DNA of 64,000 nucleotides from Alphaproteobacteria bacterium (GTDB lineage: Bacteria > Pseudomonadota > Alphaproteobacteria > UBA6615), in NCBI GenBank assembly GCA_028279245.1, contig JANQOE010000033.1, positions 1-64,000 on the forward strand, read 5' to 3'. Shown in pieces: positions 1-64,000 of the stretch. Made by a program: the position numbers and the translations under genes. The notes under the pieces are model-generated. The model saw nothing but the letters and a program-made list of their open reading frames with translations. It was not told the origin of the DNA and did no database searches. Numbering within the stretch: position 1 is the stretch's first letter; every line of letters starts with the position of its first letter.

Positions 1-365
<365 letters not shown>

Positions 366-560
366 CCTCCCCGACTGCCCGATCCGAAGACCGAACATCG
401 GGTAGCTTTGAGCACCTCATCACAGGCTGGCTATGTAGCCTGGATGCGCCTGTGACTTGGCGTGTGAGTTCACACGCGCCGCCGCCTGCGCATCCCTTCC
501 GGATATTCACTTTTCCAAGAACAAAAACCCGACAGCCAGCGCCCGGCGCCAACGTCGGAT
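366..560 (-). promoter_or_regulatory. rrn leader with boxA-like antitermination element
   Basis: This is the transcribed leader between the predicted rrn start and mature 16S. On the minus strand, 504-523 reads TGTTCTTGGAAAAGTGAATA, close to the TGTTCTTTGA..AGTGAATA boxA-like element seen in alphaproteobacterial rRNA leaders. A hairpin formed by complementary GCGTGTGA and TCACACGC arms lies at about 460-478. No protein-coding frame here is convincing. The assignment rests on position and motif resemblance. Confidence 0.6.
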
Positions 561-566
561 GCGGGG

Positions 567-595
567 GTTCTACGCCCCGGTTTCACCTTAGTCAA
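567..595 (-). promoter_or_regulatory. Predicted sigma70-type rRNA promoter
   Basis: On the minus strand there is TTGACT (590-595) and TAGAAC (567-572), separated by exactly 17 bp. The DNA just upstream (596-615) is AT-rich, as in an UP element. The predicted start near 560 gives a leader of about 195 nt before 16S. This is inferred from sequence only. Confidence 0.65.
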
Positions 596-667
596 ACAGT
601 TTATGACAGTTTAACGGTGGATAACCTGGATAAGTGTGCGGCGCACAAATTCGACGCAACAAGAGCG

Positions 668-949
668 CTATGCCGGCAGGTGGTTCAGCGCCTCCGCCAG
701 GCTGCGGCCGAAGCGCCGCGACCCCTGGGCATGGTTCAGCACAACGTAGCGGCCGCCGCGGCGCCGGCCGACGCTGACCATCGGGCCGCGCTGCCCCGGA
801 TAGTGGATGCTGAAGAGATCGGAGCGGCTGTCCTGGTGGCGCTCCACCCTCGCCCACTGCCCAGCCGAAACCCTTGTTTCGGCAAGGTTTTCGAACGCCA
901 GCAGATCGTGGCTGGTAAGCCGCGCGCTATCTTGGGTGGGGCGAGACAT
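668..949 (-). CDS. Small hypothetical protein
   Basis: A 93-residue protein of unknown function, rich in Arg and Gly. The C-terminal half (VSVGRRRGGRYVVLNH, then a SLAEALNHL helix) looks like a small beta-sheet-plus-helix domain. It lacks a signal peptide or membrane segment. It lies just upstream of the rRNA promoter on the same strand. A purine stretch (AGGGG) directly precedes the ATG. I do not recognise the family. It is retained because its amino acid composition is protein-like and no better frame overlaps it. Confidence 0.45.
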   Translation of the reverse strand: MSRPTQDSARLTSHDLLAFENLAETRVSAGQWARVERHQDSRSDLFSIHYPGQRGPMVSVGRRRGGRYVVLNHAQGSRRFGRSLAEALNHLPA

Positions 950-1040
950 GCCCCTAACCTAATGCCGGTACAGCGTCCCCGGCATCATCCCAACAGCGAG
1001 AGAAACGTTGTGATTCCGGCCTATCACCTTGGGTAAGGCC

Positions 1041-1559
1041 TTAGACGTTCTGTGCTTCGGCCTTTCGCATCTGCAGCTTCAAGCCGACGATCTGATAGAC
1101 GTCGAGGCCGGTGATGCCGGCAATGTCGCGAAACGGGAGCTTGGTCTCCGAAAGCAGGATGCGGGCGAAGCGGCGCCGGCCGAGCCGGGCGCGACTGGTG
1201 CGCGGACGCGCCTTCTTGGCCGCCTCGGCGGCACGACGTTCCGCCGCATCCAAACCGCGGGCCCGGGCGGCCGCCATGGCCTCGTCCCGGCGCCGCTTAT
1301 CGGCCTGGATTTCCACATCCATCATAAAGGCGGCCCAGGCCGCCGGATGGTGTTTGCTTTCCTCGACGGGTGCGGCCTGGCGCGGCTCCGCCACGGTGCT
1401 GGCGGCTTCGTCGAGAGTCATGCCGAACTTGGTCGCCAACCGCTCGGCTGCCGCCAAGGCATTGCTCCGCTCACCCGCAAAGGGGCTCTCGGCCGCCAGC
1501 TTCAGAAGATTATGAAAGCGCTGACGGTCGGCGTCGGAGAATGCTTTCGCTGCTGGCAT
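1041..1559 (-). CDS. DUF2786 domain protein with C-terminal HTH-like segment
   Basis: A 172-residue protein. The N-terminal ~50 residues (helix NLLKLAAES, then ERSNALAAAERLATKFGMTLDEA) match the DUF2786 pattern, a domain of unknown function with a conserved Ala-rich helix and a GMT/GLS turn. A long Arg/Ala-rich helix follows. The last ~40 residues (LLSETKLPFRDIAGITGLDVYQIVGLK) resemble a helix-turn-helix in which a residue recognises DNA. I chose the ATG at 1559; a TTG at 1589 would add 10 residues. Function is unknown; DNA binding is a guess from the tail. Confidence 0.65.
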   Translation of the reverse strand: MPAAKAFSDADRQRFHNLLKLAAESPFAGERSNALAAAERLATKFGMTLDEAASTVAEPRQAAPVEESKHHPAAWAAFMMDVEIQADKRRRDEAMAAARARGLDAAERRAAEAAKKARPRTSRARLGRRRFARILLSETKLPFRDIAGITGLDVYQIVGLKLQMRKAEAQNV

Positions 1560-1746
1560 CCGAATTGATCCGCTATCCCAAGCCGCCAAGGCCGTTGAAG
1601 GACATGATAGACTCTATCGACATGGCGGTTAACGTTCCTTCTTGGGGGAGGTGCCCGGGGACCACATAACTGCTTGTGTCACTAGGTTTAACCTTATTCT
1701 TTGCTTATCTCAGATTCGCGACAACCCGCCAATTACGGAGCGATCC

Positions 1747-2073
1747 ATGCGTATCCAAGAGTCCATCGAGGTGAAGTTGCAGGCGTTGGCGCCGGCGCAC
1801 CTCTCGGTCGAGAACGAAAGCGGGATGCACAATGTGCCGGCGGGGTCCGAAACACATTTCAACGTGACGCTGGTGAGCGACCAATTCGCCGGCCAGTCCC
1901 GGGTGCAGCGTCACCGGGCGGTCAACCGGCTGCTGGCCGAGCAACTGGCGGGGCCGGTGCATGCACTGGCCATTCACGCCTTTACGCCGGACGAGTGGGC
2001 GGCGCGTGGACAGTCAAGGACGGCAAGCCCCGACTGCCTGGGCGGACGGGCCAAGGAGGCAGGCGGGCGCTAG
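1747..2073 (+). CDS. bolA: BolA family protein
   Basis: A 108-residue protein with the BolA fold signature: start RIQESIEVKLQAL, then HLSVENESGMHN, the FNVTLVSDQFAGQSRVQRHRAVNRLL core and the LAIHAFTPDEW end. BolA proteins pair with monothiol glutaredoxins to bind [2Fe-2S] clusters and act in iron and stress physiology. The His in SGMHN and the invariant C-terminal His (LAIHA) are present. The C-terminal ~20 residues after EWAARG are an unusual low-complexity tail. The ATG at 1747 is chosen because homology begins there; no coding character is seen upstream. Confidence 0.93.
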   Translation: MRIQESIEVKLQALAPAHLSVENESGMHNVPAGSETHFNVTLVSDQFAGQSRVQRHRAVNRLLAEQLAGPVHALAIHAFTPDEWAARGQSRTASPDCLGGRAKEAGGR

Positions 2074-2086
2074 TCAGCCGAAGACT

Positions 2087-2602
2087 TTGAGAAGCCGCCC
2101 TACCCTTGCATCGACGGCTGCCGGGATCGACCGGACGCTGGGGGCCGCGATGGTCCTTACTCTGATCACGCTGGTGGCGGGTTGGACGCTGCCGCTGATG
2201 ACGGTCAAGCGGCTGGTCTTTCTGTCGGACACGGTTTCGGTCATGAGCGCGATCGGCGATCTATGGCGTGCCGATCAGGTGTTCCTGGCGATCATCGTGG
2301 TGGTGTTCTCGGTGGTGTTCCCGGTGCTCAAACTCAGTGTCGCGACGTATATCTGGTACGTGGCGGATGCATCCGATGCCGTGCTCGGCCGACTGCTGGC
2401 TTGGCTTTCCGAGTTTGCCAAATGGTCGATGCTGGACGTGTTTGTCGTGGCGCTTACGGTTGTTGCGATCCAAGTTTCGCTGGTCGGCGATGTCCTGGTG
2501 AACCCCGGCCTCTATCTGTTCGTGTTTGCCATCTGCCTGTCGATGATCGTCATTCGGCGGGTTACCGCGGCGGCGAAGAGCCGCATGAACCAGCTTGCTT
2601 AA
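2087..2602 (+). CDS. Paraquat-inducible protein A-like membrane protein
   Basis: An integral membrane protein of the PqiA family with four predicted transmembrane helices: about residues 21-40, 68-92, 112-135 and 140-160. It has one PqiA domain and lacks the Cys-rich zinc ribbon of the full-length protein. PqiA/LetA proteins work with MCE proteins in inter-membrane lipid transport; no MCE gene is near. The start is uncertain: TTG 2087 gives 171 residues with a normal N-terminus, ATG 2150 removes 21 residues, and an upstream ATG at 1961 would overlap bolA. It overlaps the next gene by 8 bp, suggesting translational coupling. Confidence 0.8.
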   Translation: MRSRPTLASTAAGIDRTLGAAMVLTLITLVAGWTLPLMTVKRLVFLSDTVSVMSAIGDLWRADQVFLAIIVVVFSVVFPVLKLSVATYIWYVADASDAVLGRLLAWLSEFAKWSMLDVFVVALTVVAIQVSLVGDVLVNPGLYLFVFAICLSMIVIRRVTAAAKSRMNQLA

Positions 2603-3071
2603 TCCGCTCTTCCGGTTCGCTTATTGGGTCGCCTATCGGTTGTTGTGCGCGCGTTGGTATGTCACGCGCGAAACTCATACGGGGGCCAACGTCGCGGTTT
2701 GGCACGACGGCAAGCTGCTGGTGGTGCGCCACTCGTATCAGCGCGGGTTGTTTCTGCCGGGCGGGGGACTCGAAGCGGGCGAGAGCGGCCGGGATGCCGC
2801 GGTCCGCGAACTGCGGGAAGAAGTGGGTTTGACCGTTGACGCCGCGGCGTTGCGTTTGGCGTTGGTCAGCACCGAGACAGTCGCATTCAGGACGGATACA
2901 ACGGAGATCTATGAGTTGGAGTTAGATCAACCGTCGGCCTTGCGGATAGATGGCCGTGAGATCGTTGAGGCCCGGTTCGCCGACCGGGCCGAGCTGGTTA
3001 GAGACGCCTCCTCACAGCATCTGGTGAAGTACCTGGGTGTTCGGGCCCGGTCGGCTACGCAGCCGGTTTGA
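2595..3071 (+). CDS. NUDIX hydrolase
   Basis: A 158-residue hydrolase of nucleoside-diphosphate-linked compounds. The full Nudix box is present, starting at the GG before LEAGE and ending REL-REEVGL, which supplies the Mg2+-binding glutamates. An N-terminal hydrophobic helix (LFRFAYWVAYRLL) may tether the protein to the membrane, fitting its coupling with the preceding PqiA-like gene. The start is TTG at 2595, within the end of that gene. The 3' end overlaps the convergent aminotransferase by 17 bp. The substrate cannot be told. Confidence 0.88.
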   Translation: MLNPLFRFAYWVAYRLLCARWYVTRETHTGANVAVWHDGKLLVVRHSYQRGLFLPGGGLEAGESGRDAAVRELREEVGLTVDAAALRLALVSTETVAFRTDTTEIYELELDQPSALRIDGREIVEARFADRAELVRDASSQHLVKYLGVRARSATQPV

Positions 3072-4443
3072 GCTCGCCCGCCGCCTCGTTCAGCGCCTCC
3101 GCGAAAAGAGTCCCTGCCTCCTCGATATCAGCCGTCGTGATGCAGAGCGGCGGCGAGAATGCGAGGGTCGTGCCGCCCGGTAGCGCCCGCAGAATCAGCC
3201 CGCGTTTGAGGCACGCCTTCATGACTTTGGGCGCGGCACCAGCGTCAGCCGGGAAAGGCGTCTTGCGGGACCGATCGGCGACCAACTCGACCCCGACCAT
3301 CAGACCGCGCCCACGGACATCGCCGACAATGTCGCAGGCGTTGGCGGCCGACTTGATGGCCGCGAGTAGTTCCGGTCCGCGCGCGGCAGCAGCGGCCGTC
3401 AGGTCCTCCTCCTCCAGGATGTCGAGATTGGCGTGCGCGGCGGCGGCGGCCAATGGATGGGCCGAATAGGTGTAGCCATGCCAGAACGGGTCGCCGGCTT
3501 TGGCTTCGGATGCCAAGACATCCCAAATCTTTGCTGAGATCAAACAAGCGGACATCGGCAGATAGCCACTCGTCAGGCCCTTCGCGACCGTCATCATGTC
3601 CGGTTCAATGTCGTACACGTAGCTGCCGAACATTTCGCCGAGGCGGCCAAAGCCGCAGATCACCTCGTCAGCAATCAGCAGGACATCGTGGCGGTCCAGC
3701 ACCTCCCGGACAGCGGGGAAGTAGGTTCGCGGCGGCATGAGGACGCCGCCGGTGCCCATGATCGGTTCGGCAATGAACGCCGCGACATTGTCGGGCCCCT
3801 CCTCCGTTATCCGACGATCCAAGTCGGCGGCTAGACGGGTGGCGTAGGCCTCCTCGCTCTCGTCGTCGCGTTGCCCCCGGTACAGGTCCGGTGCCTCGAC
3901 GTGAACGACCTCCGGCAACGGGAGTCCAAACCGGTGATGCAGTTCCGGGAGTCCCGTCAGGCTGGCGGCCATGACCGTGGAGCCGTGGTAGGACCGATGC
4001 CGCGAGATGATCTTCCGCTTGTTCGGCTTGCCGCGTAGGTGGTTGTAGTACCACGCCACCTTGACCTGGGTGTCATTCGCGTCGGAACCGGAGTTGCCGA
4101 AAAACACCCGACTCATTTGGGGCGGGGCTAGACTAAGCAAGCGATCCGCAAGGCGAATGGCCGGCTCGTTCGACATGGATGAAAAGATGTGGAAGAAAGC
4201 AAGGTCTTCGGCTTGTTTTCGAATGGACTCTGCAACCTCGGTGCGCCCATAACCGATATTCACGCACCATAGACCGGCGGCGGCATCGAGGTACTCTTTC
4301 CCGTCCCGGTCCCAGAGACGAACACCGGCCCCCCGCTGCATGATGCGCGGACCCGCGGCCAAATGATCGGCTATCGGAGTGAATGGATGCATCAGGCATT
4401 CGCGATCCATATCGGCAAGTGGAATATTGCGCGGCTGGTCCAT
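3055..4443 (-). CDS. Class III (omega-) aminotransferase, PLP-dependent
   Basis: A 462-residue fold-type I aminotransferase of the class III family. Visible motifs are the cofactor-binding GNSGSDAND, the SYHGSTV loop, the LLIADEVICGFGR segment (Asp to the pyridine nitrogen) and the Schiff-base Lys in MTVAKGLTSGY. The family includes putrescine-, taurine- and beta-alanine-pyruvate transaminases; the substrate is not decidable here. The start ATG at 4443 follows a GGAG ribosome site; the longer frame to 4503 lacks one and is not homologous. It is divergent from the lipoprotein gene, with only 24 bp between the chosen starts. Confidence 0.9.
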   Translation of the reverse strand: MDQPRNIPLADMDRECLMHPFTPIADHLAAGPRIMQRGAGVRLWDRDGKEYLDAAAGLWCVNIGYGRTEVAESIRKQAEDLAFFHIFSSMSNEPAIRLADRLLSLAPPQMSRVFFGNSGSDANDTQVKVAWYYNHLRGKPNKRKIISRHRSYHGSTVMAASLTGLPELHHRFGLPLPEVVHVEAPDLYRGQRDDESEEAYATRLAADLDRRITEEGPDNVAAFIAEPIMGTGGVLMPPRTYFPAVREVLDRHDVLLIADEVICGFGRLGEMFGSYVYDIEPDMMTVAKGLTSGYLPMSACLISAKIWDVLASEAKAGDPFWHGYTYSAHPLAAAAAHANLDILEEEDLTAAAAARGPELLAAIKSAANACDIVGDVRGRGLMVGVELVADRSRKTPFPADAGAAPKVMKACLKRGLILRALPGGTTLAFSPPLCITTADIEEAGTLFAEALNEAAGELKPAA

Positions 4444-4467
4444 GCGGTCTCCGTTTGGTTCAGGCGG

Positions 4468-5007
4468 GTGGCGACCCGGTCTTACCCGCGGCTCTTCCGG
4501 CACCGCAAGGCTTGCGTCATGGGCGCCGTGTTGGTGCCACTGCTCGCCGCCTGCAGCGGGACAGGTCCCGCGATCACCTTTGACCGGCGCACCGATTTTA
4601 GCAGTCTCAATTCATACAGTTGGATGGTTACCGGCGCCCTGCAAGATCTGGACAACGCCGGGATCGCCGAGGTGCGGACCCGGGTCGAGCGGGAACTGGC
4701 CGCGAAGGGCTTTCAGCCGGTCGCCGGTGGGGCCGATTTCATTGTCAGCCTCAGCATCAGCCAGTTGGCCTATGTGCGACCGATTGCACCCCGCTATGCG
4801 GCGCGGCCGAGCACCGCGTTCCGGGATTCGCCGCTAGAGGGGACCCAGGAGGCCGTTATCACGGTGGCGGTCAGCATGGCGGATGGAACGACCAGGCGGG
4901 CCCTCTGGCGCGGTTCCCTCAGCCGGGCGCTGGGGCCCGCGGCGCCGGCAGAGGTGGCGGCCGGGATGGTCCCCGGAATCCTGGCGTTTTTCCCGCCGGA
5001 AACCTAA
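4468..5007 (+). CDS. DUF4136 family lipoprotein
   Basis: A 179-residue predicted outer-membrane or periplasmic lipoprotein. A basic n-region and hydrophobic stretch end in lipobox LLAA-C at about residue 27. The mature part begins ITFDRRTDFSSLNSYSW, typical of DUF4136 (extracytoplasmic, unknown function), and carries a predicted beta/alpha domain with VERELAAKGF. The start is ambiguous: GTG 4468 gives a better charged signal peptide; ATG 4519 leaves only 10 residues before the lipobox Cys. It is monocistronic. Confidence 0.8.
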   Translation: MATRSYPRLFRHRKACVMGAVLVPLLAACSGTGPAITFDRRTDFSSLNSYSWMVTGALQDLDNAGIAEVRTRVERELAAKGFQPVAGGADFIVSLSISQLAYVRPIAPRYAARPSTAFRDSPLEGTQEAVITVAVSMADGTTRRALWRGSLSRALGPAAPAEVAAGMVPGILAFFPPET

Positions 5008-5104
5008 GAAAGACACGGCCTGAGGGCCTCAGAAATCCTGCCGTTCCAAGGGTTCTATTAACCCTCTTCGTCCATAGTAAACCGTCCAACTGGAGGGTGT
5101 TTGG

Positions 5105-5992
5105 ATGCAAGGGAATGGTGCCGTCCGCCGCGATGTCGCGGGGCCGGAATTGGAGCGGGTGTCCGAGGCTATTCGTTCCTCCGAGCAGGAGCTCGACGTT
5201 CTTCGGAGCGAGATCGACAGCGTCGCCAAGGTGGCGCAACAGATCGAGGCGATCGCCAAGCAGACCAACCTGCTGGCCCTGAACGCCACGATCGAAGCGG
5301 CGCGCGCCGGTGATGCTGGGAAGGGGTTTGCCGTGGTCGCCGGTGAGGTAAAGGCGCTTGCCGGACAGACTAGCAAGGCGACGACAGAAATTGCCGAAAC
5401 ACTAAGAAACCTAGGCAACCAGGCCGAACGGATGGGCGAGCATGCCAAGACGGCGATCAGCGCCGTCGAAGCGGCCCAAGCCGTGCAATCTGAGGAGCCA
5501 ATCGAAGAGACGCCGGTGGAAACGGTTGAGGCTGCCCCGGCGGCGCCGGAAGAGACCGAGCAGTATCAGCCGGCGGTTTTGGGCTTCGACGACCAGCGCC
5601 GCTACGTGCAGGATACGTTTGCGCAGGTTGAGCCGATCGCCGAGACCGCCGCTGAGTTGTTCTACAATCGGCTGTTCGAGATCGATCCGAAGCTGCAATC
5701 CCTGTTCAAGGGCGACATGAAAGAACAAGGCAAGAAGCTCATGTCGACTCTGAAGATCGCGGTCAAAGGATTGGATGATCTTGAGAAACTCATCCCGGTC
5801 GTGCAGGAACTTGGACGCCGGCATGCGGATTATGGCGTCACCGACCGCGACTACGACACGGTCGCGGAGGCATTGCTGTGGACACTCAGCCAGGGGCTCA
5901 AGGACAGCTTCACCCCCGAGGTCGAGCAGTCGTGGGCGGCGGTGTACACGGTCCTTGCCGATACGATGAAGGCCGCCGCAGCGGCGGCCTAG
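5105..5992 (+). CDS. Fusion of MCP signalling hairpin with C-terminal globin
   Basis: A 295-residue soluble protein. Residues 15-125 form a methyl-accepting chemotaxis protein cytoplasmic hairpin with the highly conserved tip ([20 protein letters not shown], about 51-70), which contacts CheA/CheW. Residues 126-158 are an acidic Pro/Glu/Ala linker. Residues 160-290 form a globin with CD1 Phe201, probable E7 Gln208 and proximal F8 His240 (in [10 protein letters not shown]). There is no transmembrane segment, HAMP or full methylation helix. The order is the reverse of canonical globin-coupled sensors, which have globin first. A GGAGG site precedes the ATG. A hybrid kinase follows 13 bp later. 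Heme-based oxygen, NO or redox sensing is the likely role. Confidence 0.9.
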
Positions 5993-6005
5993 TGGTGTTC
6001 CGGAT

Positions 6006-8336
6006 ATGGTCGGCATAGGTACCACTCACCTTGTCATTCTCCTAGCGCTCGTCGGCGCGGGCACACTCTTGGTCCTGCTCCGACGCCGGCTGGCCGACCA
6101 AATCCTGCTTTGGTACACGCAACACGGACATTTCTTCTCGCGCCCGATGCTCACTGTCGGTTGCGTGGGCCTCGCGCTTTCGCTGGCGTCACTCCTCATC
6201 GTTGCGCACCAAACAGAGATCGCGGCCTGGCGGGACTTTGAGCCTCGGGCCCAGCAGATGGCACGGCTTGTGGAGAGCCGGCTGGATGGACATATCCACG
6301 CCGTTGAAGGGGTTGCGGCGCTATTCGCTGCGCGCCCCACGGTCACTCGAACCGAGTTCGAAACTTTCGCAAAAAAGCTCCTGGAGTCGGACGCTGGTCT
6401 GGTGGCGTTGGGATACATACCGAGGATCAGCGGTGAGCAGAGAGCGGATTTCGAGGCAGCCGCCTCCGCTGACCGTGGGACCGACGTCTACATCAAGGAA
6501 ATTGGTCCCGATCGTTCCTTGATACGCCGTGCGATCGAGGATGCCTACTTCCCGGTCCTCTATCTGGAGCCCCTGTTAAGCCGCGGTGGTCTGCTGGGCT
6601 TCGACTTCGGTTCCAACCCAACGCGACGCGATGCGCTTGTTAGGGCCCGCGACACCGGCGGTGTCGCGGTTAGCAGCGGCGTCCGTCTGCTCGATAGCAA
6701 TGCCGTCTTGCTGGTTGCACCCGTCTACGAGAGTCCCGAGGCACCGTCGACGGTGGAGGCCCGACGAGCCGCCTTGTCCGGGTTCACTGTTACCGCAACC
6801 CGATTGGGCAATCTTCTCGGCGGCGGTGACACATCGATTCAACTCGCCATCCTAAACCGGTCTGGTCAAACGGTTTTCAGCACGGACCGTGCGCTCTCCC
6901 CGGCGATCGACCACCACTATGAACACCAGTTTGCGGTTGGCGATCAGACTTGGGTGCTCAACATCGAGCCCGAAGCTCAGGTTGCCGGACTCATGGAACC
7001 GCAGCCGTGGCTGATTGCTGCTGCCGTGCTCAGCCTCGCCCTCCTTCTCGCCTACTATATGGGGAGCCAGCGGCAACGAGAACGCCAGGTCGAGCGATTG
7101 GTCGTCGAGCGGACAATGAAATATGCTCGGGCAAACAGCGCGCTGGAAGAAGAGATGGCGGAGCGCCAGCGGATGCAAGAGCATCTCGTGCAGTCGCAGA
7201 AGATGGAAGCGATCGGCCAGTTGACGGGCGGTATCGCGCACGACTTCAACAACCTACTGATGATCGTCGATGGCTATGCCCGCCGGGCGGAGAAAGCTGT
7301 CGGCCAGAGCAGCAAGGCTCACGATGCACTGCTCCAAGTGATCGCAGCGGCCGAGAAGGCAGCGAAGCTCACGAAACAGCTCCTCGTCTTCAGCCGGCGT
7401 CAGGCGATGGAGAAGCGTGTCTTTAGGGTCAGTGAAGCGCTGCGGGAAGCAGAGTCGTTATTGGAGCGCTCGGTCGGCAAGGACTGCCAGTTGAAGATGG
7501 AGTTCGGGGACGAGTCACTTTGCGTGCATTCGGACGCCGGCGAGCTTACACAAGCCGTGTTGCATCTTGCCGGAAATGCAGGCGATGCAATGCAGAGGGG
7601 CGATGTCACCATCAGGACCAGATCCGTGGTGCTGACGGACGAGGATGTCCGCGACATCGACGGTATCGAGCCGGGTGACTTCGTCGAGATATCGGTGACC
7701 GATACCGGCTCCGGAATCAGCGAAGAAGACCGACTCCATATCTTCGAACCGTTCTACACGACGAAAGACCAGGGCAAGGGCACCGGTCTTGGGCTCGCCA
7801 TGGTTCTTGGCTTCGCCCAACAGTCCGGCGGCACGGTCTTGGTCGAGACATCCGCCAATGAAGGCACGACAATGCGGGTCTTGCTGCCGCAGGCGGCGGG
7901 CGGTGCCCAGGAGGCCGCTGCGACGGTTGGCGACGAGTGCCGCGGGCGCGGGGAGACGGTGCTTGTCGTCGAGGATGATGAGGCGCTGCTGGCCCTGAAT
8001 AGCGAGACACTCCGCGAACTGGGATACAAGGTCCTCACCGCCGAAGACGGTTTCTGTGCGCTTGAAGTCGAAGAAGAATGCGAGGGCGAGATCGACCTGC
8101 TGCTCAGCGATGTGGTGATGCCGCAAATGGGCGGGTTCGAGCTTTGCGAGATTATTCGGGAGAAGCGTCCCGGCCTGCCGACAGTGTTTGTCTCAGGCTA
8201 TCCCAACCGGGACTCGGCGAAGGGCACCAAGATGCCGGAGAACTGCCAGTTCCTACAGAAGCCAGTGACGCCGGGGCATTTGGCGAAGGCGATCCGTACC
8301 GAGTTGGATTCGCCTCGTGCTAATGCACCTGCGTAG
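6006..8336 (+). CDS. CHASE-domain hybrid sensor histidine kinase with receiver
   Basis: A 776-residue membrane kinase. It has N-terminal helices (about 7-25 and 46-66), a periplasmic CHASE-like domain (about 70-330), a helix (about 337-356), a coiled coil, HisKA with phospho-acceptor His412 in GGIAHDFNNLL, an HATPase domain (N-box Asn in HLAGNAGDAM, DTGSGI, GKGTGLGLAM) and a C-terminal receiver with acceptor Asp702 (LLLSDVVMP) and acidic pair VVEDDE. CHASE domains bind small extracellular ligands. It is probably co-transcribed with the MCP-globin gene. Its stop overlaps the convergent downstream gene by 17 bp. The output partner is not obvious; the receiver may hand off to a phosphotransfer protein. 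Confidence 0.92.
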   Translation: MVGIGTTHLVILLALVGAGTLLVLLRRRLADQILLWYTQHGHFFSRPMLTVGCVGLALSLASLLIVAHQTEIAAWRDFEPRAQQMARLVESRLDGHIHAVEGVAALFAARPTVTRTEFETFAKKLLESDAGLVALGYIPRISGEQRADFEAAASADRGTDVYIKEIGPDRSLIRRAIEDAYFPVLYLEPLLSRGGLLGFDFGSNPTRRDALVRARDTGGVAVSSGVRLLDSNAVLLVAPVYESPEAPSTVEARRAALSGFTVTATRLGNLLGGGDTSIQLAILNRSGQTVFSTDRALSPAIDHHYEHQFAVGDQTWVLNIEPEAQVAGLMEPQPWLIAAAVLSLALLLAYYMGSQRQRERQVERLVVERTMKYARANSALEEEMAERQRMQEHLVQSQKMEAIGQLTGGIAHDFNNLLMIVDGYARRAEKAVGQSSKAHDALLQVIAAAEKAAKLTKQLLVFSRRQAMEKRVFRVSEALREAESLLERSVGKDCQLKMEFGDESLCVHSDAGELTQAVLHLAGNAGDAMQRGDVTIRTRSVVLTDEDVRDIDGIEPGDFVEISVTDTGSGISEEDRLHIFEPFYTTKDQGKGTGLGLAMVLGFAQQSGGTVLVETSANEGTTMRVLLPQAAGGAQEAAATVGDECRGRGETVLVVEDDEALLALNSETLRELGYKVLTAEDGFCALEVEEECEGEIDLLLSDVVMPQMGGFELCEIIREKRPGLPTVFVSGYPNRDSAKGTKMPENCQFLQKPVTPGHLAKAIRTELDSPRANAPA

Positions 8337-9387
8337 GATCCTCCTGATCTTCCTCGAAGAACTTGCGCCGCAGCACGTCGAGCCGCGGCATCGCACTCAA
8401 ACCCGGTAGCATATCGCGCCTGACAAAGTCGGTGCGCGCCGCGAGGCTGCTGGTATCGGGTTCCGGAAACTCGTCCTTCCACGCCTGCATCTTGACGGTG
8501 GCGGCGCACAGTCCCCCACCCAAGCCCTTGTAGCAGTCGCGGACGCGGAGCTTCATTTTGTCGAAAGCCGGCGCGGACAGGTCCCTCCACATCTCGTTGC
8601 TCTTTGTCTCAAAGTAGGAAAACAGTGCGTTGGCATTCTCCTGGAGGCCGCGGATCAGCTTCTCGATTGAGATGCAAGCTTTCACCAGATCGTTATCCGC
8701 GCCGTACTTCATCTCCCTAAGGTCCGCCAGGGCGGCCAGAAAGCTATCAAGGTCCGGCTCGACCTGCTCAAAGCCATATTCGTAGAAGGCCAGAGCGCTC
8801 GTCATATCTCCATAATCACCGACAAATACCGGCATCTCTCGAAGCTCGATTTGCAGTGCGTGTGCCAGCCAAATCAGATTTGCCTTCGCCTTCTCTGCCC
8901 TGTCATCGGCAAATACATCGGCCAGTGTCTCGGGCTGGGCGGCGTCCGCATCCGCTTCGCCATAGATGCGGTCCATCATGGGACGGGTGTAGCGCCGCAC
9001 ATGTTTTGCCACCCGCCTTCGGCATTCGGGCGAAACGCGAAGCATTTTCGCATCGACGGTCTTGATGCCGAGTTCCTGTAATGAGACGCGTAAACTGTAG
9101 ACGTCGTAGCTCGGCAGGCTGCACAAGCGCTTGATGATCATCATGTCGGCGTCCTGCCCGCCGCTCATGTCCATGACGTTCGGCAGTTCGCTGGGCGGGA
9201 TCTGCCCGCTGCCGGTCTGGCTGCCGGAGAAGAGCTCGATCACGCCTTGCAGTTGGGCGTTTTTGACGATGCGGGCGCGCCGTAGCGCCGGTGTTTCCAG
9301 TTGGATCATTGCCAACGGAAGTATGTGCGGCGCGTCGGTCTCCGTGTCAGAGGTGGTTGTTGCTTCGGCCCGTGTCTCGGTCGACAC
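8320..9387 (-). CDS. Conserved hypothetical protein, helical, unknown function
   Basis: A 355-residue cytoplasmic protein, predicted mostly alpha-helical (LRRARIVKNAQLQGVIELF; SFLAALADLREMKYG; ACISIEKLIRGLQENANALF). It has no signal peptide, membrane segment or recognised catalytic motif. I do not recognise the family. The GTG at 9387 is the likely start, because the frame upstream to 9549 has poor protein character; a Met 25 residues further in is an alternative. Its placement between a hybrid kinase and a response-regulator gene suggests a signalling accessory, but this is positional inference only. Confidence 0.7.
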   Translation of the reverse strand: MSTETRAEATTTSDTETDAPHILPLAMIQLETPALRRARIVKNAQLQGVIELFSGSQTGSGQIPPSELPNVMDMSGGQDADMMIIKRLCSLPSYDVYSLRVSLQELGIKTVDAKMLRVSPECRRRVAKHVRRYTRPMMDRIYGEADADAAQPETLADVFADDRAEKAKANLIWLAHALQIELREMPVFVGDYGDMTSALAFYEYGFEQVEPDLDSFLAALADLREMKYGADNDLVKACISIEKLIRGLQENANALFSYFETKSNEMWRDLSAPAFDKMKLRVRDCYKGLGGGLCAATVKMQAWKDEFPEPDTSSLAARTDFVRRDMLPGLSAMPRLDVLRRKFFEEDQEDPTQVH

Positions 9388-9603
9388 CCTTATACCATTC
9401 CTTTCGTGTAGTCCTTTCGGGTATACGCACAAGCCTGTTATTTGTCTCTCTATAATTGCATCGCCCTTGGGGCCGGCTGAGTGCGGCAAAAAAGGGACTC
9501 TGCTAACTGTGCGAACATCCGAGAAATGACACGCGTTTAGCCCGGGCAATCATGGTGTCCTTTGGCAGGACGTTGTGTTTGCAAAATGAAAACAGGGGGC
9601 CGC

Positions 9604-10287
9604 GTGGCGTCAGCTAGAGCCACCGTCGTTGTCGCGTCGTTTGCCTTGCGCCGTGATGCCCTTGCAGCTCTCCTGGAGAATGCCGGGTTCGAGGTGATTG
9701 CCCGCACACCGGACCCGCGCTCCGCACTGCTTGAGGTCGACCAGAAAGGGCTTGCGCCCCGGCTGCTGCTGGCCGACCTCCGCACCTGGACGTCCCAAGA
9801 TGTCGAAGCGCTCGAGCAGCTTCGCGGGAAGCACCGGGACGCAAGGATTGTGGTGCTGGCCGACCGCCTGAAACCACTGATAACGCAACAACTGTTGACG
9901 TCCGGTGTCGAAGGGTTCCTGACCCCTGACATTCGGGAGGCGGCCCTGCTCCGCTACCTTGAACTGATCTTGCTGGGCGAGCGTCTGTACCATCCGGACA
10001 TCCGCGCGCCAGGGCCGCAGCAGGAAGCGTTTCCATTTGCGAAGGATCACGCCGGCGGCACGACGCGCCTGTCGGGGCGCGAGCGCGAGGTATTGCAGCT
10101 CCTCGCCGGTGGACTTTCCAACAAACACATCGCCCGCAAGCTGGAAATCTCCGACGGCACGGTAAAGGTCTACGTACGGAACCTCTGCCGGAAGCTTGGC
10201 CAACGGAACAGGACGCAACTGGCAACTTGGGCGGTGGTGAACGATGCGCGGACCGGTTGGACGGATAGCGGCGAGTCGGCGGCCTAG
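9604..10287 (+). CDS. NarL/LuxR-type regulator with degenerate receiver
   Basis: A 227-residue DNA-binding regulator. The C-terminal LuxR HTH is complete (TRLSGREREVLQLLAGGLSNKHIARKL, then SDGTVKVYVRNLCRKLG). The N-terminal ~120 residues follow the receiver pattern, but the acidic pair after beta-1 is missing (VVVASFALRRD instead of the usual DDH). The phospho-acceptor loop reads LLLADLRTWTSQD, so an Asp remains without a normal pocket. Phosphorylation-independent action is plausible. The start GTG 9604 has AGGGGG upstream; ATG 9586 is the alternative. Confidence 0.85.
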   Translation: MASARATVVVASFALRRDALAALLENAGFEVIARTPDPRSALLEVDQKGLAPRLLLADLRTWTSQDVEALEQLRGKHRDARIVVLADRLKPLITQQLLTSGVEGFLTPDIREAALLRYLELILLGERLYHPDIRAPGPQQEAFPFAKDHAGGTTRLSGREREVLQLLAGGLSNKHIARKLEISDGTVKVYVRNLCRKLGQRNRTQLATWAVVNDARTGWTDSGESAA

Positions 10288-10291
10288 GCGG

Positions 10292-11080
10292 TCAGAAGCC
10301 GGGCAGGATTAGGAACGTCCCTCTGGGCAGGGTCTGGCGGGAGAAGGCGACGGTGGGTGTTTCGTTCGCCCGTACCTGGTAGCGCCCTTCGATCAGCGCG
10401 GCGAACTGGGCCAGCGCCCCCTGGCTGATGAAGTGCATCGGAATCACGACAGGGGCACCGATCTGCGCGACCACCTCGAACGCGGTCCGGTGAGACATGG
10501 TGAGGCCACCGTCGACCGGCACAAAGAGCACATCGATGATGCCGAGATCGGCCAGATGTTGGTCGGTCAACGCGTGGTGAAGATGGCCAAGGTGGGCAAT
10601 GCACAGGTCGCCGACCTCGAACACGAAGATGGAGTTGCCGTTATAGCGGGTGCCGCTGATGTCCCGGACGTTGGTTGGCACGTTGCGGACGAGCAGATCG
10701 TCCTTGGCCACCCGATGGGTTGCCATGCCGCCGTCGGGATCCCAGCCCCGCAGGATGAACTCCACACCTGGCTCAACGAGGTCCGTGTAGTGAGATGAAT
10801 GGGCGTTGTTCATCGTCACGATGTCGGGGGCCGATGCGACCCGGTGACTGCCGTTGTAGTCGGTAATCGCCGTTACGCCGGCGGCGGTCTCGATTAAAAA
10901 ACTTGAATGCCCAAGGAAGGTGATCTGGACCGTCGCGCCGTCCGGCAGTGATGCCGGGAGAAACCGGGCTTCGGTCTGGGCAACCGGAAAACACCCGGCG
11001 ACCGCGTTACCACCGGATAGCAGCACGAACAGTATGCCCGGCAATACCGCCTGCAGTGCAAGTCGTCGGAGAGCCGCCAT
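10292..11080 (-). CDS. Exported MBL-fold metal-dependent hydrolase
   Basis: A 262-residue protein with a cleavable signal peptide (MAALRRLALQ, hydrophobic core, cleavage near AVAG). The body is a metallo-beta-lactamase fold of the UlaG/YtnP-like class: ITFLGHSSFLIE strand, the metal motif NNAHSSHYTD, HLGHLHH and a late PMHF His. Periplasmic location is inferred from the signal. Substrate is unknown. It is 4 bp from the convergent regulator stop. The ATG at 11080 is preceded by GGTGGA; the longer frame to 11137 would spoil the signal peptide. Confidence 0.82.
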   Translation of the reverse strand: MAALRRLALQAVLPGILFVLLSGGNAVAGCFPVAQTEARFLPASLPDGATVQITFLGHSSFLIETAAGVTAITDYNGSHRVASAPDIVTMNNAHSSHYTDLVEPGVEFILRGWDPDGGMATHRVAKDDLLVRNVPTNVRDISGTRYNGNSIFVFEVGDLCIAHLGHLHHALTDQHLADLGIIDVLFVPVDGGLTMSHRTAFEVVAQIGAPVVIPMHFISQGALAQFAALIEGRYQVRANETPTVAFSRQTLPRGTFLILPGF

Positions 11081-11166
11081 CGTCGTCCACCCGAACTGTG
11101 CAGAGCTACTATAGCTCGCCGCGAGACAACGGGCCAACGGTGTCGGTCAAGCGTTCAGGGCACGCG

Positions 11167-11934
11167 TTAGTGAAGGTTCTCGACTTTACCTTGTTCGGGC
11201 AGCTTGCCGAGGATGATCATTCCCAAAACGTCGTCCTTGGTGACCTCGGTCGTTCGTCTAGTGCCGACCAGTTGTCCGTTTTTCATGACTGATACCCGGT
11301 CAGAAAGGTCAAACACGTCGTGTAAGTCGTGGCTGACCAGGAATATGCCGATCCCTTCCTTCTTCAGCTGCTTGATCAGATCCGCGACCATCGCCGTCTC
11401 GTGGGGTCCCAGAGCGGCGGTCGGTTCGTCCATGATGAGGATCTTGGCATCGAAATAGACCGCGCGGGCGATCGCGACGGACTGGCGCTGACCACCGGAC
11501 ATGGTCCGGACGGCGTCCTTGATGTTCTTGAAATTGGGGTTGAGGCGCTGGATGACCCTCCGGGTCTCCGCCTCCATCCGATCGTCATCCAAGGTGCCAA
11601 CGCCGGTCATCAGTTCGCGGCCGAGGAACAGATTCGCCGGGGCGTCTAAGTTGTCCGCAAGCGCCAGCGTCTGGTAGATGGTCTCGATGCCCTGTTCGTG
11701 GGCCGCCCGCGGGTTGTCGATGTCGACATGCTTGCCGTTGATGAGGATTTCTCCCCCATCCGGGCGGTGTGCCCCGGACAGAATCTTCATCAGCACGGTC
11801 TTGCCCGCCCCGTTGTGCCCCAGCAGACCGACCACTTCCCCGGGATAGAGGTCGACCGAAACACCGCTGACCGCATGCACACCGCCGAAGCGTTTATGCA
11901 TGTTTTTCATTTCGACGAGTGGCACGTCCGACAT
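11167..11934 (-). CDS. CUT2-type sugar ABC transporter ATP-binding protein (orphan)
   Basis: A 255-residue ATPase like FrcA of the sugar CUT2 class, with a single nucleotide-binding domain. It has Walker [10 protein letters not shown]-loop IYQTLAL, signature MSGGQRQ, Walker B ILIMDEP and H-switch VSHD. No CUT2 permease or solute-binding gene lies next to it or elsewhere in the window. The genes on each side are an exported MBL protein and the divergent Gfo/Idh gene, so its partners must lie elsewhere or are lost. It may serve a sugar or polyol also handled by the adjacent oxidoreductase. Confidence 0.9.
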
Positions 11935-12018
11935 TGCTCTGATCCCGGCGATTTTGATTGTGAGTATGTTCTATCGAAGCCGACCGCTGCAACAAACACT
12001 AAGCCGAGCACGAGTTGC

Positions 12019-12035
12019 TGCACCGCGCTGGTGCA
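12019..12035. promoter_or_regulatory. Inverted repeat in divergent intergenic region (possible operator)
   Basis: TGCACC (12019-12024) and GGTGCA (12030-12035) form a perfect 6-bp inverted repeat with a 5-bp spacer. It sits between the divergent CUT2 ATPase and Gfo/Idh genes, a natural place for a shared operator. No regulator gene is adjacent, so the binding protein is unknown. Chance occurrence is possible. Confidence 0.35.
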
Positions 12036-12148
12036 AACCCATTGCAAGCAAAATGAAGCGCAACGCCGGTGGCGCCCTGGTGACAAGACCCGGGAAATGG
12101 TTAATGTCCGCGCGGGCGGGCGACACGCCCGAAGACTGGGAGGGAGCT

Positions 12149-13339
12149 GTGGATACGAATCCGGTGGTCGAGACACTTGGGCGCCGATTGCGCCTGGCGG
12201 TTATCGGTGGCGGGCCGGGCTCGTTCATTGGCGCGATGCACCGGACGGCCGCGCGGCTGGATGACCGATATGAGATTGTTGGCGCGGCGCTGTCGTCCAA
12301 TCCCGAGCGGGGACGCCAGGCCGCACTGAACATCGGTGTTGCGGCGGACCGCGCCTATGGCTCTGGGGCCGACCTGATCGCCGGCGAAGCCGGACGCGAC
12401 GATGGGGCGGACGTTATCGCGATCATGACGCCAAACGACACCCATCATGAGTACAGTGTGGCGGCGCTGCGGAAGGGGTTTGACGTCATCTGCGACAAGC
12501 CGCTCGCCAACTCTTTGGAAGACGCGCTCGATATCGTCCGAACGGTCCGGGAAACCGGCCTGGTTTTCGCCCTGACCCACAATTACACGGGCTACCCGAT
12601 GGTGCGGCAGGCACGATCGATGGTGGCCGACGGCCAGCTCGGCGAAATCCGGTTGGTCCAGGTGGAATATGTGCAGGGCGGCAAAGCCGCGGAGAATGAT
12701 CCGGACCCAGCCGCCGGCCCCCTCCCCTGGCGGTACGACCCGGCGCGCAGCGGGCCATCCCTCATCATGGGCGATATCGGTACCCACGCGCACAACCTTG
12801 TGTCCTTTGTCACCGGGGTGGAGGTGGCGGAGATCTCGGCAGAGGTTGGGGCGATCGTCCCCAATCGCCAGGTCGATGACTATGCCGGGGCGCTGTTGCG
12901 GTTCGCCAACGGCGCGCGCGGCTGCATGTGGGTCACCCAGGCGGCGGCCGGGGTTGAGAATTCCTTGAAGCTTCGCGTCTCGGGCACCAAGGGGAGCATC
13001 CAGTGGTGGCAAGAGCATCCCAACATCATGGATTTCTTGCCGATCGACGGACCGGCGCAGATCCGCACGCGCAACGGGCCGGGCGCCTCGCCGCTTTCCG
13101 TGCGGGGGAGCCGCGTGCTTAAGGGTCACCCCGAGGGGTTCCACGAGGGCTTCGCGAACATCTACACGGACGCCTCCGAAGCAATCGCCGCACGGCGTGC
13201 TGGCGGCGCGGCAGACCCCCTCGCCCTGCACTTTCCGACCGCCGAGGACGGCGCGCGGGGGGTCAAGTTTGTGCGAGCCGCAATAGACTCATCAAATGCA
13301 AACGGCGCGTGGACAGACTGCCGCCTCACCCTGGACTGA
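12149..13339 (+). CDS. Gfo/Idh/MocA family oxidoreductase
   Basis: A 396-residue NAD(P)-dependent sugar or polyol dehydrogenase. It has the N-terminal Rossmann motif LAVIGGGPGSFIGAMH, the catalytic-region motif CDKPLA in place of EKP, HNYTGYPM, and the C-terminal alpha/beta substrate domain with MGDIGTHAHNL. GTG 12149 follows an excellent GGAGG site; the longer frame to 11900 lacks homology. The downstream amidohydrolase starts 4 bp after its stop, so the two are an operon, fitting dehydrogenation of a sugar to a lactone followed by lactone handling. Substrate is not determinable. Confidence 0.9.
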   Translation: MDTNPVVETLGRRLRLAVIGGGPGSFIGAMHRTAARLDDRYEIVGAALSSNPERGRQAALNIGVAADRAYGSGADLIAGEAGRDDGADVIAIMTPNDTHHEYSVAALRKGFDVICDKPLANSLEDALDIVRTVRETGLVFALTHNYTGYPMVRQARSMVADGQLGEIRLVQVEYVQGGKAAENDPDPAAGPLPWRYDPARSGPSLIMGDIGTHAHNLVSFVTGVEVAEISAEVGAIVPNRQVDDYAGALLRFANGARGCMWVTQAAAGVENSLKLRVSGTKGSIQWWQEHPNIMDFLPIDGPAQIRTRNGPGASPLSVRGSRVLKGHPEGFHEGFANIYTDASEAIAARRAGGAADPLALHFPTAEDGARGVKFVRAAIDSSNANGAWTDCRLTLD

Positions 13340-13343
13340 CTAA

Positions 13344-14186
13344 GTGGCTGCAGCAAAACCGGAACTGAAGGCGCCGAGCGGGTCTTGCGACACCCACATG
13401 CACATCGTCTACCCGGAGGAAACATTTCCGTTTGCCCCCGGTCACGAAGGGATCTTTCCGGAAGCGCCGCTTGAAGACTATGTCGCCACTGCGCGGCGAC
13501 TGGGCATCGAGCGATGCGTCATGACCCAGACCCCGGCCTACGAGATGGACAATGGCTGGGTGCTGGCGGCGATGGCCGAGTTCGGCCCCAATGCGCGGGG
13601 GATCGTGACGCTTGAGGCCGACGTTGAGATCGAGCAGATGGAAGCTTTGGATGACCTAGGGGTCCGCGGCGCCTGCTTCCATATGTTGCAAGGCGGGTGG
13701 CACGAGTGGCCCGAGATCCCGGAGATTGCCGAGAAAGCTGCCGAAGTGGGCTGGCATGTGCAAGTCCAGTTGGACGGGTTGAAACTGCCGGGGCGGCTGT
13801 CGCTGTTGGAAGCCTTGCCGACGACGATCGTCATCGATCACATCGGCAAGTTCCAAACCCAGGTCGGGATCGATCACCCGAGCTTCAAAGCCCTGTTGCG
13901 CCTGCTGGAGAGCGGCGCCTGCTATGTGAAACTATCGGCACCCTACGAGTCCACCTGGTCGGACTATCCATACATGGAAGACTCCGGTGCGCTTGCGAAA
14001 GAACTAATCCGCGTTGCGCCGGACCGGATGCTATGGGCCAGCAACTGGCCGCATCTTGGCGTGTCCGATCCGGCCAGCAAGCCGGACGATGCACGCTTGC
14101 TCGACACCCTGCTGCACTGGACCGGCGATGAGGCTGTGCGCGACAAGATCCTCCGGGACAATCCGGCACGGTTGTACGGCTTCTAG
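13344..14186 (+). CDS. Amidohydrolase family 2 protein (sugar-lactonase/isomerase-like)
   Basis: A 280-residue TIM-barrel amidohydrolase related to 2-pyrone-4,6-dicarboxylate hydrolase and D-galactarolactone isomerase. It has the N-terminal metal motif CDTHMHIVYP, the VIDHIG strand, YVKLSAPYE and the C-terminal LWASNWPHLG (Trp-Pro-His) near the active site. Start is GTG 13344. Together with the Gfo/Idh enzyme it suggests oxidation of a carbohydrate and hydrolysis or isomerisation of the lactone. Family assignment is firm; the reaction is inferred. Confidence 0.88.
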   Translation: MAAAKPELKAPSGSCDTHMHIVYPEETFPFAPGHEGIFPEAPLEDYVATARRLGIERCVMTQTPAYEMDNGWVLAAMAEFGPNARGIVTLEADVEIEQMEALDDLGVRGACFHMLQGGWHEWPEIPEIAEKAAEVGWHVQVQLDGLKLPGRLSLLEALPTTIVIDHIGKFQTQVGIDHPSFKALLRLLESGACYVKLSAPYESTWSDYPYMEDSGALAKELIRVAPDRMLWASNWPHLGVSDPASKPDDARLLDTLLHWTGDEAVRDKILRDNPARLYGF

Positions 14187-14246
14187 GGTAACCGCCTAAA
14201 ACCGGGGTCAATCGAATCGCTTAGACGTCGGCGTTGCCGGGTCAGA

Positions 14247-14525
14247 TTAGCTCCGCAACGCCGCCTCCACCCACAGCCCGGTAAGCAGCAAATTCACATC
14301 CCGGCCGGCGGGGAGACTCAGCGCTGGAACACCAGCAATCGAGGCGGGCCGGCTGTTTCGGATGTTACGAAAGAAGGCGGCGGCCGCATCGGGTCTCCGC
14401 GTCCAGCCGGCGTGTTCTTTGGCCCGGTCAAAACATGACCCGACATAGTCAACTACCGACGGTCGGCCGGACCTGAGCTGGTCGCGCAGGTTGGCAAGCT
14501 TGCCAACGCCTTTCCGTCCGGTGGT
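14247..14525 (-). pseudogene. Amidase (amidase signature family) relic, internally deleted
   Basis: A 93-codon open frame between TAA codons, with no plausible start. The first part resembles the N-terminus of amidases (LRDQLRSGRPSVVDYV then SCFDRAKEHAGW, the usual loop after which an acyl-amide enzyme continues). The last part resembles the C-terminus (ASIAGVPALSLPAG, then LLLTGLWVEAALRS). The Ser-Ser-Lys catalytic core is absent, as if some 300 residues were deleted. It lies in the gap upstream of the LacI gene. The identification is mine from pattern resemblance and needs a search to confirm. Confidence 0.55.
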
Positions 14526-14582
14526 TTAGGAGGTCTTCACGAGCGCCCCGGTGCTCTCAGCTTTCCATCATTTGCATGCTTG

Positions 14583-14611
14583 TTGCGCCCCAAAGCGGTT
14601 TGGGTTACATT
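14583..14611 (+). promoter_or_regulatory. Predicted promoter of the LacI-ABC operon
   Basis: TTGCGC (14583-14588) and TACATT (14606-14611) are spaced 17 bp. Operator 1 fills the spacer exactly, and operator 2 begins at the predicted transcript start. Both hexamers are weak matches, so the call depends on the operator arrangement. Confidence 0.45.
14589..14604. promoter_or_regulatory. LacI-type operator 1
   Basis: CCCAAA-GCGG-TTTGGG is a perfect 6-bp inverted repeat with a 4-bp centre, in the form typical of LacI-family sites. It lies within the predicted promoter spacer. Likely bound by the adjacent LacI-family protein. Confidence 0.6.
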
Positions 14612-14617
14612 TTTTCT

Positions 14618-14635
14618 TACCAAAGGGTTTTGGTA
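14618..14635. promoter_or_regulatory. LacI-type operator 2
   Basis: TACCAAA-GGGT-TTTGGTA is a perfect 7-bp inverted repeat with the same 4-bp spacing and shared CCAAA/TTTGG core as operator 1. The two centres are 30 bp apart, so both lie on the same DNA face. It ends 7 bp before the regulator ATG. Confidence 0.65.
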
Positions 14636-14642
14636 GAAATAA

Positions 14643-15692
14643 ATGGACCTGAAGACACTAGCAACACAGCTAGGTCTTTCAATGACGACCGTCTCGCGGG
14701 CCCTGAACGGCTATGATGACGTTAGCGAGACTACGCGAGCGCGGGTTATTGATGCGGCCCAAGCTGCGGGATACCGGCCCAATCCGGTGGCCCGGCGGCT
14801 GGCCCTCGGGCGAGCCGAAGCGATCGGACTGGTACTGCCGCGGTCGGTTGGTGACTTCGTGGACCCGTTCTTTACCGAGCTGCTGCGGGGCATGGCCTCC
14901 GTCTTCGAGGACGCAAATCTCGACCTGATCGTCACCGCTGCACCGGAAGGTCCGGCGGAGCTTCGGGTCTATCGGCGCCTGGTCGAAGGCCGCCGGGTCG
15001 ACGGCCTGATCGTCGCGCGAACACGCTCACACGATGAGCGCATCGAGTATTTACTGGACCAGGACTTTCCGTTCGTCTGTCATGGCAGAACCGGGAGCGA
15101 CCGGCCGCACGCCTATTTGGACATGGACAATGAAGGCGGCTTCCTGGAGGCAACGCAGCGCCTGATTGGGCTCGGCCACCGGCGGATCGCCCTGATCAAC
15201 GCGCCGATGAACCTGGCCTTCGCGCAGGCGCGGCTAATAGGTTACGAGCGGGCCCACGCCGATGCCGGCATCGAAATCGACCGGACGATCCTCTGTGAAA
15301 GCGATCTCAACGAGGAGAGCGGGCACGACATCGCGAACCGGCTGCTGGACTTTGATGAACCGCCGACCGCGATGCTTTGCGCCAGCGACTTCACGGCGCT
15401 TGGCGTAATGCGGGCGGTGAAGGCGCGTGGGCTGGAAATCGGCGTCGACGTTTCGATCATCGGATATGACGACATTCCGCTGGCGCAGTACGCGGACCCG
15501 CCGCTCACGACGATGCACCAGCAGATCCATCGCGGCGGCGCGCGGGTTGCCGAGATGCTGTTGGCAAGACTGGCGGGTACCCCTCCGGAAGACCTGCAGG
15601 AAGTCTGGCCGCCACGCTTGGTGAGCCGGGCGACGGATGGGCCCGCCAAGCCCATCAAAACACCACAAGAGTTTGTCGAAGCAACAACTTGA
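14643..15692 (+). CDS. LacI family transcriptional regulator of the sugar operon
   Basis: A 349-residue repressor. The N-terminal HTH (LKTLATQLGLSMTTVSRALNGYDDVSETTRARV) and hinge helix (NPVARRLALGR) are typical of LacI/GalR. A periplasmic-binding-protein-like effector domain spans about 60-335. It is close in context to AglR of rhizobial alpha-glucoside operons. It is the first gene of the operon and likely autoregulated through the two operators upstream. The next gene follows after 21 bp. No Shine-Dalgarno is obvious at the ATG. Confidence 0.93.
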   Translation: MDLKTLATQLGLSMTTVSRALNGYDDVSETTRARVIDAAQAAGYRPNPVARRLALGRAEAIGLVLPRSVGDFVDPFFTELLRGMASVFEDANLDLIVTAAPEGPAELRVYRRLVEGRRVDGLIVARTRSHDERIEYLLDQDFPFVCHGRTGSDRPHAYLDMDNEGGFLEATQRLIGLGHRRIALINAPMNLAFAQARLIGYERAHADAGIEIDRTILCESDLNEESGHDIANRLLDFDEPPTAMLCASDFTALGVMRAVKARGLEIGVDVSIIGYDDIPLAQYADPPLTTMHQQIHRGGARVAEMLLARLAGTPPEDLQEVWPPRLVSRATDGPAKPIKTPQEFVEATT

Positions 15693-15713
15693 TCTCACCA
15701 TGGGAGGAGAAAG

Positions 15714-17066
15714 ATGAAGCGAAACCCCCTAGTACCGACGGTGCTGTTAACGTCAGGCCTTGCGCTGATGGCAGCGACCGCGGCGGAAGCCCAGAGCATC
15801 CGGTTCTGGACCTCGGAGAACCAGCCGGCGCGCATTGAGCGTCAGGAGAAACTGGCGGCCGACTTCGAGGCCAAGACGGGTATTGCCGTCGAAGTCATTC
15901 CGGTCGAGGAAAGCGACACCGGCACGCGGGCGACGGCAGCCTTTGCGGCAGGCGACCTACCCGATGTCATCATGCATTCCGTGCAGTTCCTGCTGCCGTG
16001 GACGCAGGCTGGCATTCTGGACAGCGAGGCCGCGACCGAAGTCATCGATGAGCTGGGGCGAGACACGTTCGCCCCAGGTGCCCTAGGAATGGCCAGTGTC
16101 GAGGATGAATTCGCATCCGTGCCGGTCGACGGCTGGACGCAGATGGTCGTCTACCGGAAAGATCTGTTCGAGGAGAAAGGCTTGGCACCGCCGGCCACGT
16201 TCGAGGCGATGCAGACCGCGATTGAAGCGCTGCATAACCCGCCGGAGATGTTTGGCTTCGTCACCGCGACGAAGATCGACGAGCAGTACATGATGCAGCT
16301 CATCGAGCATCTCTCGCTGGCCAACGGCTATTCGCCGGTCGCGGACGACGGCTCGATCAATATCGACGCCACGAAACTCAAGGAAATCCTCGAGTTCTAC
16401 AAAGCCACCGCCGAAGCGTCCCCAGAAGGCGAGCTGTTCTGGCAGCAGTCGCGCGAAATGTACTTCGCGGGGCAAACGCCAATGATCATTTGGTCGCCCT
16501 TCATCATGGACGAGCTTGCCGGGCTGAGAGACGCCGTGCCGGTGACAGCGGTCGACGACCCGACCAGCAGTGAACTCGCCGAGAAGACCGGGTTCATCAC
16601 GACCCTGGCCGGTCCTTCAAACGCGGACGGCGCGGCCTGGGCTGACATCCGCTACTTCGGCATCACCGCTGACGCGGATACGGATTCGGCAGCCGAGTTC
16701 GTCAAGTTCGCGCTGAGCGAAGGCTATGGCGAGATCCTCGGCATCGCCCCGGAAGGCAAATTCCCCATCCGCCGCGGCGATGGCGATGATGCCAACAAGT
16801 TCCAGGATCTGTGGGCGAGCTTGCCGGTTGGCGTCGACCGTAAGGCACCGTTGGCCGACATCTATTCGCAAGACGTCATCGACAACATCGTCGCTGGGTT
16901 ATCGACCGGCGACCGTTGGGGTGTTGCCAACGGCCAGCTGGAGCGGGCGTCAAAGATCATCAACAGCCAGGTCTTTGCCCGCGTATTCCGCCGCTACATC
17001 GACGATGAGATCAGCGCCGATGAAGCGGTCGCGGAGTTAGAGTCGCAACTCGCCGACATCGAATAA
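15714..17066 (+). CDS. Sugar ABC transporter substrate-binding protein (AglE-like)
   Basis: A 450-residue periplasmic solute-binding protein of the CUT1 class. The signal peptide (MKRNPLVPT, hydrophobic core) ends near AEAQ. The mature start SIRFWTSENQPARIERQE and ADLPDVIMHSV are typical of maltose/trehalose/alpha-glucoside binders. GGGAGGAG precedes the ATG. It is part of an operon with two permeases, a GH63-like hydrolase and an ATPase. A stable hairpin follows its stop. By context the ligand is an alpha-glycoside such as glucosylglycerate or glucosylglycerol, not proven. Confidence 0.92.
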   Translation: MKRNPLVPTVLLTSGLALMAATAAEAQSIRFWTSENQPARIERQEKLAADFEAKTGIAVEVIPVEESDTGTRATAAFAAGDLPDVIMHSVQFLLPWTQAGILDSEAATEVIDELGRDTFAPGALGMASVEDEFASVPVDGWTQMVVYRKDLFEEKGLAPPATFEAMQTAIEALHNPPEMFGFVTATKIDEQYMMQLIEHLSLANGYSPVADDGSINIDATKLKEILEFYKATAEASPEGELFWQQSREMYFAGQTPMIIWSPFIMDELAGLRDAVPVTAVDDPTSSELAEKTGFITTLAGPSNADGAAWADIRYFGITADADTDSAAEFVKFALSEGYGEILGIAPEGKFPIRRGDGDDANKFQDLWASLPVGVDRKAPLADIYSQDVIDNIVAGLSTGDRWGVANGQLERASKIINSQVFARVFRRYIDDEISADEAVAELESQLADIE

Positions 17067-17079
17067 CGACTGCTGCAAT

Positions 17080-17104
17080 GGGTGGGGCGAACGGCGCCCC
17101 ACCC
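17080..17104 (+). other. Stable intercistronic hairpin after the binding-protein gene
   Basis: GGGTGGGGCG pairs perfectly with CGCCCCACCC around a 5-nt loop (AACGG), giving a 10-bp G/C stem. No U-tract follows, so it is more likely an mRNA-stabilising or partial-termination element. Such hairpins after binding-protein genes commonly give excess binding protein over permease. Confidence 0.7.
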
Positions 17105-17156
17105 CAATAACAAGAAGCTGTCGCCGCGATAACTGCTAGGGATAGGACTTGCCGCC

Positions 17157-18485
17157 ATGGTGACGCACACCGAGGCCGCGGACACGGCTGAGCGGGGAAC
17201 GACCGCTGCCAAGCCGCCGAATACCAAGCTGGGACCGATGGCACGGGGCGAGGCCCGCCTCGCCTTCGCCCTGCTCGCCCCGACCTTCGCGATCGTCCTC
17301 GCCATCGTCTTGTTCCCGCTGTTGGCCAACTTCTGGATCAGTTTCAAACCGGTGCAATTGGCGGACCTCCGTCCGCCGACGCCGGTGGCGAGCGAACGGG
17401 TGCGGGGCGAGGCCACTGCCGTTGGCGACCAGTTGTTGCTGCAATACCGGCTGCGCAACAGCTCACAAAAGGCCGAGATCAGAGATGTATCGCTGACCGA
17501 TACGCTGCCTGACGGCCTCGAACCGCTGGAGATCGACGAGCGTTGCGTGTTGGATGGCACCGCGATCTCCTGCGATCTTGGCACCTGGCCGCCGGGGTAT
17601 CGGGAGCGCATCGAGATTCCACTGGAGGTGGGTGCAGCCTATCTCGCCGATCCGGTCAGTCCGCGCGACTCGCGGCCCGTCATGGTTGGCGACGCGGTCA
17701 ACATCCTGACCTCATTCGACTTCACGCTGAGCAACTTCCAGCGCGCCTTCAGCGCCAGCGAATTCTGGGTCGTGCTGCGGGTGACCATCTACTACACTGT
17801 GTTCGGCACCGCCGGTGCGTTGGTCCTGGGTCTGTTCGCCGCACAGCTTCTCAACACGAACTTCCGCGGGCGTGGATTCCTTCGCGGGCTCTTCCTATTT
17901 CCTTATGTCGCGCCGGTGATTGCCGTTGCCTTTACCTGGGTCGTGTTGCTCGACCCCTTCTCCGGCACGCTGAACGCGATCTTTAAGCAGATGGGTGTCG
18001 TCGATAGTCCCATCAATTTCTTTGGTCAGCGTGCTGTCGACTTTGAGCTCTTCGGTTTGCAACTCAGTTTCCCGTTGGCGCTGTCCACAGTCATTGCCTT
18101 TGAGGCCTGGCGATACTTCCCACTTTCCTTCCTCTTTATCCTCGCCCGAATGCAATCGATCTCGAGCGATATGTACGAGGCGGCAGAGGTGGATGGTGCG
18201 ACGCCGATGCAGCAGTTCTGGTACATCTCTCTGCCGCAACTCGCGGGGATCATGTCGGTCCTGTTCCTGCTGCGCTTCATTTGGACGTTCAACAAGTTCG
18301 ACGACATCTTCCTGTTGACGGGCGGTGCGGCCGGCACGCGAACCCTGACCGTCGATGTCTATGAGCAGGGTTTTGCGCTGTCGAACCTCGGGGCTGGCGC
18401 AGCGGTTGCCGTGGTCGTGTTCTTCGTCCTGCTGGTGTTCGCCCTGGTCTACTTCCGCTTCACGCCGAAGGAGGAAGGGCTATGA
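17157..18485 (+). CDS. ABC transporter permease (AglF-like) with periplasmic insert
   Basis: A 442-residue CUT1 permease, MalF/AglF-like. TM1 is about 36-58, followed by a roughly 115-residue periplasmic region (about 65-180), then five further TM helices. The EAA loop is EAAEVDGATPMQQFWYISLPQL. The insert contains a beta-sandwich-like stretch (LLLQYRLRNSS, SLTDTLPDGLEPL) resembling a DUF11-type conserved repeat, with two Cys that could form a disulfide. It overlaps the next permease by 4 bp (ATGA). The insert may help contact the binding protein, as the MalF P2 loop does; this is inference. Confidence 0.9.
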   Translation: MVTHTEAADTAERGTTAAKPPNTKLGPMARGEARLAFALLAPTFAIVLAIVLFPLLANFWISFKPVQLADLRPPTPVASERVRGEATAVGDQLLLQYRLRNSSQKAEIRDVSLTDTLPDGLEPLEIDERCVLDGTAISCDLGTWPPGYRERIEIPLEVGAAYLADPVSPRDSRPVMVGDAVNILTSFDFTLSNFQRAFSASEFWVVLRVTIYYTVFGTAGALVLGLFAAQLLNTNFRGRGFLRGLFLFPYVAPVIAVAFTWVVLLDPFSGTLNAIFKQMGVVDSPINFFGQRAVDFELFGLQLSFPLALSTVIAFEAWRYFPLSFLFILARMQSISSDMYEAAEVDGATPMQQFWYISLPQLAGIMSVLFLLRFIWTFNKFDDIFLLTGGAAGTRTLTVDVYEQGFALSNLGAGAAVAVVVFFVLLVFALVYFRFTPKEEGL

Positions 18486-19711
18486 CCATCGGTGTTGGAT
18501 ACATCGCCGGCCTGGTCTCGGGGGCGTTGTGGGGCGCCATTGCGATGATCGTGTTCGGGGTGACGCTGACCCTGGCGAGCGGCGCCGCTGCCACGCCGGC
18601 GGTGACAGCCGGGGCCATTGCCGGACTGCTAAGCGCCGCGGTGCTGATGTATCGGCCCCCGGAGGGGCGGACCAGCGGTGTGGCGATTGCCTCCGCCGCG
18701 GCCATGCTGGTCGGTCTCGTTCTGGTTTCCTTCGCGCAGCCGTTCGGCCTGCCGCTGTCACAACTACCGGCTTGGCAGGGCATTGCCCTGATAGCAGTCG
18801 TCGGTTGCGTGTGGGCGGCCAATCGGCTGTGCCTGCAAGACGCGAGAAGCGGACGGCTTACACGGTACGACTTCGAGGTCATCGTTGTTCGGGTGCTGAA
18901 AGGACTTGGCTTCATCATCTTCACCATTATCGTGGCGTTGCCGTTCTACGTCATGGTGATGACGAGCATTAAGAGTCAGCAATTCCTGATCGCCAATCCG
19001 TTGGACTTCTCGGTCGACCTTTCCCAAGGGATCGGGCCGCTTTTCGACTCCTATGTCCGGTTGTTTGAAGAGTTCAGATTTGGCCGCTATCTGCTGATCT
19101 CCGCCTACGTCTCCGTCTCCACTGTCGTGCTGACGTTGCTGTTCGCGATCCCGGGCGCATATGCGGTGGCGCGGCTGCGCTTCCCGGCCAGGACCGTGTT
19201 GTCGCGTTCCATTCTGCTGATCTACATGGTGCCAGCGATTGTCCTGGTGATCCCGCTCTATTCGGTGTTCTCCCAGTTACAGCTGCGAGACACGTTGCTC
19301 GGGCTAATGATTGTGTATCCGGCGACGACAATCCCGGTGGCCCTCTACATGCTCCAGGGCTATTTCCGCGGATTGCCCGCCGAACTGGAAGAGGCCGGCC
19401 TCATGGATGGCTGCACGCGCCTCGGGGTGATCCTGCGGATTACCTTGCCGCTGAGCCTGCCGGCCGTCGCTTCGGTCGCGCTCTACGTGTTCATGATTGC
19501 GTGGAACGAGTTCCTGTTTGCCTTCATGTTCCTAGACAATCCGGACATCTTCACGCTGTCGCGCGGCGTGGTCTCGTTGGATTCATCCGAGGTGCCGCGG
19601 CAATTCCTGATGGCCGGGTCGGTCGTGGCGACCGTGCCCGTACTGATTATCTTTCTTTGGTTTGAGCGTTTCTTGGTTCAGGGCCTGACCGCAGGCAGTG
19701 TGAAGGGATAG
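18482..19711 (+). CDS. ABC transporter permease (AglG-like) with N-terminal membrane extension
   Basis: A 409-residue CUT1 permease, MalG/AglG-like. The core from about residue 135 has the six-helix fold and EAA motif EEAGLMDGCTRLGVILRITLPL. The first ~125 residues are a hydrophobic extension with about four extra helices, Gly/Ala-rich, longer than the usual 280-300-residue MalG. Overlapping ATGA with the preceding permease shows coupling. The role of the extension is unknown. Confidence 0.92.
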   Translation: MTIGVGYIAGLVSGALWGAIAMIVFGVTLTLASGAAATPAVTAGAIAGLLSAAVLMYRPPEGRTSGVAIASAAAMLVGLVLVSFAQPFGLPLSQLPAWQGIALIAVVGCVWAANRLCLQDARSGRLTRYDFEVIVVRVLKGLGFIIFTIIVALPFYVMVMTSIKSQQFLIANPLDFSVDLSQGIGPLFDSYVRLFEEFRFGRYLLISAYVSVSTVVLTLLFAIPGAYAVARLRFPARTVLSRSILLIYMVPAIVLVIPLYSVFSQLQLRDTLLGLMIVYPATTIPVALYMLQGYFRGLPAELEEAGLMDGCTRLGVILRITLPLSLPAVASVALYVFMIAWNEFLFAFMFLDNPDIFTLSRGVVSLDSSEVPRQFLMAGSVVATVPVLIIFLWFERFLVQGLTAGSVKG

Positions 19712-19714
19712 CGA

Positions 19715-21019
19715 GTGGTTTCTAACGGTAGCGGCGCCAGCCGGGATTTTGACGACCAGGCGGTCGAGATTCTCAGACAAAACGACCTCGGCGGTTTCAC
19801 GATCCCGCGTCATGGCCTCTATCCGTATCAATGGAACTGGGATTCCGGGTTTGTGGCGCTCGGCTTCGCCACCTTCGATACGGACCGGGCATGGCGGGAA
19901 CTGGAGACCCTGCTGGAGGCGCAATGGCCCAACGGGATGGTGCCGCACATCGTGTTTCGGGCAAACGATCCGGACTATTTCCCGGGACCCGATGTGTGGG
20001 GCGTTTCGGTCGATCCGCCGACCTCCGGCTATAGCCAACCACCGGTTGCGACATCTGCCGCGCGCCGCTTAGCCGAGTTGGACCAGTCCACGGCAGGGCG
20101 CGACCGGGCGCGGGCCTTGTTCCCAAAGCTGCTGCGTTGGCATCGATGGTTTCATGAGGCGCGCGACCCGCAAAGCCTGGGGGTTATTGCGACCGCCCAT
20201 CCCTGGGAGGGGGGACGAGACAACTCGCCCGACTGGGACGGGCCGATGGCGGCCGTCGATACATCCGGTGTGGGTGAGTATCAGCGCCGCGATACGGAAC
20301 ATGTCGACCCGGAGATGCGGCCGAAAAAGCATGACTACGACCGCTACCTGGCGCTTATCCAGTTCGGGCGGGAGAATGGCTGGGACCCGGCGAAAACCGC
20401 ACAGTCGAGCCCGTTCTGGGTGGCGGATCCAGGAACCACCATGATCCTGATCCGCGCCGACCGCGATTTGCGGTGGCTGGCGGACCTGCTCGGCGAAGAC
20501 GACGCGGTTCGGGAAATCGACGCCTGGATCGAGCGGGCCGAGGATGGTGTGCAGCGCCTGTGGAACGAAGAGTTGGGCGCCTACTGCGCGCTCGACCTGC
20601 GGAGCGGCAAGCTGGCCGATGGGCTGACCAATGCGTCTTTTCTGGCCTTCTATGCCGGGCTCAATCACCGCGATAGAAACGACCGGCTGATCGCGAACCT
20701 CAGGCGCGTGCTTGGTGAAGTTCGGTTCGGCGTGCCAAGTCTCGATCCGGCGCATTCGAAGTTCGATCCATTACGCTATTGGCGCGGACCGACCTGGGCG
20801 GTCATGAACTTCTTGCTGGCCCAGGGTTTGCGCGATACCGGCTATGAGGATCTGGCGACACGGTTGCGCGATGACACGCGCGAACTCGTGAAGATAAGCG
20901 GATTCAACGAATACTACTGCCCGCTGACCGGGCGTGGGTGCGGGGGCGCGGATTTCTCGTGGACCGCCGCGATCTGGCTGACGTGGGTGTCGCCGAGCCA
21001 AACCAGCCTGGCTGCATAA
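19715..21019 (+). CDS. GH63-type glycoside hydrolase (glucosyl/mannosylglycerate hydrolase-like)
   Basis: A 434-residue (alpha/alpha)6 barrel protein. It shows the GH63 features of the mannosyl- and glucosylglycerate hydrolases: NWDSGFVALG (about 41-50), WPNGMVPHIVF, HPWEGGRDNSPDWD (candidate acid Asp169), PTWAVMNFLL and NEYYCPLTGRGCGG (candidate base Glu399). The catalytic assignments come from family resemblance. No signal peptide, so it acts in the cytoplasm on an imported glycoside. Its position between permeases and ATPase implies it hydrolyses the transported substrate. Start is GTG 19715 with AAGGGA upstream. Trehalase-like activity is a less likely alternative. Confidence 0.8.
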   Translation: MVSNGSGASRDFDDQAVEILRQNDLGGFTIPRHGLYPYQWNWDSGFVALGFATFDTDRAWRELETLLEAQWPNGMVPHIVFRANDPDYFPGPDVWGVSVDPPTSGYSQPPVATSAARRLAELDQSTAGRDRARALFPKLLRWHRWFHEARDPQSLGVIATAHPWEGGRDNSPDWDGPMAAVDTSGVGEYQRRDTEHVDPEMRPKKHDYDRYLALIQFGRENGWDPAKTAQSSPFWVADPGTTMILIRADRDLRWLADLLGEDDAVREIDAWIERAEDGVQRLWNEELGAYCALDLRSGKLADGLTNASFLAFYAGLNHRDRNDRLIANLRRVLGEVRFGVPSLDPAHSKFDPLRYWRGPTWAVMNFLLAQGLRDTGYEDLATRLRDDTRELVKISGFNEYYCPLTGRGCGGADFSWTAAIWLTWVSPSQTSLAA

Positions 21020-21034
21020 GGAGGGACTGAACGC

Positions 21035-22093
21035 ATGGGAACGATCCGTCTTGAGGGTGTGGAGAAGTGGTTTGGCGAGGCCCAAGTCATCAAGGGTGTC
21101 GATCTGGCGGTCGGCGACGGGGAGTTCGTTATCTTCGTGGGCCCATCCGGATGCGGCAAATCCACATTGCTGCGCCTGGTTTCCGGCCTTGAAGAGGCGA
21201 CGGTCGGCAAGATCATCATCGACGGCCGCGACGTCACCGCCCTGCCCCCGGCCGGCCGCGGATTGTCGATGGTGTTCCAATCCTACGCCCTCTACCCGCA
21301 TATGTCGGTCCGGGAGAACATTGCGTTTCCGCTGAAGATGTCAGGCATGCCACGCGCGGAGTTGAACGAGCGGGTGGATCGGGCCGGGCGGGTTCTGCAA
21401 CTCGATGCGCTGATGGATCGGCGCCCGAAGGCGCTGTCGGGCGGACAACGGCAACGGGTGGCAATTGGCCGGGCGATCGTGCGCAACCCGGCGGCGTTCC
21501 TGTTCGACGAACCGCTGTCGAACCTGGACGCGGCGCTGCGGGTCGAGATGCGGTTCGAAATCGCCAAGCTGCATCAGCAGCTCCAGTCCACAATGATCTA
21601 TGTGACGCACGACCAGGTCGAAGCGATGACCCTGGCCGACAAGATTGTCGTGCTGCGGGACGGGATCATCGAGCAGGCGGGCACGCCGCTTGAGCTTTAC
21701 CGGAACCCGGCCAACCTGTTCGTGGCGCAGTTCATCGGGTCACCCAAGATGAACGTGTTCCCGTGCAGCGCTGAGAATGGCACCATTCAATTGCCGGGTC
21801 ATCGCACCCTGGCCCGGTCGATGAACGGCGCAAAACCGACAAGGCTCGGCATTCGTCCGGAGCATATCGCGGTTACAGCAACCGCCGACGGCCACTGCAG
21901 CGGTAAGGTCGAAGTCGCCGAGCATCTCGGCTCAGACTCTTTCCTTTACGTCTCAGCCGAGAATCTCGGCGTCCTGACCGTTCGCGCTGTGGGCGGAGCC
22001 GAGGTCCGTCCGGGGGATCAGATCGGACTACGGTTCGACGAGGAGTTGATCCACCTGTTCAACGCGGCGGATCAGAGCATCGCGCTGCACTAG
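21035..22093 (+). CDS. CUT1 sugar ABC transporter ATP-binding protein (AglK/UgpC-like)
   Basis: A 352-residue MalK-class ATPase. It has Walker [10 protein letters not shown]-loop [11 protein letters not shown], signature LSGGQRQR, Walker [12 protein letters not shown] and switch TYVTHDQ-type VTHD. The C-terminal ~110 residues form the OB-like MalK regulatory domain ([11 protein letters not shown]). AAGGAGGG precedes the ATG. It is the last gene of the operon and energises the two permeases upstream. It overlaps the convergent larB stop by 4 bp. Confidence 0.95.
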
Positions 22094-22773
22094 CCGGCGG
22101 ACTCGCCGTTGTTGCCCATGGCGTTGAGGATCCGCAGCGCGGCACAGGCGGCACCGTGGCCGTTCTCGATATTGCAGACCGTGACGCCCGGGGCGCAGGA
22201 CGCGAGACAGGCGGCCAAGGCCGTTTGGCCCGCGCGCGACATCCCGTAACCGGTCGCTGTTGGGACGGCGATGACCGCCCCCGGAACGAGACCGCCGAGC
22301 ACGCTCGGCAGCGCTCCGTCCATGCCGGCCACGACAATGACGACCGGATGCTGCGCGATCTGCTTGCCGCGCTCCAGCAAGCGCCAAAGGCCGGCGACGC
22401 CAACGTCGTAGATGGCGGTGCATGCCTGGCCGTGAAACTCCAGGGTACGAATGACCTCCCTCGCCACGCGGGCGTCCGATGTACCGGCGGCGACCACGGC
22501 GACGCGCGCCGGCGGCAGTTCGGACCAGCGGTGATTGAAAAATGCGGTCTGCGACAAAGCGTCGTAGTCGAACTCTGCCTCGACCGGCAGCTTGAGCCGA
22601 GTTCGCTTCTCCTTGGTCAGTCGGGTCAGCAGCGCATCGCGCTTGTTGGCCAGGACCTGTGAGAGAATCTCGTTGAGCTGCACCGGCGACTTGTTGGCGC
22701 ACAGAATGGCCTCGGCGATGCCGAGGCGCGCCGGCCGGTCAAAATCCAGTTGTACCTCTTCACGGACGCTCAT
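22090..22773 (-). CDS. larB: LarB, nickel-pincer nucleotide biosynthesis carboxylase/hydrolase
   Basis: A 227-residue protein with a C-terminal AIR-carboxylase (PurE-like) domain: [58 protein letters not shown]. The N-terminal ~90 residues are the LarB-specific part. LarB carboxylates the pyridinium of NaAD and cleaves the phosphoanhydride, giving the precursor of the Ni-pincer cofactor. Its ATG overlaps the larE stop (ATGA). larC and larA are not in the window. Confidence 0.92.
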
Positions 22774-23573
22774 GATCTTGGCGCTTTCTCCCCGATGAAT
22801 GCGCTTCCGCGCCGGTAGGCTGATAGGTGAATCGATTGCCCGGCCAGGCTCGCGTCAACGCTCCTGAGCCGGTTGACAAGTGTTTCCTGCTCAGCAGCAT
22901 CAAGCTGCCCGAGGGTTCCCGGATCAAGTTCAATTTCGATGCCACCACGACGGATACGGCACCGGACGGTCTGTGGCGCGATTTGCTCCTGCAGCCAGGT
23001 CTCGACGTCCTCGATCAGCCGTAGCGTGCCGGGTTCAACGCGAATACCGGTCTCGATGCGACTGGACAGACAGGGCGACGCAGGTAGGGCGGAGAGCTCC
23101 GTCAGGCCGAGTTCGGCGGCCAGGGTACGAACGTCCGATTTTGCCAGCCCTGCCTCTATGTAGGGGTGGCGCACGCCGTTTTCTTCCGCCGCAACCAAGC
23201 CCGGCCGGTAGTCCGTCAGATCGTCGGTGTTGGCGCCGGAACAGATGACCCCCTCGGTCAGTTGCCCCAGTGTCCGGTAGAGATTTGACTTGCAGTAGAA
23301 GCAACGGTTCACGGGATTGCTGAGGTAACGTTCGTCCGTAAACTCGCCTGCATCGACGAAAGAGATGCGCCAATCCCGCTCCGCGGCGAGGGCCTGCACC
23401 CGTCTTGTCGCCGCAACCGGGACAGCTGGTGAAATCGCATGCACCATCCGGGTCTGCGGGTCTTGTTGGCGCGCGAACTCGGCCAGGGTTGTCGAGTCGA
23501 CGCCGCCGGATACGGCAATCGTCGGCCCGTCGAAATCGCGGAGCACCATTTCTAGCTGGCTGAGCTTATCCAT
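22770..23573 (-). CDS. larE: LarE, ATP-dependent sulfur transferase of the nickel-pincer pathway
   Basis: A 267-residue PP-loop enzyme (VSGGVDSTTL) that inserts sulfur into the pincer nucleotide. It has three conserved Cys: Cys91 and Cys94 in NRCFYCK and Cys168 in ASPCLSSR. This pattern fits the [4Fe-4S] LarE type, in which sulfur is delivered by the cluster rather than by a sacrificial Cys. That is a prediction from the Cys pattern. It begins 60 bp after the last gene of the glycan cluster on the same strand and may be read through from it. Confidence 0.92.
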   Translation of the reverse strand: MDKLSQLEMVLRDFDGPTIAVSGGVDSTTLAEFARQQDPQTRMVHAISPAVPVAATRRVQALAAERDWRISFVDAGEFTDERYLSNPVNRCFYCKSNLYRTLGQLTEGVICSGANTDDLTDYRPGLVAAEENGVRHPYIEAGLAKSDVRTLAAELGLTELSALPASPCLSSRIETGIRVEPGTLRLIEDVETWLQEQIAPQTVRCRIRRGGIEIELDPGTLGQLDAAEQETLVNRLRSVDASLAGQSIHLSAYRRGSAFIGEKAPRS

Positions 23574-23632
23574 CGGATCAAAGATAGGCAGGAAGTCCGA
23601 ACGAGGCTACCGTACCGACCGAGATGGTGCAT

Positions 23633-24403
23633 CTACCCCATTCTGAGGAGGAAGCCATCGGGTGATCCGGTGATCCCGAGCTTGGACTCCAAGGACCTGT
23701 CGATCTTGAAGTCGGCGTTCTGTTGTAGAAATGCCCAGACTGCCGTCTTTGGATTGTCGCCTTTGTCCCAAGGCCGGTCGTCGCAGAATCCGGCTGGAAG
23801 ATCCTCGATGCCGGTGTCGTAAACAATGCAGTAGCTGCCCGGCGTAACCAATGGCGCGTAGGCCTCCAGTTCCGCCAACACATGATCATGCGTGTGGTTG
23901 GAATCGAGACAGACCATCACGCGCTGGTGTCGAGCCGCGGCCTCGCGAACATGGTTGACGACATCGGGGTCAACGGACGAGCCGGCAACCATTTCAATTA
24001 GGCGTGCGAGCGGATGGGCCTCGATAGCCTTCCGGTTGTGGGCGCGGATGTCGATATCGATGCCGATCACGCGCCGCGCGCTGTCGGCCACGCTGCAAGC
24101 CTGACCACGCTGCGTGGCCTCGCAAAGATCCAGCAGCGCCAGCATCGACGCACTGAATACCAAGGAGCCGCCGCGGGCTATCCCGGTTTCGACGATCAGG
24201 TCGGGTTGCACCCGCCAGATGATCTCCTGCACGGCCTGGAGATCCTGGGGCACCTGGAAGATGGGTCGACCCAACCAAGAGAAATTGTAAGCGTATTTGC
24301 AGCGATTTGCCTCCAGCAGCCAATCGCGCGAGGCCTGGTGGAACGCTTCGGCTTTGGCCAGCGCTTCGATGTTGTGCGCGACTTCAGTATCGAAATCGAC
24401 CAT
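23633..24403 (-). CDS. CmcI-family (cephalosporin hydroxylase-like) methyltransferase
   Basis: A 256-residue protein of the CmcI/RhmOMT family. SAM-binding motif VETGIARGGSLVFSASML, GIDIDIRAHN, MVCLDSNHTHDHVLAELEAY (metal-binding Asp/His) and VYDTGIEDLPAGF are visible. Despite the family name, members in glycan loci are sugar O-methyltransferases, so that is the likely role. ATG 24403 follows AGAGGA; an upstream ATG at 24421 is possible. It is last in the overlapped cluster. Confidence 0.85.
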   Translation of the reverse strand: MVDFDTEVAHNIEALAKAEAFHQASRDWLLEANRCKYAYNFSWLGRPIFQVPQDLQAVQEIIWRVQPDLIVETGIARGGSLVFSASMLALLDLCEATQRGQACSVADSARRVIGIDIDIRAHNRKAIEAHPLARLIEMVAGSSVDPDVVNHVREAAARHQRVMVCLDSNHTHDHVLAELEAYAPLVTPGSYCIVYDTGIEDLPAGFCDDRPWDKGDNPKTAVWAFLQQNADFKIDRSLESKLGITGSPDGFLLRMG

Positions 24404-24421
24404 TGAGGTTTCCTCTGGCAT

Positions 24422-25567
24422 CTAGGGCTGCGCCTCGGCCGGAATGGCGTAGGCGACCGCACCGGTCGCGCACCATGCGTGGAGCCGAAAATAGAAGAGA
24501 TAGTTTTCCAGGGTAACCATCAAAAACCGCAGGGTGCGCCACAGGCCATCTCGGTTGTGATAAACGGTCGCCGCGATCTTCGGCCGGCACCGCTGTAGCG
24601 TCACGACGCCTCCCTCCAACGCTGCCAACTCGTCGCCCTCGAGGTGCAGCTTCACGAAGGTGGGCTTCACATCCAACGCGTCGAGCGTTGTAACTGTCAC
24701 TTCGTCCGGTCCATTCCCTAGTCGCGAGGCATAGCCATGCCCACCGTTGAATGGCGCGGGGGCCCTGCGGTCGCCGAGCGCCACGGGTAGGACATTCACT
24801 TTTTGCTGCTGCTCGGCCGAGAGTCCGCTGAGACCGGTCCACAGGGCATCGCAGCTTCTCCTGTCCGGTTCGATCAGGTGAGCCTTGCTGAAGTCACCGT
24901 GCGTTCTTTCGAGCAGTTGGCCAAAAACCCGACCGTCGTAGGCACCACCGTCAACAAACTCCTCCGATCCGCTGAGGGCCGCCAGGATCGGCTGGATCCA
25001 GTATCGGTTCTCTTTCTCGACGGGTGCGTCTTGGAATCGCCAGTCCTCCCGCCGGATGCGCCAGGCGAGATGCTGGAGGTATGCGGCCCGAGACGGCGCG
25101 TCGGCCAGGCCGGCGAGGCAGAGTGTGGTCTCCCGTTCATCGTCCGCGCCCAACGCGCCGGCGAACCAACCGTTCGTGAGCTGGCACGGTCCGTCGAGGA
25201 CAAGCGCGAAGTCGTAGAACGGAAGCACGTTGGCCCAACCACGTTCCCTTAGACTTTGGGCGAGCGGACCATATGTCGTGCTGACGGTCGTCACCAGTAG
25301 CGGCGCGTCCGATGCTAGTTGTGTCGTGTCCGGATGGCATACCGGTACGCCGGCGATGGCCATGCCGGGCTTGGCGGCGCGGTCGAGTATGCCGGCCACC
25401 GGCACACCCGCCTTGATCAGGGTCTCGTGCGCCATGCGTCCCAGTTCCCCAGCGCCATACAAGAAGACCGGCGCCGCGGGTTGGATTGCGGGCGGGGTGG
25501 CAGACCCGCCCGAAAACAGCGAAGTCAGCAGGCTTTGCGCCGCCTGGGGATCAGGCAGCGGCCGCAA
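24422..25567 (-). CDS. FkbM-family methyltransferase with N-terminal nucleotide-binding domain
   Basis: A 381-residue protein. Residues about 30-130 form a Rossmann-like domain (VFLYGAGELGRMAHETL; GILDRAAKPG; LLVTTV) like that at the N-terminus of the cluster's second radical SAM protein. From about 195, FkbM SAM-methyltransferase motifs follow (EEFVDGGAYDGRVFGQL, AHLIEPDRRSC, VKLHLEGDELAALEGG). The only available start is TTG 25567, as an in-frame stop lies just upstream. It overlaps the preceding glycosyltransferase by 17 bp. A sugar O-methyltransferase is likely. Confidence 0.85.
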   Translation of the reverse strand: MRPLPDPQAAQSLLTSLFSGGSATPPAIQPAAPVFLYGAGELGRMAHETLIKAGVPVAGILDRAAKPGMAIAGVPVCHPDTTQLASDAPLLVTTVSTTYGPLAQSLRERGWANVLPFYDFALVLDGPCQLTNGWFAGALGADDERETTLCLAGLADAPSRAAYLQHLAWRIRREDWRFQDAPVEKENRYWIQPILAALSGSEEFVDGGAYDGRVFGQLLERTHGDFSKAHLIEPDRRSCDALWTGLSGLSAEQQQKVNVLPVALGDRRAPAPFNGGHGYASRLGNGPDEVTVTTLDALDVKPTFVKLHLEGDELAALEGGVVTLQRCRPKIAATVYHNRDGLWRTLRFLMVTLENYLFYFRLHAWCATGAVAYAIPAEAQP

Positions 25568-26843
25568 CGGCTAGATCGCTTTCCAATCCTCGGGTCCAAG
25601 CGCGGATCTGCGGGTCTCCCGGAAAACAGCGGTGGAAATGGAACGGGGAGCTCTTGGTCTTCGCGTAGAGGAAAGAGTGTTGGAGCCTGGCGGACGCGGC
25701 CGAACGGTGCAGGCCATTTTCGATGAGTGAGCGGTAGTCGCCGAGACCGGTCAGCAACCACTCCGCAGGGGTGTTCCCGAAGACATTCGCCAGTTCATAT
25801 CGGCGCTTTGGCCGGCCGAGCAATCGTTCGTAGCATCGCGCCAAGGCATCGGCGGTTCGCTCCGGCGCATAGGTTCGCCGCACGAAGCTTGAGGCGGCCC
25901 TGGCCATCTTGCGCCGTTCATCCGGCTGACCGTTGAGCCGCCGCACGACCTGGCGCAGTTCGTCCGGCGAATTGATGATCCAGCCGGTCTCGCGATGACG
26001 AACGATGGCGCTCTCAACAGGGTTGTCCATGACTATGGGGACGACGCCGGACGCCATCGCTTCCAGCAGGGCGTTCTCGGTGGTGCCGTAGTGCTCCGGA
26101 TTGAGCAGATAGATGAACACGTCCAGATCTCGCAGCACTGAGGCCGGCGTGTGGGCGTAGCCGTGCAAACGAAAGAGGGACGCGTGCCGTGCGGCAGCCT
26201 GTTGGAATTCTAGGACACCCGAGAGATCGCCATAGCAATCGACGGCGAAACCTGGGACATCGACCGCCCTGATGAAGTCGACGAACGAAGGATGAAGCTT
26301 GGCCGGACTGAGCGATCCCAGATAACCGTAGCGCAGTCCGTCACGCTGCGGACGGCGGCGGCGGACGATGGGGAAGTCGTCGAAGCCACCGGCACTCGGG
26401 ATGCACTCCGCTGAGTCGCACCCTCGCCCAGCGGTCGACGCTGGCGCCGTCAACAGGAATGCGTCCACGCTCCGGACAAATGCCGGTGGAATGGCGGGCA
26501 CATGCAGTCCGGAGGTGTGCGCCCAGACGACCGTCCGCATCGGCGTCCGCGTCCCGACCAGCCATGCGCACTGCCTTGGGTGATGCCACCAGTCCACCTG
26601 TACCAGGTCGGCCGCCGCGACCAGCCGGTTGAGGACTCTTGCGTTGGCCGGCGCATGCACCTCGAATCCGTCGTCGCGGAGTTGATCGACAAACTGGCTG
26701 TTGGTCGGCACCTCATGGCAGGCGAATATGTGCCGGATCTGCCTGCCTCGGGCACGATGGGCGCGGGCGACCGCCAGGAGTGCCCGACCGACGCCGCCGC
26801 CGAGATGCGCGGCGACGTGAAGGACGGTGTAGTCCCTCGTCAC
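25551..26843 (-). CDS. Glycosyltransferase family 1 (GT-B)
   Basis: A 430-residue GT-B enzyme. The N-terminal domain starts VLHVAAHLGGGVGRALLAVARAH. The nucleotide-sugar-binding C-domain has GYLGSLSPAKLHPSF, LHGYAHTPASVLRDLDVFIYLLNPEHYGTTENALLEAM (the E-x7-E type loop) and GVVPIVMDN. GTG start overlaps the previous stop (GTGA). The C-terminal ~90 residues lie outside the GT core (RRYELANVFGNTPAEWLLTGL) and resemble no family I know. Donor and acceptor are unknown. Confidence 0.87.
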   Translation of the reverse strand: MTRDYTVLHVAAHLGGGVGRALLAVARAHRARGRQIRHIFACHEVPTNSQFVDQLRDDGFEVHAPANARVLNRLVAAADLVQVDWWHHPRQCAWLVGTRTPMRTVVWAHTSGLHVPAIPPAFVRSVDAFLLTAPASTAGRGCDSAECIPSAGGFDDFPIVRRRRPQRDGLRYGYLGSLSPAKLHPSFVDFIRAVDVPGFAVDCYGDLSGVLEFQQAAARHASLFRLHGYAHTPASVLRDLDVFIYLLNPEHYGTTENALLEAMASGVVPIVMDNPVESAIVRHRETGWIINSPDELRQVVRRLNGQPDERRKMARAASSFVRRTYAPERTADALARCYERLLGRPKRRYELANVFGNTPAEWLLTGLGDYRSLIENGLHRSAASARLQHSFLYAKTKSSPFHFHRCFPGDPQIRAWTRGLESDLAVAAAA

Positions 26844-27868
26844 GCGGCGGCGCGCCGTCTTGCCGCAACGAGCCGGTCGGCAAGCTCCGCGGCGTAAGGG
26901 TCGATGTTATCGGGTAGGCAATGGGATAGCTGGCCGCAACCGGCGCAGGTCGGGTTCTCCCGCCGCTGTCCGCGCAGATGGGCCAGTTGGTGCTCAAAGA
27001 GCGCGTCGCCGGTCCAAATCTTCCGCAGCGATTGCTGGCGGACGTCACCAACGGTAAGCCGGCGCGCCCAATCAAGGAAGCACAGGCTCACCGACCCGTC
27101 CGAGTTCACCGAGATCGAATAGAAGATGTAAGGACATGTCTCGACCTCTCGGATTTCGTTGCCGTAGATGCCGATGGATATGTCGACCCCGGTGTAGGCT
27201 TCCACGTCGAACTCCGGCCAGCATGGCGCGAAGTTCTCGATGAAAATGCGGTCGCAGATGTCGCCGAAGGTTGCGAAGAAGCGTTCTTTGTCATCCTCGC
27301 TCAGAATGTCGCCGGGGATCTTAACGCAGACTTCGCATGACCCGCTGTGCTCGTGCAGGTACCGGATGTTCTCGACGAAACTGTCGAAGTCGACCCGTGT
27401 TTTCGTGAACTCCCAATACTGCTGCGATGACATGCCATCGACCGAGATGTTGATCCGATCCAGGCCGGCGTCGAGCAGACGGTGGGACATATCCGGGGAA
27501 AGCAGAAACCCGTTCGTGGTTGTGTCGATGTACTCGACGCAACCGGAGTCCTTGGCGTAGCGGATCATGTCGGGCAGCCGCTTGTTCAGCAGCGGTTCGC
27601 CCTCCTTGTAGAGGCGCAGTACCTTGAGCGGTCTCTCAAAGTCGTGCAGATCGTCGATGGTCTTCTGGAAGACTTCCCACCGCATGGCGCCCTGCCATCG
27701 TCCGGTTTCTTTGATCAGGGCGCGGTCGCCGGTTGGACAGAATGTGCATTGGAAGTTGCAGGTGCTGGACGGATCGATGAATAGGACTATCGGCGTGCTC
27801 AACGGGATGACGGTCTCGAGCGCGGTCCGACCGTCCAGGTTTATCCGAGGCTTGAGCGCTGCTTTCAT
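26840..27868 (-). CDS. Radical SAM/SPASM protein, copy A
   Basis: A 342-residue radical SAM enzyme with CNFQCTFC (Cys37, Cys41, Cys44) for the SAM-binding [4Fe-4S] cluster. The C-terminal SPASM-like region has CPYIFYSISVNSDGSVSLC and CAGCGQLSHC, enough Cys for an auxiliary cluster. The TNGFLLSP and RINISVDGMS strands are typical of the partial barrel. A close paralogue lies at 30266-31309. Its ATG sits 12 bp after the previous stop. It probably modifies a sugar nucleotide, sugar or small peptide in the pathway; no precursor peptide gene is seen. Confidence 0.9.
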   Translation of the reverse strand: MKAALKPRINLDGRTALETVIPLSTPIVLFIDPSSTCNFQCTFCPTGDRALIKETGRWQGAMRWEVFQKTIDDLHDFERPLKVLRLYKEGEPLLNKRLPDMIRYAKDSGCVEYIDTTTNGFLLSPDMSHRLLDAGLDRINISVDGMSSQQYWEFTKTRVDFDSFVENIRYLHEHSGSCEVCVKIPGDILSEDDKERFFATFGDICDRIFIENFAPCWPEFDVEAYTGVDISIGIYGNEIREVETCPYIFYSISVNSDGSVSLCFLDWARRLTVGDVRQQSLRKIWTGDALFEHQLAHLRGQRRENPTCAGCGQLSHCLPDNIDPYAAELADRLVAARRRAAA

Positions 27869-27880
27869 CGCGTATCCCGT

Positions 27881-29254
27881 CTATTCCGCAGCGGCCAACT
27901 GGCGAGGTCGGCGTCTCGAACGCTGCACCTGGCGGCCGGCTTCGATCGTCTTGGCGGTTGTGCCGTTGCAATGGAGGCAGACCCGCGGATGGGTATCCGC
28001 GAAGAAGCCGATCAACTGCCGGCGTAGTTCCGGCCCCTCGGCCGCACGCACGTCCACATAATCCGAAGGGTAATCCGGTATCTTGCCGATGTGGCGTCCA
28101 TAGGCGCTCCGGCTGCATTTGTGCAGCTTGCCATCGAACAGGTCGTTGGAAACGAAGCAGCAGGTTTCGTAGATCGACGCGATCTCGTCTTCCGAATAGC
28201 CGCGATGTTCAAATCCGCCGAAGTCGGTCCACTGCAGCTGTTCCACGTAGCGGAAGCTGATTTCGTGTTTGGTCAGTTGTTCGATGAACTGGGAGCGCTT
28301 GATTTGAAGGTGCTGGGAGATTCGAGGGCCGTAGCCGCTGATCTCCACAAAGACCCGGGGGTCTTGAAGTAGGCCGTAAACCGCTTCGTCCTTCGGCAGG
28401 ACGGTGCCGTTGGTGATCACGTGAAGGATGCCGATGCGGGGCAGTTCGAGGATGCGGCGGATGATCCAGCCGACATCGCGATGCAGAAACGCCTCCCCAC
28501 CGACGAGGACGACGGTCTTGATCAGGTCGACAGATTCGGTAATGCGGCCGAGGTCCTGCAACACCTGCCGTGACTCGAGGTCAACGTTGTCGGATGGATT
28601 GTAGTGATCCCTGAGGTGATTGCAGCCAACGCAAGTCAGGTTGCATTTGTTGGAGATCAGCACGCCCATCGACCGGATGACAAAGCGGTCCTGTTGGGCG
28701 GCGGGCATGTCTCGGACAAAACGTTGTTCGATCTCTCGCTCGAAGATGTCACAGGGACTTGCCTCGTCTTTCTGGACCGGGCAAAGGTGACAGCGCTTCA
28801 GGTCGAAACTGAACTGGTCGCGTTCAATCTGACTGCGGCAGTCCTCGTGCAACAACCGGTTCAAAAGGACCCGGTCGCCGCAGGTCTTGGTGAACCCAGC
28901 CGCCTGCAAGTCCGCCTGCACGCGCGCGTTCACCAGATGCGCAAAGATGGTTACGATGACGATGTGCTGACTGCGGCTCGCGGGGTCGATTGCTGCGACG
29001 TTCGGCTGCTCCACCGGTGCTTCGGCAATCCTGTCCTGTAGGACACCGGCATTCAGATCCCAAACCCGATCGACCTCGATGCGGTTGCGGCGCAGAACGG
29101 CGTGGATCCGCTCGGCGATCTTGCCTGCCCCGTAAATCAGGACAGGGTGCCGCCGGAGATGTTCGTAGAACTGCTCGAGGACCTCCCGCTCGCCGCGCGC
29201 AACACGCGATGTGAGTCCGGCAAACGCGCCTGAGGCCTGCGGCTGGTGGGTCAT
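27881..29254 (-). CDS. Radical SAM protein with N-terminal Rossmann-like domain
   Basis: A 457-residue three-part protein. Residues about 35-125 form a nucleotide-binding domain (PVLIYGAGKIAERIHAVLRRN; HIVIVTIFAH). A linker follows with extra Cys (KRCHLCPVQKDEASPC). The radical SAM domain has CNLTCVGC, VVLVGGEAFLHRD and VITNGTVLP. The C-terminal region has CCFVSNDLFDGKLHKC and CLHCNG, SPASM-like. The ATG overlaps the preceding stop (ATGA). The N-terminal domain resembles that of the FkbM protein in the cluster. The reaction is unknown. Confidence 0.87.
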   Translation of the reverse strand: MTHQPQASGAFAGLTSRVARGEREVLEQFYEHLRRHPVLIYGAGKIAERIHAVLRRNRIEVDRVWDLNAGVLQDRIAEAPVEQPNVAAIDPASRSQHIVIVTIFAHLVNARVQADLQAAGFTKTCGDRVLLNRLLHEDCRSQIERDQFSFDLKRCHLCPVQKDEASPCDIFEREIEQRFVRDMPAAQQDRFVIRSMGVLISNKCNLTCVGCNHLRDHYNPSDNVDLESRQVLQDLGRITESVDLIKTVVLVGGEAFLHRDVGWIIRRILELPRIGILHVITNGTVLPKDEAVYGLLQDPRVFVEISGYGPRISQHLQIKRSQFIEQLTKHEISFRYVEQLQWTDFGGFEHRGYSEDEIASIYETCCFVSNDLFDGKLHKCSRSAYGRHIGKIPDYPSDYVDVRAAEGPELRRQLIGFFADTHPRVCLHCNGTTAKTIEAGRQVQRSRRRPRQLAAAE

Positions 29255-30300
29255 TGGGTGATAGCCCGTGCCCCTTCAGGTGGGGCGTACGGCGTGCGGC
29301 GTGCATGCATGCCCGTGAAAAGCGAATGGGCCGGCTGATCCGGCCGATCCGTGTCCGCTGAACTCACGTAGCGCGCCACCCGGCCATATGCATCGTCGTG
29401 GGCTAGCTCCTTATCCATCTGCTGGGCGCGCTCTAAATACCGCCGAGCCAGCGGGTAGTTGCGGTCGACAGCCATGTCTTCGGCGAAGCGAATGGCGAGT
29501 TGGCCCGCGCGGCGTTGTGCGGAGACGAAATGCCGCTCGAGATACGGCCGCCCCCTGGCCAAGTCGAACATGGCTTCAAGCGTCTTGAGGTACTGATCGA
29601 CGTGCTCGCCCGACCTGTTGCAGCGCGCCGTGGTGCTGGCACGATGCCGCCGGTAGACGCATACGGGTCTACGGACATACGCAACGTCGGCTCGGAGAGC
29701 ACATTTGAACCATAAGAGACCGTCCAGATTGACTATGTGCTGTGGATCGACCCCGCCAACCGCTTCCAGCAACGCCCGTCGGACAACGACCTGACAGGGC
29801 AAGAAAGAGGTGAACATGAAGACTTTGGCCTGCTGTTCCCCCGGCACGATGCAGTCCCGGTCGTACAGCGCTGCAACGGTGTGCGGTACGCCACTTTCGT
29901 CGGTTTCATGGCGTTCCCCGGCAGCGAGACCGACTTCGGGGTACGCTTCGAGCACCGGCACCAGATCCCGCGCGTGGTTGGGCAGCAGACAATCGTCACT
30001 GTGGAGAATCGTGACGTATTCGCCCGAACTGGCAGCAATACACCGGTTGGTCGCGGCTGGCTGACCTTCGTTCTGCTCGCTGGTGTGGACCTGTATCCCG
30101 TCGAAGCCCTGGAGGATCTCGACGGAGTTGTCCGACGATCCATCGTCGACGACGATGATCTCTTTCTCGTCCCAGTCGACGGCAATTGCGCTCTCGATGC
30201 AGGCCCGCAGGTACCGCGCATTGTTGTAGTTGGGAATGCAGATGCTGAGTTTCGGATTTGGCAATTCAGGCGCCCGCCGAGGACCGAGCCCGGTCTCCAT
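29251..30300 (-). CDS. Glycosyltransferase family 2 (GT-A)
   Basis: A 349-residue GT-A enzyme. The N-terminal LSICIPNYNNARYLRACIESA, EIIVVDDGSSDNSVEIL, NEGQPAATN and HSDDCLLP (DxD metal motif as SDD) define the nucleotide-sugar-binding half. A helical C-terminal part follows (about 230-349). ATG 30300 is the chosen start; the frame upstream to 30402 is not homologous. It overlaps copy B of the radical SAM pair by 35 bp. Donor sugar is unknown. Confidence 0.9.
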   Translation of the reverse strand: METGLGPRRAPELPNPKLSICIPNYNNARYLRACIESAIAVDWDEKEIIVVDDGSSDNSVEILQGFDGIQVHTSEQNEGQPAATNRCIAASSGEYVTILHSDDCLLPNHARDLVPVLEAYPEVGLAAGERHETDESGVPHTVAALYDRDCIVPGEQQAKVFMFTSFLPCQVVVRRALLEAVGGVDPQHIVNLDGLLWFKCALRADVAYVRRPVCVYRRHRASTTARCNRSGEHVDQYLKTLEAMFDLARGRPYLERHFVSAQRRAGQLAIRFAEDMAVDRNYPLARRYLERAQQMDKELAHDDAYGRVARYVSSADTDRPDQPAHSLFTGMHARRTPYAPPEGARAITQ

Positions 30301-31309
30301 TCGTGGTGAGTCGATCGAGCAAGACGCCCGCATAGGGATCGATATTGTCGAGCAAGGCGTGAGACAGCCGGCGGCACGCCGCGCAGGTGTCATTGTCAGC
30401 ACGATGGCCGCCCAGATGTGCCAATTGATGCTGCCTCAGCACGTCACCGTCCCAAATCGAACGGAGGCTTTCCTTGCGGAGATCGCCGATAACCAGCGTG
30501 CGCTCCCAATCCGCTGAGCAGAGGCTCACCGTGCCGTCGGCGTTTATGGCAAGTGAGTAAAATATGTAGGGACAGACCTCCACATCGCCGATTGGATTGC
30601 CGAATATGCCGAGCTGGATGTCAACGCCGGTATACTTCTCGACGTCGAAGCCCGGCCAGCAGGGTGATGTGTACTCGACGAAGATGCGGTCGCTGATGTT
30701 GCCGAACGTCTCGAAGAAGCGGCTGGCCTTCTCTTCATCGTCGAGGAATTCGCCCATCGTCTTGACGGCAACCTCACACCGGCCACGGTTCTCGTAGAAG
30801 AACTTGACGTTCGCAACGACCTCTTCGAACCGAACCTTAGTTTGTGTGAACTCCCAGTATTGCTGATCGCTGAGGCCATCGATCGAGATGTTGATGCGAT
30901 CCAAGCCGGCATCCACCAAACGCGTTGCCAGTTCGGGTGTCAGGAGCGAGGCATTCGTGGTCGTATCGATCTTGCCCGCGCAATTGGCATGCCTGGCCAA
31001 GGAAATCATCTCTGGCAGACGCTTGTTCAGCAGGGGTTCGCCGTCCTTGTACAGGCGGAGAACTTTGAGCGGTTGTTCGAATTCCGCCAGATCGGCAATC
31101 AGCTTCTCAAACAGGTCCAAGGACAACACGCCCTGCCATCGCCCGATCTGCCGCATGAGCTGACGATCACCGGTGGGGCAGAATCTGCATTGAAAGTTGC
31201 AGGCGCTCGATGGGTCGACGGAGACGATCAGCGGCGTGGCAAGCGGAACCGCCTCTTCAAGTGCCGTGCGCCCCTCTAGATTGATGCGCGGCTTGAGCTC
31301 GGCCTTCAT
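30266..31309 (-). CDS. Radical SAM/SPASM protein, copy B
   Basis: A 347-residue paralogue of copy A, aligned over its full length (MKAELKPRINLEG against MKAALKPRINLDG). The SAM cluster motif CNFQCRFC is intact. CPYIFYSLAINADGTVSLC is kept, but the last motif is CAACRRLSHAL, lacking the final Cys that copy A has in CAGCGQLSHC. This could remove one auxiliary-cluster ligand. The ATG at 31309 is chosen by alignment; a GTG at 31330 would overlap the upstream stop. Duplication followed by divergence is likely. Confidence 0.9.
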   Translation of the reverse strand: MKAELKPRINLEGRTALEEAVPLATPLIVSVDPSSACNFQCRFCPTGDRQLMRQIGRWQGVLSLDLFEKLIADLAEFEQPLKVLRLYKDGEPLLNKRLPEMISLARHANCAGKIDTTTNASLLTPELATRLVDAGLDRINISIDGLSDQQYWEFTQTKVRFEEVVANVKFFYENRGRCEVAVKTMGEFLDDEEKASRFFETFGNISDRIFVEYTSPCWPGFDVEKYTGVDIQLGIFGNPIGDVEVCPYIFYSLAINADGTVSLCSADWERTLVIGDLRKESLRSIWDGDVLRQHQLAHLGGHRADNDTCAACRRLSHALLDNIDPYAGVLLDRLTTNGDRARSSAGA

Positions 31310-31326
31310 CTCTTGGACCTGCCGGT

Positions 31327-32202
31327 TCACCGATAGTGCGCCATAGCATGGCCAATGACCTCTTCGGTCCGGATGCTTTTGACCTTCTCGAAGAAAGCCT
31401 CACCTTGGGAAATTCGTTCTTTCGGGTTTTCCAGTAAGTAGCTGATCGTTTCGTCGAATGCTTCATAAGTTTGAAACTGGCAGAGGCCGTCCATGGTATC
31501 GTCTCCGTCACCCGGCGGTTCGGAGAGGGTCATGATTCGATTGTGCGCGAGATGCCAAATCCTGCTTGACCCCAAGTGTGTGTAGGGCTCGCCACGGCGC
31601 AACGACAAGACGATCTTCGCCCGTGACGCGAGCGCATTGCGGACGGTGTGGGGAAGAGCCGGATTCTCACCCATCGTCTTGACAGAATACTTTCGACCAA
31701 GTTCATCCAGCAATCGGATACGTCGTTCGTCCAGATTGCCAAAGAAGAACAGATCTATGTCTTGGAACTCGTCGGGAAGTGGCCCGGTCGTCTCCAACAG
31801 GGGGCAGTAGCCAAGCTGAATGAGGTGCGCCAAGAATCCCATCCGGGAAAATGCTTCAATATTGTCCGGGATGGCCGTGAGTATCACCCGCGCGTTTTCG
31901 TAAAGGCGCCGATGCATCTCGAAAGCCATGGGGTCTTTTGAATTGTTGTGCCCTTCCGTGCCAACGATCTCCGTCTCCAGTAGGCCATAAGACAGGCCGG
32001 ACTCCAGGATTGCCAGAATGTGATCAGGTTTGAGGTAGTAGTTGCCCAGGATGATGTTCGGACAACTAGGCAACATCTCATTGTAAGTCAGAGAAACAGT
32101 GTGCCCTGCTTTCTCAAACCAATAGAGGCAGGCTTTGTAGATGTCGTCTTTTAGGAGTGTCCAGCCGTTCGATACTTCTATGATCGCAATGTTCAGGCGC
32201 AT
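31327..32202 (-). CDS. Glycosyltransferase-like protein (GT-B type), divergent
   Basis: A 291-residue protein beginning RLNIAIIEVSNGWTLLKDDIYKACLYWFEKAGH. The C-terminal part (KIVLSLRRGEPYTHLGSSRIWHLAHNRIMTLSEPPGD, then ETISYLLENPKERISQGEAFFEKV) resembles the donor-binding half of GT-B enzymes. The N-terminal half is not recognisable, so the family is uncertain. It is the first gene of the minus-strand cluster. The frame extends upstream to 32445, but homology-like sequence starts at ATG 32202. The base composition here is lower in GC than its neighbours. Confidence 0.65.
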   Translation of the reverse strand: MRLNIAIIEVSNGWTLLKDDIYKACLYWFEKAGHTVSLTYNEMLPSCPNIILGNYYLKPDHILAILESGLSYGLLETEIVGTEGHNNSKDPMAFEMHRRLYENARVILTAIPDNIEAFSRMGFLAHLIQLGYCPLLETTGPLPDEFQDIDLFFFGNLDERRIRLLDELGRKYSVKTMGENPALPHTVRNALASRAKIVLSLRRGEPYTHLGSSRIWHLAHNRIMTLSEPPGDGDDTMDGLCQFQTYEAFDETISYLLENPKERISQGEAFFEKVKSIRTEEVIGHAMAHYR

Positions 32203-32379
32203 CAAATGCTGGGCTTTCTCACAGTCTGTCAGGTCGGTGCTAAATGTTGCAAATCGATTCGCGCAAGCAAAAATGGACGGTTGTCGGTGGCTAGGCCCTA
32301 GCGACCGTTTGCAGTAGGGTGCGCACCTCGTTGACACGTCGCCCGTGGGGCGCCGCAAGAAAATGAGCCGGAGGAAGTC

Positions 32380-32835
32380 ATGCTGAAAGGGGTTGATCAT
32401 GTTCTCAACGCGGATGTGTTGTATGCACTCCGATCGATGGGCCATGGGGACGATTTGGTAATCTGCGATACGAATTTCCCCGCCGATTCAGTGGCGCGGC
32501 AATCCGTCTACGGCCGCCTGTTGCGGATGGAAAACCTAACGGCCGCCCGAGCGGTTCGTGGGATACTATCTCTCCTCCCACTCGACACCTTTGTTGAGGA
32601 ACCGGTGCGCCGCATGGAGATCGTTGGCCAGCCCGATGAGCTTCCCGACGTGCAGACCGAGGTGCAGGCGGAGGTGGATGCCGCTGCGGGCCGCGCCTGG
32701 CCGATGGGCTCGATCGAGCGCTTTGCTTTCTATGAGGCGGCCAAACAGGCGTATTGCGTGGTGCAAACCGGCGAGCGCCGCTTTTACGGCTGCTTCATGA
32801 TCAAAAAGGGTGTGATCCCGCCAGACGCCGAATAG
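32380..32835 (+). CDS. fucU: RbsD/FucU family sugar mutarotase (FucU-like)
   Basis: A 151-residue member of the RbsD/FucU family, which interconverts sugar anomers. It starts MLKGVDHVLNADVLYALRSMGHGDDLVICDTNFPA, closely matching FucU with the catalytic His in MGHGD; the end GERRFYGCFMIKKGV is also typical. FucU acts on L-fucose; no other fucose genes are in the window. A GGAGGA site precedes the ATG and a perfect TTGACA (32331-32336) lies upstream without a good -10. It is divergent from the glycan cluster, whose product may contain such a sugar. Confidence 0.9.
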   Translation: MLKGVDHVLNADVLYALRSMGHGDDLVICDTNFPADSVARQSVYGRLLRMENLTAARAVRGILSLLPLDTFVEEPVRRMEIVGQPDELPDVQTEVQAEVDAAAGRAWPMGSIERFAFYEAAKQAYCVVQTGERRFYGCFMIKKGVIPPDAE

Positions 32836-32855
32836 TAGGCTCGGCGGAGGCGTCT
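32823..32855 (+). terminator. Possible hairpin at the end of fucU
   Basis: AGACGCC (32823-32829) pairs with GGCGTCT (32849-32855), and an inner CGCCGA/TCGGCG pairing is the alternative. It overlaps the fucU stop. No U-run follows, so termination is uncertain; it could also serve the tRNA transcript coming from the other side. Confidence 0.35.
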
Positions 32856-32883
32856 ACCGTGGAGCAACTTGCGAGAGGCTGTT

Positions 32884-32960
32884 TGGTAGCGGAGGAGGGA
32901 CTTGAACCCCCGACACGCGGATTATGATTCCGCTGCTCTAACCAGCTGAGCTACTCCGCC
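32884..32960 (-). tRNA. tRNA-Met (CAU), elongator
   Basis: A 77-nt cloverleaf on the minus strand with an encoded 3' CCA. The acceptor GGCGGAG pairs with CTCCGCT (first pair G-U). The D arm is AGCTCAGCTGGTTAGAGC. The anticodon stem GCGGA/TCCGC holds loop ATCATAA with anticodon CAU (plus-strand 32924-32926). The T arm is GGGGGTTCAAGTCCCTC. Sequence resemblance to alphaproteobacterial elongator tRNA-Met favours Met over lysidine-modified tRNA-Ile. Confidence 0.95.
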
Positions 32961-33084
32961 ACCGAATGGGTGGGCATTTAGGGATTTGGCCGGGGTGGTG
33001 TCAAGTCGCCGCCTGGGCCAAAACCGGCATGGGCCTACGTGGCCGTGATTTGCACTTGCCGACCCGATCCGGGACTTTCTTGCC

Positions 33085-34119
33085 ATGCAATCCCGTCGTG
33101 ACGTCCTTGGTTCACTTGCGGCGATCGCCGCGTCCGGTTTGCTGCGGCCTGCCCGCGCCCAACAGGCGGCGCGGGGCCTCGATCCGGCCCTCCTCGCTGC
33201 GGCAGTCGATGAGGCGGGCGCGCTGCCCCGACTGCAGGCGCTCGTGGTGCTCTCGGATGGGGTTGAGGTTGCCGGTCAGGCCTTCCGCGGCCCGGGACTG
33301 GATACGCCGACCAATGTGAAGTCGGTTTCGAAGTCCATCATGGCCTCGTTGGCTGGCGCCGCGATCGATCGCGGACTGCTCGCCGGTGTGGACGTGCCGA
33401 TTGCGCCATTGCTTGGCGATCTGCTGCCAACATCGGCCGACCCACGGCTTAGCCGAATAACGGTCGATCATCTGCTGACCATGCGTGCGGGACTTGAGCG
33501 CACGTCCGGGCGCTACTACGGGCGTTGGGTTAATAGCGCGAACTGGGTCGACTATGTCCTGTCGCGGCCGTTTATCGACGAGCCGGGCGGTAACATGCTG
33601 TATTCGACCGGCAGCTATCACCTCTTGTCCGCCGTGCTGACGCAGGTTGCCGGCCGTAGCACCCTGGAGCTGGCACGGGATTGGCTCGGTGGGCCGCTCG
33701 ATATCGAGATCCCGCCGTGGACACGCGACCCGCAAGGCTTCTACCTCGGCGGCAACAATATGGCGCTGTCACCCCGCGCCATGGCCCGGTTTGGCGAGCT
33801 TTACCGCCAGAATGGTCAGCATGACGGCATGCAGGTGTTATCGGCCGACTGGGTGTCGACGTCATGGACGCCGCGGACCCGGTCACGTTTCAGCGGCCAT
33901 GCCTACGGCTATGGCTGGTTTATTGCCGCCGCCCGTGGCCACCGCGTTTACTATGCACGGGGATTTGGCGGACAGATGATCTACGTCGTGCCGGACCTGT
34001 CGCTCACTGTTGCGGTGACGTCCGACCTCTCGGCGCCATCGGGCCGGACCGGCTATGGCCGGGAACTCAACCGGCTGTTGGCCGACGGGCTGGTGCCGGC
34101 GGCCGAGCGCGGCGCGTAA
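33085..34119 (+). CDS. Exported class C beta-lactamase-like serine hydrolase
   Basis: A 344-residue penicillin-recognising serine hydrolase. A Tat-type signal (SRRDVLG then AAIAASGLL) ends near ARAQQ. The active-site SxxK is SVSK in VKSVSKSIM; the YSTGSY segment corresponds to the Tyr motif, and a [13 protein letters not shown] segment lies where KTG normally sits, so the third motif is atypical. Family members include esterases and D-aminopeptidases; true beta-lactamase function is not implied. Its 3' end overlaps mnmA by 67 bp on the opposite strand. Confidence 0.87.
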
Positions 34120-35261
34120 GGAAGCGCCGGATCCGCCCGCTTGATGTCGCCGCCGCCTAGGAGCCGATCACCGTCGTAGAAAACGGCCGCCTGGCCGGGG
34201 GCAACGCCGTACTCCGGCGCGACTAACTCCAGGCGGGCGCCGCCCTGGTCGTCGAGGAACAGGGCTGCCGATGATGGATGGTGGGTCGAGCGCAGTTTTG
34301 CGGAGACATCCATCCGCTGCCCGGCCGCCCCATGACTCCCCAGCCAATTGACGTTGGCCACATTGATAATCGTTGCGCCGAGCGCGGCGCGGGGGCCGAC
34401 CACGACGCGGCGCGTGTCCGGGTCCAACCGCACCACATAGAGTGCGCCCTCGTCTTCGCCGGTCTGGGGGTCCTTGCGCCCGCCGATATTGAGGCCGCGC
34501 CGCTGGCCGACGGTATAGTTGATGATGCCGTCATGGCGCCCGAGCCTGCGGCCGTCGGTGTGGACGATCTCGCCGGGTTCGGCAGCACCGGGCCGCAGCC
34601 GCTCGACGACACGGGCGTAGGAGCCGTTCGGTACGAAGCAAATGTCTTGACTGTCCGGCTTGGCGGCGTTTGACAGGCCAAAACGCCGCGCCAGGTCCCG
34701 CACCTCGGCCTTCGGCAGCCCGCCTAGCGGAAAATGCAGCATCGCGAGCTGCTCGCGGGTGGTGCCGAACAGGAAATAGCTCTGGTCTCGGTCGGCGTCC
34801 GCGGCGCGATGTAGCTCCGGTCCGTCCGGCCCCATGACCCGGCGCACATAGTGGCCGGTGGCCATTGCGTCAGCGTCCAGGTCGCGCGCGGTTGCCAGCA
34901 GATCCCGGAACTTCGCCGTGCGATTGCAGGCGACGCAGGGAATTGGCGTCTCACCCTGGGCGTAAGCCGCGGCGAAGGGCTCGATCACGTCGCGGCGGAA
35001 ACGTTCTTCGTAGTCCAGCACATAGTGCGGGACGCCCAGTCGGTCCGCGACCTGACGCGCATCGTGGATGTCCTGCCCGGCACAGCAGGCGCCCTTGCGG
35101 CCGATCGCCGCGCCGTGGTCGTAGAGCTGCAGCGTGACACCCAGGACATCGTAGCCCTGCTCCGCCAGGAGAGCGGCCACGACCGAGCTGTCAACGCCGC
35201 CGGACATGGCGACGACGACCCGGGTCGCCGCGGGCGCCTTGTCGATTCCGAGGCTGTTCAT
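34053..35261 (-). CDS. mnmA: tRNA-specific 2-thiouridylase MnmA
   Basis: A 402-residue enzyme that thiolates U34 of tRNA-Lys, Glu and Gln. PP-loop AMSGGVDSS, catalytic Cys in PCVACN, the second Cys in DSQDICFVP, and [16 protein letters not shown] are all visible. ATG 35261 (MNSLGIDK) is preferred to the upstream 12-residue extension. The protein usually ends soon after the GGGxI motif; here [14 protein letters not shown] is followed by about 25 extra residues encoded antisense to the hydrolase 3' end. Confidence 0.96.
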
Positions 35262-35360
35262 GACGGCGCAATATAGGTGGAGGGGGCCGCTGAGCAAGCC
35301 CGGGACCGCCCGCGCGCGGCATTGATTTTGGCCGGGCGTGCAAGGCAGTATCCTCGCGCC

Positions 35361-35948
35361 ATGAGCCGATTAACCATGATGTTCCTGCCGTTGGGTGCAG
35401 CGCTCTTAGCGGCCCCGGCCTTCGCCAACGTCGCCGCGGATCTGCGGGTGTGTGCTGCTGTTGCCGATGACGGCGAACGTCTCGCCTGCTTCGATAACCT
35501 GGCGGCCTCCGTCCAGGATGGCGTGGCGGGCGCGGATACCGCGGCTGCCTTGGCGGCGCTTGATCGGGAGTTCCGCTTCGATCGGAGCCTGCGGGTCGCA
35601 CCGACCGGGTTCCGGTTGGAGGTGAGCCAGTATCTGTCCGTCAGCCGGGAGACCGGGCCTGGGCGCGATGTGCAACGGCTGGCCAGCCGCATCAACCGCG
35701 CCATCGGCGACATCCCCGGCTGGTCGCTGGAGATCGTGGTCCACGGGGCGAGTGTGGCGATCCCCCGGGCGCGCCCGCTAAGCGGCGCCGAACTGCAGAA
35801 CCAGGCCGTGCGGGCGATGGCGCAATCGGGCCTTGCGGAGGGCCGCTACGAGATCGTCGTGGGACCGGACGCTGCGCCGCGGTTATGGGACGATGGCCGG
35901 GTGCGCGGCAGCAACGAGCACATCACGGTCGAGATTTTAGGGCTCTAA
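35361..35948 (+). CDS. Secreted hypothetical protein
   Basis: A 195-residue protein with a clear signal peptide ([23 protein letters not shown]). The mature start has [18 protein letters not shown], a Cys-x9-10-RLACFD pattern seen at the N-terminus of several proteobacterial periplasmic proteins of unknown role. A small alpha/beta domain follows ([23 protein letters not shown]). It is divergent from mnmA and convergent with the Fe-S operon end (5 bp between stops). I do not recognise a function. Confidence 0.75.
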
Positions 35949-35952
35949 GACG

Positions 35953-36282
35953 CTAGAGCAGCATATTGTGGGTTTCGTCGGGTAATCGCACGACAAGGCC
36001 GTCGAGTTCGGCCGTGACCACGACCTGGCACCCCAGACGAGACGTCGCCGTCAGGCCGTAGGCGAGGTCGAGCATATCCTCCTCGTCCTCGCTGGGCTCT
36101 GGCAACCGGCCGAACCATTCGTTGTCGACGATGATATGGCAGGTGGAGCAGGCCATCGCCCCCTCGCACGCGCCCTCGACGTCGAGCCCGTTGTCGCGGG
36201 CCAGTTCCATGATCGAAATGCCGACGGCCGCCTCGACCTCGTGGCGGGACCCATCGGGTTTCAGAAAGATAACGCGGGGCAT
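35953..36282 (-). CDS. fdxB: Adrenodoxin-type [2Fe-2S] ferredoxin
   Basis: A 109-residue ferredoxin with the ISC-type ligand set Cys-x5-Cys-x2-Cys (CEGAMACSTC) and a distal Cys in SRLGCQ. Acidic DEEDMLDLAYGL is the partner-binding helix. ISC-type ferredoxins feed electrons to cluster assembly. It ends the Fe-S operon, starting 10 bp after the A-type carrier stop. ATG 36282 fits family length; a longer frame is not homologous. Confidence 0.93.
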   Translation of the reverse strand: MPRVIFLKPDGSRHEVEAAVGISIMELARDNGLDVEGACEGAMACSTCHIIVDNEWFGRLPEPSEDEEDMLDLAYGLTATSRLGCQVVVTAELDGLVVRLPDETHNMLL

Positions 36283-36292
36283 GGGCGGATAG

Positions 36293-36628
36293 TCAGATGT
36301 GGAAGGACTCTCCGCAGCCGCAGCGGCCCTTCTCGTTGGGGTTGTTGAAGACGAAGCCGGACTCGAACTTCTCTTCCTTGTAGTCCATTTCCGAGCCGAT
36401 GATAAACATTGTCGCGGCCGGATCGACGAAAATGCGAACGCCCTTGTCCTCGACAACCTCCTCGTAGTCGCGCTGGTCCTCGGCGTACTCGACCGCGTAC
36501 ATCAGGCCGGAACAGCCGCGTGACTTGATGCCGACGCGCAGCCCCATCACGGGCTTGTCAGCCTTCGCCATCAGCGCCTTCACGCGGGTGGCGGCAGCGT
36601 CGGTCAGGGTGATGATCGATCCTGGCAT
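36293..36628 (-). CDS. sufA: A-type Fe-S carrier (SufA/IscA-like)
   Basis: A 111-residue HesB/IscA family protein. Cluster-ligand Cys lie in RGCSG and in the C-terminal CGCGESF, the standard spacing. It receives clusters from the SufBCD scaffold and passes them to targets. Symbol assigned by location in the SUF operon; SufA and IscA cannot be told apart from sequence. ATG 36628 is chosen by family length; the longer frame to 36793 overlaps the upstream gene. Confidence 0.93.
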   Translation of the reverse strand: MPGSIITLTDAAATRVKALMAKADKPVMGLRVGIKSRGCSGLMYAVEYAEDQRDYEEVVEDKGVRIFVDPAATMFIIGSEMDYKEEKFESGFVFNNPNEKGRCGCGESFHI

Positions 36629-36639
36629 CCTGCGCTCCG

Positions 36640-37047
36640 TCAAAACATGTTGAGGACGAGCCGCGCTTCCTCGGACATCCGATCTTGAGTCCAAGGCGGC
36701 TCCCACACCAAGGTGACTTCGACTTCGCCCACGCCCTCGACAGCAGCGACCGCGTCGGCGACCTGCTGGGGGATGACGCCTGCTACGGGGCAAGTCGGTG
36801 CGGTTAGGGTCATTTCGATCTTGGTGGTCCCATCGGCGGCTATTTCCTGGCCGTAGATTAGACCCAATTCGTAAATATCTACCGGTATTTCCGGGTCATG
36901 GACGGTCTTCAGCGCCGCGACCACCGCGCTGGGGTCGGCAGCGTTGGCACCGGGCGGCAACGGCGTACCGGCCCGGGCGGTGAACTCCTCGCCCGGCGCC
37001 ACCGACGGCATGAAGGCATCGAGGCCGGGTTGGGTGCCGGTCGTCAT
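36640..37047 (-). CDS. sufT: SUF-associated DUF59/MIP18 protein (SufT-like)
   Basis: A 135-residue protein with a DUF59 (MIP18) domain: ALKTVHDPEIPVDIYELGLIYGQEI, MTLTAPTCPVAGVI with the conserved Cys, and EVTLVWEPPWTQDRMSEEAR. DUF59 proteins assist Fe-S maturation. An N-terminal ~40-residue Pro/Gly-rich stretch precedes the domain. The ATG overlaps the sufU stop by 4 bp. Annotation as SufT is by family and context. Confidence 0.92.
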   Translation of the reverse strand: MTTGTQPGLDAFMPSVAPGEEFTARAGTPLPPGANAADPSAVVAALKTVHDPEIPVDIYELGLIYGQEIAADGTTKIEMTLTAPTCPVAGVIPQQVADAVAAVEGVGEVEVTLVWEPPWTQDRMSEEARLVLNMF

Positions 37048-37502
37048 TTCTCTGTCGTCACTTCCTCTTCGCCGGCCAATGCCGCCGACATGGCGTGCCA
37101 CGGCAGCGTCGCGCATTTGACACGCATCGGATAGTCGCGCACGCCGGACAGCACCTGCAGTTTCTCCAGCTCCGTGCCCTCGGCGCTGGCCGCGTCGTCA
37201 GTCGTGCACATCTGGTGGAAGCGTTCGAACAGGTCCTTGGCCGCCGCCTCCGTCTTGCCCTTGACGAGATCGGTCATCATCGAGGCGGACGCCATTGAAA
37301 TCGCGCAGCCACGGCCCTCAAAAGCCGCATCCGTCACAACGCCTTGGTCGTCGACTTTCAAGTAGACGGTGATCTGATCGCCGCAGAGCGGATTGTCGCC
37401 CCTGGCCTGGCAGGTGGCATCCCCCGGGTGGCGGCAATTGCGCGGATTGCGGCTGTGGTCGAGGATGACCTCCTGATACAGCTCGCGCAGTTCGTCCATC
37501 AT
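37044..37502 (-). CDS. sufU: SufU-type Fe-S assembly protein
   Basis: A 152-residue NifU/IscU-like protein of the SufU class. Conserved Cys/Asp are in NPLCGDQITVYL, GRGCAISMASAS and RVKCATLPWHA; the SufU-specific insertion between the second and third Cys is present. SufU binds Zn and takes sulfur from SufS. Two overlapping ATGs (37499-37502) follow the sufS stop. SufU here takes the place of SufE, which is absent from the operon. Confidence 0.93.
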   Translation of the reverse strand: MMDELRELYQEVILDHSRNPRNCRHPGDATCQARGDNPLCGDQITVYLKVDDQGVVTDAAFEGRGCAISMASASMMTDLVKGKTEAAAKDLFERFHQMCTTDDAASAEGTELEKLQVLSGVRDYPMRVKCATLPWHAMSAALAGEEEVTTEK

Positions 37503-38758
37503 CTTCCAAATAGCTCCCGGACGTGATCTAGGGCTGATACGAGCGCGTCAATATCCGCCTTGTTATTGTAGAGGCCCAACGAGGCGCGAGCGGTCGCCGC
37601 GACGCCGAACTTGGCCATCAAGGGTTGGGCACAGTGATGGCCGGCCCGAACCGCAACGCCGGCGCGGTCGACCACGGTCGACAGATCATGGGCGTGGGCA
37701 CAGTCCATATCGAAGGATATGACGCCGGCTTTGCCTGGCGCCGTCCCATAGATCCGCAGGCCCGGTATCGAGGCAAGCTGTTGGGTTGCATAGTTAAGGA
37801 GCGCGTTTTCGTGGGCCGCAATGCGATCCAGGCCGAGTTCGCTCACATAGTCGATGGCGGCCCCAAGCCCGATGGCCTGGGCGATGGCTGGGGTGCCGGC
37901 CTCGAACTTGTGCGGCAGACGCGCCCAGGTGCTTTTCTCGAAGGTCACCGTGCCGATCATCTCACCACCCCCCATAAAGGGTGGCATCTCTTGCAGTAGC
38001 TCTTGCCGACCGTACAGCACGCCGATCCCCGAGGGGCCGTAGAGCTTGTGCCCGGAAAAGACGTAGAAATCGCAGCCAATCTCGCGTACGTCGACACGCT
38101 GGTGGGCGGCGGCCTGCGCACCATCGAGCAGTACCTTGGCGCCAGCGGCGTGGGCCAGCCGCACAATCTCGCGCACCGGCAAGACCGTGCCAAGGGCGTT
38201 CGACATATGGGCCACGGCGACCAGCTTGGTGCGCGGGGTGATGAGCGCCTTCAGATCCTCTAGCCGAAACTCGCCGTCGTCGGTGATTGGCACGACCTTG
38301 AGGACGAGTCCCTGGCGGTCGCGGAGTAGCTGCCACGGAATGATGTTCGAATGGTGCTCCAACTCGGAAACGATGACTTCGTCGCCAGCGCCCAGAAACG
38401 CCCCGCCGTAGGAGTTCGCGACCAGGTTGATGCCTTCGGTCGCGTTGCGCGTGAAGATGATCTCGCTCGATTTCTCGGCGTTCAGAAACGCGCGGATCGT
38501 TTCGCGCGCGCCCTCGTAACGGGCAGTCGCCCGGGCGCTCAACTCGTAGGCGCCGCGATGCACGTTGGCATAGTCTTCTTCGTAGACCTGCTTCACCGTT
38601 TCGATGACTTGCCGCGGCTTCTGCGCCGACGCGGCACTGTCGAGGAACACGAGTGGTTTGCCGTGTACGCGCCGCGACAAGATCGGAAAATCCCGGCGGA
38701 TCTTCTCGACATCGTAGGGCGGACTGGCGACCGCGCTTGCTTCTGCTACGCCACTCAT
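37499..38758 (-). CDS. sufS: Cysteine desulfurase SufS
   Basis: A 419-residue class V PLP enzyme. The PLP-lysine is in [11 protein letters not shown]; the active-site Cys lies in RAGHHCAQPLM, the short-loop group II type. SELEHHSNIIPW and HVSNALGT-type HMSNALGT are typical of SufS. It releases sulfur from cysteine to SufU. ATG 38758 or GTG 38761; the start overlaps the sufD stop. Third cysteine desulfurase in the operon. Confidence 0.97.
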   Translation of the reverse strand: MSGVAEASAVASPPYDVEKIRRDFPILSRRVHGKPLVFLDSAASAQKPRQVIETVKQVYEEDYANVHRGAYELSARATARYEGARETIRAFLNAEKSSEIIFTRNATEGINLVANSYGGAFLGAGDEVIVSELEHHSNIIPWQLLRDRQGLVLKVVPITDDGEFRLEDLKALITPRTKLVAVAHMSNALGTVLPVREIVRLAHAAGAKVLLDGAQAAAHQRVDVREIGCDFYVFSGHKLYGPSGIGVLYGRQELLQEMPPFMGGGEMIGTVTFEKSTWARLPHKFEAGTPAIAQAIGLGAAIDYVSELGLDRIAAHENALLNYATQQLASIPGLRIYGTAPGKAGVISFDMDCAHAHDLSTVVDRAGVAVRAGHHCAQPLMAKFGVAATARASLGLYNNKADIDALVSALDHVRELFGR

Positions 38759-40035
38759 CACGCCGGATCCCTACTCTTCTTGTCCACATTTGCTTCGAGC
38801 CAGGATCTGATTTCCGCACGGATCAGATCTTTGGCTGGTTCGATCGATATCTCGTCAACGGTTTCGCCGAGAAACCCCTCGACCAGCATGTGGCGCGCCG
38901 TTGTTGGCGGAATGCCGCGGGATTCGAGGTAGAACAGGGCCGCCTCATCGAGTTCGCCGGCGGTGGCGCCATGACTGCAGCGGACATCGTCCGCGTAGAT
39001 CTCCAGCTCCGGCTTTGCATCGACTTCGGCGCCAGATGACAGCAGCACGGCACGGCTCAGTTGATGCGCGTCGGTTTGTTGCGCGTCGCGTTCGACAAGA
39101 ACCTTGCCCTGGAAGACGCCCCGGGCGCCCGCATTCAGAACACCCTTGAAGGTCTGCCGGGAGCGGCTGCTTGGGGCCGCATGTTGGACACGCGTCGTGT
39201 TGTCCAAGACTTGCCGGCCGGCCGCCAGATAGACGCCGTTCAGCGTGAAATCGGATTCGCTGCTGCCGAGATAAGCGTGGACCTCATTGCGCCCGACGGT
39301 GCCGCCGGTCTGCAGCACAAAGCCCTCATACTGGGCTTCGGGTCCGAGGCCCAGATAGTTGCCGGCAACGTGGGTGGCTGCCGGCGCCTCTAGCTGCAAT
39401 TTGACATGCTCCAGCCGCGCGCCGTCAGCGAGATCGAACTCGCTGATCGCGTTGGTGAAGTATGAGCCGGACCCCGTGTGATGCTCGACGATCCGGGCAG
39501 ACGCCCCCTCCTCCAGCACCACGAGAATCCGGGGGTGTTGTGCCGCGGCGTCATCGCCATGACCGAGCGACACCAGATGCAACGGCTGCTCCAGGTCATA
39601 CTCGGCAGGGACCCGGACGAATATGCCGTCCGTCAGGTTTGACGTGTTGAGCGCGGTCATTGGCATGTTGGGCAGGCGCGCCAGTCTGCCGATGTACAAC
39701 TCCACGAGATCGGGGTCGTGTCGAAGCACGTCAGCCAATCCGCCGATCTGCACAGCTGAAGGCAGATCCACGAGCGTCGACAGATCCGGGCGGTAACGCC
39801 CGTTCACCAGAACGGCGCGGTTGGCGCCGGCCGCGGGTATGGCACCGAGTTCCGGTGCCCCCGCGGCACCAGGACCACGGGCGTCCTTGCGCTCTGGCAA
39901 TCGCGTATAGCGCCAGTCTTCAACGCGCTGGGTCGGCCACCCGAGGGCCTCATAGGTTTCGGACGCGCGGGCGCGCAGGTCCGTGAGCCATGGCGGGGTG
40001 GCCGTACCGGACGCGGATGTCTCCATGACGCTCAT
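38758..40035 (-). CDS. sufD: SufD, Fe-S scaffold subunit
   Basis: A 425-residue subunit of the SufBC2D scaffold. N-terminal helix (WLTDLRARASETYEALGWPTQRVEDWRYT), a beta-helix core and the C-terminal DDVRCSHGATAGELDEAALFYLESRGI are characteristic, with the conserved Cys-His. It overlaps sufC by 4 bp (ATGA). Confidence 0.96.
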   Translation of the reverse strand: MSVMETSASGTATPPWLTDLRARASETYEALGWPTQRVEDWRYTRLPERKDARGPGAAGAPELGAIPAAGANRAVLVNGRYRPDLSTLVDLPSAVQIGGLADVLRHDPDLVELYIGRLARLPNMPMTALNTSNLTDGIFVRVPAEYDLEQPLHLVSLGHGDDAAAQHPRILVVLEEGASARIVEHHTGSGSYFTNAISEFDLADGARLEHVKLQLEAPAATHVAGNYLGLGPEAQYEGFVLQTGGTVGRNEVHAYLGSSESDFTLNGVYLAAGRQVLDNTTRVQHAAPSSRSRQTFKGVLNAGARGVFQGKVLVERDAQQTDAHQLSRAVLLSSGAEVDAKPELEIYADDVRCSHGATAGELDEAALFYLESRGIPPTTARHMLVEGFLGETVDEISIEPAKDLIRAEIRSWLEANVDKKSRDPA

Positions 40036-40787
40036 GCTGCCTTCAGAAACTCCGCATAGCCTTTGGCCTCAAGCTCGAGAGCCAATTCCTTGCCGCCGGA
40101 CCGGACGATCCGGCCGTTCGCCAGGATATGGACGTAGTCGGGCACGACATATTCGAGCAGCCGCTGGTAGTGGGTGATGACCAGCATGCCGCGCTCCTCA
40201 TTGCGCAGGGCGTTGATGCCGTCCGCGACGACCCGCAGGGCATCAATGTCGAGGCCGGAATCGGTCTCGTCGAGGATCGCCAGGCGCGGTTCCAGGATGG
40301 CCATCTGTAGGATTTCGCTTCGCTTCTTCTCGCCGCCGGAGAAGCCGACATTTACGGCACGCTTCAGCATGTCGTCGCCGATGCCGAGATCCATCGCCTT
40401 CTGCCGCACGAGTTTGAGGAAATCCATGGCGTCGAGTTCGTCTTCGCCACGTTCCGCGCGGTGGGCATTCAGGGCGGTTTTCAAGAACGTCATCGCCGGC
40501 ACGCCGGGGATCTCGACCGGGTATTGGAAGCCGAGGAAAATGCCGGCGCGGGCGCGCTCGTCGGGGCTCATCTCCAGCAGATTGTGCTTGATGTCGAGCC
40601 AAGCTTCGCCCTGGGTGACTTCGTAGCCCTCGCGGCCGGAGAGAACGTAGGACAGGGTGCTCTTGCCCGAACCGTTCGGGCCCATGATGGCGTGGACCTC
40701 GCCCGGTTGGATCTTGAGGTTCAGGCCCCGAATGATCTCCTTGCCGTCGACCGTGGCGTGGAGACCTTTGATTTCCAGTAGCGACAT
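40032..40787 (-). CDS. sufC: SufC, ATPase of the Fe-S scaffold
   Basis: A 251-residue ABC-type ATPase. Walker A GPNGSGKS, Q-loop FLGFQYPVEIPG, signature FSGGEKKR, Walker B LAILDETDSGLD and H-loop THYQRLL are the SufC pattern. It drives conformational change in SufB-SufD. The start ATG 40787 shares a base with the sufB stop (TGATG). Confidence 0.97.
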   Translation of the reverse strand: MSLLEIKGLHATVDGKEIIRGLNLKIQPGEVHAIMGPNGSGKSTLSYVLSGREGYEVTQGEAWLDIKHNLLEMSPDERARAGIFLGFQYPVEIPGVPAMTFLKTALNAHRAERGEDELDAMDFLKLVRQKAMDLGIGDDMLKRAVNVGFSGGEKKRSEILQMAILEPRLAILDETDSGLDIDALRVVADGINALRNEERGMLVITHYQRLLEYVVPDYVHILANGRIVRSGGKELALELEAKGYAEFLKAA

Positions 40788-42238
40788 CAGCCGACGCTTC
40801 CTTCCAGACTTATTCCGACCAGTTTCTGCGCTTCGACCGCGAACTCCATCGGCAAGGTCTGCAGGACCTCGCGGCAGAACCCGTTGACGATCAGGGAAAC
40901 CGCATCCTCGCTGCTCAAGCCGCGTTGCAGACAATAGAAGAGCTGGTCATCGCTGATCCGGCTGGTGGTTGCCTCGTGTTCGACCTGTGCCGTGGGGTTG
41001 CCGCATTCGATGTAAGGCACGGTGTGGGCGCCGCACTTGTCGCCAATCAACAGGCTGTCGCACTGGGTGTAGTTGCGGGCGCCTTGCGCGCCGCGCTGCA
41101 TGCGAACCAGACCGCGATAGGTGCTGTCGGACCGGCCGGCGGCAATGCCCTTGGCGATGATGCGGGAGGTCGTGTTCTTGCCGATATGGATCATCTTGGT
41201 GCCGGTATCAGCCTGCTGGCGATTGTTGGTGATCGCCACCGAATAGAACTCACCGACCGAATTGTCGCCCTGCAGGATGCAGCTCGGGTACTTCCAGGTG
41301 ATGGCGGAACCGGTCTCCACCTGGGTCCAGGAGATCTTGGAATTGCGGCCACGGCAGGCGCCGCGCTTCGTTACGAAGTTGTAGATGCCGCCACGGCCTT
41401 CCTCGTCGCCGGGGTACCAGTTCTGGACAGTCGAGTATTTGATCTCGGCATCATCCAGCGCGACCAATTCGACGACCGCCGCGTGCAACTGATGCTCATC
41501 GCGCATCGGCGCCGTGCAGCCTTCCAGGTAACTGACGTAGGCGCCGCGGTCGGCGATGATCAGCGTGCGTTCGAACTGGCCGGTGTTTTCCTGGTTGATG
41601 CGGAAATAGGTGCTGAGCTCGACCGGACAGCGCACGCCTTCCGGGATGTAGACGAACGACCCGTCGGTGAAGACTGCGCTGTTTAGCGTCGCGTGCTTGT
41701 TGTCCGAGTAAGGGACGACCGAGCCGAGATACTTGCGCACCAACTCCGGATGGGTCTGCACCGCCTCGGAAATCGAGCAGAAGATGATGCCCATCTGCTC
41801 GAGCTTCGCCTTATAGGTGGTCGCCACGGATACGCTGTCGAACACGGCGTCGACGGCGACGCCGGCCAGCACCTCCTGCTCCTTCAGCGGAATGCCGAGT
41901 TTCTCGTAGGTCTCCAGCAGCTTTGGATCGATCTCGTCGAGCGACTTCGGTGCTTCGGTCAATTTCGGCGCCGCGTAGTAGTAGGCGTCCTGATAATCCA
42001 GTGGCGGGAATTCGACCTTGGCCCATTTCGGCTCCGGCATCTTCAGCCAATGGCGATAGGCGCGCAGGCGCCATTCCAGCAGCCAAGCCGGTTCCTGCTT
42101 CTTTTCCGAGATCAGCCGGACGATGTTCTCGTTCAGTCCCTTGGGCGCCAGGTCAACGTCGATATCGGTGACGAAGCCATACTTGTACTGGTCGCCCAGT
42201 GCCTGGACTTGCTCGATGGTCTGAGTGTCTGCCGCCAT
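40787..42238 (-). CDS. sufB: SufB, Fe-S scaffold subunit
   Basis: A 483-residue scaffold subunit on which the nascent cluster is built. It shows [11 protein letters not shown], the [16 protein letters not shown] region with conserved Cys, [24 protein letters not shown] and the C-terminal [11 protein letters not shown]. It follows the second IscS-like gene by 8 bp. Confidence 0.97.
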
Positions 42239-42246
42239 CCTGCTTC

Positions 42247-43440
42247 CTATTCGCCGGCCACCATGGCCGCCGGTTGTTGTTCGTTTGCCCTGATCCCCTG
42301 AACCGCTTCGGCCAGGCGGCCGGCGGCGTAGTCGACTTCTTCCTCGGTGTTGAACCGGCCGAAGCCGATGCGCACCGATGACCCGGCGAGGGCCGCGCTC
42401 ATGCCCAGTGCGCGCAATACATAAGATGGCTCAACGCTGGCGGAGGTACAGGCCGAGCCGGTCGAAATCGCGACGTCCGGGAGCACTGTCATCAGCGCCT
42501 CGCCATCGCATCCGTCGAACCCGAGGTTGAGGTTGCCGGGGATCCGAGACTGCAGATCGCCGTGCACGACGACGTCAGGCACGCGCGCGCGAATGCTTGT
42601 CAGGAAGCGGTTGCGCAGCGCGGCAAGCCGGTCACTCTCGGCGGCACGCTCCGCCACGGCGATTTGGCAGGCGGTGCCGAGTCCGACGCACAGGGGCGCC
42701 GGCAGCGTGCCCGACCGCAGGCCACGCTCCTGGCCGCCGCCGCTGAACAGCGGCGTCAGACGAACGCGTGGGCGGCGGCGGACGTAAAGGGCGCCAACCC
42801 CCATCGGTCCATAGAGCTTGTGGCCCGAAATGCTCAGCAGATCGATTTGTTGCGCCTCCACATCGACTTCGATCTTTCCGGCCGCCTGGGCGGCGTCAGT
42901 GTGGAACGCCACCCCGCGGGCGCGGCATAACGCGCCGATCTCCTCCAGCGGCTGGATCACGCCGATCTCGTTGTTCACGGCCATGATCGACACGAGCACC
43001 GTGCCCTCGTCGATGGCTGCCGCAAGCTGGTCGAGATCGACGAGGCCTGAATTCGTGACCGGCAAGACCGTGAGGCGCGTGCCCTCCGCCTGCAGATCAG
43101 CGGTGGACTCAAGAACGCACTTGTGCTCGGTGGCCAGCGTGATGACGTGCGGCTGGTGCCGTCCGTGCTGCAGATGAAAACGCGCAACGCCCTTGATAGC
43201 GAGGTTGTTCGATTCCGTCGCGCCTGAGGTGAAGACAATCTCCCGCGCGGTTGCGCCGATGGCTGCGGCGGTTTGCTCGCGCGCCTTCTCGACGGCCTCT
43301 TCAGCCTCCCAGCCATAGCGGTGCTGGCGCGAATGGGGATTGCCGAACTGTAGACTGAAGAACGGTTCCATCGCGTCGAACACGCGTGGATCCAGCGGTG
43401 TGGTCGCCTGATGATCCAGATACACCGGCTCGGTCTTCAT
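42247..43440 (-). CDS. iscS: Cysteine desulfurase, IscS/NifS-like (copy 1)
   Basis: A 397-residue class V PLP enzyme of the long-loop (group I) type. It has [23 protein letters not shown], the PLP Lys in [12 protein letters not shown] and the catalytic Cys in the SGSACTS-type [14 protein letters not shown] loop. It may supply sulfur for tRNA thiolation or the SUF scaffold. It overlaps the second copy by 4 bp. Confidence 0.92.
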
Positions 43441-44561
43441 GCCGCAACCGCCGTCCGTTCAGGCGCCAACCGGCCGGCCATCTCCGACCAGGCCGCGATG
43501 AACCGGTCGACATCTGTTGGCGTCGTCGCCCACCCCGTGCTCACCCGGATGGCGCTCGCCGCCTCGCCCTCATCACAGCCCATGGCTTGCAGCACGTGGC
43601 TCGGCGTCACCTTGCCGCTGGAACAGGCGGCGCCGGCGCTTACCGCGACCCCAGCAAGATCAAGATTGATGACTTGAACCTCGGCACTGACATCGGCCAA
43701 GCCGATGCAACTGGTACTTGGCAAGCGCTCCGCCCGCTCGCCGTAGACGACTGTCCCGTCATCGCTGGCTTTCACGGCTTGCTCAAGCCGGTCTCGCAGA
43801 TGAGCCAGCCGGTCTGGGTTCTTTGCATCCTCCGCTGCCGCCTTGGCGGCCGCGCCGAACGCGGCGATACCGCAAAGATTCTCTGTGCCGGACCGGCGTC
43901 CGCGTTCCTGACCGCCGCCGCGCAGTTGTGGTTCGAACTTGCAGTCATTCGCGACAACCAGAGCACCGACGCCGGCCGCGCCGCCGATCTTGTGCGCCGA
44001 CAAGGTCAGCAAATCGACGCCAGCCTCGGCCATGTCGAACGGCGCCTTGCCGGCGATCTGGACAGCGTCGCAGTGGACTATGCCATCATGGGCGTGAACC
44101 AGTTCGGCAAGCTGCGCTATCGGCTGCAGGACGCCGGTCTCATTGTTCGCAGCCATGACGGACACAAGGGCGGGGCCCGGAACTCGCTCCAGCAGAGCCG
44201 CCAACCCCTCCAGGGAAACGACGCCGTCGCCATCAACCGGAATACGGGCTGCTTGGGGCGCCGCGGCCAGTACCGAGTCATGTTCAATGCTCGAGGTGAT
44301 GACGGCGGTGGCCTCCACGCCGCGGATCGCCAGATTGTTTGCCTCGGTGCCGCCGCTGGTGAAGGTCACGCCCTCCGGCGCGGCGCCGACCAATTCGGCG
44401 ACCGATGCCCGGGCGTCCTCGATGCAGGCGCGGGCACGACGGCCGTAGCCGTGTACGGATGAAGCGTTGCCGCCGATCTCGCCGGCGGCCAATAGCGCAG
44501 CCCGCGCCTCCGGCCGCAACGGGGCCGTCGCATTGTAATCAAGGTAGACGGTGTTGTTCAC
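43437..44561 (-). CDS. Cysteine desulfurase, NifS-like (copy 2)
   Basis: A 374-residue class V PLP enzyme. PLP Lys in TLSAHKIGGAAG, catalytic Cys in AGAACSSGKVTPSHVL. It is shorter than copy 1 and clearly diverged from it. GTG start overlaps the iscR stop (GTGA). Having two IscS/NifS-like enzymes plus SufS in one operon is unusual and suggests partner or target specialisation. Confidence 0.92.
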   Translation of the reverse strand: MNNTVYLDYNATAPLRPEARAALLAAGEIGGNASSVHGYGRRARACIEDARASVAELVGAAPEGVTFTSGGTEANNLAIRGVEATAVITSSIEHDSVLAAAPQAARIPVDGDGVVSLEGLAALLERVPGPALVSVMAANNETGVLQPIAQLAELVHAHDGIVHCDAVQIAGKAPFDMAEAGVDLLTLSAHKIGGAAGVGALVVANDCKFEPQLRGGGQERGRRSGTENLCGIAAFGAAAKAAAEDAKNPDRLAHLRDRLEQAVKASDDGTVVYGERAERLPSTSCIGLADVSAEVQVINLDLAGVAVSAGAACSSGKVTPSHVLQAMGCDEGEAASAIRVSTGWATTPTDVDRFIAAWSEMAGRLAPERTAVAA

Positions 44562-45028
44562 TGGACAGCCGAGACCGGTGACGGCTCGTCGAGTTGAAAC
44601 AGACGACTGGTGCCGAGCACCCGCTTGTCACACACGTCCGCCAAGCTGACCGAACTCAGATACAAGCGGATCTGGTTGCCTAGTTCTTCCCACAGGTCGT
44701 GGGTCAAGCAGCGGCTGCGATTGCTGACACAACCCTGGCTGCCGGGGACACAGCGGGTGGTCCGGATGGGCTCGTCAACCGCGGTGATGATATCGGCAAC
44801 GCAAGTGTCCGCGGCCGGAAAGGCCAGCGTATAGCCGCCGCCCGGGCCGCGCGAACTGTGCACGAGGCCGCCGCGCCGTAGTCTGGAGAATAGCTGCTCC
44901 AGATACGGGAGCGAGATCTCTTGCCGTTCGGCAATGTCGGCGAGCGACACCGGCGTGTCCGGCTTGCCGTGGATCGCCAAGTCGACCATGGCCATCACTG
45001 CGTAGCGTCCCTTGGTGCTGAGCTTCAT
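44558..45028 (-). CDS. iscR: IscR-type Rrf2 regulator
   Basis: A 156-residue Rrf2 family regulator with winged HTH (MKLSTKGRYAVMAMVDLAIH; ISLPYLEQLFSRLRRGGLV; RGPGGGYTLAF). Cluster-binding residues Cys93, Cys100, Cys107 and the downstream His110 (CLTH) fit the [2Fe-2S] IscR pattern. Spacing is one residue longer than in E. coli. It likely represses its own operon through the type 1 site at 45832-45856. It begins 11 bp after cysE. Confidence 0.95.
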   Translation of the reverse strand: MKLSTKGRYAVMAMVDLAIHGKPDTPVSLADIAERQEISLPYLEQLFSRLRRGGLVHSSRGPGGGYTLAFPAADTCVADIITAVDEPIRTTRCVPGSQGCVSNRSRCLTHDLWEELGNQIRLYLSSVSLADVCDKRVLGTSRLFQLDEPSPVSAVQ

Positions 45029-45039
45029 GTGATCGCTCC

Positions 45040-45759
45040 CTAACCCGCGCGCCGTTTGTCCGCCTGTTCGCCTAGCTCTGCCTCCAGACGCTCCAAGCGG
45101 GCACGCAACTCTTTGATTTCTTCCAGTTCCTTGGCCAAGCCCTTCATCGTGCGGGCGATCGGATCTGGCAGATCCTGGGGCGTGCCATAAGCGGCGAAGC
45201 GCTCTTCTTTGCTGACGTCTCGCGGCTCCGCAATCTGCCGGGCTGGGATGCCGACGACGGTGGCACCTTGGGGCACATCGCGGACAACGACCGCATTGGC
45301 CCCGACGCGTGCGTTGCCGCCAACGGTTATCGGGCCCAGCACCTGCGCGCCCGAGCCGATAATGGCGCCGTCGCCAACTGTCGGATGCCGCTTTCGTTCC
45401 TTTTGACTCTCGCTGTCGATGGACGGTGCGATCCCGCCGAGGGTGACGCCGTGATAGAGGGTGACATCGTCACCGACTTCGGCCGTTTCGCCGATGACCA
45501 CGCCCATGCCGTGATCAATGACCAGGCCAGGGCCGATCCTGGCCCCGGGGTGGATTTCGATGCCGGTTAGCCAGCGCCCCAAATTAGATACCCAGCGCCC
45601 GAGATGGTGCCACCGATGGGTCCAAAGCCAGCTGCTGACGTGGTGAAACATGGAGGCATGGAAGCCCGGATAGGCCAGCACGATCATCCAGCGCGACCGG
45701 GCCGCCGGGTCGCGATCCATATATGCGTCGATGTCGGAGATCACACGCTTGAAGTTCAT
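45040..45759 (-). CDS. cysE: Serine O-acetyltransferase
   Basis: A 239-residue hexapeptide-repeat enzyme making O-acetylserine, the cysteine precursor. [28 protein letters not shown] and the repeated Ile/Val-x4 turns of the left-handed beta helix are visible. The C-terminal ~40 residues form a coiled coil ([23 protein letters not shown]). Placed first in the Fe-S operon, it links cysteine supply to cluster demand. Confidence 0.95.
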
Positions 45760-45823
45760 GCGGCTATTTGTGCTATACCCCCGGCCTGAAGCCGTTTAGG
45801 CGTCCGGTGTGCGTATTACCGCG

Positions 45824-45852
45824 CATATAAGATAACCAAGTAAGGCGGTCAA
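45824..45852 (-). promoter_or_regulatory. Predicted promoter of the cysE-iscR-suf operon
   Basis: On the minus strand, TTGACC (45847-45852) and TATATG (45824-45829) with a 17-bp spacer. The transcript would start near 45817, about 58 nt before cysE. The IscR site covers the -35. Confidence 0.75.
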
Positions 45853-45856
45853 GTAT
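45832..45856 (-). promoter_or_regulatory. IscR type 1 binding site
   Basis: The 25-bp sequence on the minus strand starts ATACTTGACC and ends TTGGTTAT. Compared base by base with the E. coli type 1 consensus (ATASYYGACT...AGTCRRSTAT), 19 of 25 positions fit. It overlaps the -35, as at the E. coli iscR promoter. Best explained as autoregulation by the IscR encoded here. Confidence 0.65.
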
Positions 45857-45947
45857 TTGGCCTCGCGGTCTTGCACGTGATGAATTTGTTAACCATGCCG
45901 AGTAGTCGGCTTAAGCCCATCCCCAGGGAGGGACGCGGAGCCAACCG

Positions 45948-46586
45948 ATGCCCGAGGTAATCTTCAATGGGCCGGAGGGACGGCTAGAAGGCCGTTACAA
46001 GCACTCGCGGCAGCCAAATGCCCCGGTCGCGCTTCTGCTTCACCCGCACCCGCAGCATGGCGGCACCATGAACAACAAGGTCGTGTACTCCATGTACCAA
46101 TTGTTCTCGCGCCGCGGGTACTCCGTTCTGCGTTTCAACTTTCGCGGCGTGGGTCGGTCCCAGGGTGTGTTCGATCGGGGCGAGGGTGAGCTCTCAGATG
46201 CCGCAGCGGCGCTGGATTGGATGCAGGGCTACAACCCAAATGCCAAATTCTGCTGGGTTGCAGGTTTCTCGTTCGGCGCTTGGATCGGCATGCAACTTCT
46301 TATGCGCCGGCCGGAGATCGTCGGCTTCATCTCCATATCGCCGCCCGCGAACATGTACGACTTCTCTTTCCTGGCGCCCTGCCCTGCCTCGGGCCTGATC
46401 GTCCATGGCAGCACCGATGATGTCGTGCCCGGCGCCGCAGTGGCACAGCTCGTCGAGCGTCTGGCGAAACAAAAAGACGTTGTCGTCGAGATGCGGTCGG
46501 TCGAAAACGCCAATCACTTCTTTGCCGACAAACTCGACCTGCTCGAAGGCGAGGTCACGAAATACCTCGATGAGCGGCAGGCCTAG
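45948..46586 (+). CDS. Alpha/beta hydrolase
   Basis: A 212-residue serine hydrolase. LLLHPHPQHGGTMNNKVV, FNFRGVGRSQGVFD, nucleophile elbow GFSFGAW (Ser in GxSxG), VHGSTDDVVP (Asp) and ENANHFF (His) complete the triad. This short class is widespread in alphaproteobacteria, and its substrate is not known. It sits just upstream of tyrS (15 bp), likely the same transcript. GGGAGG precedes the ATG. Confidence 0.87.
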   Translation: MPEVIFNGPEGRLEGRYKHSRQPNAPVALLLHPHPQHGGTMNNKVVYSMYQLFSRRGYSVLRFNFRGVGRSQGVFDRGEGELSDAAAALDWMQGYNPNAKFCWVAGFSFGAWIGMQLLMRRPEIVGFISISPPANMYDFSFLAPCPASGLIVHGSTDDVVPGAAVAQLVERLAKQKDVVVEMRSVENANHFFADKLDLLEGEVTKYLDERQA

Positions 46587-46601
46587 CCAAGCAAACTCCC
46601 C

Positions 46602-47855
46602 ATGACACGCGTTCGCTCTGAATTCCTGCAGGCCATGGTCGGCCGCGGCTTCCTGCATCAGTGCACGGATATCGAGGTCCTGGACGAGGCGGCTGCTAGC
46701 GGGTCAATCGCCGCGTATATCGGGTTCGACGCGACCGCCGACAGTCTGCACGTCGGTAGCCTGACAATGATTATGATGCTGCGTTGGCTGCAGCGGTGCG
46801 GGCACAAGCCGATTGTGCTGATGGGCGATGGCACCACGAAGGTTGGTGACCCGTCGTTTCGGGACGACACGCGGCCGCTCCTGGACGAAACGCAGATCGC
46901 CAGAAATGTCGCCGGCATCCGTCAGGTGTTCGACAAGTACCTGACGTTTGGCGACGGCCCGACCGACGCCGTCATGGTGAACAACGCCGACTGGCTCGAC
47001 CGGCAGCTCTACATTCCGTTCCTGCGGGACTACGGGCGGCATTTCTCAGTAAATCGCATGCTCTCGTTCGAAAGTGTGAAGCTGCGTCTCGACCGCGAGC
47101 AACCACTTTCGTTCCTGGAGTTCAATTACATGATCCTCCAGGCCTACGATTTCCTGGAGCTGCACCGGCGGCACGGTTGCGTGCTGCAGATGGGTGGCTC
47201 CGATCAATGGGGCAATATCGTGAATGGTGTGGAGCTGGGCCGGCGGGTCGACGGCGCGGTGCTGTTCGGTCTTACCGCGCCGCTGCTGACGACCTCGTCC
47301 GGTGCGAAGATGGGCAAGACAGCGCAGGGCGCGGTCTGGCTCAACGCCGATAAGCTCAGCCCCTTCGACTATTGGCAGTACTGGCGCAACGTCGAGGATG
47401 CCGACGTCGGCCGCTTCCTGCGGCTGTTCACGGACATCGAACTCGATGAGATCGAACGGCTGGAGGCGTTGGGCGGCGCGGAAATCAACGAAGCCAAAAA
47501 AACTCTCGCCACCGCAGCGACCGAGATGTGCCACGGCGCCGACGCGGCGCGAAACGCGGCGGAGGCCGCGAGGCAGACGTTCGAACAAGGTGCAGTCAGT
47601 TCCGACCTGCCGACGACCGACATTCCGCGCGCGGAACTGGAGGACGGGATCGCCGCCTTCGCGCTGTTTGCCCGCTGCGGCTTGGCGGCCTCGAACGGTG
47701 AAGGTCGGCGGCTGATCCGCGGTGGCGGCGCGCGCCTGAATGACGAGCGCATCGAGGATGAAGGCCTGGTCGTGACCCATACCGCCGCGAACAGCGACGG
47801 TTTGATCAAACTATCAGCCGGCCGCAAGCGGCACGCACTGATCCGGCCTGCTTAG
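46602..47855 (+). CDS. tyrS: Tyrosyl-tRNA synthetase
   Basis: A 417-residue class I synthetase. HIGH-type motif HVGSLTMI, tyrosine-binding [21 protein letters not shown], and KMSKS-type KMGKT. A C-terminal S4 RNA-binding domain ([25 protein letters not shown]) is present. Standard length. It overlaps the convergent AsmA-like gene by 4 bp. Confidence 0.97.
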
Positions 47856-50800
47856 TTATTCTCCGTCGGCGTGTCGATCGTGTAGTCGGCATCATCGCCG
47901 CTCCCGAGACCGCCTTCAAATCCGCTCAGAATCCGCCTGGTGAAACCCGGGGTCAGTACCGACAGCGGGTTGACCGAGACCGTCGGGTCGCCGATGGGCC
48001 CCCGGACCTTGTAAGTCGCGGCAAATATGCCTTGGCCGCCGCCGGTCAACACGTCGCCGACAATTGGGATCCTTCCCAACAGACTATTCAGCGTGTAGGC
48101 GGGCGCGATTTCCCCAGCAAGATCCAGGGTGTCGTCGACACGGTTGATACGGCCTTCCGCCAGGATCCCTAGGGAGGATCCTCGCGCTCGGACATCTTTC
48201 AGGTCGATGGCGTCCTCGGTCAAACGGAACGGTGCCTCGAGCTGCCGGAACGTGATCCCATTGCCGGCGACCACATCTTCGATGCCCTGAAACGATGTGA
48301 GGGTCAGCATGCGTGCCAGTGCCGACCGTTGCACGATCTGAAAGTCTTCGATCCGCAAAACGCCGAAAACGGGTTGACCCTCCTGGATGTCGTCGATGGT
48401 TGCTTCGACATCGAGCGACCCGCCGATCATGGTCTCAACCAAGTCGAAGGATCTGAGCAGTTCCCCCGCGTCCTCGCTCCGCAGCGACACGTCGCGGCCG
48501 TCGGGCCGGCCCGAGACAACAAGCGATATGGCGCCGCTCCCGGACTGGAGACCGGTTAGATCCGCGGAGCGCACAACCGTCCCGTCGAACGTTAGCTGCC
48601 CAGCCACATTGCTTACGTATAGATCGTCCGTGACCCGGATCTGATCGAGACGGCCATCCAATATGGTGACCGTGAACGGCGTGCCCGGTTCGGCGGCCTC
48701 AGTGGGTTCTTCATCGCCTTCTTCAAGGAAGGGGCGGAGGTCGATGCTGGCACCAGTGACGCCTATCTCGTAGTGCCCGTCGCGGGTGACAAGTGTTCCG
48801 GAGACGTCGGTCTCACCGACCACCAAACGGCTCAGCACGGCTTCGCCGATGTCAAACTCACCGTCTGATGTAAAAGTCAGCGATCCAGCCGCCAGCAATT
48901 CAGGTGCCGAGAATTCAAAGCTCGGCAGGCCGGTGACCAGATCGTTTTCGACGGCAAACGCGAACTGTCCCCGAGCTTCGACACCTTCCTCTTTTTGCCA
49001 GGCAAATGGCGCCAGCTCGATCCGGGTGGCGGAGAGATCCAGTTCCGCCGCGCCGAAACCCGACTCCTCACCGTTGGTGGTGTAGGTCAGGCCAACCCCG
49101 ATCGGCCCGGTCACCCAATCGGCGGTGGCGATGCCAAGTCTGACCCGTTCGTCGTCATCGAGGAAGCCGCGAAGCTGGAATTGTTGCTCCGGCACATCTT
49201 CGTCACCCAGGGCCCGGGTCCATACGGCTTCGACTGGGATGCCGCTGAGGTTTAGACTACCGCTGACCTTCAGCTCTGTCTTGTCGACTTCCAGGCTGAG
49301 ATCCCCCGCGTCGATGGGAAAGCCAAGAATACCATCTGGGTAGGTGAACTCGGATAACCGGGCCGCGGCGGCCGCGTCGACCATGTCTGTCGTCACGTTC
49401 GAGAGAAGCGGTACCCGAATAATGGCGTTGGTCCGCTGCTCACCAGTGACCTGCGATGGGTCGAGACCAAGGGCACTGGAAAAACCCAGCGGTTCCTCGT
49501 CCAAAAGGGTGAGTGCGGCCCGCGCGGGGCCGGCGACCGTCAGGCTGATGTCTGCAACGGGTTCCGGTTGATCCAGTTGGATCAGGTCGATCTGGGCCGT
49601 CTCGACCACCAATTCTTCCGATTGGCCGCTGTTCACGGTGATGCGAAAACTGGTGTTGTCGAAGGTTGCGTTGCCAACCCCAGCGGTCACCGGCGTCATG
49701 GGCCGAAGATAGTGAACGGTCACCCCCGAGAAGGCGATCTGCCCGCGTACGTCCACAGAGTCGAAGACAAACGGATCGTCGATTGGTGCTGTGCCACGAA
49801 GCCGAAGCGTGGCGCTGTCAGCGACGCCGTCCGCCAGGTTGCGAACGACCCAGTTCCGCGCCGGTCTCGACAGCTCGCGCGGCCAAAGCTGCCTCAGGTG
49901 TTCGATGGGCACGGTCGAGGTCTCCGCCTCGACATTCATGATGATCTGATCGCCCGCCACACGGTCGACGACACCGCTCAACTGGCCGGTCACGCCACGG
50001 ATATCGACGAATGCGTCCTCGATAATGAGCCGATTGAAATGGTCCTGCATGCGGCCTTTGACGAACACCGCGTCCAAGGCGAGCGGTTCGCCATACAACT
50101 CCGGCAGACTGACGGTGCCCGGGCCGCCAAGTAGTTCGAAGTCTGCCGCCGCGATCTCGCCGTTCGGATCGAGACTCAGGGAGAAGGCACCGTCGATCGG
50201 CATGTCGACCCGCTGCAGCTCGGTGGCATGACGCTCCATGGCTGCCAGCGCGGCCGGGCGGATCCCGTTGAAGCTAACGGATAATTCGGTGGTTCGTTCC
50301 GCGAGGTCGAAGCTGCCGCTCGCCTGCACGTCGGCAACCAGTCCGTTGACGTCGATCCGGGCGTTGGCTTCGGCGTCGATCGCCAGCTGGTCGCGGCGTA
50401 AGCGGACGGTCGCCTCGCGCGCCACCCAACGCGCGTTGTTCATCTGGTCGTCGACGCGCAGCGTTGCGTTGATGACACCCAAGGTGTGCAAATAGCCGGC
50501 GGCGTTGTCGGGGTCTGGCGGCAGCAGCAGACTCGTCAGGATGCCCGTCGCCTCGGCACCCAGTTCCGTTTGCTCTTCTTGTTCGCTGGTAAAGCCCAAG
50601 CGGAGCGTGCCGTCCGCCAGGCGACGAACCCGCAGGGTTGCGCCCTCGATTTCCAGGACCGACGGTGCGAGCAATCCCCGCAACAAGGCGCGCATACTGA
50701 ACCGCACGCCGATGCTGGGTGCTGTCGCGATCATCTGCACACGTTCGCGGTCGAAAATACGGACACCCAGCGCACGCAGGTCGACGCTGGCGCCCTCGCG

Positions 50801-51004
50801 GTCCCAGGCGACCACGGTGTCCCGCACGCGCACGACGTTGGGGCTGTCCGGCGAGGCGAGCGCCCGTTCGATATAGGGCGTCGCGAAAGCCAGGCTGACC
50901 GGCCCCGAAGACAGCGCGAGCAGCGCACCCCCCACCATCAGGGCAAGGCCGATGGCGAGTACCGCCACCAACTGGAGCAGAAGCTTGTAGGGGCCTAATA
51001 CCAT
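47852..51004 (-). CDS. AsmA/YhdP-like (DUF3971) inner-membrane-anchored protein
   Basis: A 1050-residue protein with one N-terminal transmembrane helix (about 7-30), then a long periplasmic repeat of beta-strand segments typical of the bridge-like AsmA/YhdP/TamB superfamily. The DUF3971 region is in the middle; the C-terminal part ([27 protein letters not shown], then [30 protein letters not shown] and [24 protein letters not shown]) is highly characteristic. Such proteins move phospholipids between membranes. It is monocistronic on the minus strand. Confidence 0.87.
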
Positions 51005-51090
51005 TGACTCTTTGTCAGGACAGCTTCACCCACGGGTGCAAGAAGTTCATGCCGCTAGCCTAGCCCCTCATACACTACAATACTTCCCGT

Positions 51091-54045
51091 ATGCTGCTCT
51101 CACGTTCCATTGACCCAACGCACTTACCGGTCCCTTCAGACGCACAGCGGGTAACGTTGGGCCGGGAACGTTGGCGTGAGGCGGTCGAACAGCTTGGCAA
51201 CGAGGACTTGCTCGGCTTTTCCGCGGCAATCGAGCGGGATGAGGCCGCGCGCGGCCTCCTGGATGGGATCTTCTGCCACAGCGAATTCCTCACAAATGCC
51301 ATCGTTCAAGACCCGGTTTTCACCCAGAACCTCTTCGTTGAAGGCCTGAATCAGACCTTCAAGGGATGCCTCGACCTGGCGGCTTCCTCAACGGGTCTGG
51401 AAGACTTGGGGCCTCGGTTGCGCCGCTCCAAGCGGCGCGCGGCGTTAACCATCGGGATCGGCGATATCATCAGCGCCTGGTCGATGGCTGAGGCGAGCGC
51501 CCGCCTCAGCACTTTCGCCGAAAACTGCCTTGATGCGGCAATTCGCCACCTGATCGGTCAGGCGGCGGCGCGTGGGCTGCTGGGTACCGCCGACAGCGGT
51601 GAAGCTGGTCTGTTCGTGCTCGGCATGGGCAAGCTGGGCGCGGGCGAACTCAACTATTCAAGCGACATCGATCTGATCGTGCTGTTCGATCCGGACCGTG
51701 CCCAATCCGACAGGCCGGACCGGCTGCCGCAAACCTTCGTGCGGATGACCCGCGAGTTGGTCCGGCTGTTCGAGGAGCGGTCGGCCGACGGTTATGTGTT
51801 TCGCACGGACCTCCGTCTGCGGCCCGACCCTGGCTCGACACCACTGGCGATGTCGGTGCTCGCGGCAGAGACCTATTACGAGAGTATCGGCCAGAACTGG
51901 GAACGCGCGGCAATGATCAAGGCGCGGCCGGTGGCCGGCGACCGCGAGGCCGGTCAGCGGTTTCTGGATGGCATGCAGCCGTTTCTTTGGCGGCGGCATC
52001 TCGACTTCGCCGCCATCGAGGACATCCGGTCGATCAAGCGCCAGATTCATGCGCACAAAGGCGGCAGCACCGTCGCGGTGGAGGGCCACAACATCAAGCT
52101 CGGCCGCGGCGGAATTCGCGAGATCGAGTTGTTCGCCCAGACCCAGCAACTAATCTGGGGCGGGCGCGAGCCGGAGCTGCGGCACCGGCGTACTGTCGAT
52201 GCGCTGCGTGCTCTCGCCGACGCCGGACGAGCGCGCCGGGAGGTGACGGAACGGCTAACCTCCGCATACACGTTCCTCCGCACCCTCGAACACCGGTTGC
52301 AGATGGTCGCCGACCAACAAACCCACTCGCTGCCCAAGACGGCTGACGGCGTCGACCAGATCGGTGCGTTTCTGGGGTACCGGGATGGGCGGCTGTTCCG
52401 CGAAGAGCTGCTGGACCATTTGCGTTCGGTGGAGAGCCACTATGCCTCGCTGTTCGAGGAGTCCGCGAACCTGACTAGCTCGGGCAGTCTCGTCTTCACG
52501 GGTGGCGAGCACGATCCGGAAACGCTGCAGACACTTGCCGACCTCGGATTTCAGGACCCGTCGGCCATCTCCGCAACCGTACGCGGCTGGCACCATGGGC
52601 GGTATCGCGCGACGAGGAGTGCCCGGGCGCGGGAGCTGCTGACGGAGCTCATGCCCGCGTTGTTGCAGGCGTTCGGCGATACAGCGAATCCCGACCAGGC
52701 CTTCAATCGTTTTGATGCGTTTCTGTCGCGGCTGCCGGCGGGCGTTCAACTCTTCTCGCTGTTCTGCTCCAACCCGTCGCTGTTGACCCTAGTTGCGGAG
52801 ATTGTCGGCACGGCGCCGCGGCTGGCGGACTGGTTGAGCCGGAACCCGTTGTTGTTGGACGGCGTGTTGGACGCGGGTTTCTACGGCCCGCTCCCTAGGA
52901 CCGACACCATGGCGGCGGAGTTGCAGGAGATGCTGCGGGCGGCCCAAGACATGCAGGACACGCTCGACCTGACGCGCCGCTGGGCCAACGACGCCCGGTT
53001 CCGGGTGGGCAGCCAATTGCTGCTTGGCCTGGCCGAGCCGGAACAGGCCGCCGCCGCCTGGTCGGACATTGCCGAGACGGTGATCCAACAGCTCCTGCCG
53101 CCACTCGCCGCGGAGTTCGAGGCAAAGCATGGGACCTGCCCCGGCGGCGCGTTTGCCGTGGTGGCCCTTGGGAAGCTCGGCGGGCGGGAGATGACCGCGA
53201 GTTCAGACCTCGATCTAGTGTTCGTCTACGACAACCCCGGCGACGGCACGCGCTCGGATGGTCCGAGACCGCTATCGGCGCCGCAGTATTATCAGCGTTT
53301 CGGACAGCGGTTGATCAATGCCCTGACGGCGCTGACTGGCGAAGGCCGGCTGTATGAGGTCGACATGCGGCTGCGTCCGTCTGGCAACGCGGGGCCCCTG
53401 GCGATCAGCTTGGAGGGTTTTGCCAGCTATCATTCCACCAACGCGTGGACCTGGGAGCATCTTGCCTTGACCCGCGCCCGCGTCGTTGCCGGCGCACCCG
53501 CTTTCGCCGGACGGGTGGAAGCGGCGCTGCGTGACGTCTTGTGTTGCAAAAGGTCGCCCGCAGCGCTGGCGGTCGACGTCGACGACATGCATGAGCGGAC
53601 CTTCCGGGAAAACGCGTCAAGCTCGCCCTGGCAGATCAAACACTATCCTGGCGGCCTGGTGGATTGCGAGTTTATCGCCCAGTTCATCCAACTCCGGGAA
53701 GCGCACGATCATCCCGAAATACTCGCGACAAACACCGTTGCCACATTCGAGCGCGCGCGGGCGTCCGGCGTTCTCCCCACGCAAATGGCCGAGACGCTGA
53801 CAGCGGCGATCACCCTTTGGCAGAGTGTGCAGAGCCTGCTCCGCTTGACGGTCGATGGTGCATTGGACGAGGCGCAGATACCGGCCGCACTCCGCCGCAA
53901 GCTCGCCGCGATCACCTACGCGCCCAGCTTCGATGCGCTGGCGGCTGATATGCAGGAACATGCCAGCGCCGTGCAGCGGATCTACGCGTCGGTGATCGGC
54001 GAACCGGCAGCCGCGGCGCGGGCGGCGAAAGTGGATCAGGGCTAG
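51091..54045 (+). CDS. glnE: Bifunctional glutamine synthetase adenylyltransferase/deadenylase
   Basis: A 984-residue enzyme with two nucleotidyltransferase domains. The first (GKLGAGELNYSSDIDLIVLFD) is the deadenylase, the second (LGKLGGREMTASSDLDLVFVYD) the adenylylase, both with Gly-x-Ser/Asp-x-Asp active sites. Between and after them are helical PII-sensing regions. It regulates glutamine synthetase by nitrogen status. Standard length. It is 86 bp divergent from the AsmA-like gene. Confidence 0.96.
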   Translation: MLLSRSIDPTHLPVPSDAQRVTLGRERWREAVEQLGNEDLLGFSAAIERDEAARGLLDGIFCHSEFLTNAIVQDPVFTQNLFVEGLNQTFKGCLDLAASSTGLEDLGPRLRRSKRRAALTIGIGDIISAWSMAEASARLSTFAENCLDAAIRHLIGQAAARGLLGTADSGEAGLFVLGMGKLGAGELNYSSDIDLIVLFDPDRAQSDRPDRLPQTFVRMTRELVRLFEERSADGYVFRTDLRLRPDPGSTPLAMSVLAAETYYESIGQNWERAAMIKARPVAGDREAGQRFLDGMQPFLWRRHLDFAAIEDIRSIKRQIHAHKGGSTVAVEGHNIKLGRGGIREIELFAQTQQLIWGGREPELRHRRTVDALRALADAGRARREVTERLTSAYTFLRTLEHRLQMVADQQTHSLPKTADGVDQIGAFLGYRDGRLFREELLDHLRSVESHYASLFEESANLTSSGSLVFTGGEHDPETLQTLADLGFQDPSAISATVRGWHHGRYRATRSARARELLTELMPALLQAFGDTANPDQAFNRFDAFLSRLPAGVQLFSLFCSNPSLLTLVAEIVGTAPRLADWLSRNPLLLDGVLDAGFYGPLPRTDTMAAELQEMLRAAQDMQDTLDLTRRWANDARFRVGSQLLLGLAEPEQAAAAWSDIAETVIQQLLPPLAAEFEAKHGTCPGGAFAVVALGKLGGREMTASSDLDLVFVYDNPGDGTRSDGPRPLSAPQYYQRFGQRLINALTALTGEGRLYEVDMRLRPSGNAGPLAISLEGFASYHSTNAWTWEHLALTRARVVAGAPAFAGRVEAALRDVLCCKRSPAALAVDVDDMHERTFRENASSSPWQIKHYPGGLVDCEFIAQFIQLREAHDHPEILATNTVATFERARASGVLPTQMAETLTAAITLWQSVQSLLRLTVDGALDEAQIPAALRRKLAAITYAPSFDALAADMQEHASAVQRIYASVIGEPAAAARAAKVDQG

Positions 54046-54154
54046 TGCCACACACCGGTTCGGCCGTGGGCCGGCTATTTGGCCTTGATGCGCTCGCCTG
54101 AGGATCTACGTGAAGGCAAGATGCAGCATCTACCAACAAACACGGGAGCCCAGA

Positions 54155-54616
54155 ATGCTAAAGGAAGGTCAGGCGGCGCCGGATTTCACGATGAAAACCG
54201 ACGGCGGCGGGACAGTCAGCCTGAAGGATCTACGCGGCAAGAAGGTTATCGTCTACTTCTACCCGAAGGATGACACGCCCGGCTGCACCAAGGAGGCCTG
54301 CGGATTCCGCGATGCCATCGGCGAATTTGACGAGGCGCGAACCGAGATCATCGGTGTATCGCGTGACAGCGTCGCGAAGCACGATAAGTTCAAGGCCAAG
54401 TTCGAGCTGCCGTTCGCGCTGGCCAGTGACGAAGACGGCACGGTCACCGAGGCCTACGGCACCTGGGTCGAGAAAAGCATGTATGGCCGCAAATACATGG
54501 GCATCGAACGGGCCACCTTCTTGATCGACGAGAACGGCGTGATCGAGAAGATCTGGCGCAAGGTGAAGGTGCCTGGGCATGTGGACGCGGTGCTTCAGGA
54601 AGCGCGCGGTTCCTAA
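54155..54616 (+). CDS. bcp: Thioredoxin-dependent thiol peroxidase (Bcp)
   Basis: A 153-residue peroxiredoxin. The peroxidatic Cys lies in KDDTPGCTKEACGFRD, with the second Cys five residues on as the resolving partner, the Bcp/PrxQ pattern. It reduces hydroperoxides using thioredoxin. ATG 54155 has GGGAG upstream and fits family start MLKEGQAAPDF; an earlier GTG is not homologous. The next gene begins immediately after its stop. Confidence 0.95.
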   Translation: MLKEGQAAPDFTMKTDGGGTVSLKDLRGKKVIVYFYPKDDTPGCTKEACGFRDAIGEFDEARTEIIGVSRDSVAKHDKFKAKFELPFALASDEDGTVTEAYGTWVEKSMYGRKYMGIERATFLIDENGVIEKIWRKVKVPGHVDAVLQEARGS

Positions 54617-55405
54617 TTGAACTCGCTGGCGGCCGCGGCCTGCGAAGTCCTGGCGGCCGCGGATCCTCAGGCGAAAGCTGAGTTGAGCCGGGCAGCGGCG
54701 GATGCCTGGCGGGATGGCTTGCCGATCGGCCAGGCGACGCCGCCGCAGCGTCCCGCCCGCCCGGCGCGGCCATTGTTGTTGCCACCGGGGCAGGTGCCGC
54801 GCCGCAAGATAAATCGGGGCATCAAAGGCCGGGTCGCGCTGCTCCACGCGATCGCGCATATTGAGCTGAACGCGATCGATCTGGCCTGGGACCTGATCGC
54901 GCGCTTCACTGACGAAAACCTGCCGCGGGCGTTCTATGACGATTGGGTCACCGTCGCCGCCGAAGAGGCCCAACACTTCTCGATGATCCGCGACCGGCTC
55001 GGCGCGCTCGGCGCCTCGTACGGAGACCTGCCGGCGCATGATGGATTGTGGGAGAGCGCCGCCGACACGCGGCATGATCTCGCCGCCAGGCTGGCGGTCG
55101 TGCCGATGGTCCTGGAGGCGCGCGGTCTCGACGTGACACCGGAGATGATCGAAAAGCTGCGCGCGGTCGGCGACGACGCTTCGGCCGATGTCTTGGAGGT
55201 GATCTACCGCGAGGAGATCGGTCATGTCGCGGCGGGCCACCGCTGGTTCTCGCACGTCTGTGAGGCCCGTGGCGTGGCGCCGGTCGCGCTATGGCAGCAA
55301 CTGGTCGCGCGCTACTTCAAGGGCCAGTTGAAGCCACCGTTCAACTACCCGGCCCGACGCGCCGCGGGTTTTGACCCGGACAGCTATCTCTTCGCCACCG
55401 GCTAG
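54617..55405 (+). CDS. DUF455 ferritin-like protein
   Basis: A 262-residue member of the DUF455 family. Diiron-type Glu/His motifs are in [21 protein letters not shown] and [10 protein letters not shown]. The function is unknown; a ferritin-like four-helix bundle with a diiron site is predicted. The start is TTG 54617, abutting the bcp stop, so the two are probably coupled, fitting oxidative-stress or metal handling. It overlaps prfB by 4 bp at the 3' ends. Confidence 0.85.
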
Positions 55406-56521
55406 TTTGAGGCGGCCGCTTCCGGCTTCAGTTTCGACGCCAATGAGGCCTCGAGGAACTTGTCAATGTCGCCGTCCAACACGCTTTGTGCGTTGCCGAT
55501 TTCGACGCTGGTGCGCAGGTCCTTGACCATCTGGTAGGGCTGCAGCACGTAGGAGCGAATTTGGTGGCCCCAGCCGATGTCGGTTTTCGCTTCGGCTTCG
55601 GCCTGCGCCTCCTCTTCGCGCTTCTGTAGCTCCAGTTCGTAGAGGCGCGCTTTCAGCATCGCCATCGCCGTGGCCCGGTTGCGGTGTTGGGAGCGGTCGT
55701 TCTGGCATTGGACGACGATGCCTGTCGGCATGTGGGTCAGGCGCACCGCGCTGTCCGTCTTATTGACATGCTGTCCGCCGGCGCCGGAGGCGCGGTAGGT
55801 GTCGACCCGCAGGTCCTTGTCTTCGACCTCGATCTCGATGTTTTCCTCGACAACCGGGTACACCCATACGCTCGCAAAGCTGGTGTGCCGGCGCGACTGG
55901 CTGTCGAACGGCGAGATACGCACCAGCCGGTGCACGCCGGACTCCGTCTTGAGCCAGCCATAGGCGTTAGTGCCGACCACCTTCATGGTGGCGGACTTGA
56001 GGCCGGCTTCTTCCCCCGGGCTCTCCTGGATCCACTCGACTTTGTAGTCATGCTGTTCGGCCCAGCGCATGTACATGCGGGTGAGCATCTCGGCCCAATC
56101 TTGGGACTCGGTGCCGCCGGCGCCGGCGTTGACTTCGACATAGCAGTCGTTGCCATCGGCTTCGCCGGACAGCAGGCTCTGCAATTCGATCTTGGCGACC
56201 CGGTCACGCAGGCCGCCCAAGGCGCCCAGTGCCTCCGCGACCACATCGTCATCGCCTTCGGCCTCGCCGAGGTCCACCAGGTCGAGATTGTCCGTTAGCT
56301 CCTGTTCGAGTTCGCGGACGTCATTCAGTGATTTCTCCAGATGGGTGCGCTCGCGCATCACCCGCTGGGCGCGCTCGGGGTCGGCCCATAGATCCTGATC
56401 TTCGGCTAGAGCGTTCAGCTCGCCGAGGCGTTGTTCCGCTGCGTCCCAGTCAAAGATGCCTCCGGATCAGCGCCAATGACGAACGGATGGCGTCAGCCAG
56501 TTGCGCACTCTCGGCGCTCAT
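55402..56521 (-). CDS. prfB: Peptide chain release factor 2, with programmed +1 frameshift
   Basis: Full-length RF2 of 372 residues made by a +1 shift. A 23-codon frame begins at ATG 56521 and stops at TGA 56450-56452; skipping one T gives [13 protein letters not shown] and the rest. The second frame has the RF2 tripeptide SPF and the peptidyl-tRNA hydrolysis motif [11 protein letters not shown]2 levels are autoregulated because RF2 reads the internal UGA. The 3' end overlaps the DUF455 gene by 4 bp. Confidence 0.97.
56449..56463 (-). promoter_or_regulatory. RF2 programmed +1 frameshift signal
   Basis: On the minus strand GGAGG (56459-56463), three bases, then CTTTGAC (56449-56455). The internal Shine-Dalgarno spacing and slippery CUU-UGA-C match the well-known E. 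coli prfB signal. Confidence 0.95.
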
Positions 56522-56573
56522 GTGGACTCCTTAAACGTGGTGATGAACCGCGGCGGCTAACCGCCCGGGCGCG

Positions 56574-58985
56574 TTAGTATATGCCGCTGCTCGAACCGTT
56601 TGTCGAGGCGGCGGCGTCATAGCCGCCGTCAAGAACGGGTCCGGCGGCACGCGGGACGGTGCCGGGTTTGAACGCCTCTAGAATGACGTTGCCTTCACCC
56701 GAGGCGGCCACCACACCGGTTTCGGCATTGATGCGCACCAGGCGCAAACCCGACGGCACGCGGAAGGGGATATCCGGCTCGCCTGCCAGGGCTTCCCCCA
56801 TGATCTGCTTGAAGATCGGCGCGGCGACGGTGGAACCGGACTCCTGGTCGCCGAGGCTGCGCGGCTGGTCGAAGCCGGTATAGACGGCGACGACGAGGTC
56901 CGGCGAAAAGCCGACGAACCAGGAATCGAAACTGTCGTTGGTGGTGCCGGTCTTGCCGGCAAGCGGTCTCCCGATCTCGCTGATGCGCCGCCCGGTGCCA
57001 CGATCGACCACACCCTGGAGCATCGATACCATCTGGTAGGCGGTGCTCGGTTCCACCACGCGTTCGCGTTCGTCGGGTAGTTGCGGCGGTCCCTGCCCCT
57101 GCCACACCTGATTTTGGCAGGCATCACAGGATCGGGTGTCGTGTTTGAAAACGGTGCGGCCTTCACGGTCCTGGATGCGGTCGACCAGAGTTGGCTCGAC
57201 CCGGTGGCCGCCATTGACGATCATCGCGTAGGCCGTGGCCATCCGCATCAACGTGGTCTCGCCGGCGCCGAGCGACATGCTGAGCTGCCGCGGCAGATGT
57301 TCCACCACGCCGAACCGTTCCGCATAGTCCGCGACGACGTCGATGCCGATGGTTTGCGCCAGGCGCACCGTCATCAGGTTTCGTGACTTCTCCATGCCCA
57401 GGCGCATGGTGCTGGGGCCGTAAAACACGCGGGTGTAGTTGGCGGGCTTCCACTTGCCGAGGCCCTCGCCTTGATCGATGACGAACGGCGCATCGAGGAT
57501 CAACGTCGATGGCGTGTAGCCGGAGTCCAAGCCGGCCATATAGACGAATGGCTTGAAGGCAGAGCCGGGCTGGCGGTTCGCCTGGGTGACGCGGTTGAAC
57601 TCGCTGAGGTCGTGGTCGAAGCCGCCGGTCATCGCGAGAACCCGGCCGGTGTGCGGGTCGAGCGCCACGGCCCCACCCTGGACCTCCGGTATCTGGCGCA
57701 GCGCGTAGGTGCCGATGGGATAGCTGGTGCCGTCCTCTCCTTCCAGGATCGGCTCGGTGACGATGACATCGCCGACCGCGACTACATCCGCCGGGACAGC
57801 CGGCGAAGCACCGACATGTTCGCCCTCCAACCACGGCCGCGCCCATTTCATCTCGTCAAATGGGATCGTACCCTGATGGCCGTCGGCGAAACCGATGCGC
57901 ACCTCTTGCTGGTCCATCTCGAGGACGAGGGCCGCCTCCCAATGGCGGCCGGCATCCGGCACCGCGATCTCGGCGAGGCGCTCCCGCCAATCGGCAAAGT
58001 CTTCGAACTGGGCGACCGGGCCACGCCAGCCATGGCGGCGGTCATAGGCGAGGAGCCCATCGCGGAGCGAGCGATCGAGGATGCCCTGCAAGCGCGGGGA
58101 CAGGGTTGTCCGGACTGAGAGGCCGCCTTCGTACAAACCATTCTCGCCGTACATGGTGCCGAGCTGCCGCCGCACCTCCTCGGCGAAGTAGGCTGCATTG
58201 GCAAACTCGGTGACGTTGCGCGGGCTGATGCGGATTTCCGTGGCGGCGGCCCGGCGGGCATCTTCCGGGTTGACGCGGCCGTCTTCGGTGAGACGCCGCA
58301 GCACATAGTTGCGGCGGGCACGGGCTGCTTCGGCGCGGCGGATCGGATGGTAGTTTGCCGGCGCCTTCGGCAGCCCGGCCAAGAAAGCCGCCTCGGCCAG
58401 CGTCAGATCGTCCAACGACTTGTCGAAGTAGTTGATGGCTGCCGCGGCGACTCCGTAGGAACCGACGCCGAGGTAGATCTCGTTCAGATAGAGTTCGAGG
58501 ATCCGGTCCTTGCTGTAGGCCCGCTCCATGCGGATGGCGAGGATCGCTTCACGGATCTTCCGCTCCAGCGAACGCTCGTTGGTCAGCAGGAAGTTCTTGG
58601 CGACCTGCTGGGTGATAGTCGACGCGCCAACGGCCCGGCGTGACCCCATGTTGCGCAGATTGGTGATGGCGGCCCGCACGATACCGACGGGATCGATGCC
58701 GATATGGCGGTAGAAGTTCTTGTCTTCGGCGGAGATGAAGGCCTGCTTCACATGCCGTGGCATCGCCTGCACCGGTACGAACACGCGGCGTTCGATCGCG
58801 TACTCGGCCATCAGGCTGCCGTCGCCGGCGTGGACGCGGGTCATGACCGGCGGGTCATAGTCCGCGAGTTGCTGGTAGTCCGGCAAGTCCTGGCCGTACT
58901 TCCAGAAGACCCACAGCAGCCCGGACACCGCCGCGACAAACGCCAGGAGGCCTAGTCCCGCAAGATACCCAAGTAATCGGATCAT
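56574..58985 (-). CDS. mrcA: Penicillin-binding protein 1A
   Basis: An 803-residue bifunctional peptidoglycan synthase. N-terminal membrane anchor (about 5-28), GT51 glycosyltransferase (EDKNFYRHIGID, GASTITQQVAKN, RKIREAILAIRME), an OB-like domain, and a transpeptidase with SxxK in QPGSAFKPF, SRN in KSRNLM and KTGTT. A Cys pair (SCDACQNQ) near 640 is typical of alphaproteobacterial homologues. It follows amiC by 92 bp and precedes prfB by 52 bp on the same strand. Confidence 0.96.
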   Translation of the reverse strand: MIRLLGYLAGLGLLAFVAAVSGLLWVFWKYGQDLPDYQQLADYDPPVMTRVHAGDGSLMAEYAIERRVFVPVQAMPRHVKQAFISAEDKNFYRHIGIDPVGIVRAAITNLRNMGSRRAVGASTITQQVAKNFLLTNERSLERKIREAILAIRMERAYSKDRILELYLNEIYLGVGSYGVAAAAINYFDKSLDDLTLAEAAFLAGLPKAPANYHPIRRAEAARARRNYVLRRLTEDGRVNPEDARRAAATEIRISPRNVTEFANAAYFAEEVRRQLGTMYGENGLYEGGLSVRTTLSPRLQGILDRSLRDGLLAYDRRHGWRGPVAQFEDFADWRERLAEIAVPDAGRHWEAALVLEMDQQEVRIGFADGHQGTIPFDEMKWARPWLEGEHVGASPAVPADVVAVGDVIVTEPILEGEDGTSYPIGTYALRQIPEVQGGAVALDPHTGRVLAMTGGFDHDLSEFNRVTQANRQPGSAFKPFVYMAGLDSGYTPSTLILDAPFVIDQGEGLGKWKPANYTRVFYGPSTMRLGMEKSRNLMTVRLAQTIGIDVVADYAERFGVVEHLPRQLSMSLGAGETTLMRMATAYAMIVNGGHRVEPTLVDRIQDREGRTVFKHDTRSCDACQNQVWQGQGPPQLPDERERVVEPSTAYQMVSMLQGVVDRGTGRRISEIGRPLAGKTGTTNDSFDSWFVGFSPDLVVAVYTGFDQPRSLGDQESGSTVAAPIFKQIMGEALAGEPDIPFRVPSGLRLVRINAETGVVAASGEGNVILEAFKPGTVPRAAGPVLDGGYDAAASTNGSSSGIY

Positions 58986-59077
58986 CCGGTTTTCCTAACC
59001 GAGGCCACCACCGACCCAGCCATTAGTGGGGCTGATGATTGTGGCATCGTTGTGATCATCGGGTTAACCATCAGGGA

Positions 59078-60298
59078 CTAGTTGCCGGCTCCAAGGGCGG
59101 CGCGGCGCCGCTCAAAGAAGTTGTCGACCGCCGCCACCATGCTGGAGCTGAGCTTCGCCTGGTAGGCGCGGTCCTGGAGTTTCCGCTCCTCCTCGCGGTT
59201 CGTGAGGTAGCCCAGTTCGACCAGCACCGAGGGGACGTCAGGTGCCTTCAGCACAGCAAAACCGGCGGATCGCCAGGGCCGCGACAACAGCGGCGCCGAC
59301 TTGCCGACTTCGTTGACCAGCATGTCGCGGGCAAATCTGACGGATTGTTCGTTCGTTTTAGTCTGGGCGAAGTCGAACAGGATGCTAGCAACGTCATCGT
59401 CGTATTGGTCAAGGTTAATGCCGCCGACAATGTCAGCCTTGTTTTCCGCCGCGGCAAACGCGGCGGCTTCCTTGTCCGTGGCCTTGTTCGACAGGGTGTA
59501 GACGGAGAAACCGCGCAACCGCCTGCTGTCGTTGGTGTTGGCGTGCAGCGACAAGAACAGGTCGGCGTTCGCCTCGCGCGCCTTTTGGACCCGCTCCCGC
59601 AACGACATGAAGAGATCCCGATCGCGGGTCAGGACGACTTCGTACCGGCCGCTCGCCTCCAGCTGCGCGGCGAGTTCCTTGGCGAATGCCAGGGTCACCT
59701 TCTTCTCCGGAACGCCGCCGGGACTCATGGCCCCGGGGTCGACGCCGCCATGCCCCGGATCGATCACCACCACCGGGCGGGCATTGACGACCGCCTGATC
59801 CCGCAGGGGCGGTTGTGGCCGGGCGGCGATGCGTGGTCCCGGCGATGGCCGCATGGTCTCAGCGAAATCTGTCGGGCTGGTCGCGGCGAGGTCGATGACC
59901 AGCCGCCATGGCCCGTTTTCGTCAGGCGGAAGATAGAACTGGCGCGTTACCTTTGCGGGCCCTCCCAAATCCAGGACCAGGCGGCTCAAGCCCTGTTGGA
60001 ACAGCCCGTAACGCATCCGCTGTACCAACCCGCCACCGGTGTTGGTCTTGTCCTTGGCCAAGCTGAAGGTCGTTTCGGGCAGGTCGACGACCAAGCGATA
60101 GGGGTCCGGCAACCCGAACACGCGGGGCTCCACCTCGCCCGACATATCCAGCACAAATCGGGTGGAGTCAGGGTGAATACCGATTCGGATATCGCGCACC
60201 TCGACCGATTCGGCTGCCGATAGGGGCAGAATCACCGCCAGCAGCGCGGCAAAGATGAGTCCTAAGGCCTGGTTCAGTCTGTGGCTCGAAAGGCACAT
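59078..60298 (-). CDS. amiC: N-acetylmuramoyl-L-alanine amidase (AmiC-type)
   Basis: A 406-residue periplasmic amidase that cleaves septal peptidoglycan. Signal peptide about 1-30; AMIN domain follows (VEVRDIRIGIHPDSTRFVLDMSGEVEP); the Amidase_3 domain has Zn ligands in VVIDPGHGGVDPGAM, the PEKK Glu region, LFLSLHANTN and VELGYLTN. The start is uncertain: ATG 60298 gives the best signal peptide, although a Shine-Dalgarno is weak; an ATG at 60379 is possible. Confidence 0.9.
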   Translation of the reverse strand: MCLSSHRLNQALGLIFAALLAVILPLSAAESVEVRDIRIGIHPDSTRFVLDMSGEVEPRVFGLPDPYRLVVDLPETTFSLAKDKTNTGGGLVQRMRYGLFQQGLSRLVLDLGGPAKVTRQFYLPPDENGPWRLVIDLAATSPTDFAETMRPSPGPRIAARPQPPLRDQAVVNARPVVVIDPGHGGVDPGAMSPGGVPEKKVTLAFAKELAAQLEASGRYEVVLTRDRDLFMSLRERVQKAREANADLFLSLHANTNDSRRLRGFSVYTLSNKATDKEAAAFAAAENKADIVGGINLDQYDDDVASILFDFAQTKTNEQSVRFARDMLVNEVGKSAPLLSRPWRSAGFAVLKAPDVPSVLVELGYLTNREEERKLQDRAYQAKLSSSMVAAVDNFFERRRAALGAGN

Positions 60299-60760
60299 AC
60301 GACACAATATACGGGGGTCGTCACCCGATCGACCTACAATATTTTCCCGTACCAGTGTCGGAATACCACCACTCAACATGAGGGATCTGCGCCTGCGCCC
60401 ATTGTAGATCGATATGCCCAACGCTATGTTACCTGGGTGAACAACGGTGATCGTTCAATTCTTTGTCTTCGTACAATGAATTGAGGCGCCGAGGTGGTAC
60501 TTCGAGGGGTTTGCTCCAATTGCATTTCTTACATCGTGAGCTCCCCGACTTGCGCGCCGATCATCTCCATATTCCCAAACCTGGAAGTCAACCAAGAGCC
60601 AGCGTTCTTGGTATGAAACCGTTACGTCTGTCCTGGTCTGCGCCACGGCGCACTGTTCGACAGGCCGACGGTCTCCCAATCCGGCTTCGCCTAAGGCGGG
60701 CTGCTCGTTCGGATGATGTTCACAGACCCGGAACGAGGCGGTTCGCGGAGATATTTCTTA
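60299..60760. other. Divergent amiC-rne intergenic region with rne leader
   Basis: A 462-bp region with no convincing gene. Short frames here do not resemble proteins. The right half is the presumed rne 5' leader, in which RNase E regulates its own mRNA. A stem-loop at 60591-60612 and a G/C-rich fold near 60680-60710 are the visible structures. I could not place promoters with confidence. Confidence 0.55.
60591..60612 (+). promoter_or_regulatory. Stem-loop in the rne leader
   Basis: ACCAAGA (60591-60597) pairs perfectly with TCTTGGT (60606-60612) around an 8-nt loop. It is located about 150 nt before the rne ATG, so it could be part of the leader fold used for autoregulation, as the hp2 element is in enteric bacteria. 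Confidence 0.45.
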
Positions 60761-63241
60761 ATGACGAAAAGAATGTTGATAGACGCGACGCACGCGGAAG
60801 AAACCCGCGTCGTTGTGGCGGATGGCAATAAACTCGAGGAACTCGACTACGAGACATCAACCAAGAAGCAGCTAAAAGGTAACATCTACCTGGCGAAGGT
60901 CACCCGCGTAGAGCCTTCGCTGCAGGCGGCCTTTGTCGACTATGGCGGAAACCGGCATGGTTTTCTGGCCTTCAACGAAATTCACCCCGACTACTACAAG
61001 ATCCCGGTCGAAGACCGCGAGGCGCTGTTGGCGGCTGAAGCCGATAGCAACGAAGCGGAAGACGGGGATAGCGAAAATGGCAACGGCGATGGCGAGCCGG
61101 TCGAAAGCCTCGGCGGCGACGAAGTCGAGGATATCGAGCGCGCCGGCCAGGCCGAACGGCAGCGGTTGCGTTCGCTCACCCGCCGGTACCGGATCCAAGA
61201 AGTCATCAAACGGCGGCAGATTCTCCTGGTGCAGGTGGTCAAGGAAGAACGCGGCAATAAGGGCGCCGCGCTAACGACCTATCTCTCCCTGGCCGGCCGC
61301 TATTGCGTGCTGATGCCGAACACCGCGCGGGGCGGCGGGATTAGCCGGAAGATCACTAATCCAACCCACCGCAAGCGGCTGCGGTCGACGTTGTCGGATC
61401 TGGATGTGCCGACCGGCATGGCCGTCATTATGCGCACGGCAGGCGTTGAACGGAGCAAGGCGGAGATCCGCCGGGACTACGAATATCTGCGCCGGATGTG
61501 GGATGACATCCGCGAACTGACCATGAAATCCACTGCGCCAGCGCTGATTTACGAAGAAGCCAACGTCATCAAGCGCTCGCTGCGCGACCTCTATTCCCGC
61601 GACATCGAGGAGATCATCGTCGACGGTGACGAGGCCTATAAGACGGCCAAGTCGTTCATGAAGATGATGATCCCCTCACACGCGAAGCGCGTGCAGCCCT
61701 ATGACGAGCCGAAGGTGCCGTTGCTGCACCGGTACAAGATCGAACAGCAGCTCGACGATATCCACGAACCGGTCGTGCAGCTTCGATCCGGTGGATACAT
61801 CGTGATCAGTCCAACGGAAGCGTTGGTTTCGATCGACGTGAACTCGGGCCGCGCGACGCGCGAACGGAACATCGAACAGACCGCGCTGAAGACCAACCTG
61901 GAGGCCGCGAGTGAGATTGCCCGGCAACTGCGGTTGCGCGATCTGGCCGGATTGGTGGTCGTCGACTTCATCGACATGGATGAGTCACGGAACAACAACA
62001 CGGTCGAAAAGCGCCTGAAGGAGGCCATGAAGAGCGACCGCGCCCACTTGCAAGTGGGGCGGATCAGCGCCTTTGGCCTGTTGGAGTTGTCACGGCAGCG
62101 GTTGCGGCCAAGCCTGCTCGAGGCCAGCACGGATGTCTGCCCAACCTGTGCCGGGACAGGTGTCGTTCGATCGACCGAGTCGACGGCCCTGCGGGTGCTG
62201 CGCGGTATCGAGGAAGAAGGCATCCGGCGGCGCAGCCGGCTGCTGAATGTCACCGTGCCCTCAACCGTGGCGCTCTACATACTGAACCAGAAGCGCGAGG
62301 CGCTTGTCCGTATTGAGGGGCGCTACGGATTCCAGGTGTTCATTGCCGCTGACGACAGCCTGGTCCCGCCCGCCTATCAGCTTGAGCGGGTGAAGGGTGC
62401 CGCGGCGGGCGATGAAAATGCGCAGCAGGAAGTGGTCCGCGCGCCCGATGAGATCGACGAGGAACCGGCGGCCGAAGAGAAACCGCGGCGACGTCGGCGG
62501 CGTTCTCGTGGCCGAAACGGCGAGGCAGCCGAGGCCGAAGTGTCTGTCGAGGCAACCAACGGCGCCCCGCGAGACGAAGAGTCCAGTACGGATGATGAGG
62601 AAGGTGGTCGCCGACGGCGACGGGGCCGGCGGGGTGGTCGACGGCGGCGCCGTGACAGCGAGGCGACGACTGAGCAAGCAGCGGCCAACGGTCAGCTTGA
62701 CGAACTTGAAGCGCCGATTGCTGCGACGGACGAAGAGTCCGAGCAGGCCTTCGTCGTGCCGGACATCGGCGATGAAAGCCAGCCGGAGGTCGCCGCGGAA
62801 CCGGCCGAGCAACCGCAAGCCGACGGTGAGCAAGAGGCTAAGCCGAGATCGCGCCGTCGGCCCCGGCGTCGTTCGTCGGGCCGCCAACGCGCAGCGGCGG
62901 CAGAAGATGCTGCCAGCGAGGCACCGGCTCCCATAGAGCCAGAGGCCGATGCAAGTGCGGAGCCGAGCCGCGCTGTCGAAACAGCGAACGGCACCGACTC
63001 GCTGAAACCGGATGATGTCGAAGAGAAGGCTCCGGTGGTGTCGTCGACGGAGATCGAGCCCGAACCTGTCCCGATGACTGCTGAGCCTAGTCCCGCCGCA
63101 CCGATTGAGGTGTCGGAGCCGCGCGAAGCGAACGGCCATGGGCCATCAACGAGCGAACTCGACGAAGAACCGGCTGCCGTTGACGACGACGGCACACCGC
63201 AAGAGCCGCGCCGCGGCTGGTGGCAACGGCTGACGAGTTAG
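60761..63241 (+). CDS. rne: Ribonuclease E
   Basis: An 826-residue endoribonuclease, starting MTKRMLIDATHAEETRVVVADGNKLEE. The S1 domain is split by an acidic insert (EAEDGDSENGNGDGEP), usual in alphaproteobacteria. The catalytic domain has VVDFIDM (Mg2+ Asp) and the Zn-link CPTCAGTG at about residue 460. The C-terminal half is disordered, with Arg-rich RNA-binding blocks ([22 protein letters not shown]) and alternating acidic repeats, ending RRGWWQRLTS, a likely partner-binding tip. ATG 60761 has GGAG 10 bp upstream. Confidence 0.96.
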   Translation: MTKRMLIDATHAEETRVVVADGNKLEELDYETSTKKQLKGNIYLAKVTRVEPSLQAAFVDYGGNRHGFLAFNEIHPDYYKIPVEDREALLAAEADSNEAEDGDSENGNGDGEPVESLGGDEVEDIERAGQAERQRLRSLTRRYRIQEVIKRRQILLVQVVKEERGNKGAALTTYLSLAGRYCVLMPNTARGGGISRKITNPTHRKRLRSTLSDLDVPTGMAVIMRTAGVERSKAEIRRDYEYLRRMWDDIRELTMKSTAPALIYEEANVIKRSLRDLYSRDIEEIIVDGDEAYKTAKSFMKMMIPSHAKRVQPYDEPKVPLLHRYKIEQQLDDIHEPVVQLRSGGYIVISPTEALVSIDVNSGRATRERNIEQTALKTNLEAASEIARQLRLRDLAGLVVVDFIDMDESRNNNTVEKRLKEAMKSDRAHLQVGRISAFGLLELSRQRLRPSLLEASTDVCPTCAGTGVVRSTESTALRVLRGIEEEGIRRRSRLLNVTVPSTVALYILNQKREALVRIEGRYGFQVFIAADDSLVPPAYQLERVKGAAAGDENAQQEVVRAPDEIDEEPAAEEKPRRRRRRSRGRNGEAAEAEVSVEATNGAPRDEESSTDDEEGGRRRRRGRRGGRRRRRDSEATTEQAAANGQLDELEAPIAATDEESEQAFVVPDIGDESQPEVAAEPAEQPQADGEQEAKPRSRRRPRRRSSGRQRAAAAEDAASEAPAPIEPEADASAEPSRAVETANGTDSLKPDDVEEKAPVVSSTEIEPEPVPMTAEPSPAAPIEVSEPREANGHGPSTSELDEEPAAVDDDGTPQEPRRGWWQRLTS

Positions 63242-63269
63242 AGGGCGGCGGGCTTAGCCCGCTCCTCTA
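63239..63269. terminator. Bidirectional terminator-like hairpin between rne and the TPR gene
   Basis: A near-perfect inverted repeat: TAGAGG and GCGGGC on the left pair with GCCCGC and CCTCTA on the right around TTA. The left arm begins with the rne stop codon and the right arm ends with the complement of the TPR gene stop. U-runs are absent on both sides, so it may be an RNA 3'-end stabiliser rather than a strong terminator. Confidence 0.55.
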
Positions 63270-64000
63270 CCGCGCGACGATTTCGTTGCCGCGCAACTTG
63301 AGGCCAAAGACCGCCAAGCGCTTTGCGATCTCGTCGTCGCTGCGTTCCTCTAGCGCTTTTGCGAGATCTGCGGACGAAGATCTTCGGTCACCGCGACGAT
63401 GGTGAATGATCGCCCGGTGCAGATGATACTCCCACAGGTCATCTTCCGCCCGCCGGACAGCGGCATCGGCATCTTTCAGCGCAGCTCGCAGATCGTTGAG
63501 GCGGAGATGGGCCATGGCCCGGCTATCGAGGATATGAGCCGCGCCCGGTTCGATCTCCAGGGCTCGGTTACAGTCTGTTAGAGCCGACACGCCGTCGCCC
63601 GTTATGACCCGCAGCCAACATCGCTGGTTGAGCGCAGCGGCGTTATCGGGGATCAGCGTAATGGCGCGGTTCAAGTCATCCGCCGCTGCGTCAAGTTGGT
63701 CGAGTTCGACATGCACTGCGGCGCGCTCAACCAACACCTCAGGATCGCCCGGTTCCAGTTCAATCATGCGGTCGTAGTCGGAAATCGCTTGCCGATACTC
63801 TCCCATCTCGACCCGAACCGCGGCCCGCTTTGAAAGAAACCCGGCATTCTTTGGGGCCTGGCGGACGGCTTCGTCGAGGTCACTCATCGCCTGGTCATAC
63901 TCGCCCAGCATCGCGAGGATCAGACCGCGCCACAGAATCCTTCGCGCCCCCGGCTTGGTCGGACGTTGCACAATCCGGTTAGCGTCCTCGAGGGCGGACT
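63267..64000 (-). CDS. Tetratricopeptide repeat protein (5' end beyond window)
   Basis: At least 244 residues of tandem TPR units (MLGEYDQAMSDLDEAVRQAPKN; EYRQAISDYDRMIELEPGD; QLDAAADDLNRAITLIPDN; GVSALTDCNRALEIEPG; LRAALKDADAAV). The frame is open to the right edge (SALEDANRIV precedes the first internal start), so the start and any signal peptide are not visible. TPR domains mediate protein-protein contacts; the partner is unknown. Convergent with rne. Confidence 0.85.
   Translation of the reverse strand, partial: SALEDANRIVQRPTKPGARRILWRGLILAMLGEYDQAMSDLDEAVRQAPKNAGFLSKRAAVRVEMGEYRQAISDYDRMIELEPGDPEVLVERAAVHVELDQLDAAADDLNRAITLIPDNAAALNQRCWLRVITGDGVSALTDCNRALEIEPGAAHILDSRAMAHLRLNDLRAALKDADAAVRRAEDDLWEYHLHRAIIHHRRGDRRSSSADLAKALEERSDDEIAKRLAVFGLKLRGNEIVAR

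Follow-up and report, generated by a model that had tools for sequence, protein, structure and literature searches.

A truncated chemoreceptor hairpin joined to an F-family globin in an alphaproteobacterial draft genome

Here, we report a gene that joins a minimal, naturally occurring chemoreceptor tip to an F-family globin in one 295-amino-acid (aa) protein of an alphaproteobacterium. Since its relatives carry both parts in either order, the protein appears to belong to a small and hardly known family of plug-in gas sensors (or haemoglobin tethers) and not to be a back-to-front globin sensor. We rate at about even the chance that it works in the cytosol as a haem sensor or tether that does not adapt and that docks onto chemoreceptor complexes through its receptor tip. 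A receptor tip of this kind, joined to a haemoglobin in both orders and lacking membrane, HAMP and methylation parts, makes two questions testable, namely, what minimal receptor can join an array and govern CheA, and whether sensing requires rigid coupling or works through tethering. Chemoreceptor-type sensing also gains a second 3-on-3 globin family besides the S-family sensors.

Methods

The window (the whole 64,000-nucleotide stretch analysed) belongs to a draft genome (4.34 Mb, 137 contigs, 93% complete) with five MCPsignal proteins and, the fusion aside, one globin, which is plain and single-domain. The receptor tip was compared with Escherichia coli Tsr (L181) by ungapped alignment. The protein was modelled as a single chain with AlphaFold2 (17-row alignment A5; mean pLDDT, 88; pTM, 0.52). 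Relatives were collected by a named-genome scan, from a 385-genome sample of the class, and by a separate search of the window's own family.

Results and Discussion

The gene (Table 1) is a single uninterrupted frame with a good ribosome-binding site. Pfam matches to MCPsignal (aa 23 to 125; 87.1 bits, cut-off 34.6; 1.6e-24) and Globin (PF00042; aa 186 to 288; 68.8 bits, cut-off 22; 7.4e-19) are both far above chance, which confirms a preliminary description, made from the sequence alone, of a methyl-accepting chemotaxis protein (MCP) hairpin followed by a globin in one reading frame. That description was also correct in finding no membrane segment anywhere in the 295 aa (highest 19-residue hydropathy, 1.02) and an acidic, Pro-rich linker (nine D/E, no K/R, and five P). 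A frame error or chimeric assembly was ruled out, as the architecture is unbroken in seven genomes. Where measurable, selection is purifying (dN/dS, 0.04 to 0.14). AlphaFold2 predicted two helices of 61 residues each, a low-confidence linker, and then the globin helices; in this model, the individual folds are predicted with confidence and the mutual placement of the domains is uncertain.

Table 1. Positions in the window of the fusion gene, its parts, and the genes downstream
Feature	Position	Strand	Evidence
Shine-Dalgarno-like GGAGGG, 7 nt 5' of ATG	5092..5097	+	Sequence read directly
Whole gene, mini-MCP hairpin, linker, F-family globin, 295 aa	5105..5992	+	ORF list, translation, Pfam
Hairpin N-terminal arm, aa 7-67, one helix	5123..5305	+	AlphaFold2 model m4fe93fe1cc6a, MCPsignal match
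Receptor tip, aa 52-83, D70 = Tsr E391	5258..5353	+	Ungapped Tsr comparison, family alignment
Hairpin C-terminal arm, aa 69-129, one helix	5309..5491	+	AlphaFold2 model
Acidic Pro-containing linker, aa 130-160, predicted disordered (pLDDT ~50-66)	5492..5584	+	AlphaFold2, composition
F-family globin, aa 161-294	5585..5986	+	Pfam; HGbI 3s1i by sequence and fold
Tyr187, position B10 (HGbI Tyr29)	5663..5665	+	Gapless alignment to 3s1i
Phe201, position CD1	5705..5707	+	3s1i alignment, family alignment
Gln208, position E7 (HGbI Gln50)	5726..5728	+	3s1i alignment, family alignment
His240, proximal F8 histidine	5822..5824	+	3s1i alignment, family alignment
CHASE-HisKA-HATPase-REC hybrid kinase, 776 aa, 13 nt gap	6006..8336	+	Pfam
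LuxR-type protein with degenerate REC domain	9562..10287	+	Pfam

The hairpin retains the conserved signalling tip of an MCP, by Pfam score and residue by residue: Tsr N376, L378, L380, N381, A382, E385, A387, R388, F396, V398, V399, and E402 are identical, and I377, V384, E391, and R404 are conservatively substituted. The tip was earlier called an intact CheA/CheW-contacting one, and the Tsr contacts are indeed identical at nearly all compared positions. Lys52 occupies the position of Tsr F373, which we take to be a trimer contact. Across nine mini-hairpins, 32 positions are invariant in the family alignment. Residues 35 to 110 match truncated receptor chains of 85 to 90 aa in the Protein Data Bank (3ur1 and 4jpb), engineered fragments reportedly crystallised in complexes with CheA and CheW. 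Together with Thermotoga Tm14 (3g67), a soluble hairpin that likewise has no sensor domain, these are the best solved relatives of the hairpin; the 3g67 chain has 213 aa, whereas the short form in the window is natural and globin-fused.

The flanks of the tip do not extend to a methylation region. Relative to E391, the methylation sites of Tsr lie at −94, −87, −80, +102, and +111, whereas the hairpin has 69 residues before D70 and its modelled second helix ends at about +59. The methylation consensus, found four times in Tsr as a positive control, has no match in the window's protein. The preliminary description had called the methylation helices short, which is right for the arms and understates the rest, as the methylation region is missing altogether. 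With about 8 to 9 paired heptads (about 6 to 7 in the core shared by mini-hairpins), the hairpin falls below the coiled coils of 12 to 32 paired heptads of published receptor classes (PMC6628036), and it is a truncated module without methylation helices.

The nearest solved structures to the globin by sequence are Hell's Gate globin I (HGbI, 3s1i; 3.3e-25) and then the HGbRL globin, and the modelled globin superposes on HGbI with a TM score of 0.92 (1.1 Å; 37% identity in the fold alignment). Because PF00042 matches, Pfam Protoglobin has no match in the protein, and HGbI and HGbRL are nearest, the globin is F-family and not S-family. It has the 3-on-3 fold with Tyr B10, Phe CD1, Gln E7, and His F8, none of which varies among the six aligned hairpin-globin proteins; the CD1 Phe and proximal His proposed earlier are upheld by the gapless 3s1i alignment and by this invariance. 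For the HGbI residues aligned with Tyr B10 and Gln E7, the HGbRL paper (PMC4476040) describes a conserved distal pair in a globin of very high affinity. From these residues, we infer binding of haem and of O2 (or NO/CO).

The protein was first described as a reversed globin-coupled sensor. The order, MCP and then globin, stands; the globin is of another family, and the order is labile in relatives. A reversed S-family sensor was ruled out by the globin family. Globin-coupled sensors with MCP output (HemAT and Atu1027) also combine a globin with an MCP signalling domain in a soluble protein and an expected O2 sensor, but they have an N-terminal S-family protoglobin (Pfam Protoglobin), with the output C-terminal, and a full-length, adapting MCP. 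HGbI-type single-domain F globins and HGbRL share the globin family and the distal pair but have no receptor hairpin; HGbRL (Methylacidiphilum globin-Roadblock/LC7) places its globin first and carries a Roadblock domain. Four alphaproteobacterial proteins (L015, L016, L021, and L035) also hold an F-family globin and an MCP in one chain, with the globin first, PAS repeats (or Cache-HAMP), and a full-length ordinary MCP, unlike the window's protein. These four (L015 at 4937 to 8087) combine the canonical globin-first order with a non-canonical globin family, and the PAS repeats are in tandem; in the globin tree, the L015 and L016 globins lie near the window's with weak support. An O2-binding domain follows the MCP in DcrH, as the putative one does here, but DcrH sits in the membrane and has HAMP and a complete MCP signalling domain.

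In the literature, a 2026 review treats globin receptors as N-terminal-globin proteins (PMC13401364), and in 8,075 genomes surveyed with Pfam, the partners of MCPsignal include Protoglobin, and a rare receptor combines PAS with Bac_globin (PMC6194562). Our literature search, which covered few subscription papers, turned up no account of a PF00042 globin and an MCP in this order, which is not proof that the architecture is undescribed.

The protein is not a unique oddity, which the relatives across the class sample rule out. Hairpin-globin proteins were found in 6 of the 385 class genomes (the window's genome, G135, G206, G090, G067, and G109), with two tandem globins in that of G206, and globin-hairpin proteins in three (G216, G308, and G138; that of G308 is cut near a contig end). 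The named-genome scan gave one same-order orthologue (L008, of genome G763, a Rhodospirillaceae metagenome assembly), cut by the contig end. Within the window's own family, G022 has the globin-hairpin form, and G010 and G002 have the hairpin alone. Domain order is therefore labile, as G022, G216, G308, and G138 place the same mini-hairpin after the globin. The first residues of the G010 protein resemble, by eye, a remnant of globin helix A, and its neighbours (a TauD-like dioxygenase and YifB/ComM) match those of G022, so that the loci are syntenic and the globin was probably lost in G010. In G138, the fused gene adjoins a standalone globin gene, and the two globins are 82% identical. Outside the class, none of the matches fetched from a 398-genome phylum sample had a hairpin within about 1.5 kb, and plasmid collections held no match covering 80% of the window's protein.

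A mini-hairpin profile search recovered stand-alone proteins, mostly of 111 to 134 aa, in many other families of the class; these (L216, L220, L213 to L215, and others) are scattered and have no conserved neighbour. Those of G292 and G197 are 100% identical as proteins at a dS of 0.30. Next of kin are longer cytosolic receptors (473 to 563 aa). The nearest full-length kin, of about 480 to 540 aa (L223, 1884 to 3341; L224, 2119 to 3636; and L225, 1411 to 3021), share a C-terminal domain with the motif DRNGYLPTHN...RRIFDDRVGL...RGRHWGG. In the hairpin tree, mini-hairpins form one group (support, 100/100) that has the Skermanella receptor L150 inside it and all other sampled full-length receptors outside; a strictly monophyletic group that leaves L150 out is not rejected (p, 0.21). 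Support is 96/79 for a group of globin-first and hairpin-only forms and 93/70 for one of hairpin-first forms. A single clade of fused globins is not rejected by the AU test (p, 0.175), and the fused-globin trees appear compatible with one fusion that was later swapped or with two.

The window's genome has a complete chemotaxis cluster (CheA, CheW, CheY, CheB, and CheR on contig C66), flagellar genes nearby, and flagellins. For the docked sensor or tether that we prefer, the protein would consist of two loosely joined modules, a globin that takes haem and O2 (or NO/CO) and a mini-hairpin whose receptor tip would dock it onto receptor dimers or trimers with CheA and CheW in the array. Having no methylation sites, the fusion could not adapt and would be a constant-gain accessory input; alternatively, it may work by tethering an O2/NO-binding globin to the array. 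The preliminary description suggested a cytosolic haem sensor in a chemoreceptor array; there is good support for a haem protein in the cytosol that bears a receptor-type tip, and the docking and the direction of signal are what we infer. Against docking stand the location of the fusion gene outside the che cluster, the Lys at the F373 position, and six bearers without a CheW-family domain.

CheW-family domains occur in 17 of the 23 genomes that bear a fusion or mini-hairpin, and none was found at an E value of ≤0.001 in G135, G067, G010, G002, G022, and G763. These six keep one to four MCPsignal proteins, mini-hairpin included; G022 has the mini-hairpin alone. Flagellar rod proteins are absent from G135 and G763. 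Since several of the CheW-less bearers are fragmented metagenome assemblies, their lack of CheA/CheW is not certain; the strongest case is G135 (98% complete, 20 contigs). Unless these assemblies are incomplete, docking on CheA/CheW is excluded there as the function. The alternative of a non-chemotaxis signalling protein, already raised in the preliminary description, therefore stands for some lineages, in which such a function may apply. Minimal hairpins (about 110 to 130 aa, alone or F-globin-fused in either order) might then be plug-in adaptors, with the tip recruited in CheA/CheW-less lineages to an O2- or NO-responsive partner unconnected with chemotaxis, which we regard as possible but doubtful. 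Should the form in genomes without CheA/CheW be functional, then receptor tips also work with partners that are not part of chemotaxis. Three further MCPs of G135 (L242, L243, and L244) have no evident kinase neighbour; that of L243 lies near a lone CheY-like protein (6386 to 6829).

H-NOX and NosP proteins act on adjacent kinases, and the fusion could likewise be a haem sensor for a neighbouring kinase, acting in trans on the CHASE hybrid kinase with the hairpin as a dimerisation or docking helix pair. The kinase gene, a possible partner, follows on the same strand after 13 nt, and the LuxR-type protein is a possible output partner of the kinase. The gene after the fusion encodes a HisKA sensor in G090 (a few nt 3'), a PAS sensor protein in G067, and a REC protein in G216, and such a role would fit genomes without CheA/CheW. 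The downstream genes, however, are not orthologous, and no such gene follows the fusion in G135, G206, or L008: G135 has a protoglobin gene there, and the other two have nothing related (in L008, an oppositely oriented transporter). Moreover, no receptor-tip binding site is known in non-CheA kinases, and the CHASE kinase scores far below the cut-off of the NosP-linked model. That signalling genes lie next to the fusion is suggestive, but this neighbourhood is not conserved, and we consider action on the kinase unlikely. Between the kinase and LuxR-type genes lies a 409-aa protein without a Pfam match (8320 to 9549, minus strand), and the protoglobin gene immediately 3' of the G135 fusion (L175, 6473 to 6967) encodes a single-domain S-family protein.

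A little less probable still is an allosteric reversed chemoreceptor, a mirror of HemAT, in which a ligand-driven change in the globin dimer would run as a rigid movement into the hairpin's C-terminal arm and switch CheA. The tip and arms are intact, and receptors with C-terminal sensor domains are known (DcrH hemerythrin and Azospirillum Tlp1 PilZ; PMC13401364), but the linker is disordered over about 30 residues and variable among relatives, and both domain orders and a tandem-globin version exist. Because domain order is free, the long disordered linkers vary, and even two globins occur, the domains are probably tethered and not rigidly coupled, and rigid helix-to-helix signalling is unlikely; in the docked sensor or tether, haem state would act more probably through proximity or oligomerisation. 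Improbable, and the weakest of the readings, is that the fusion is accidental evolutionary debris and its globin simply an O2/NO-handling haemoglobin, for although Che-less bearers exist and G010 and its relative G002 lack the globin, the tip residues do not vary between distant families, the G010/G002 mini-hairpin pair has a dN/dS of about 0.14, and the fusion recurs in many families.

F-family globins were also seen in other multidomain proteins. Four cyanobacterial proteins (L047, 2738 to 5405; L048, 2642 to 5405; L051; and L052) have Cache- and cyclase-like regions and a C-terminal F-family globin, and two Aquimarina genes (L030 and L031) each encode two such globins in tandem.
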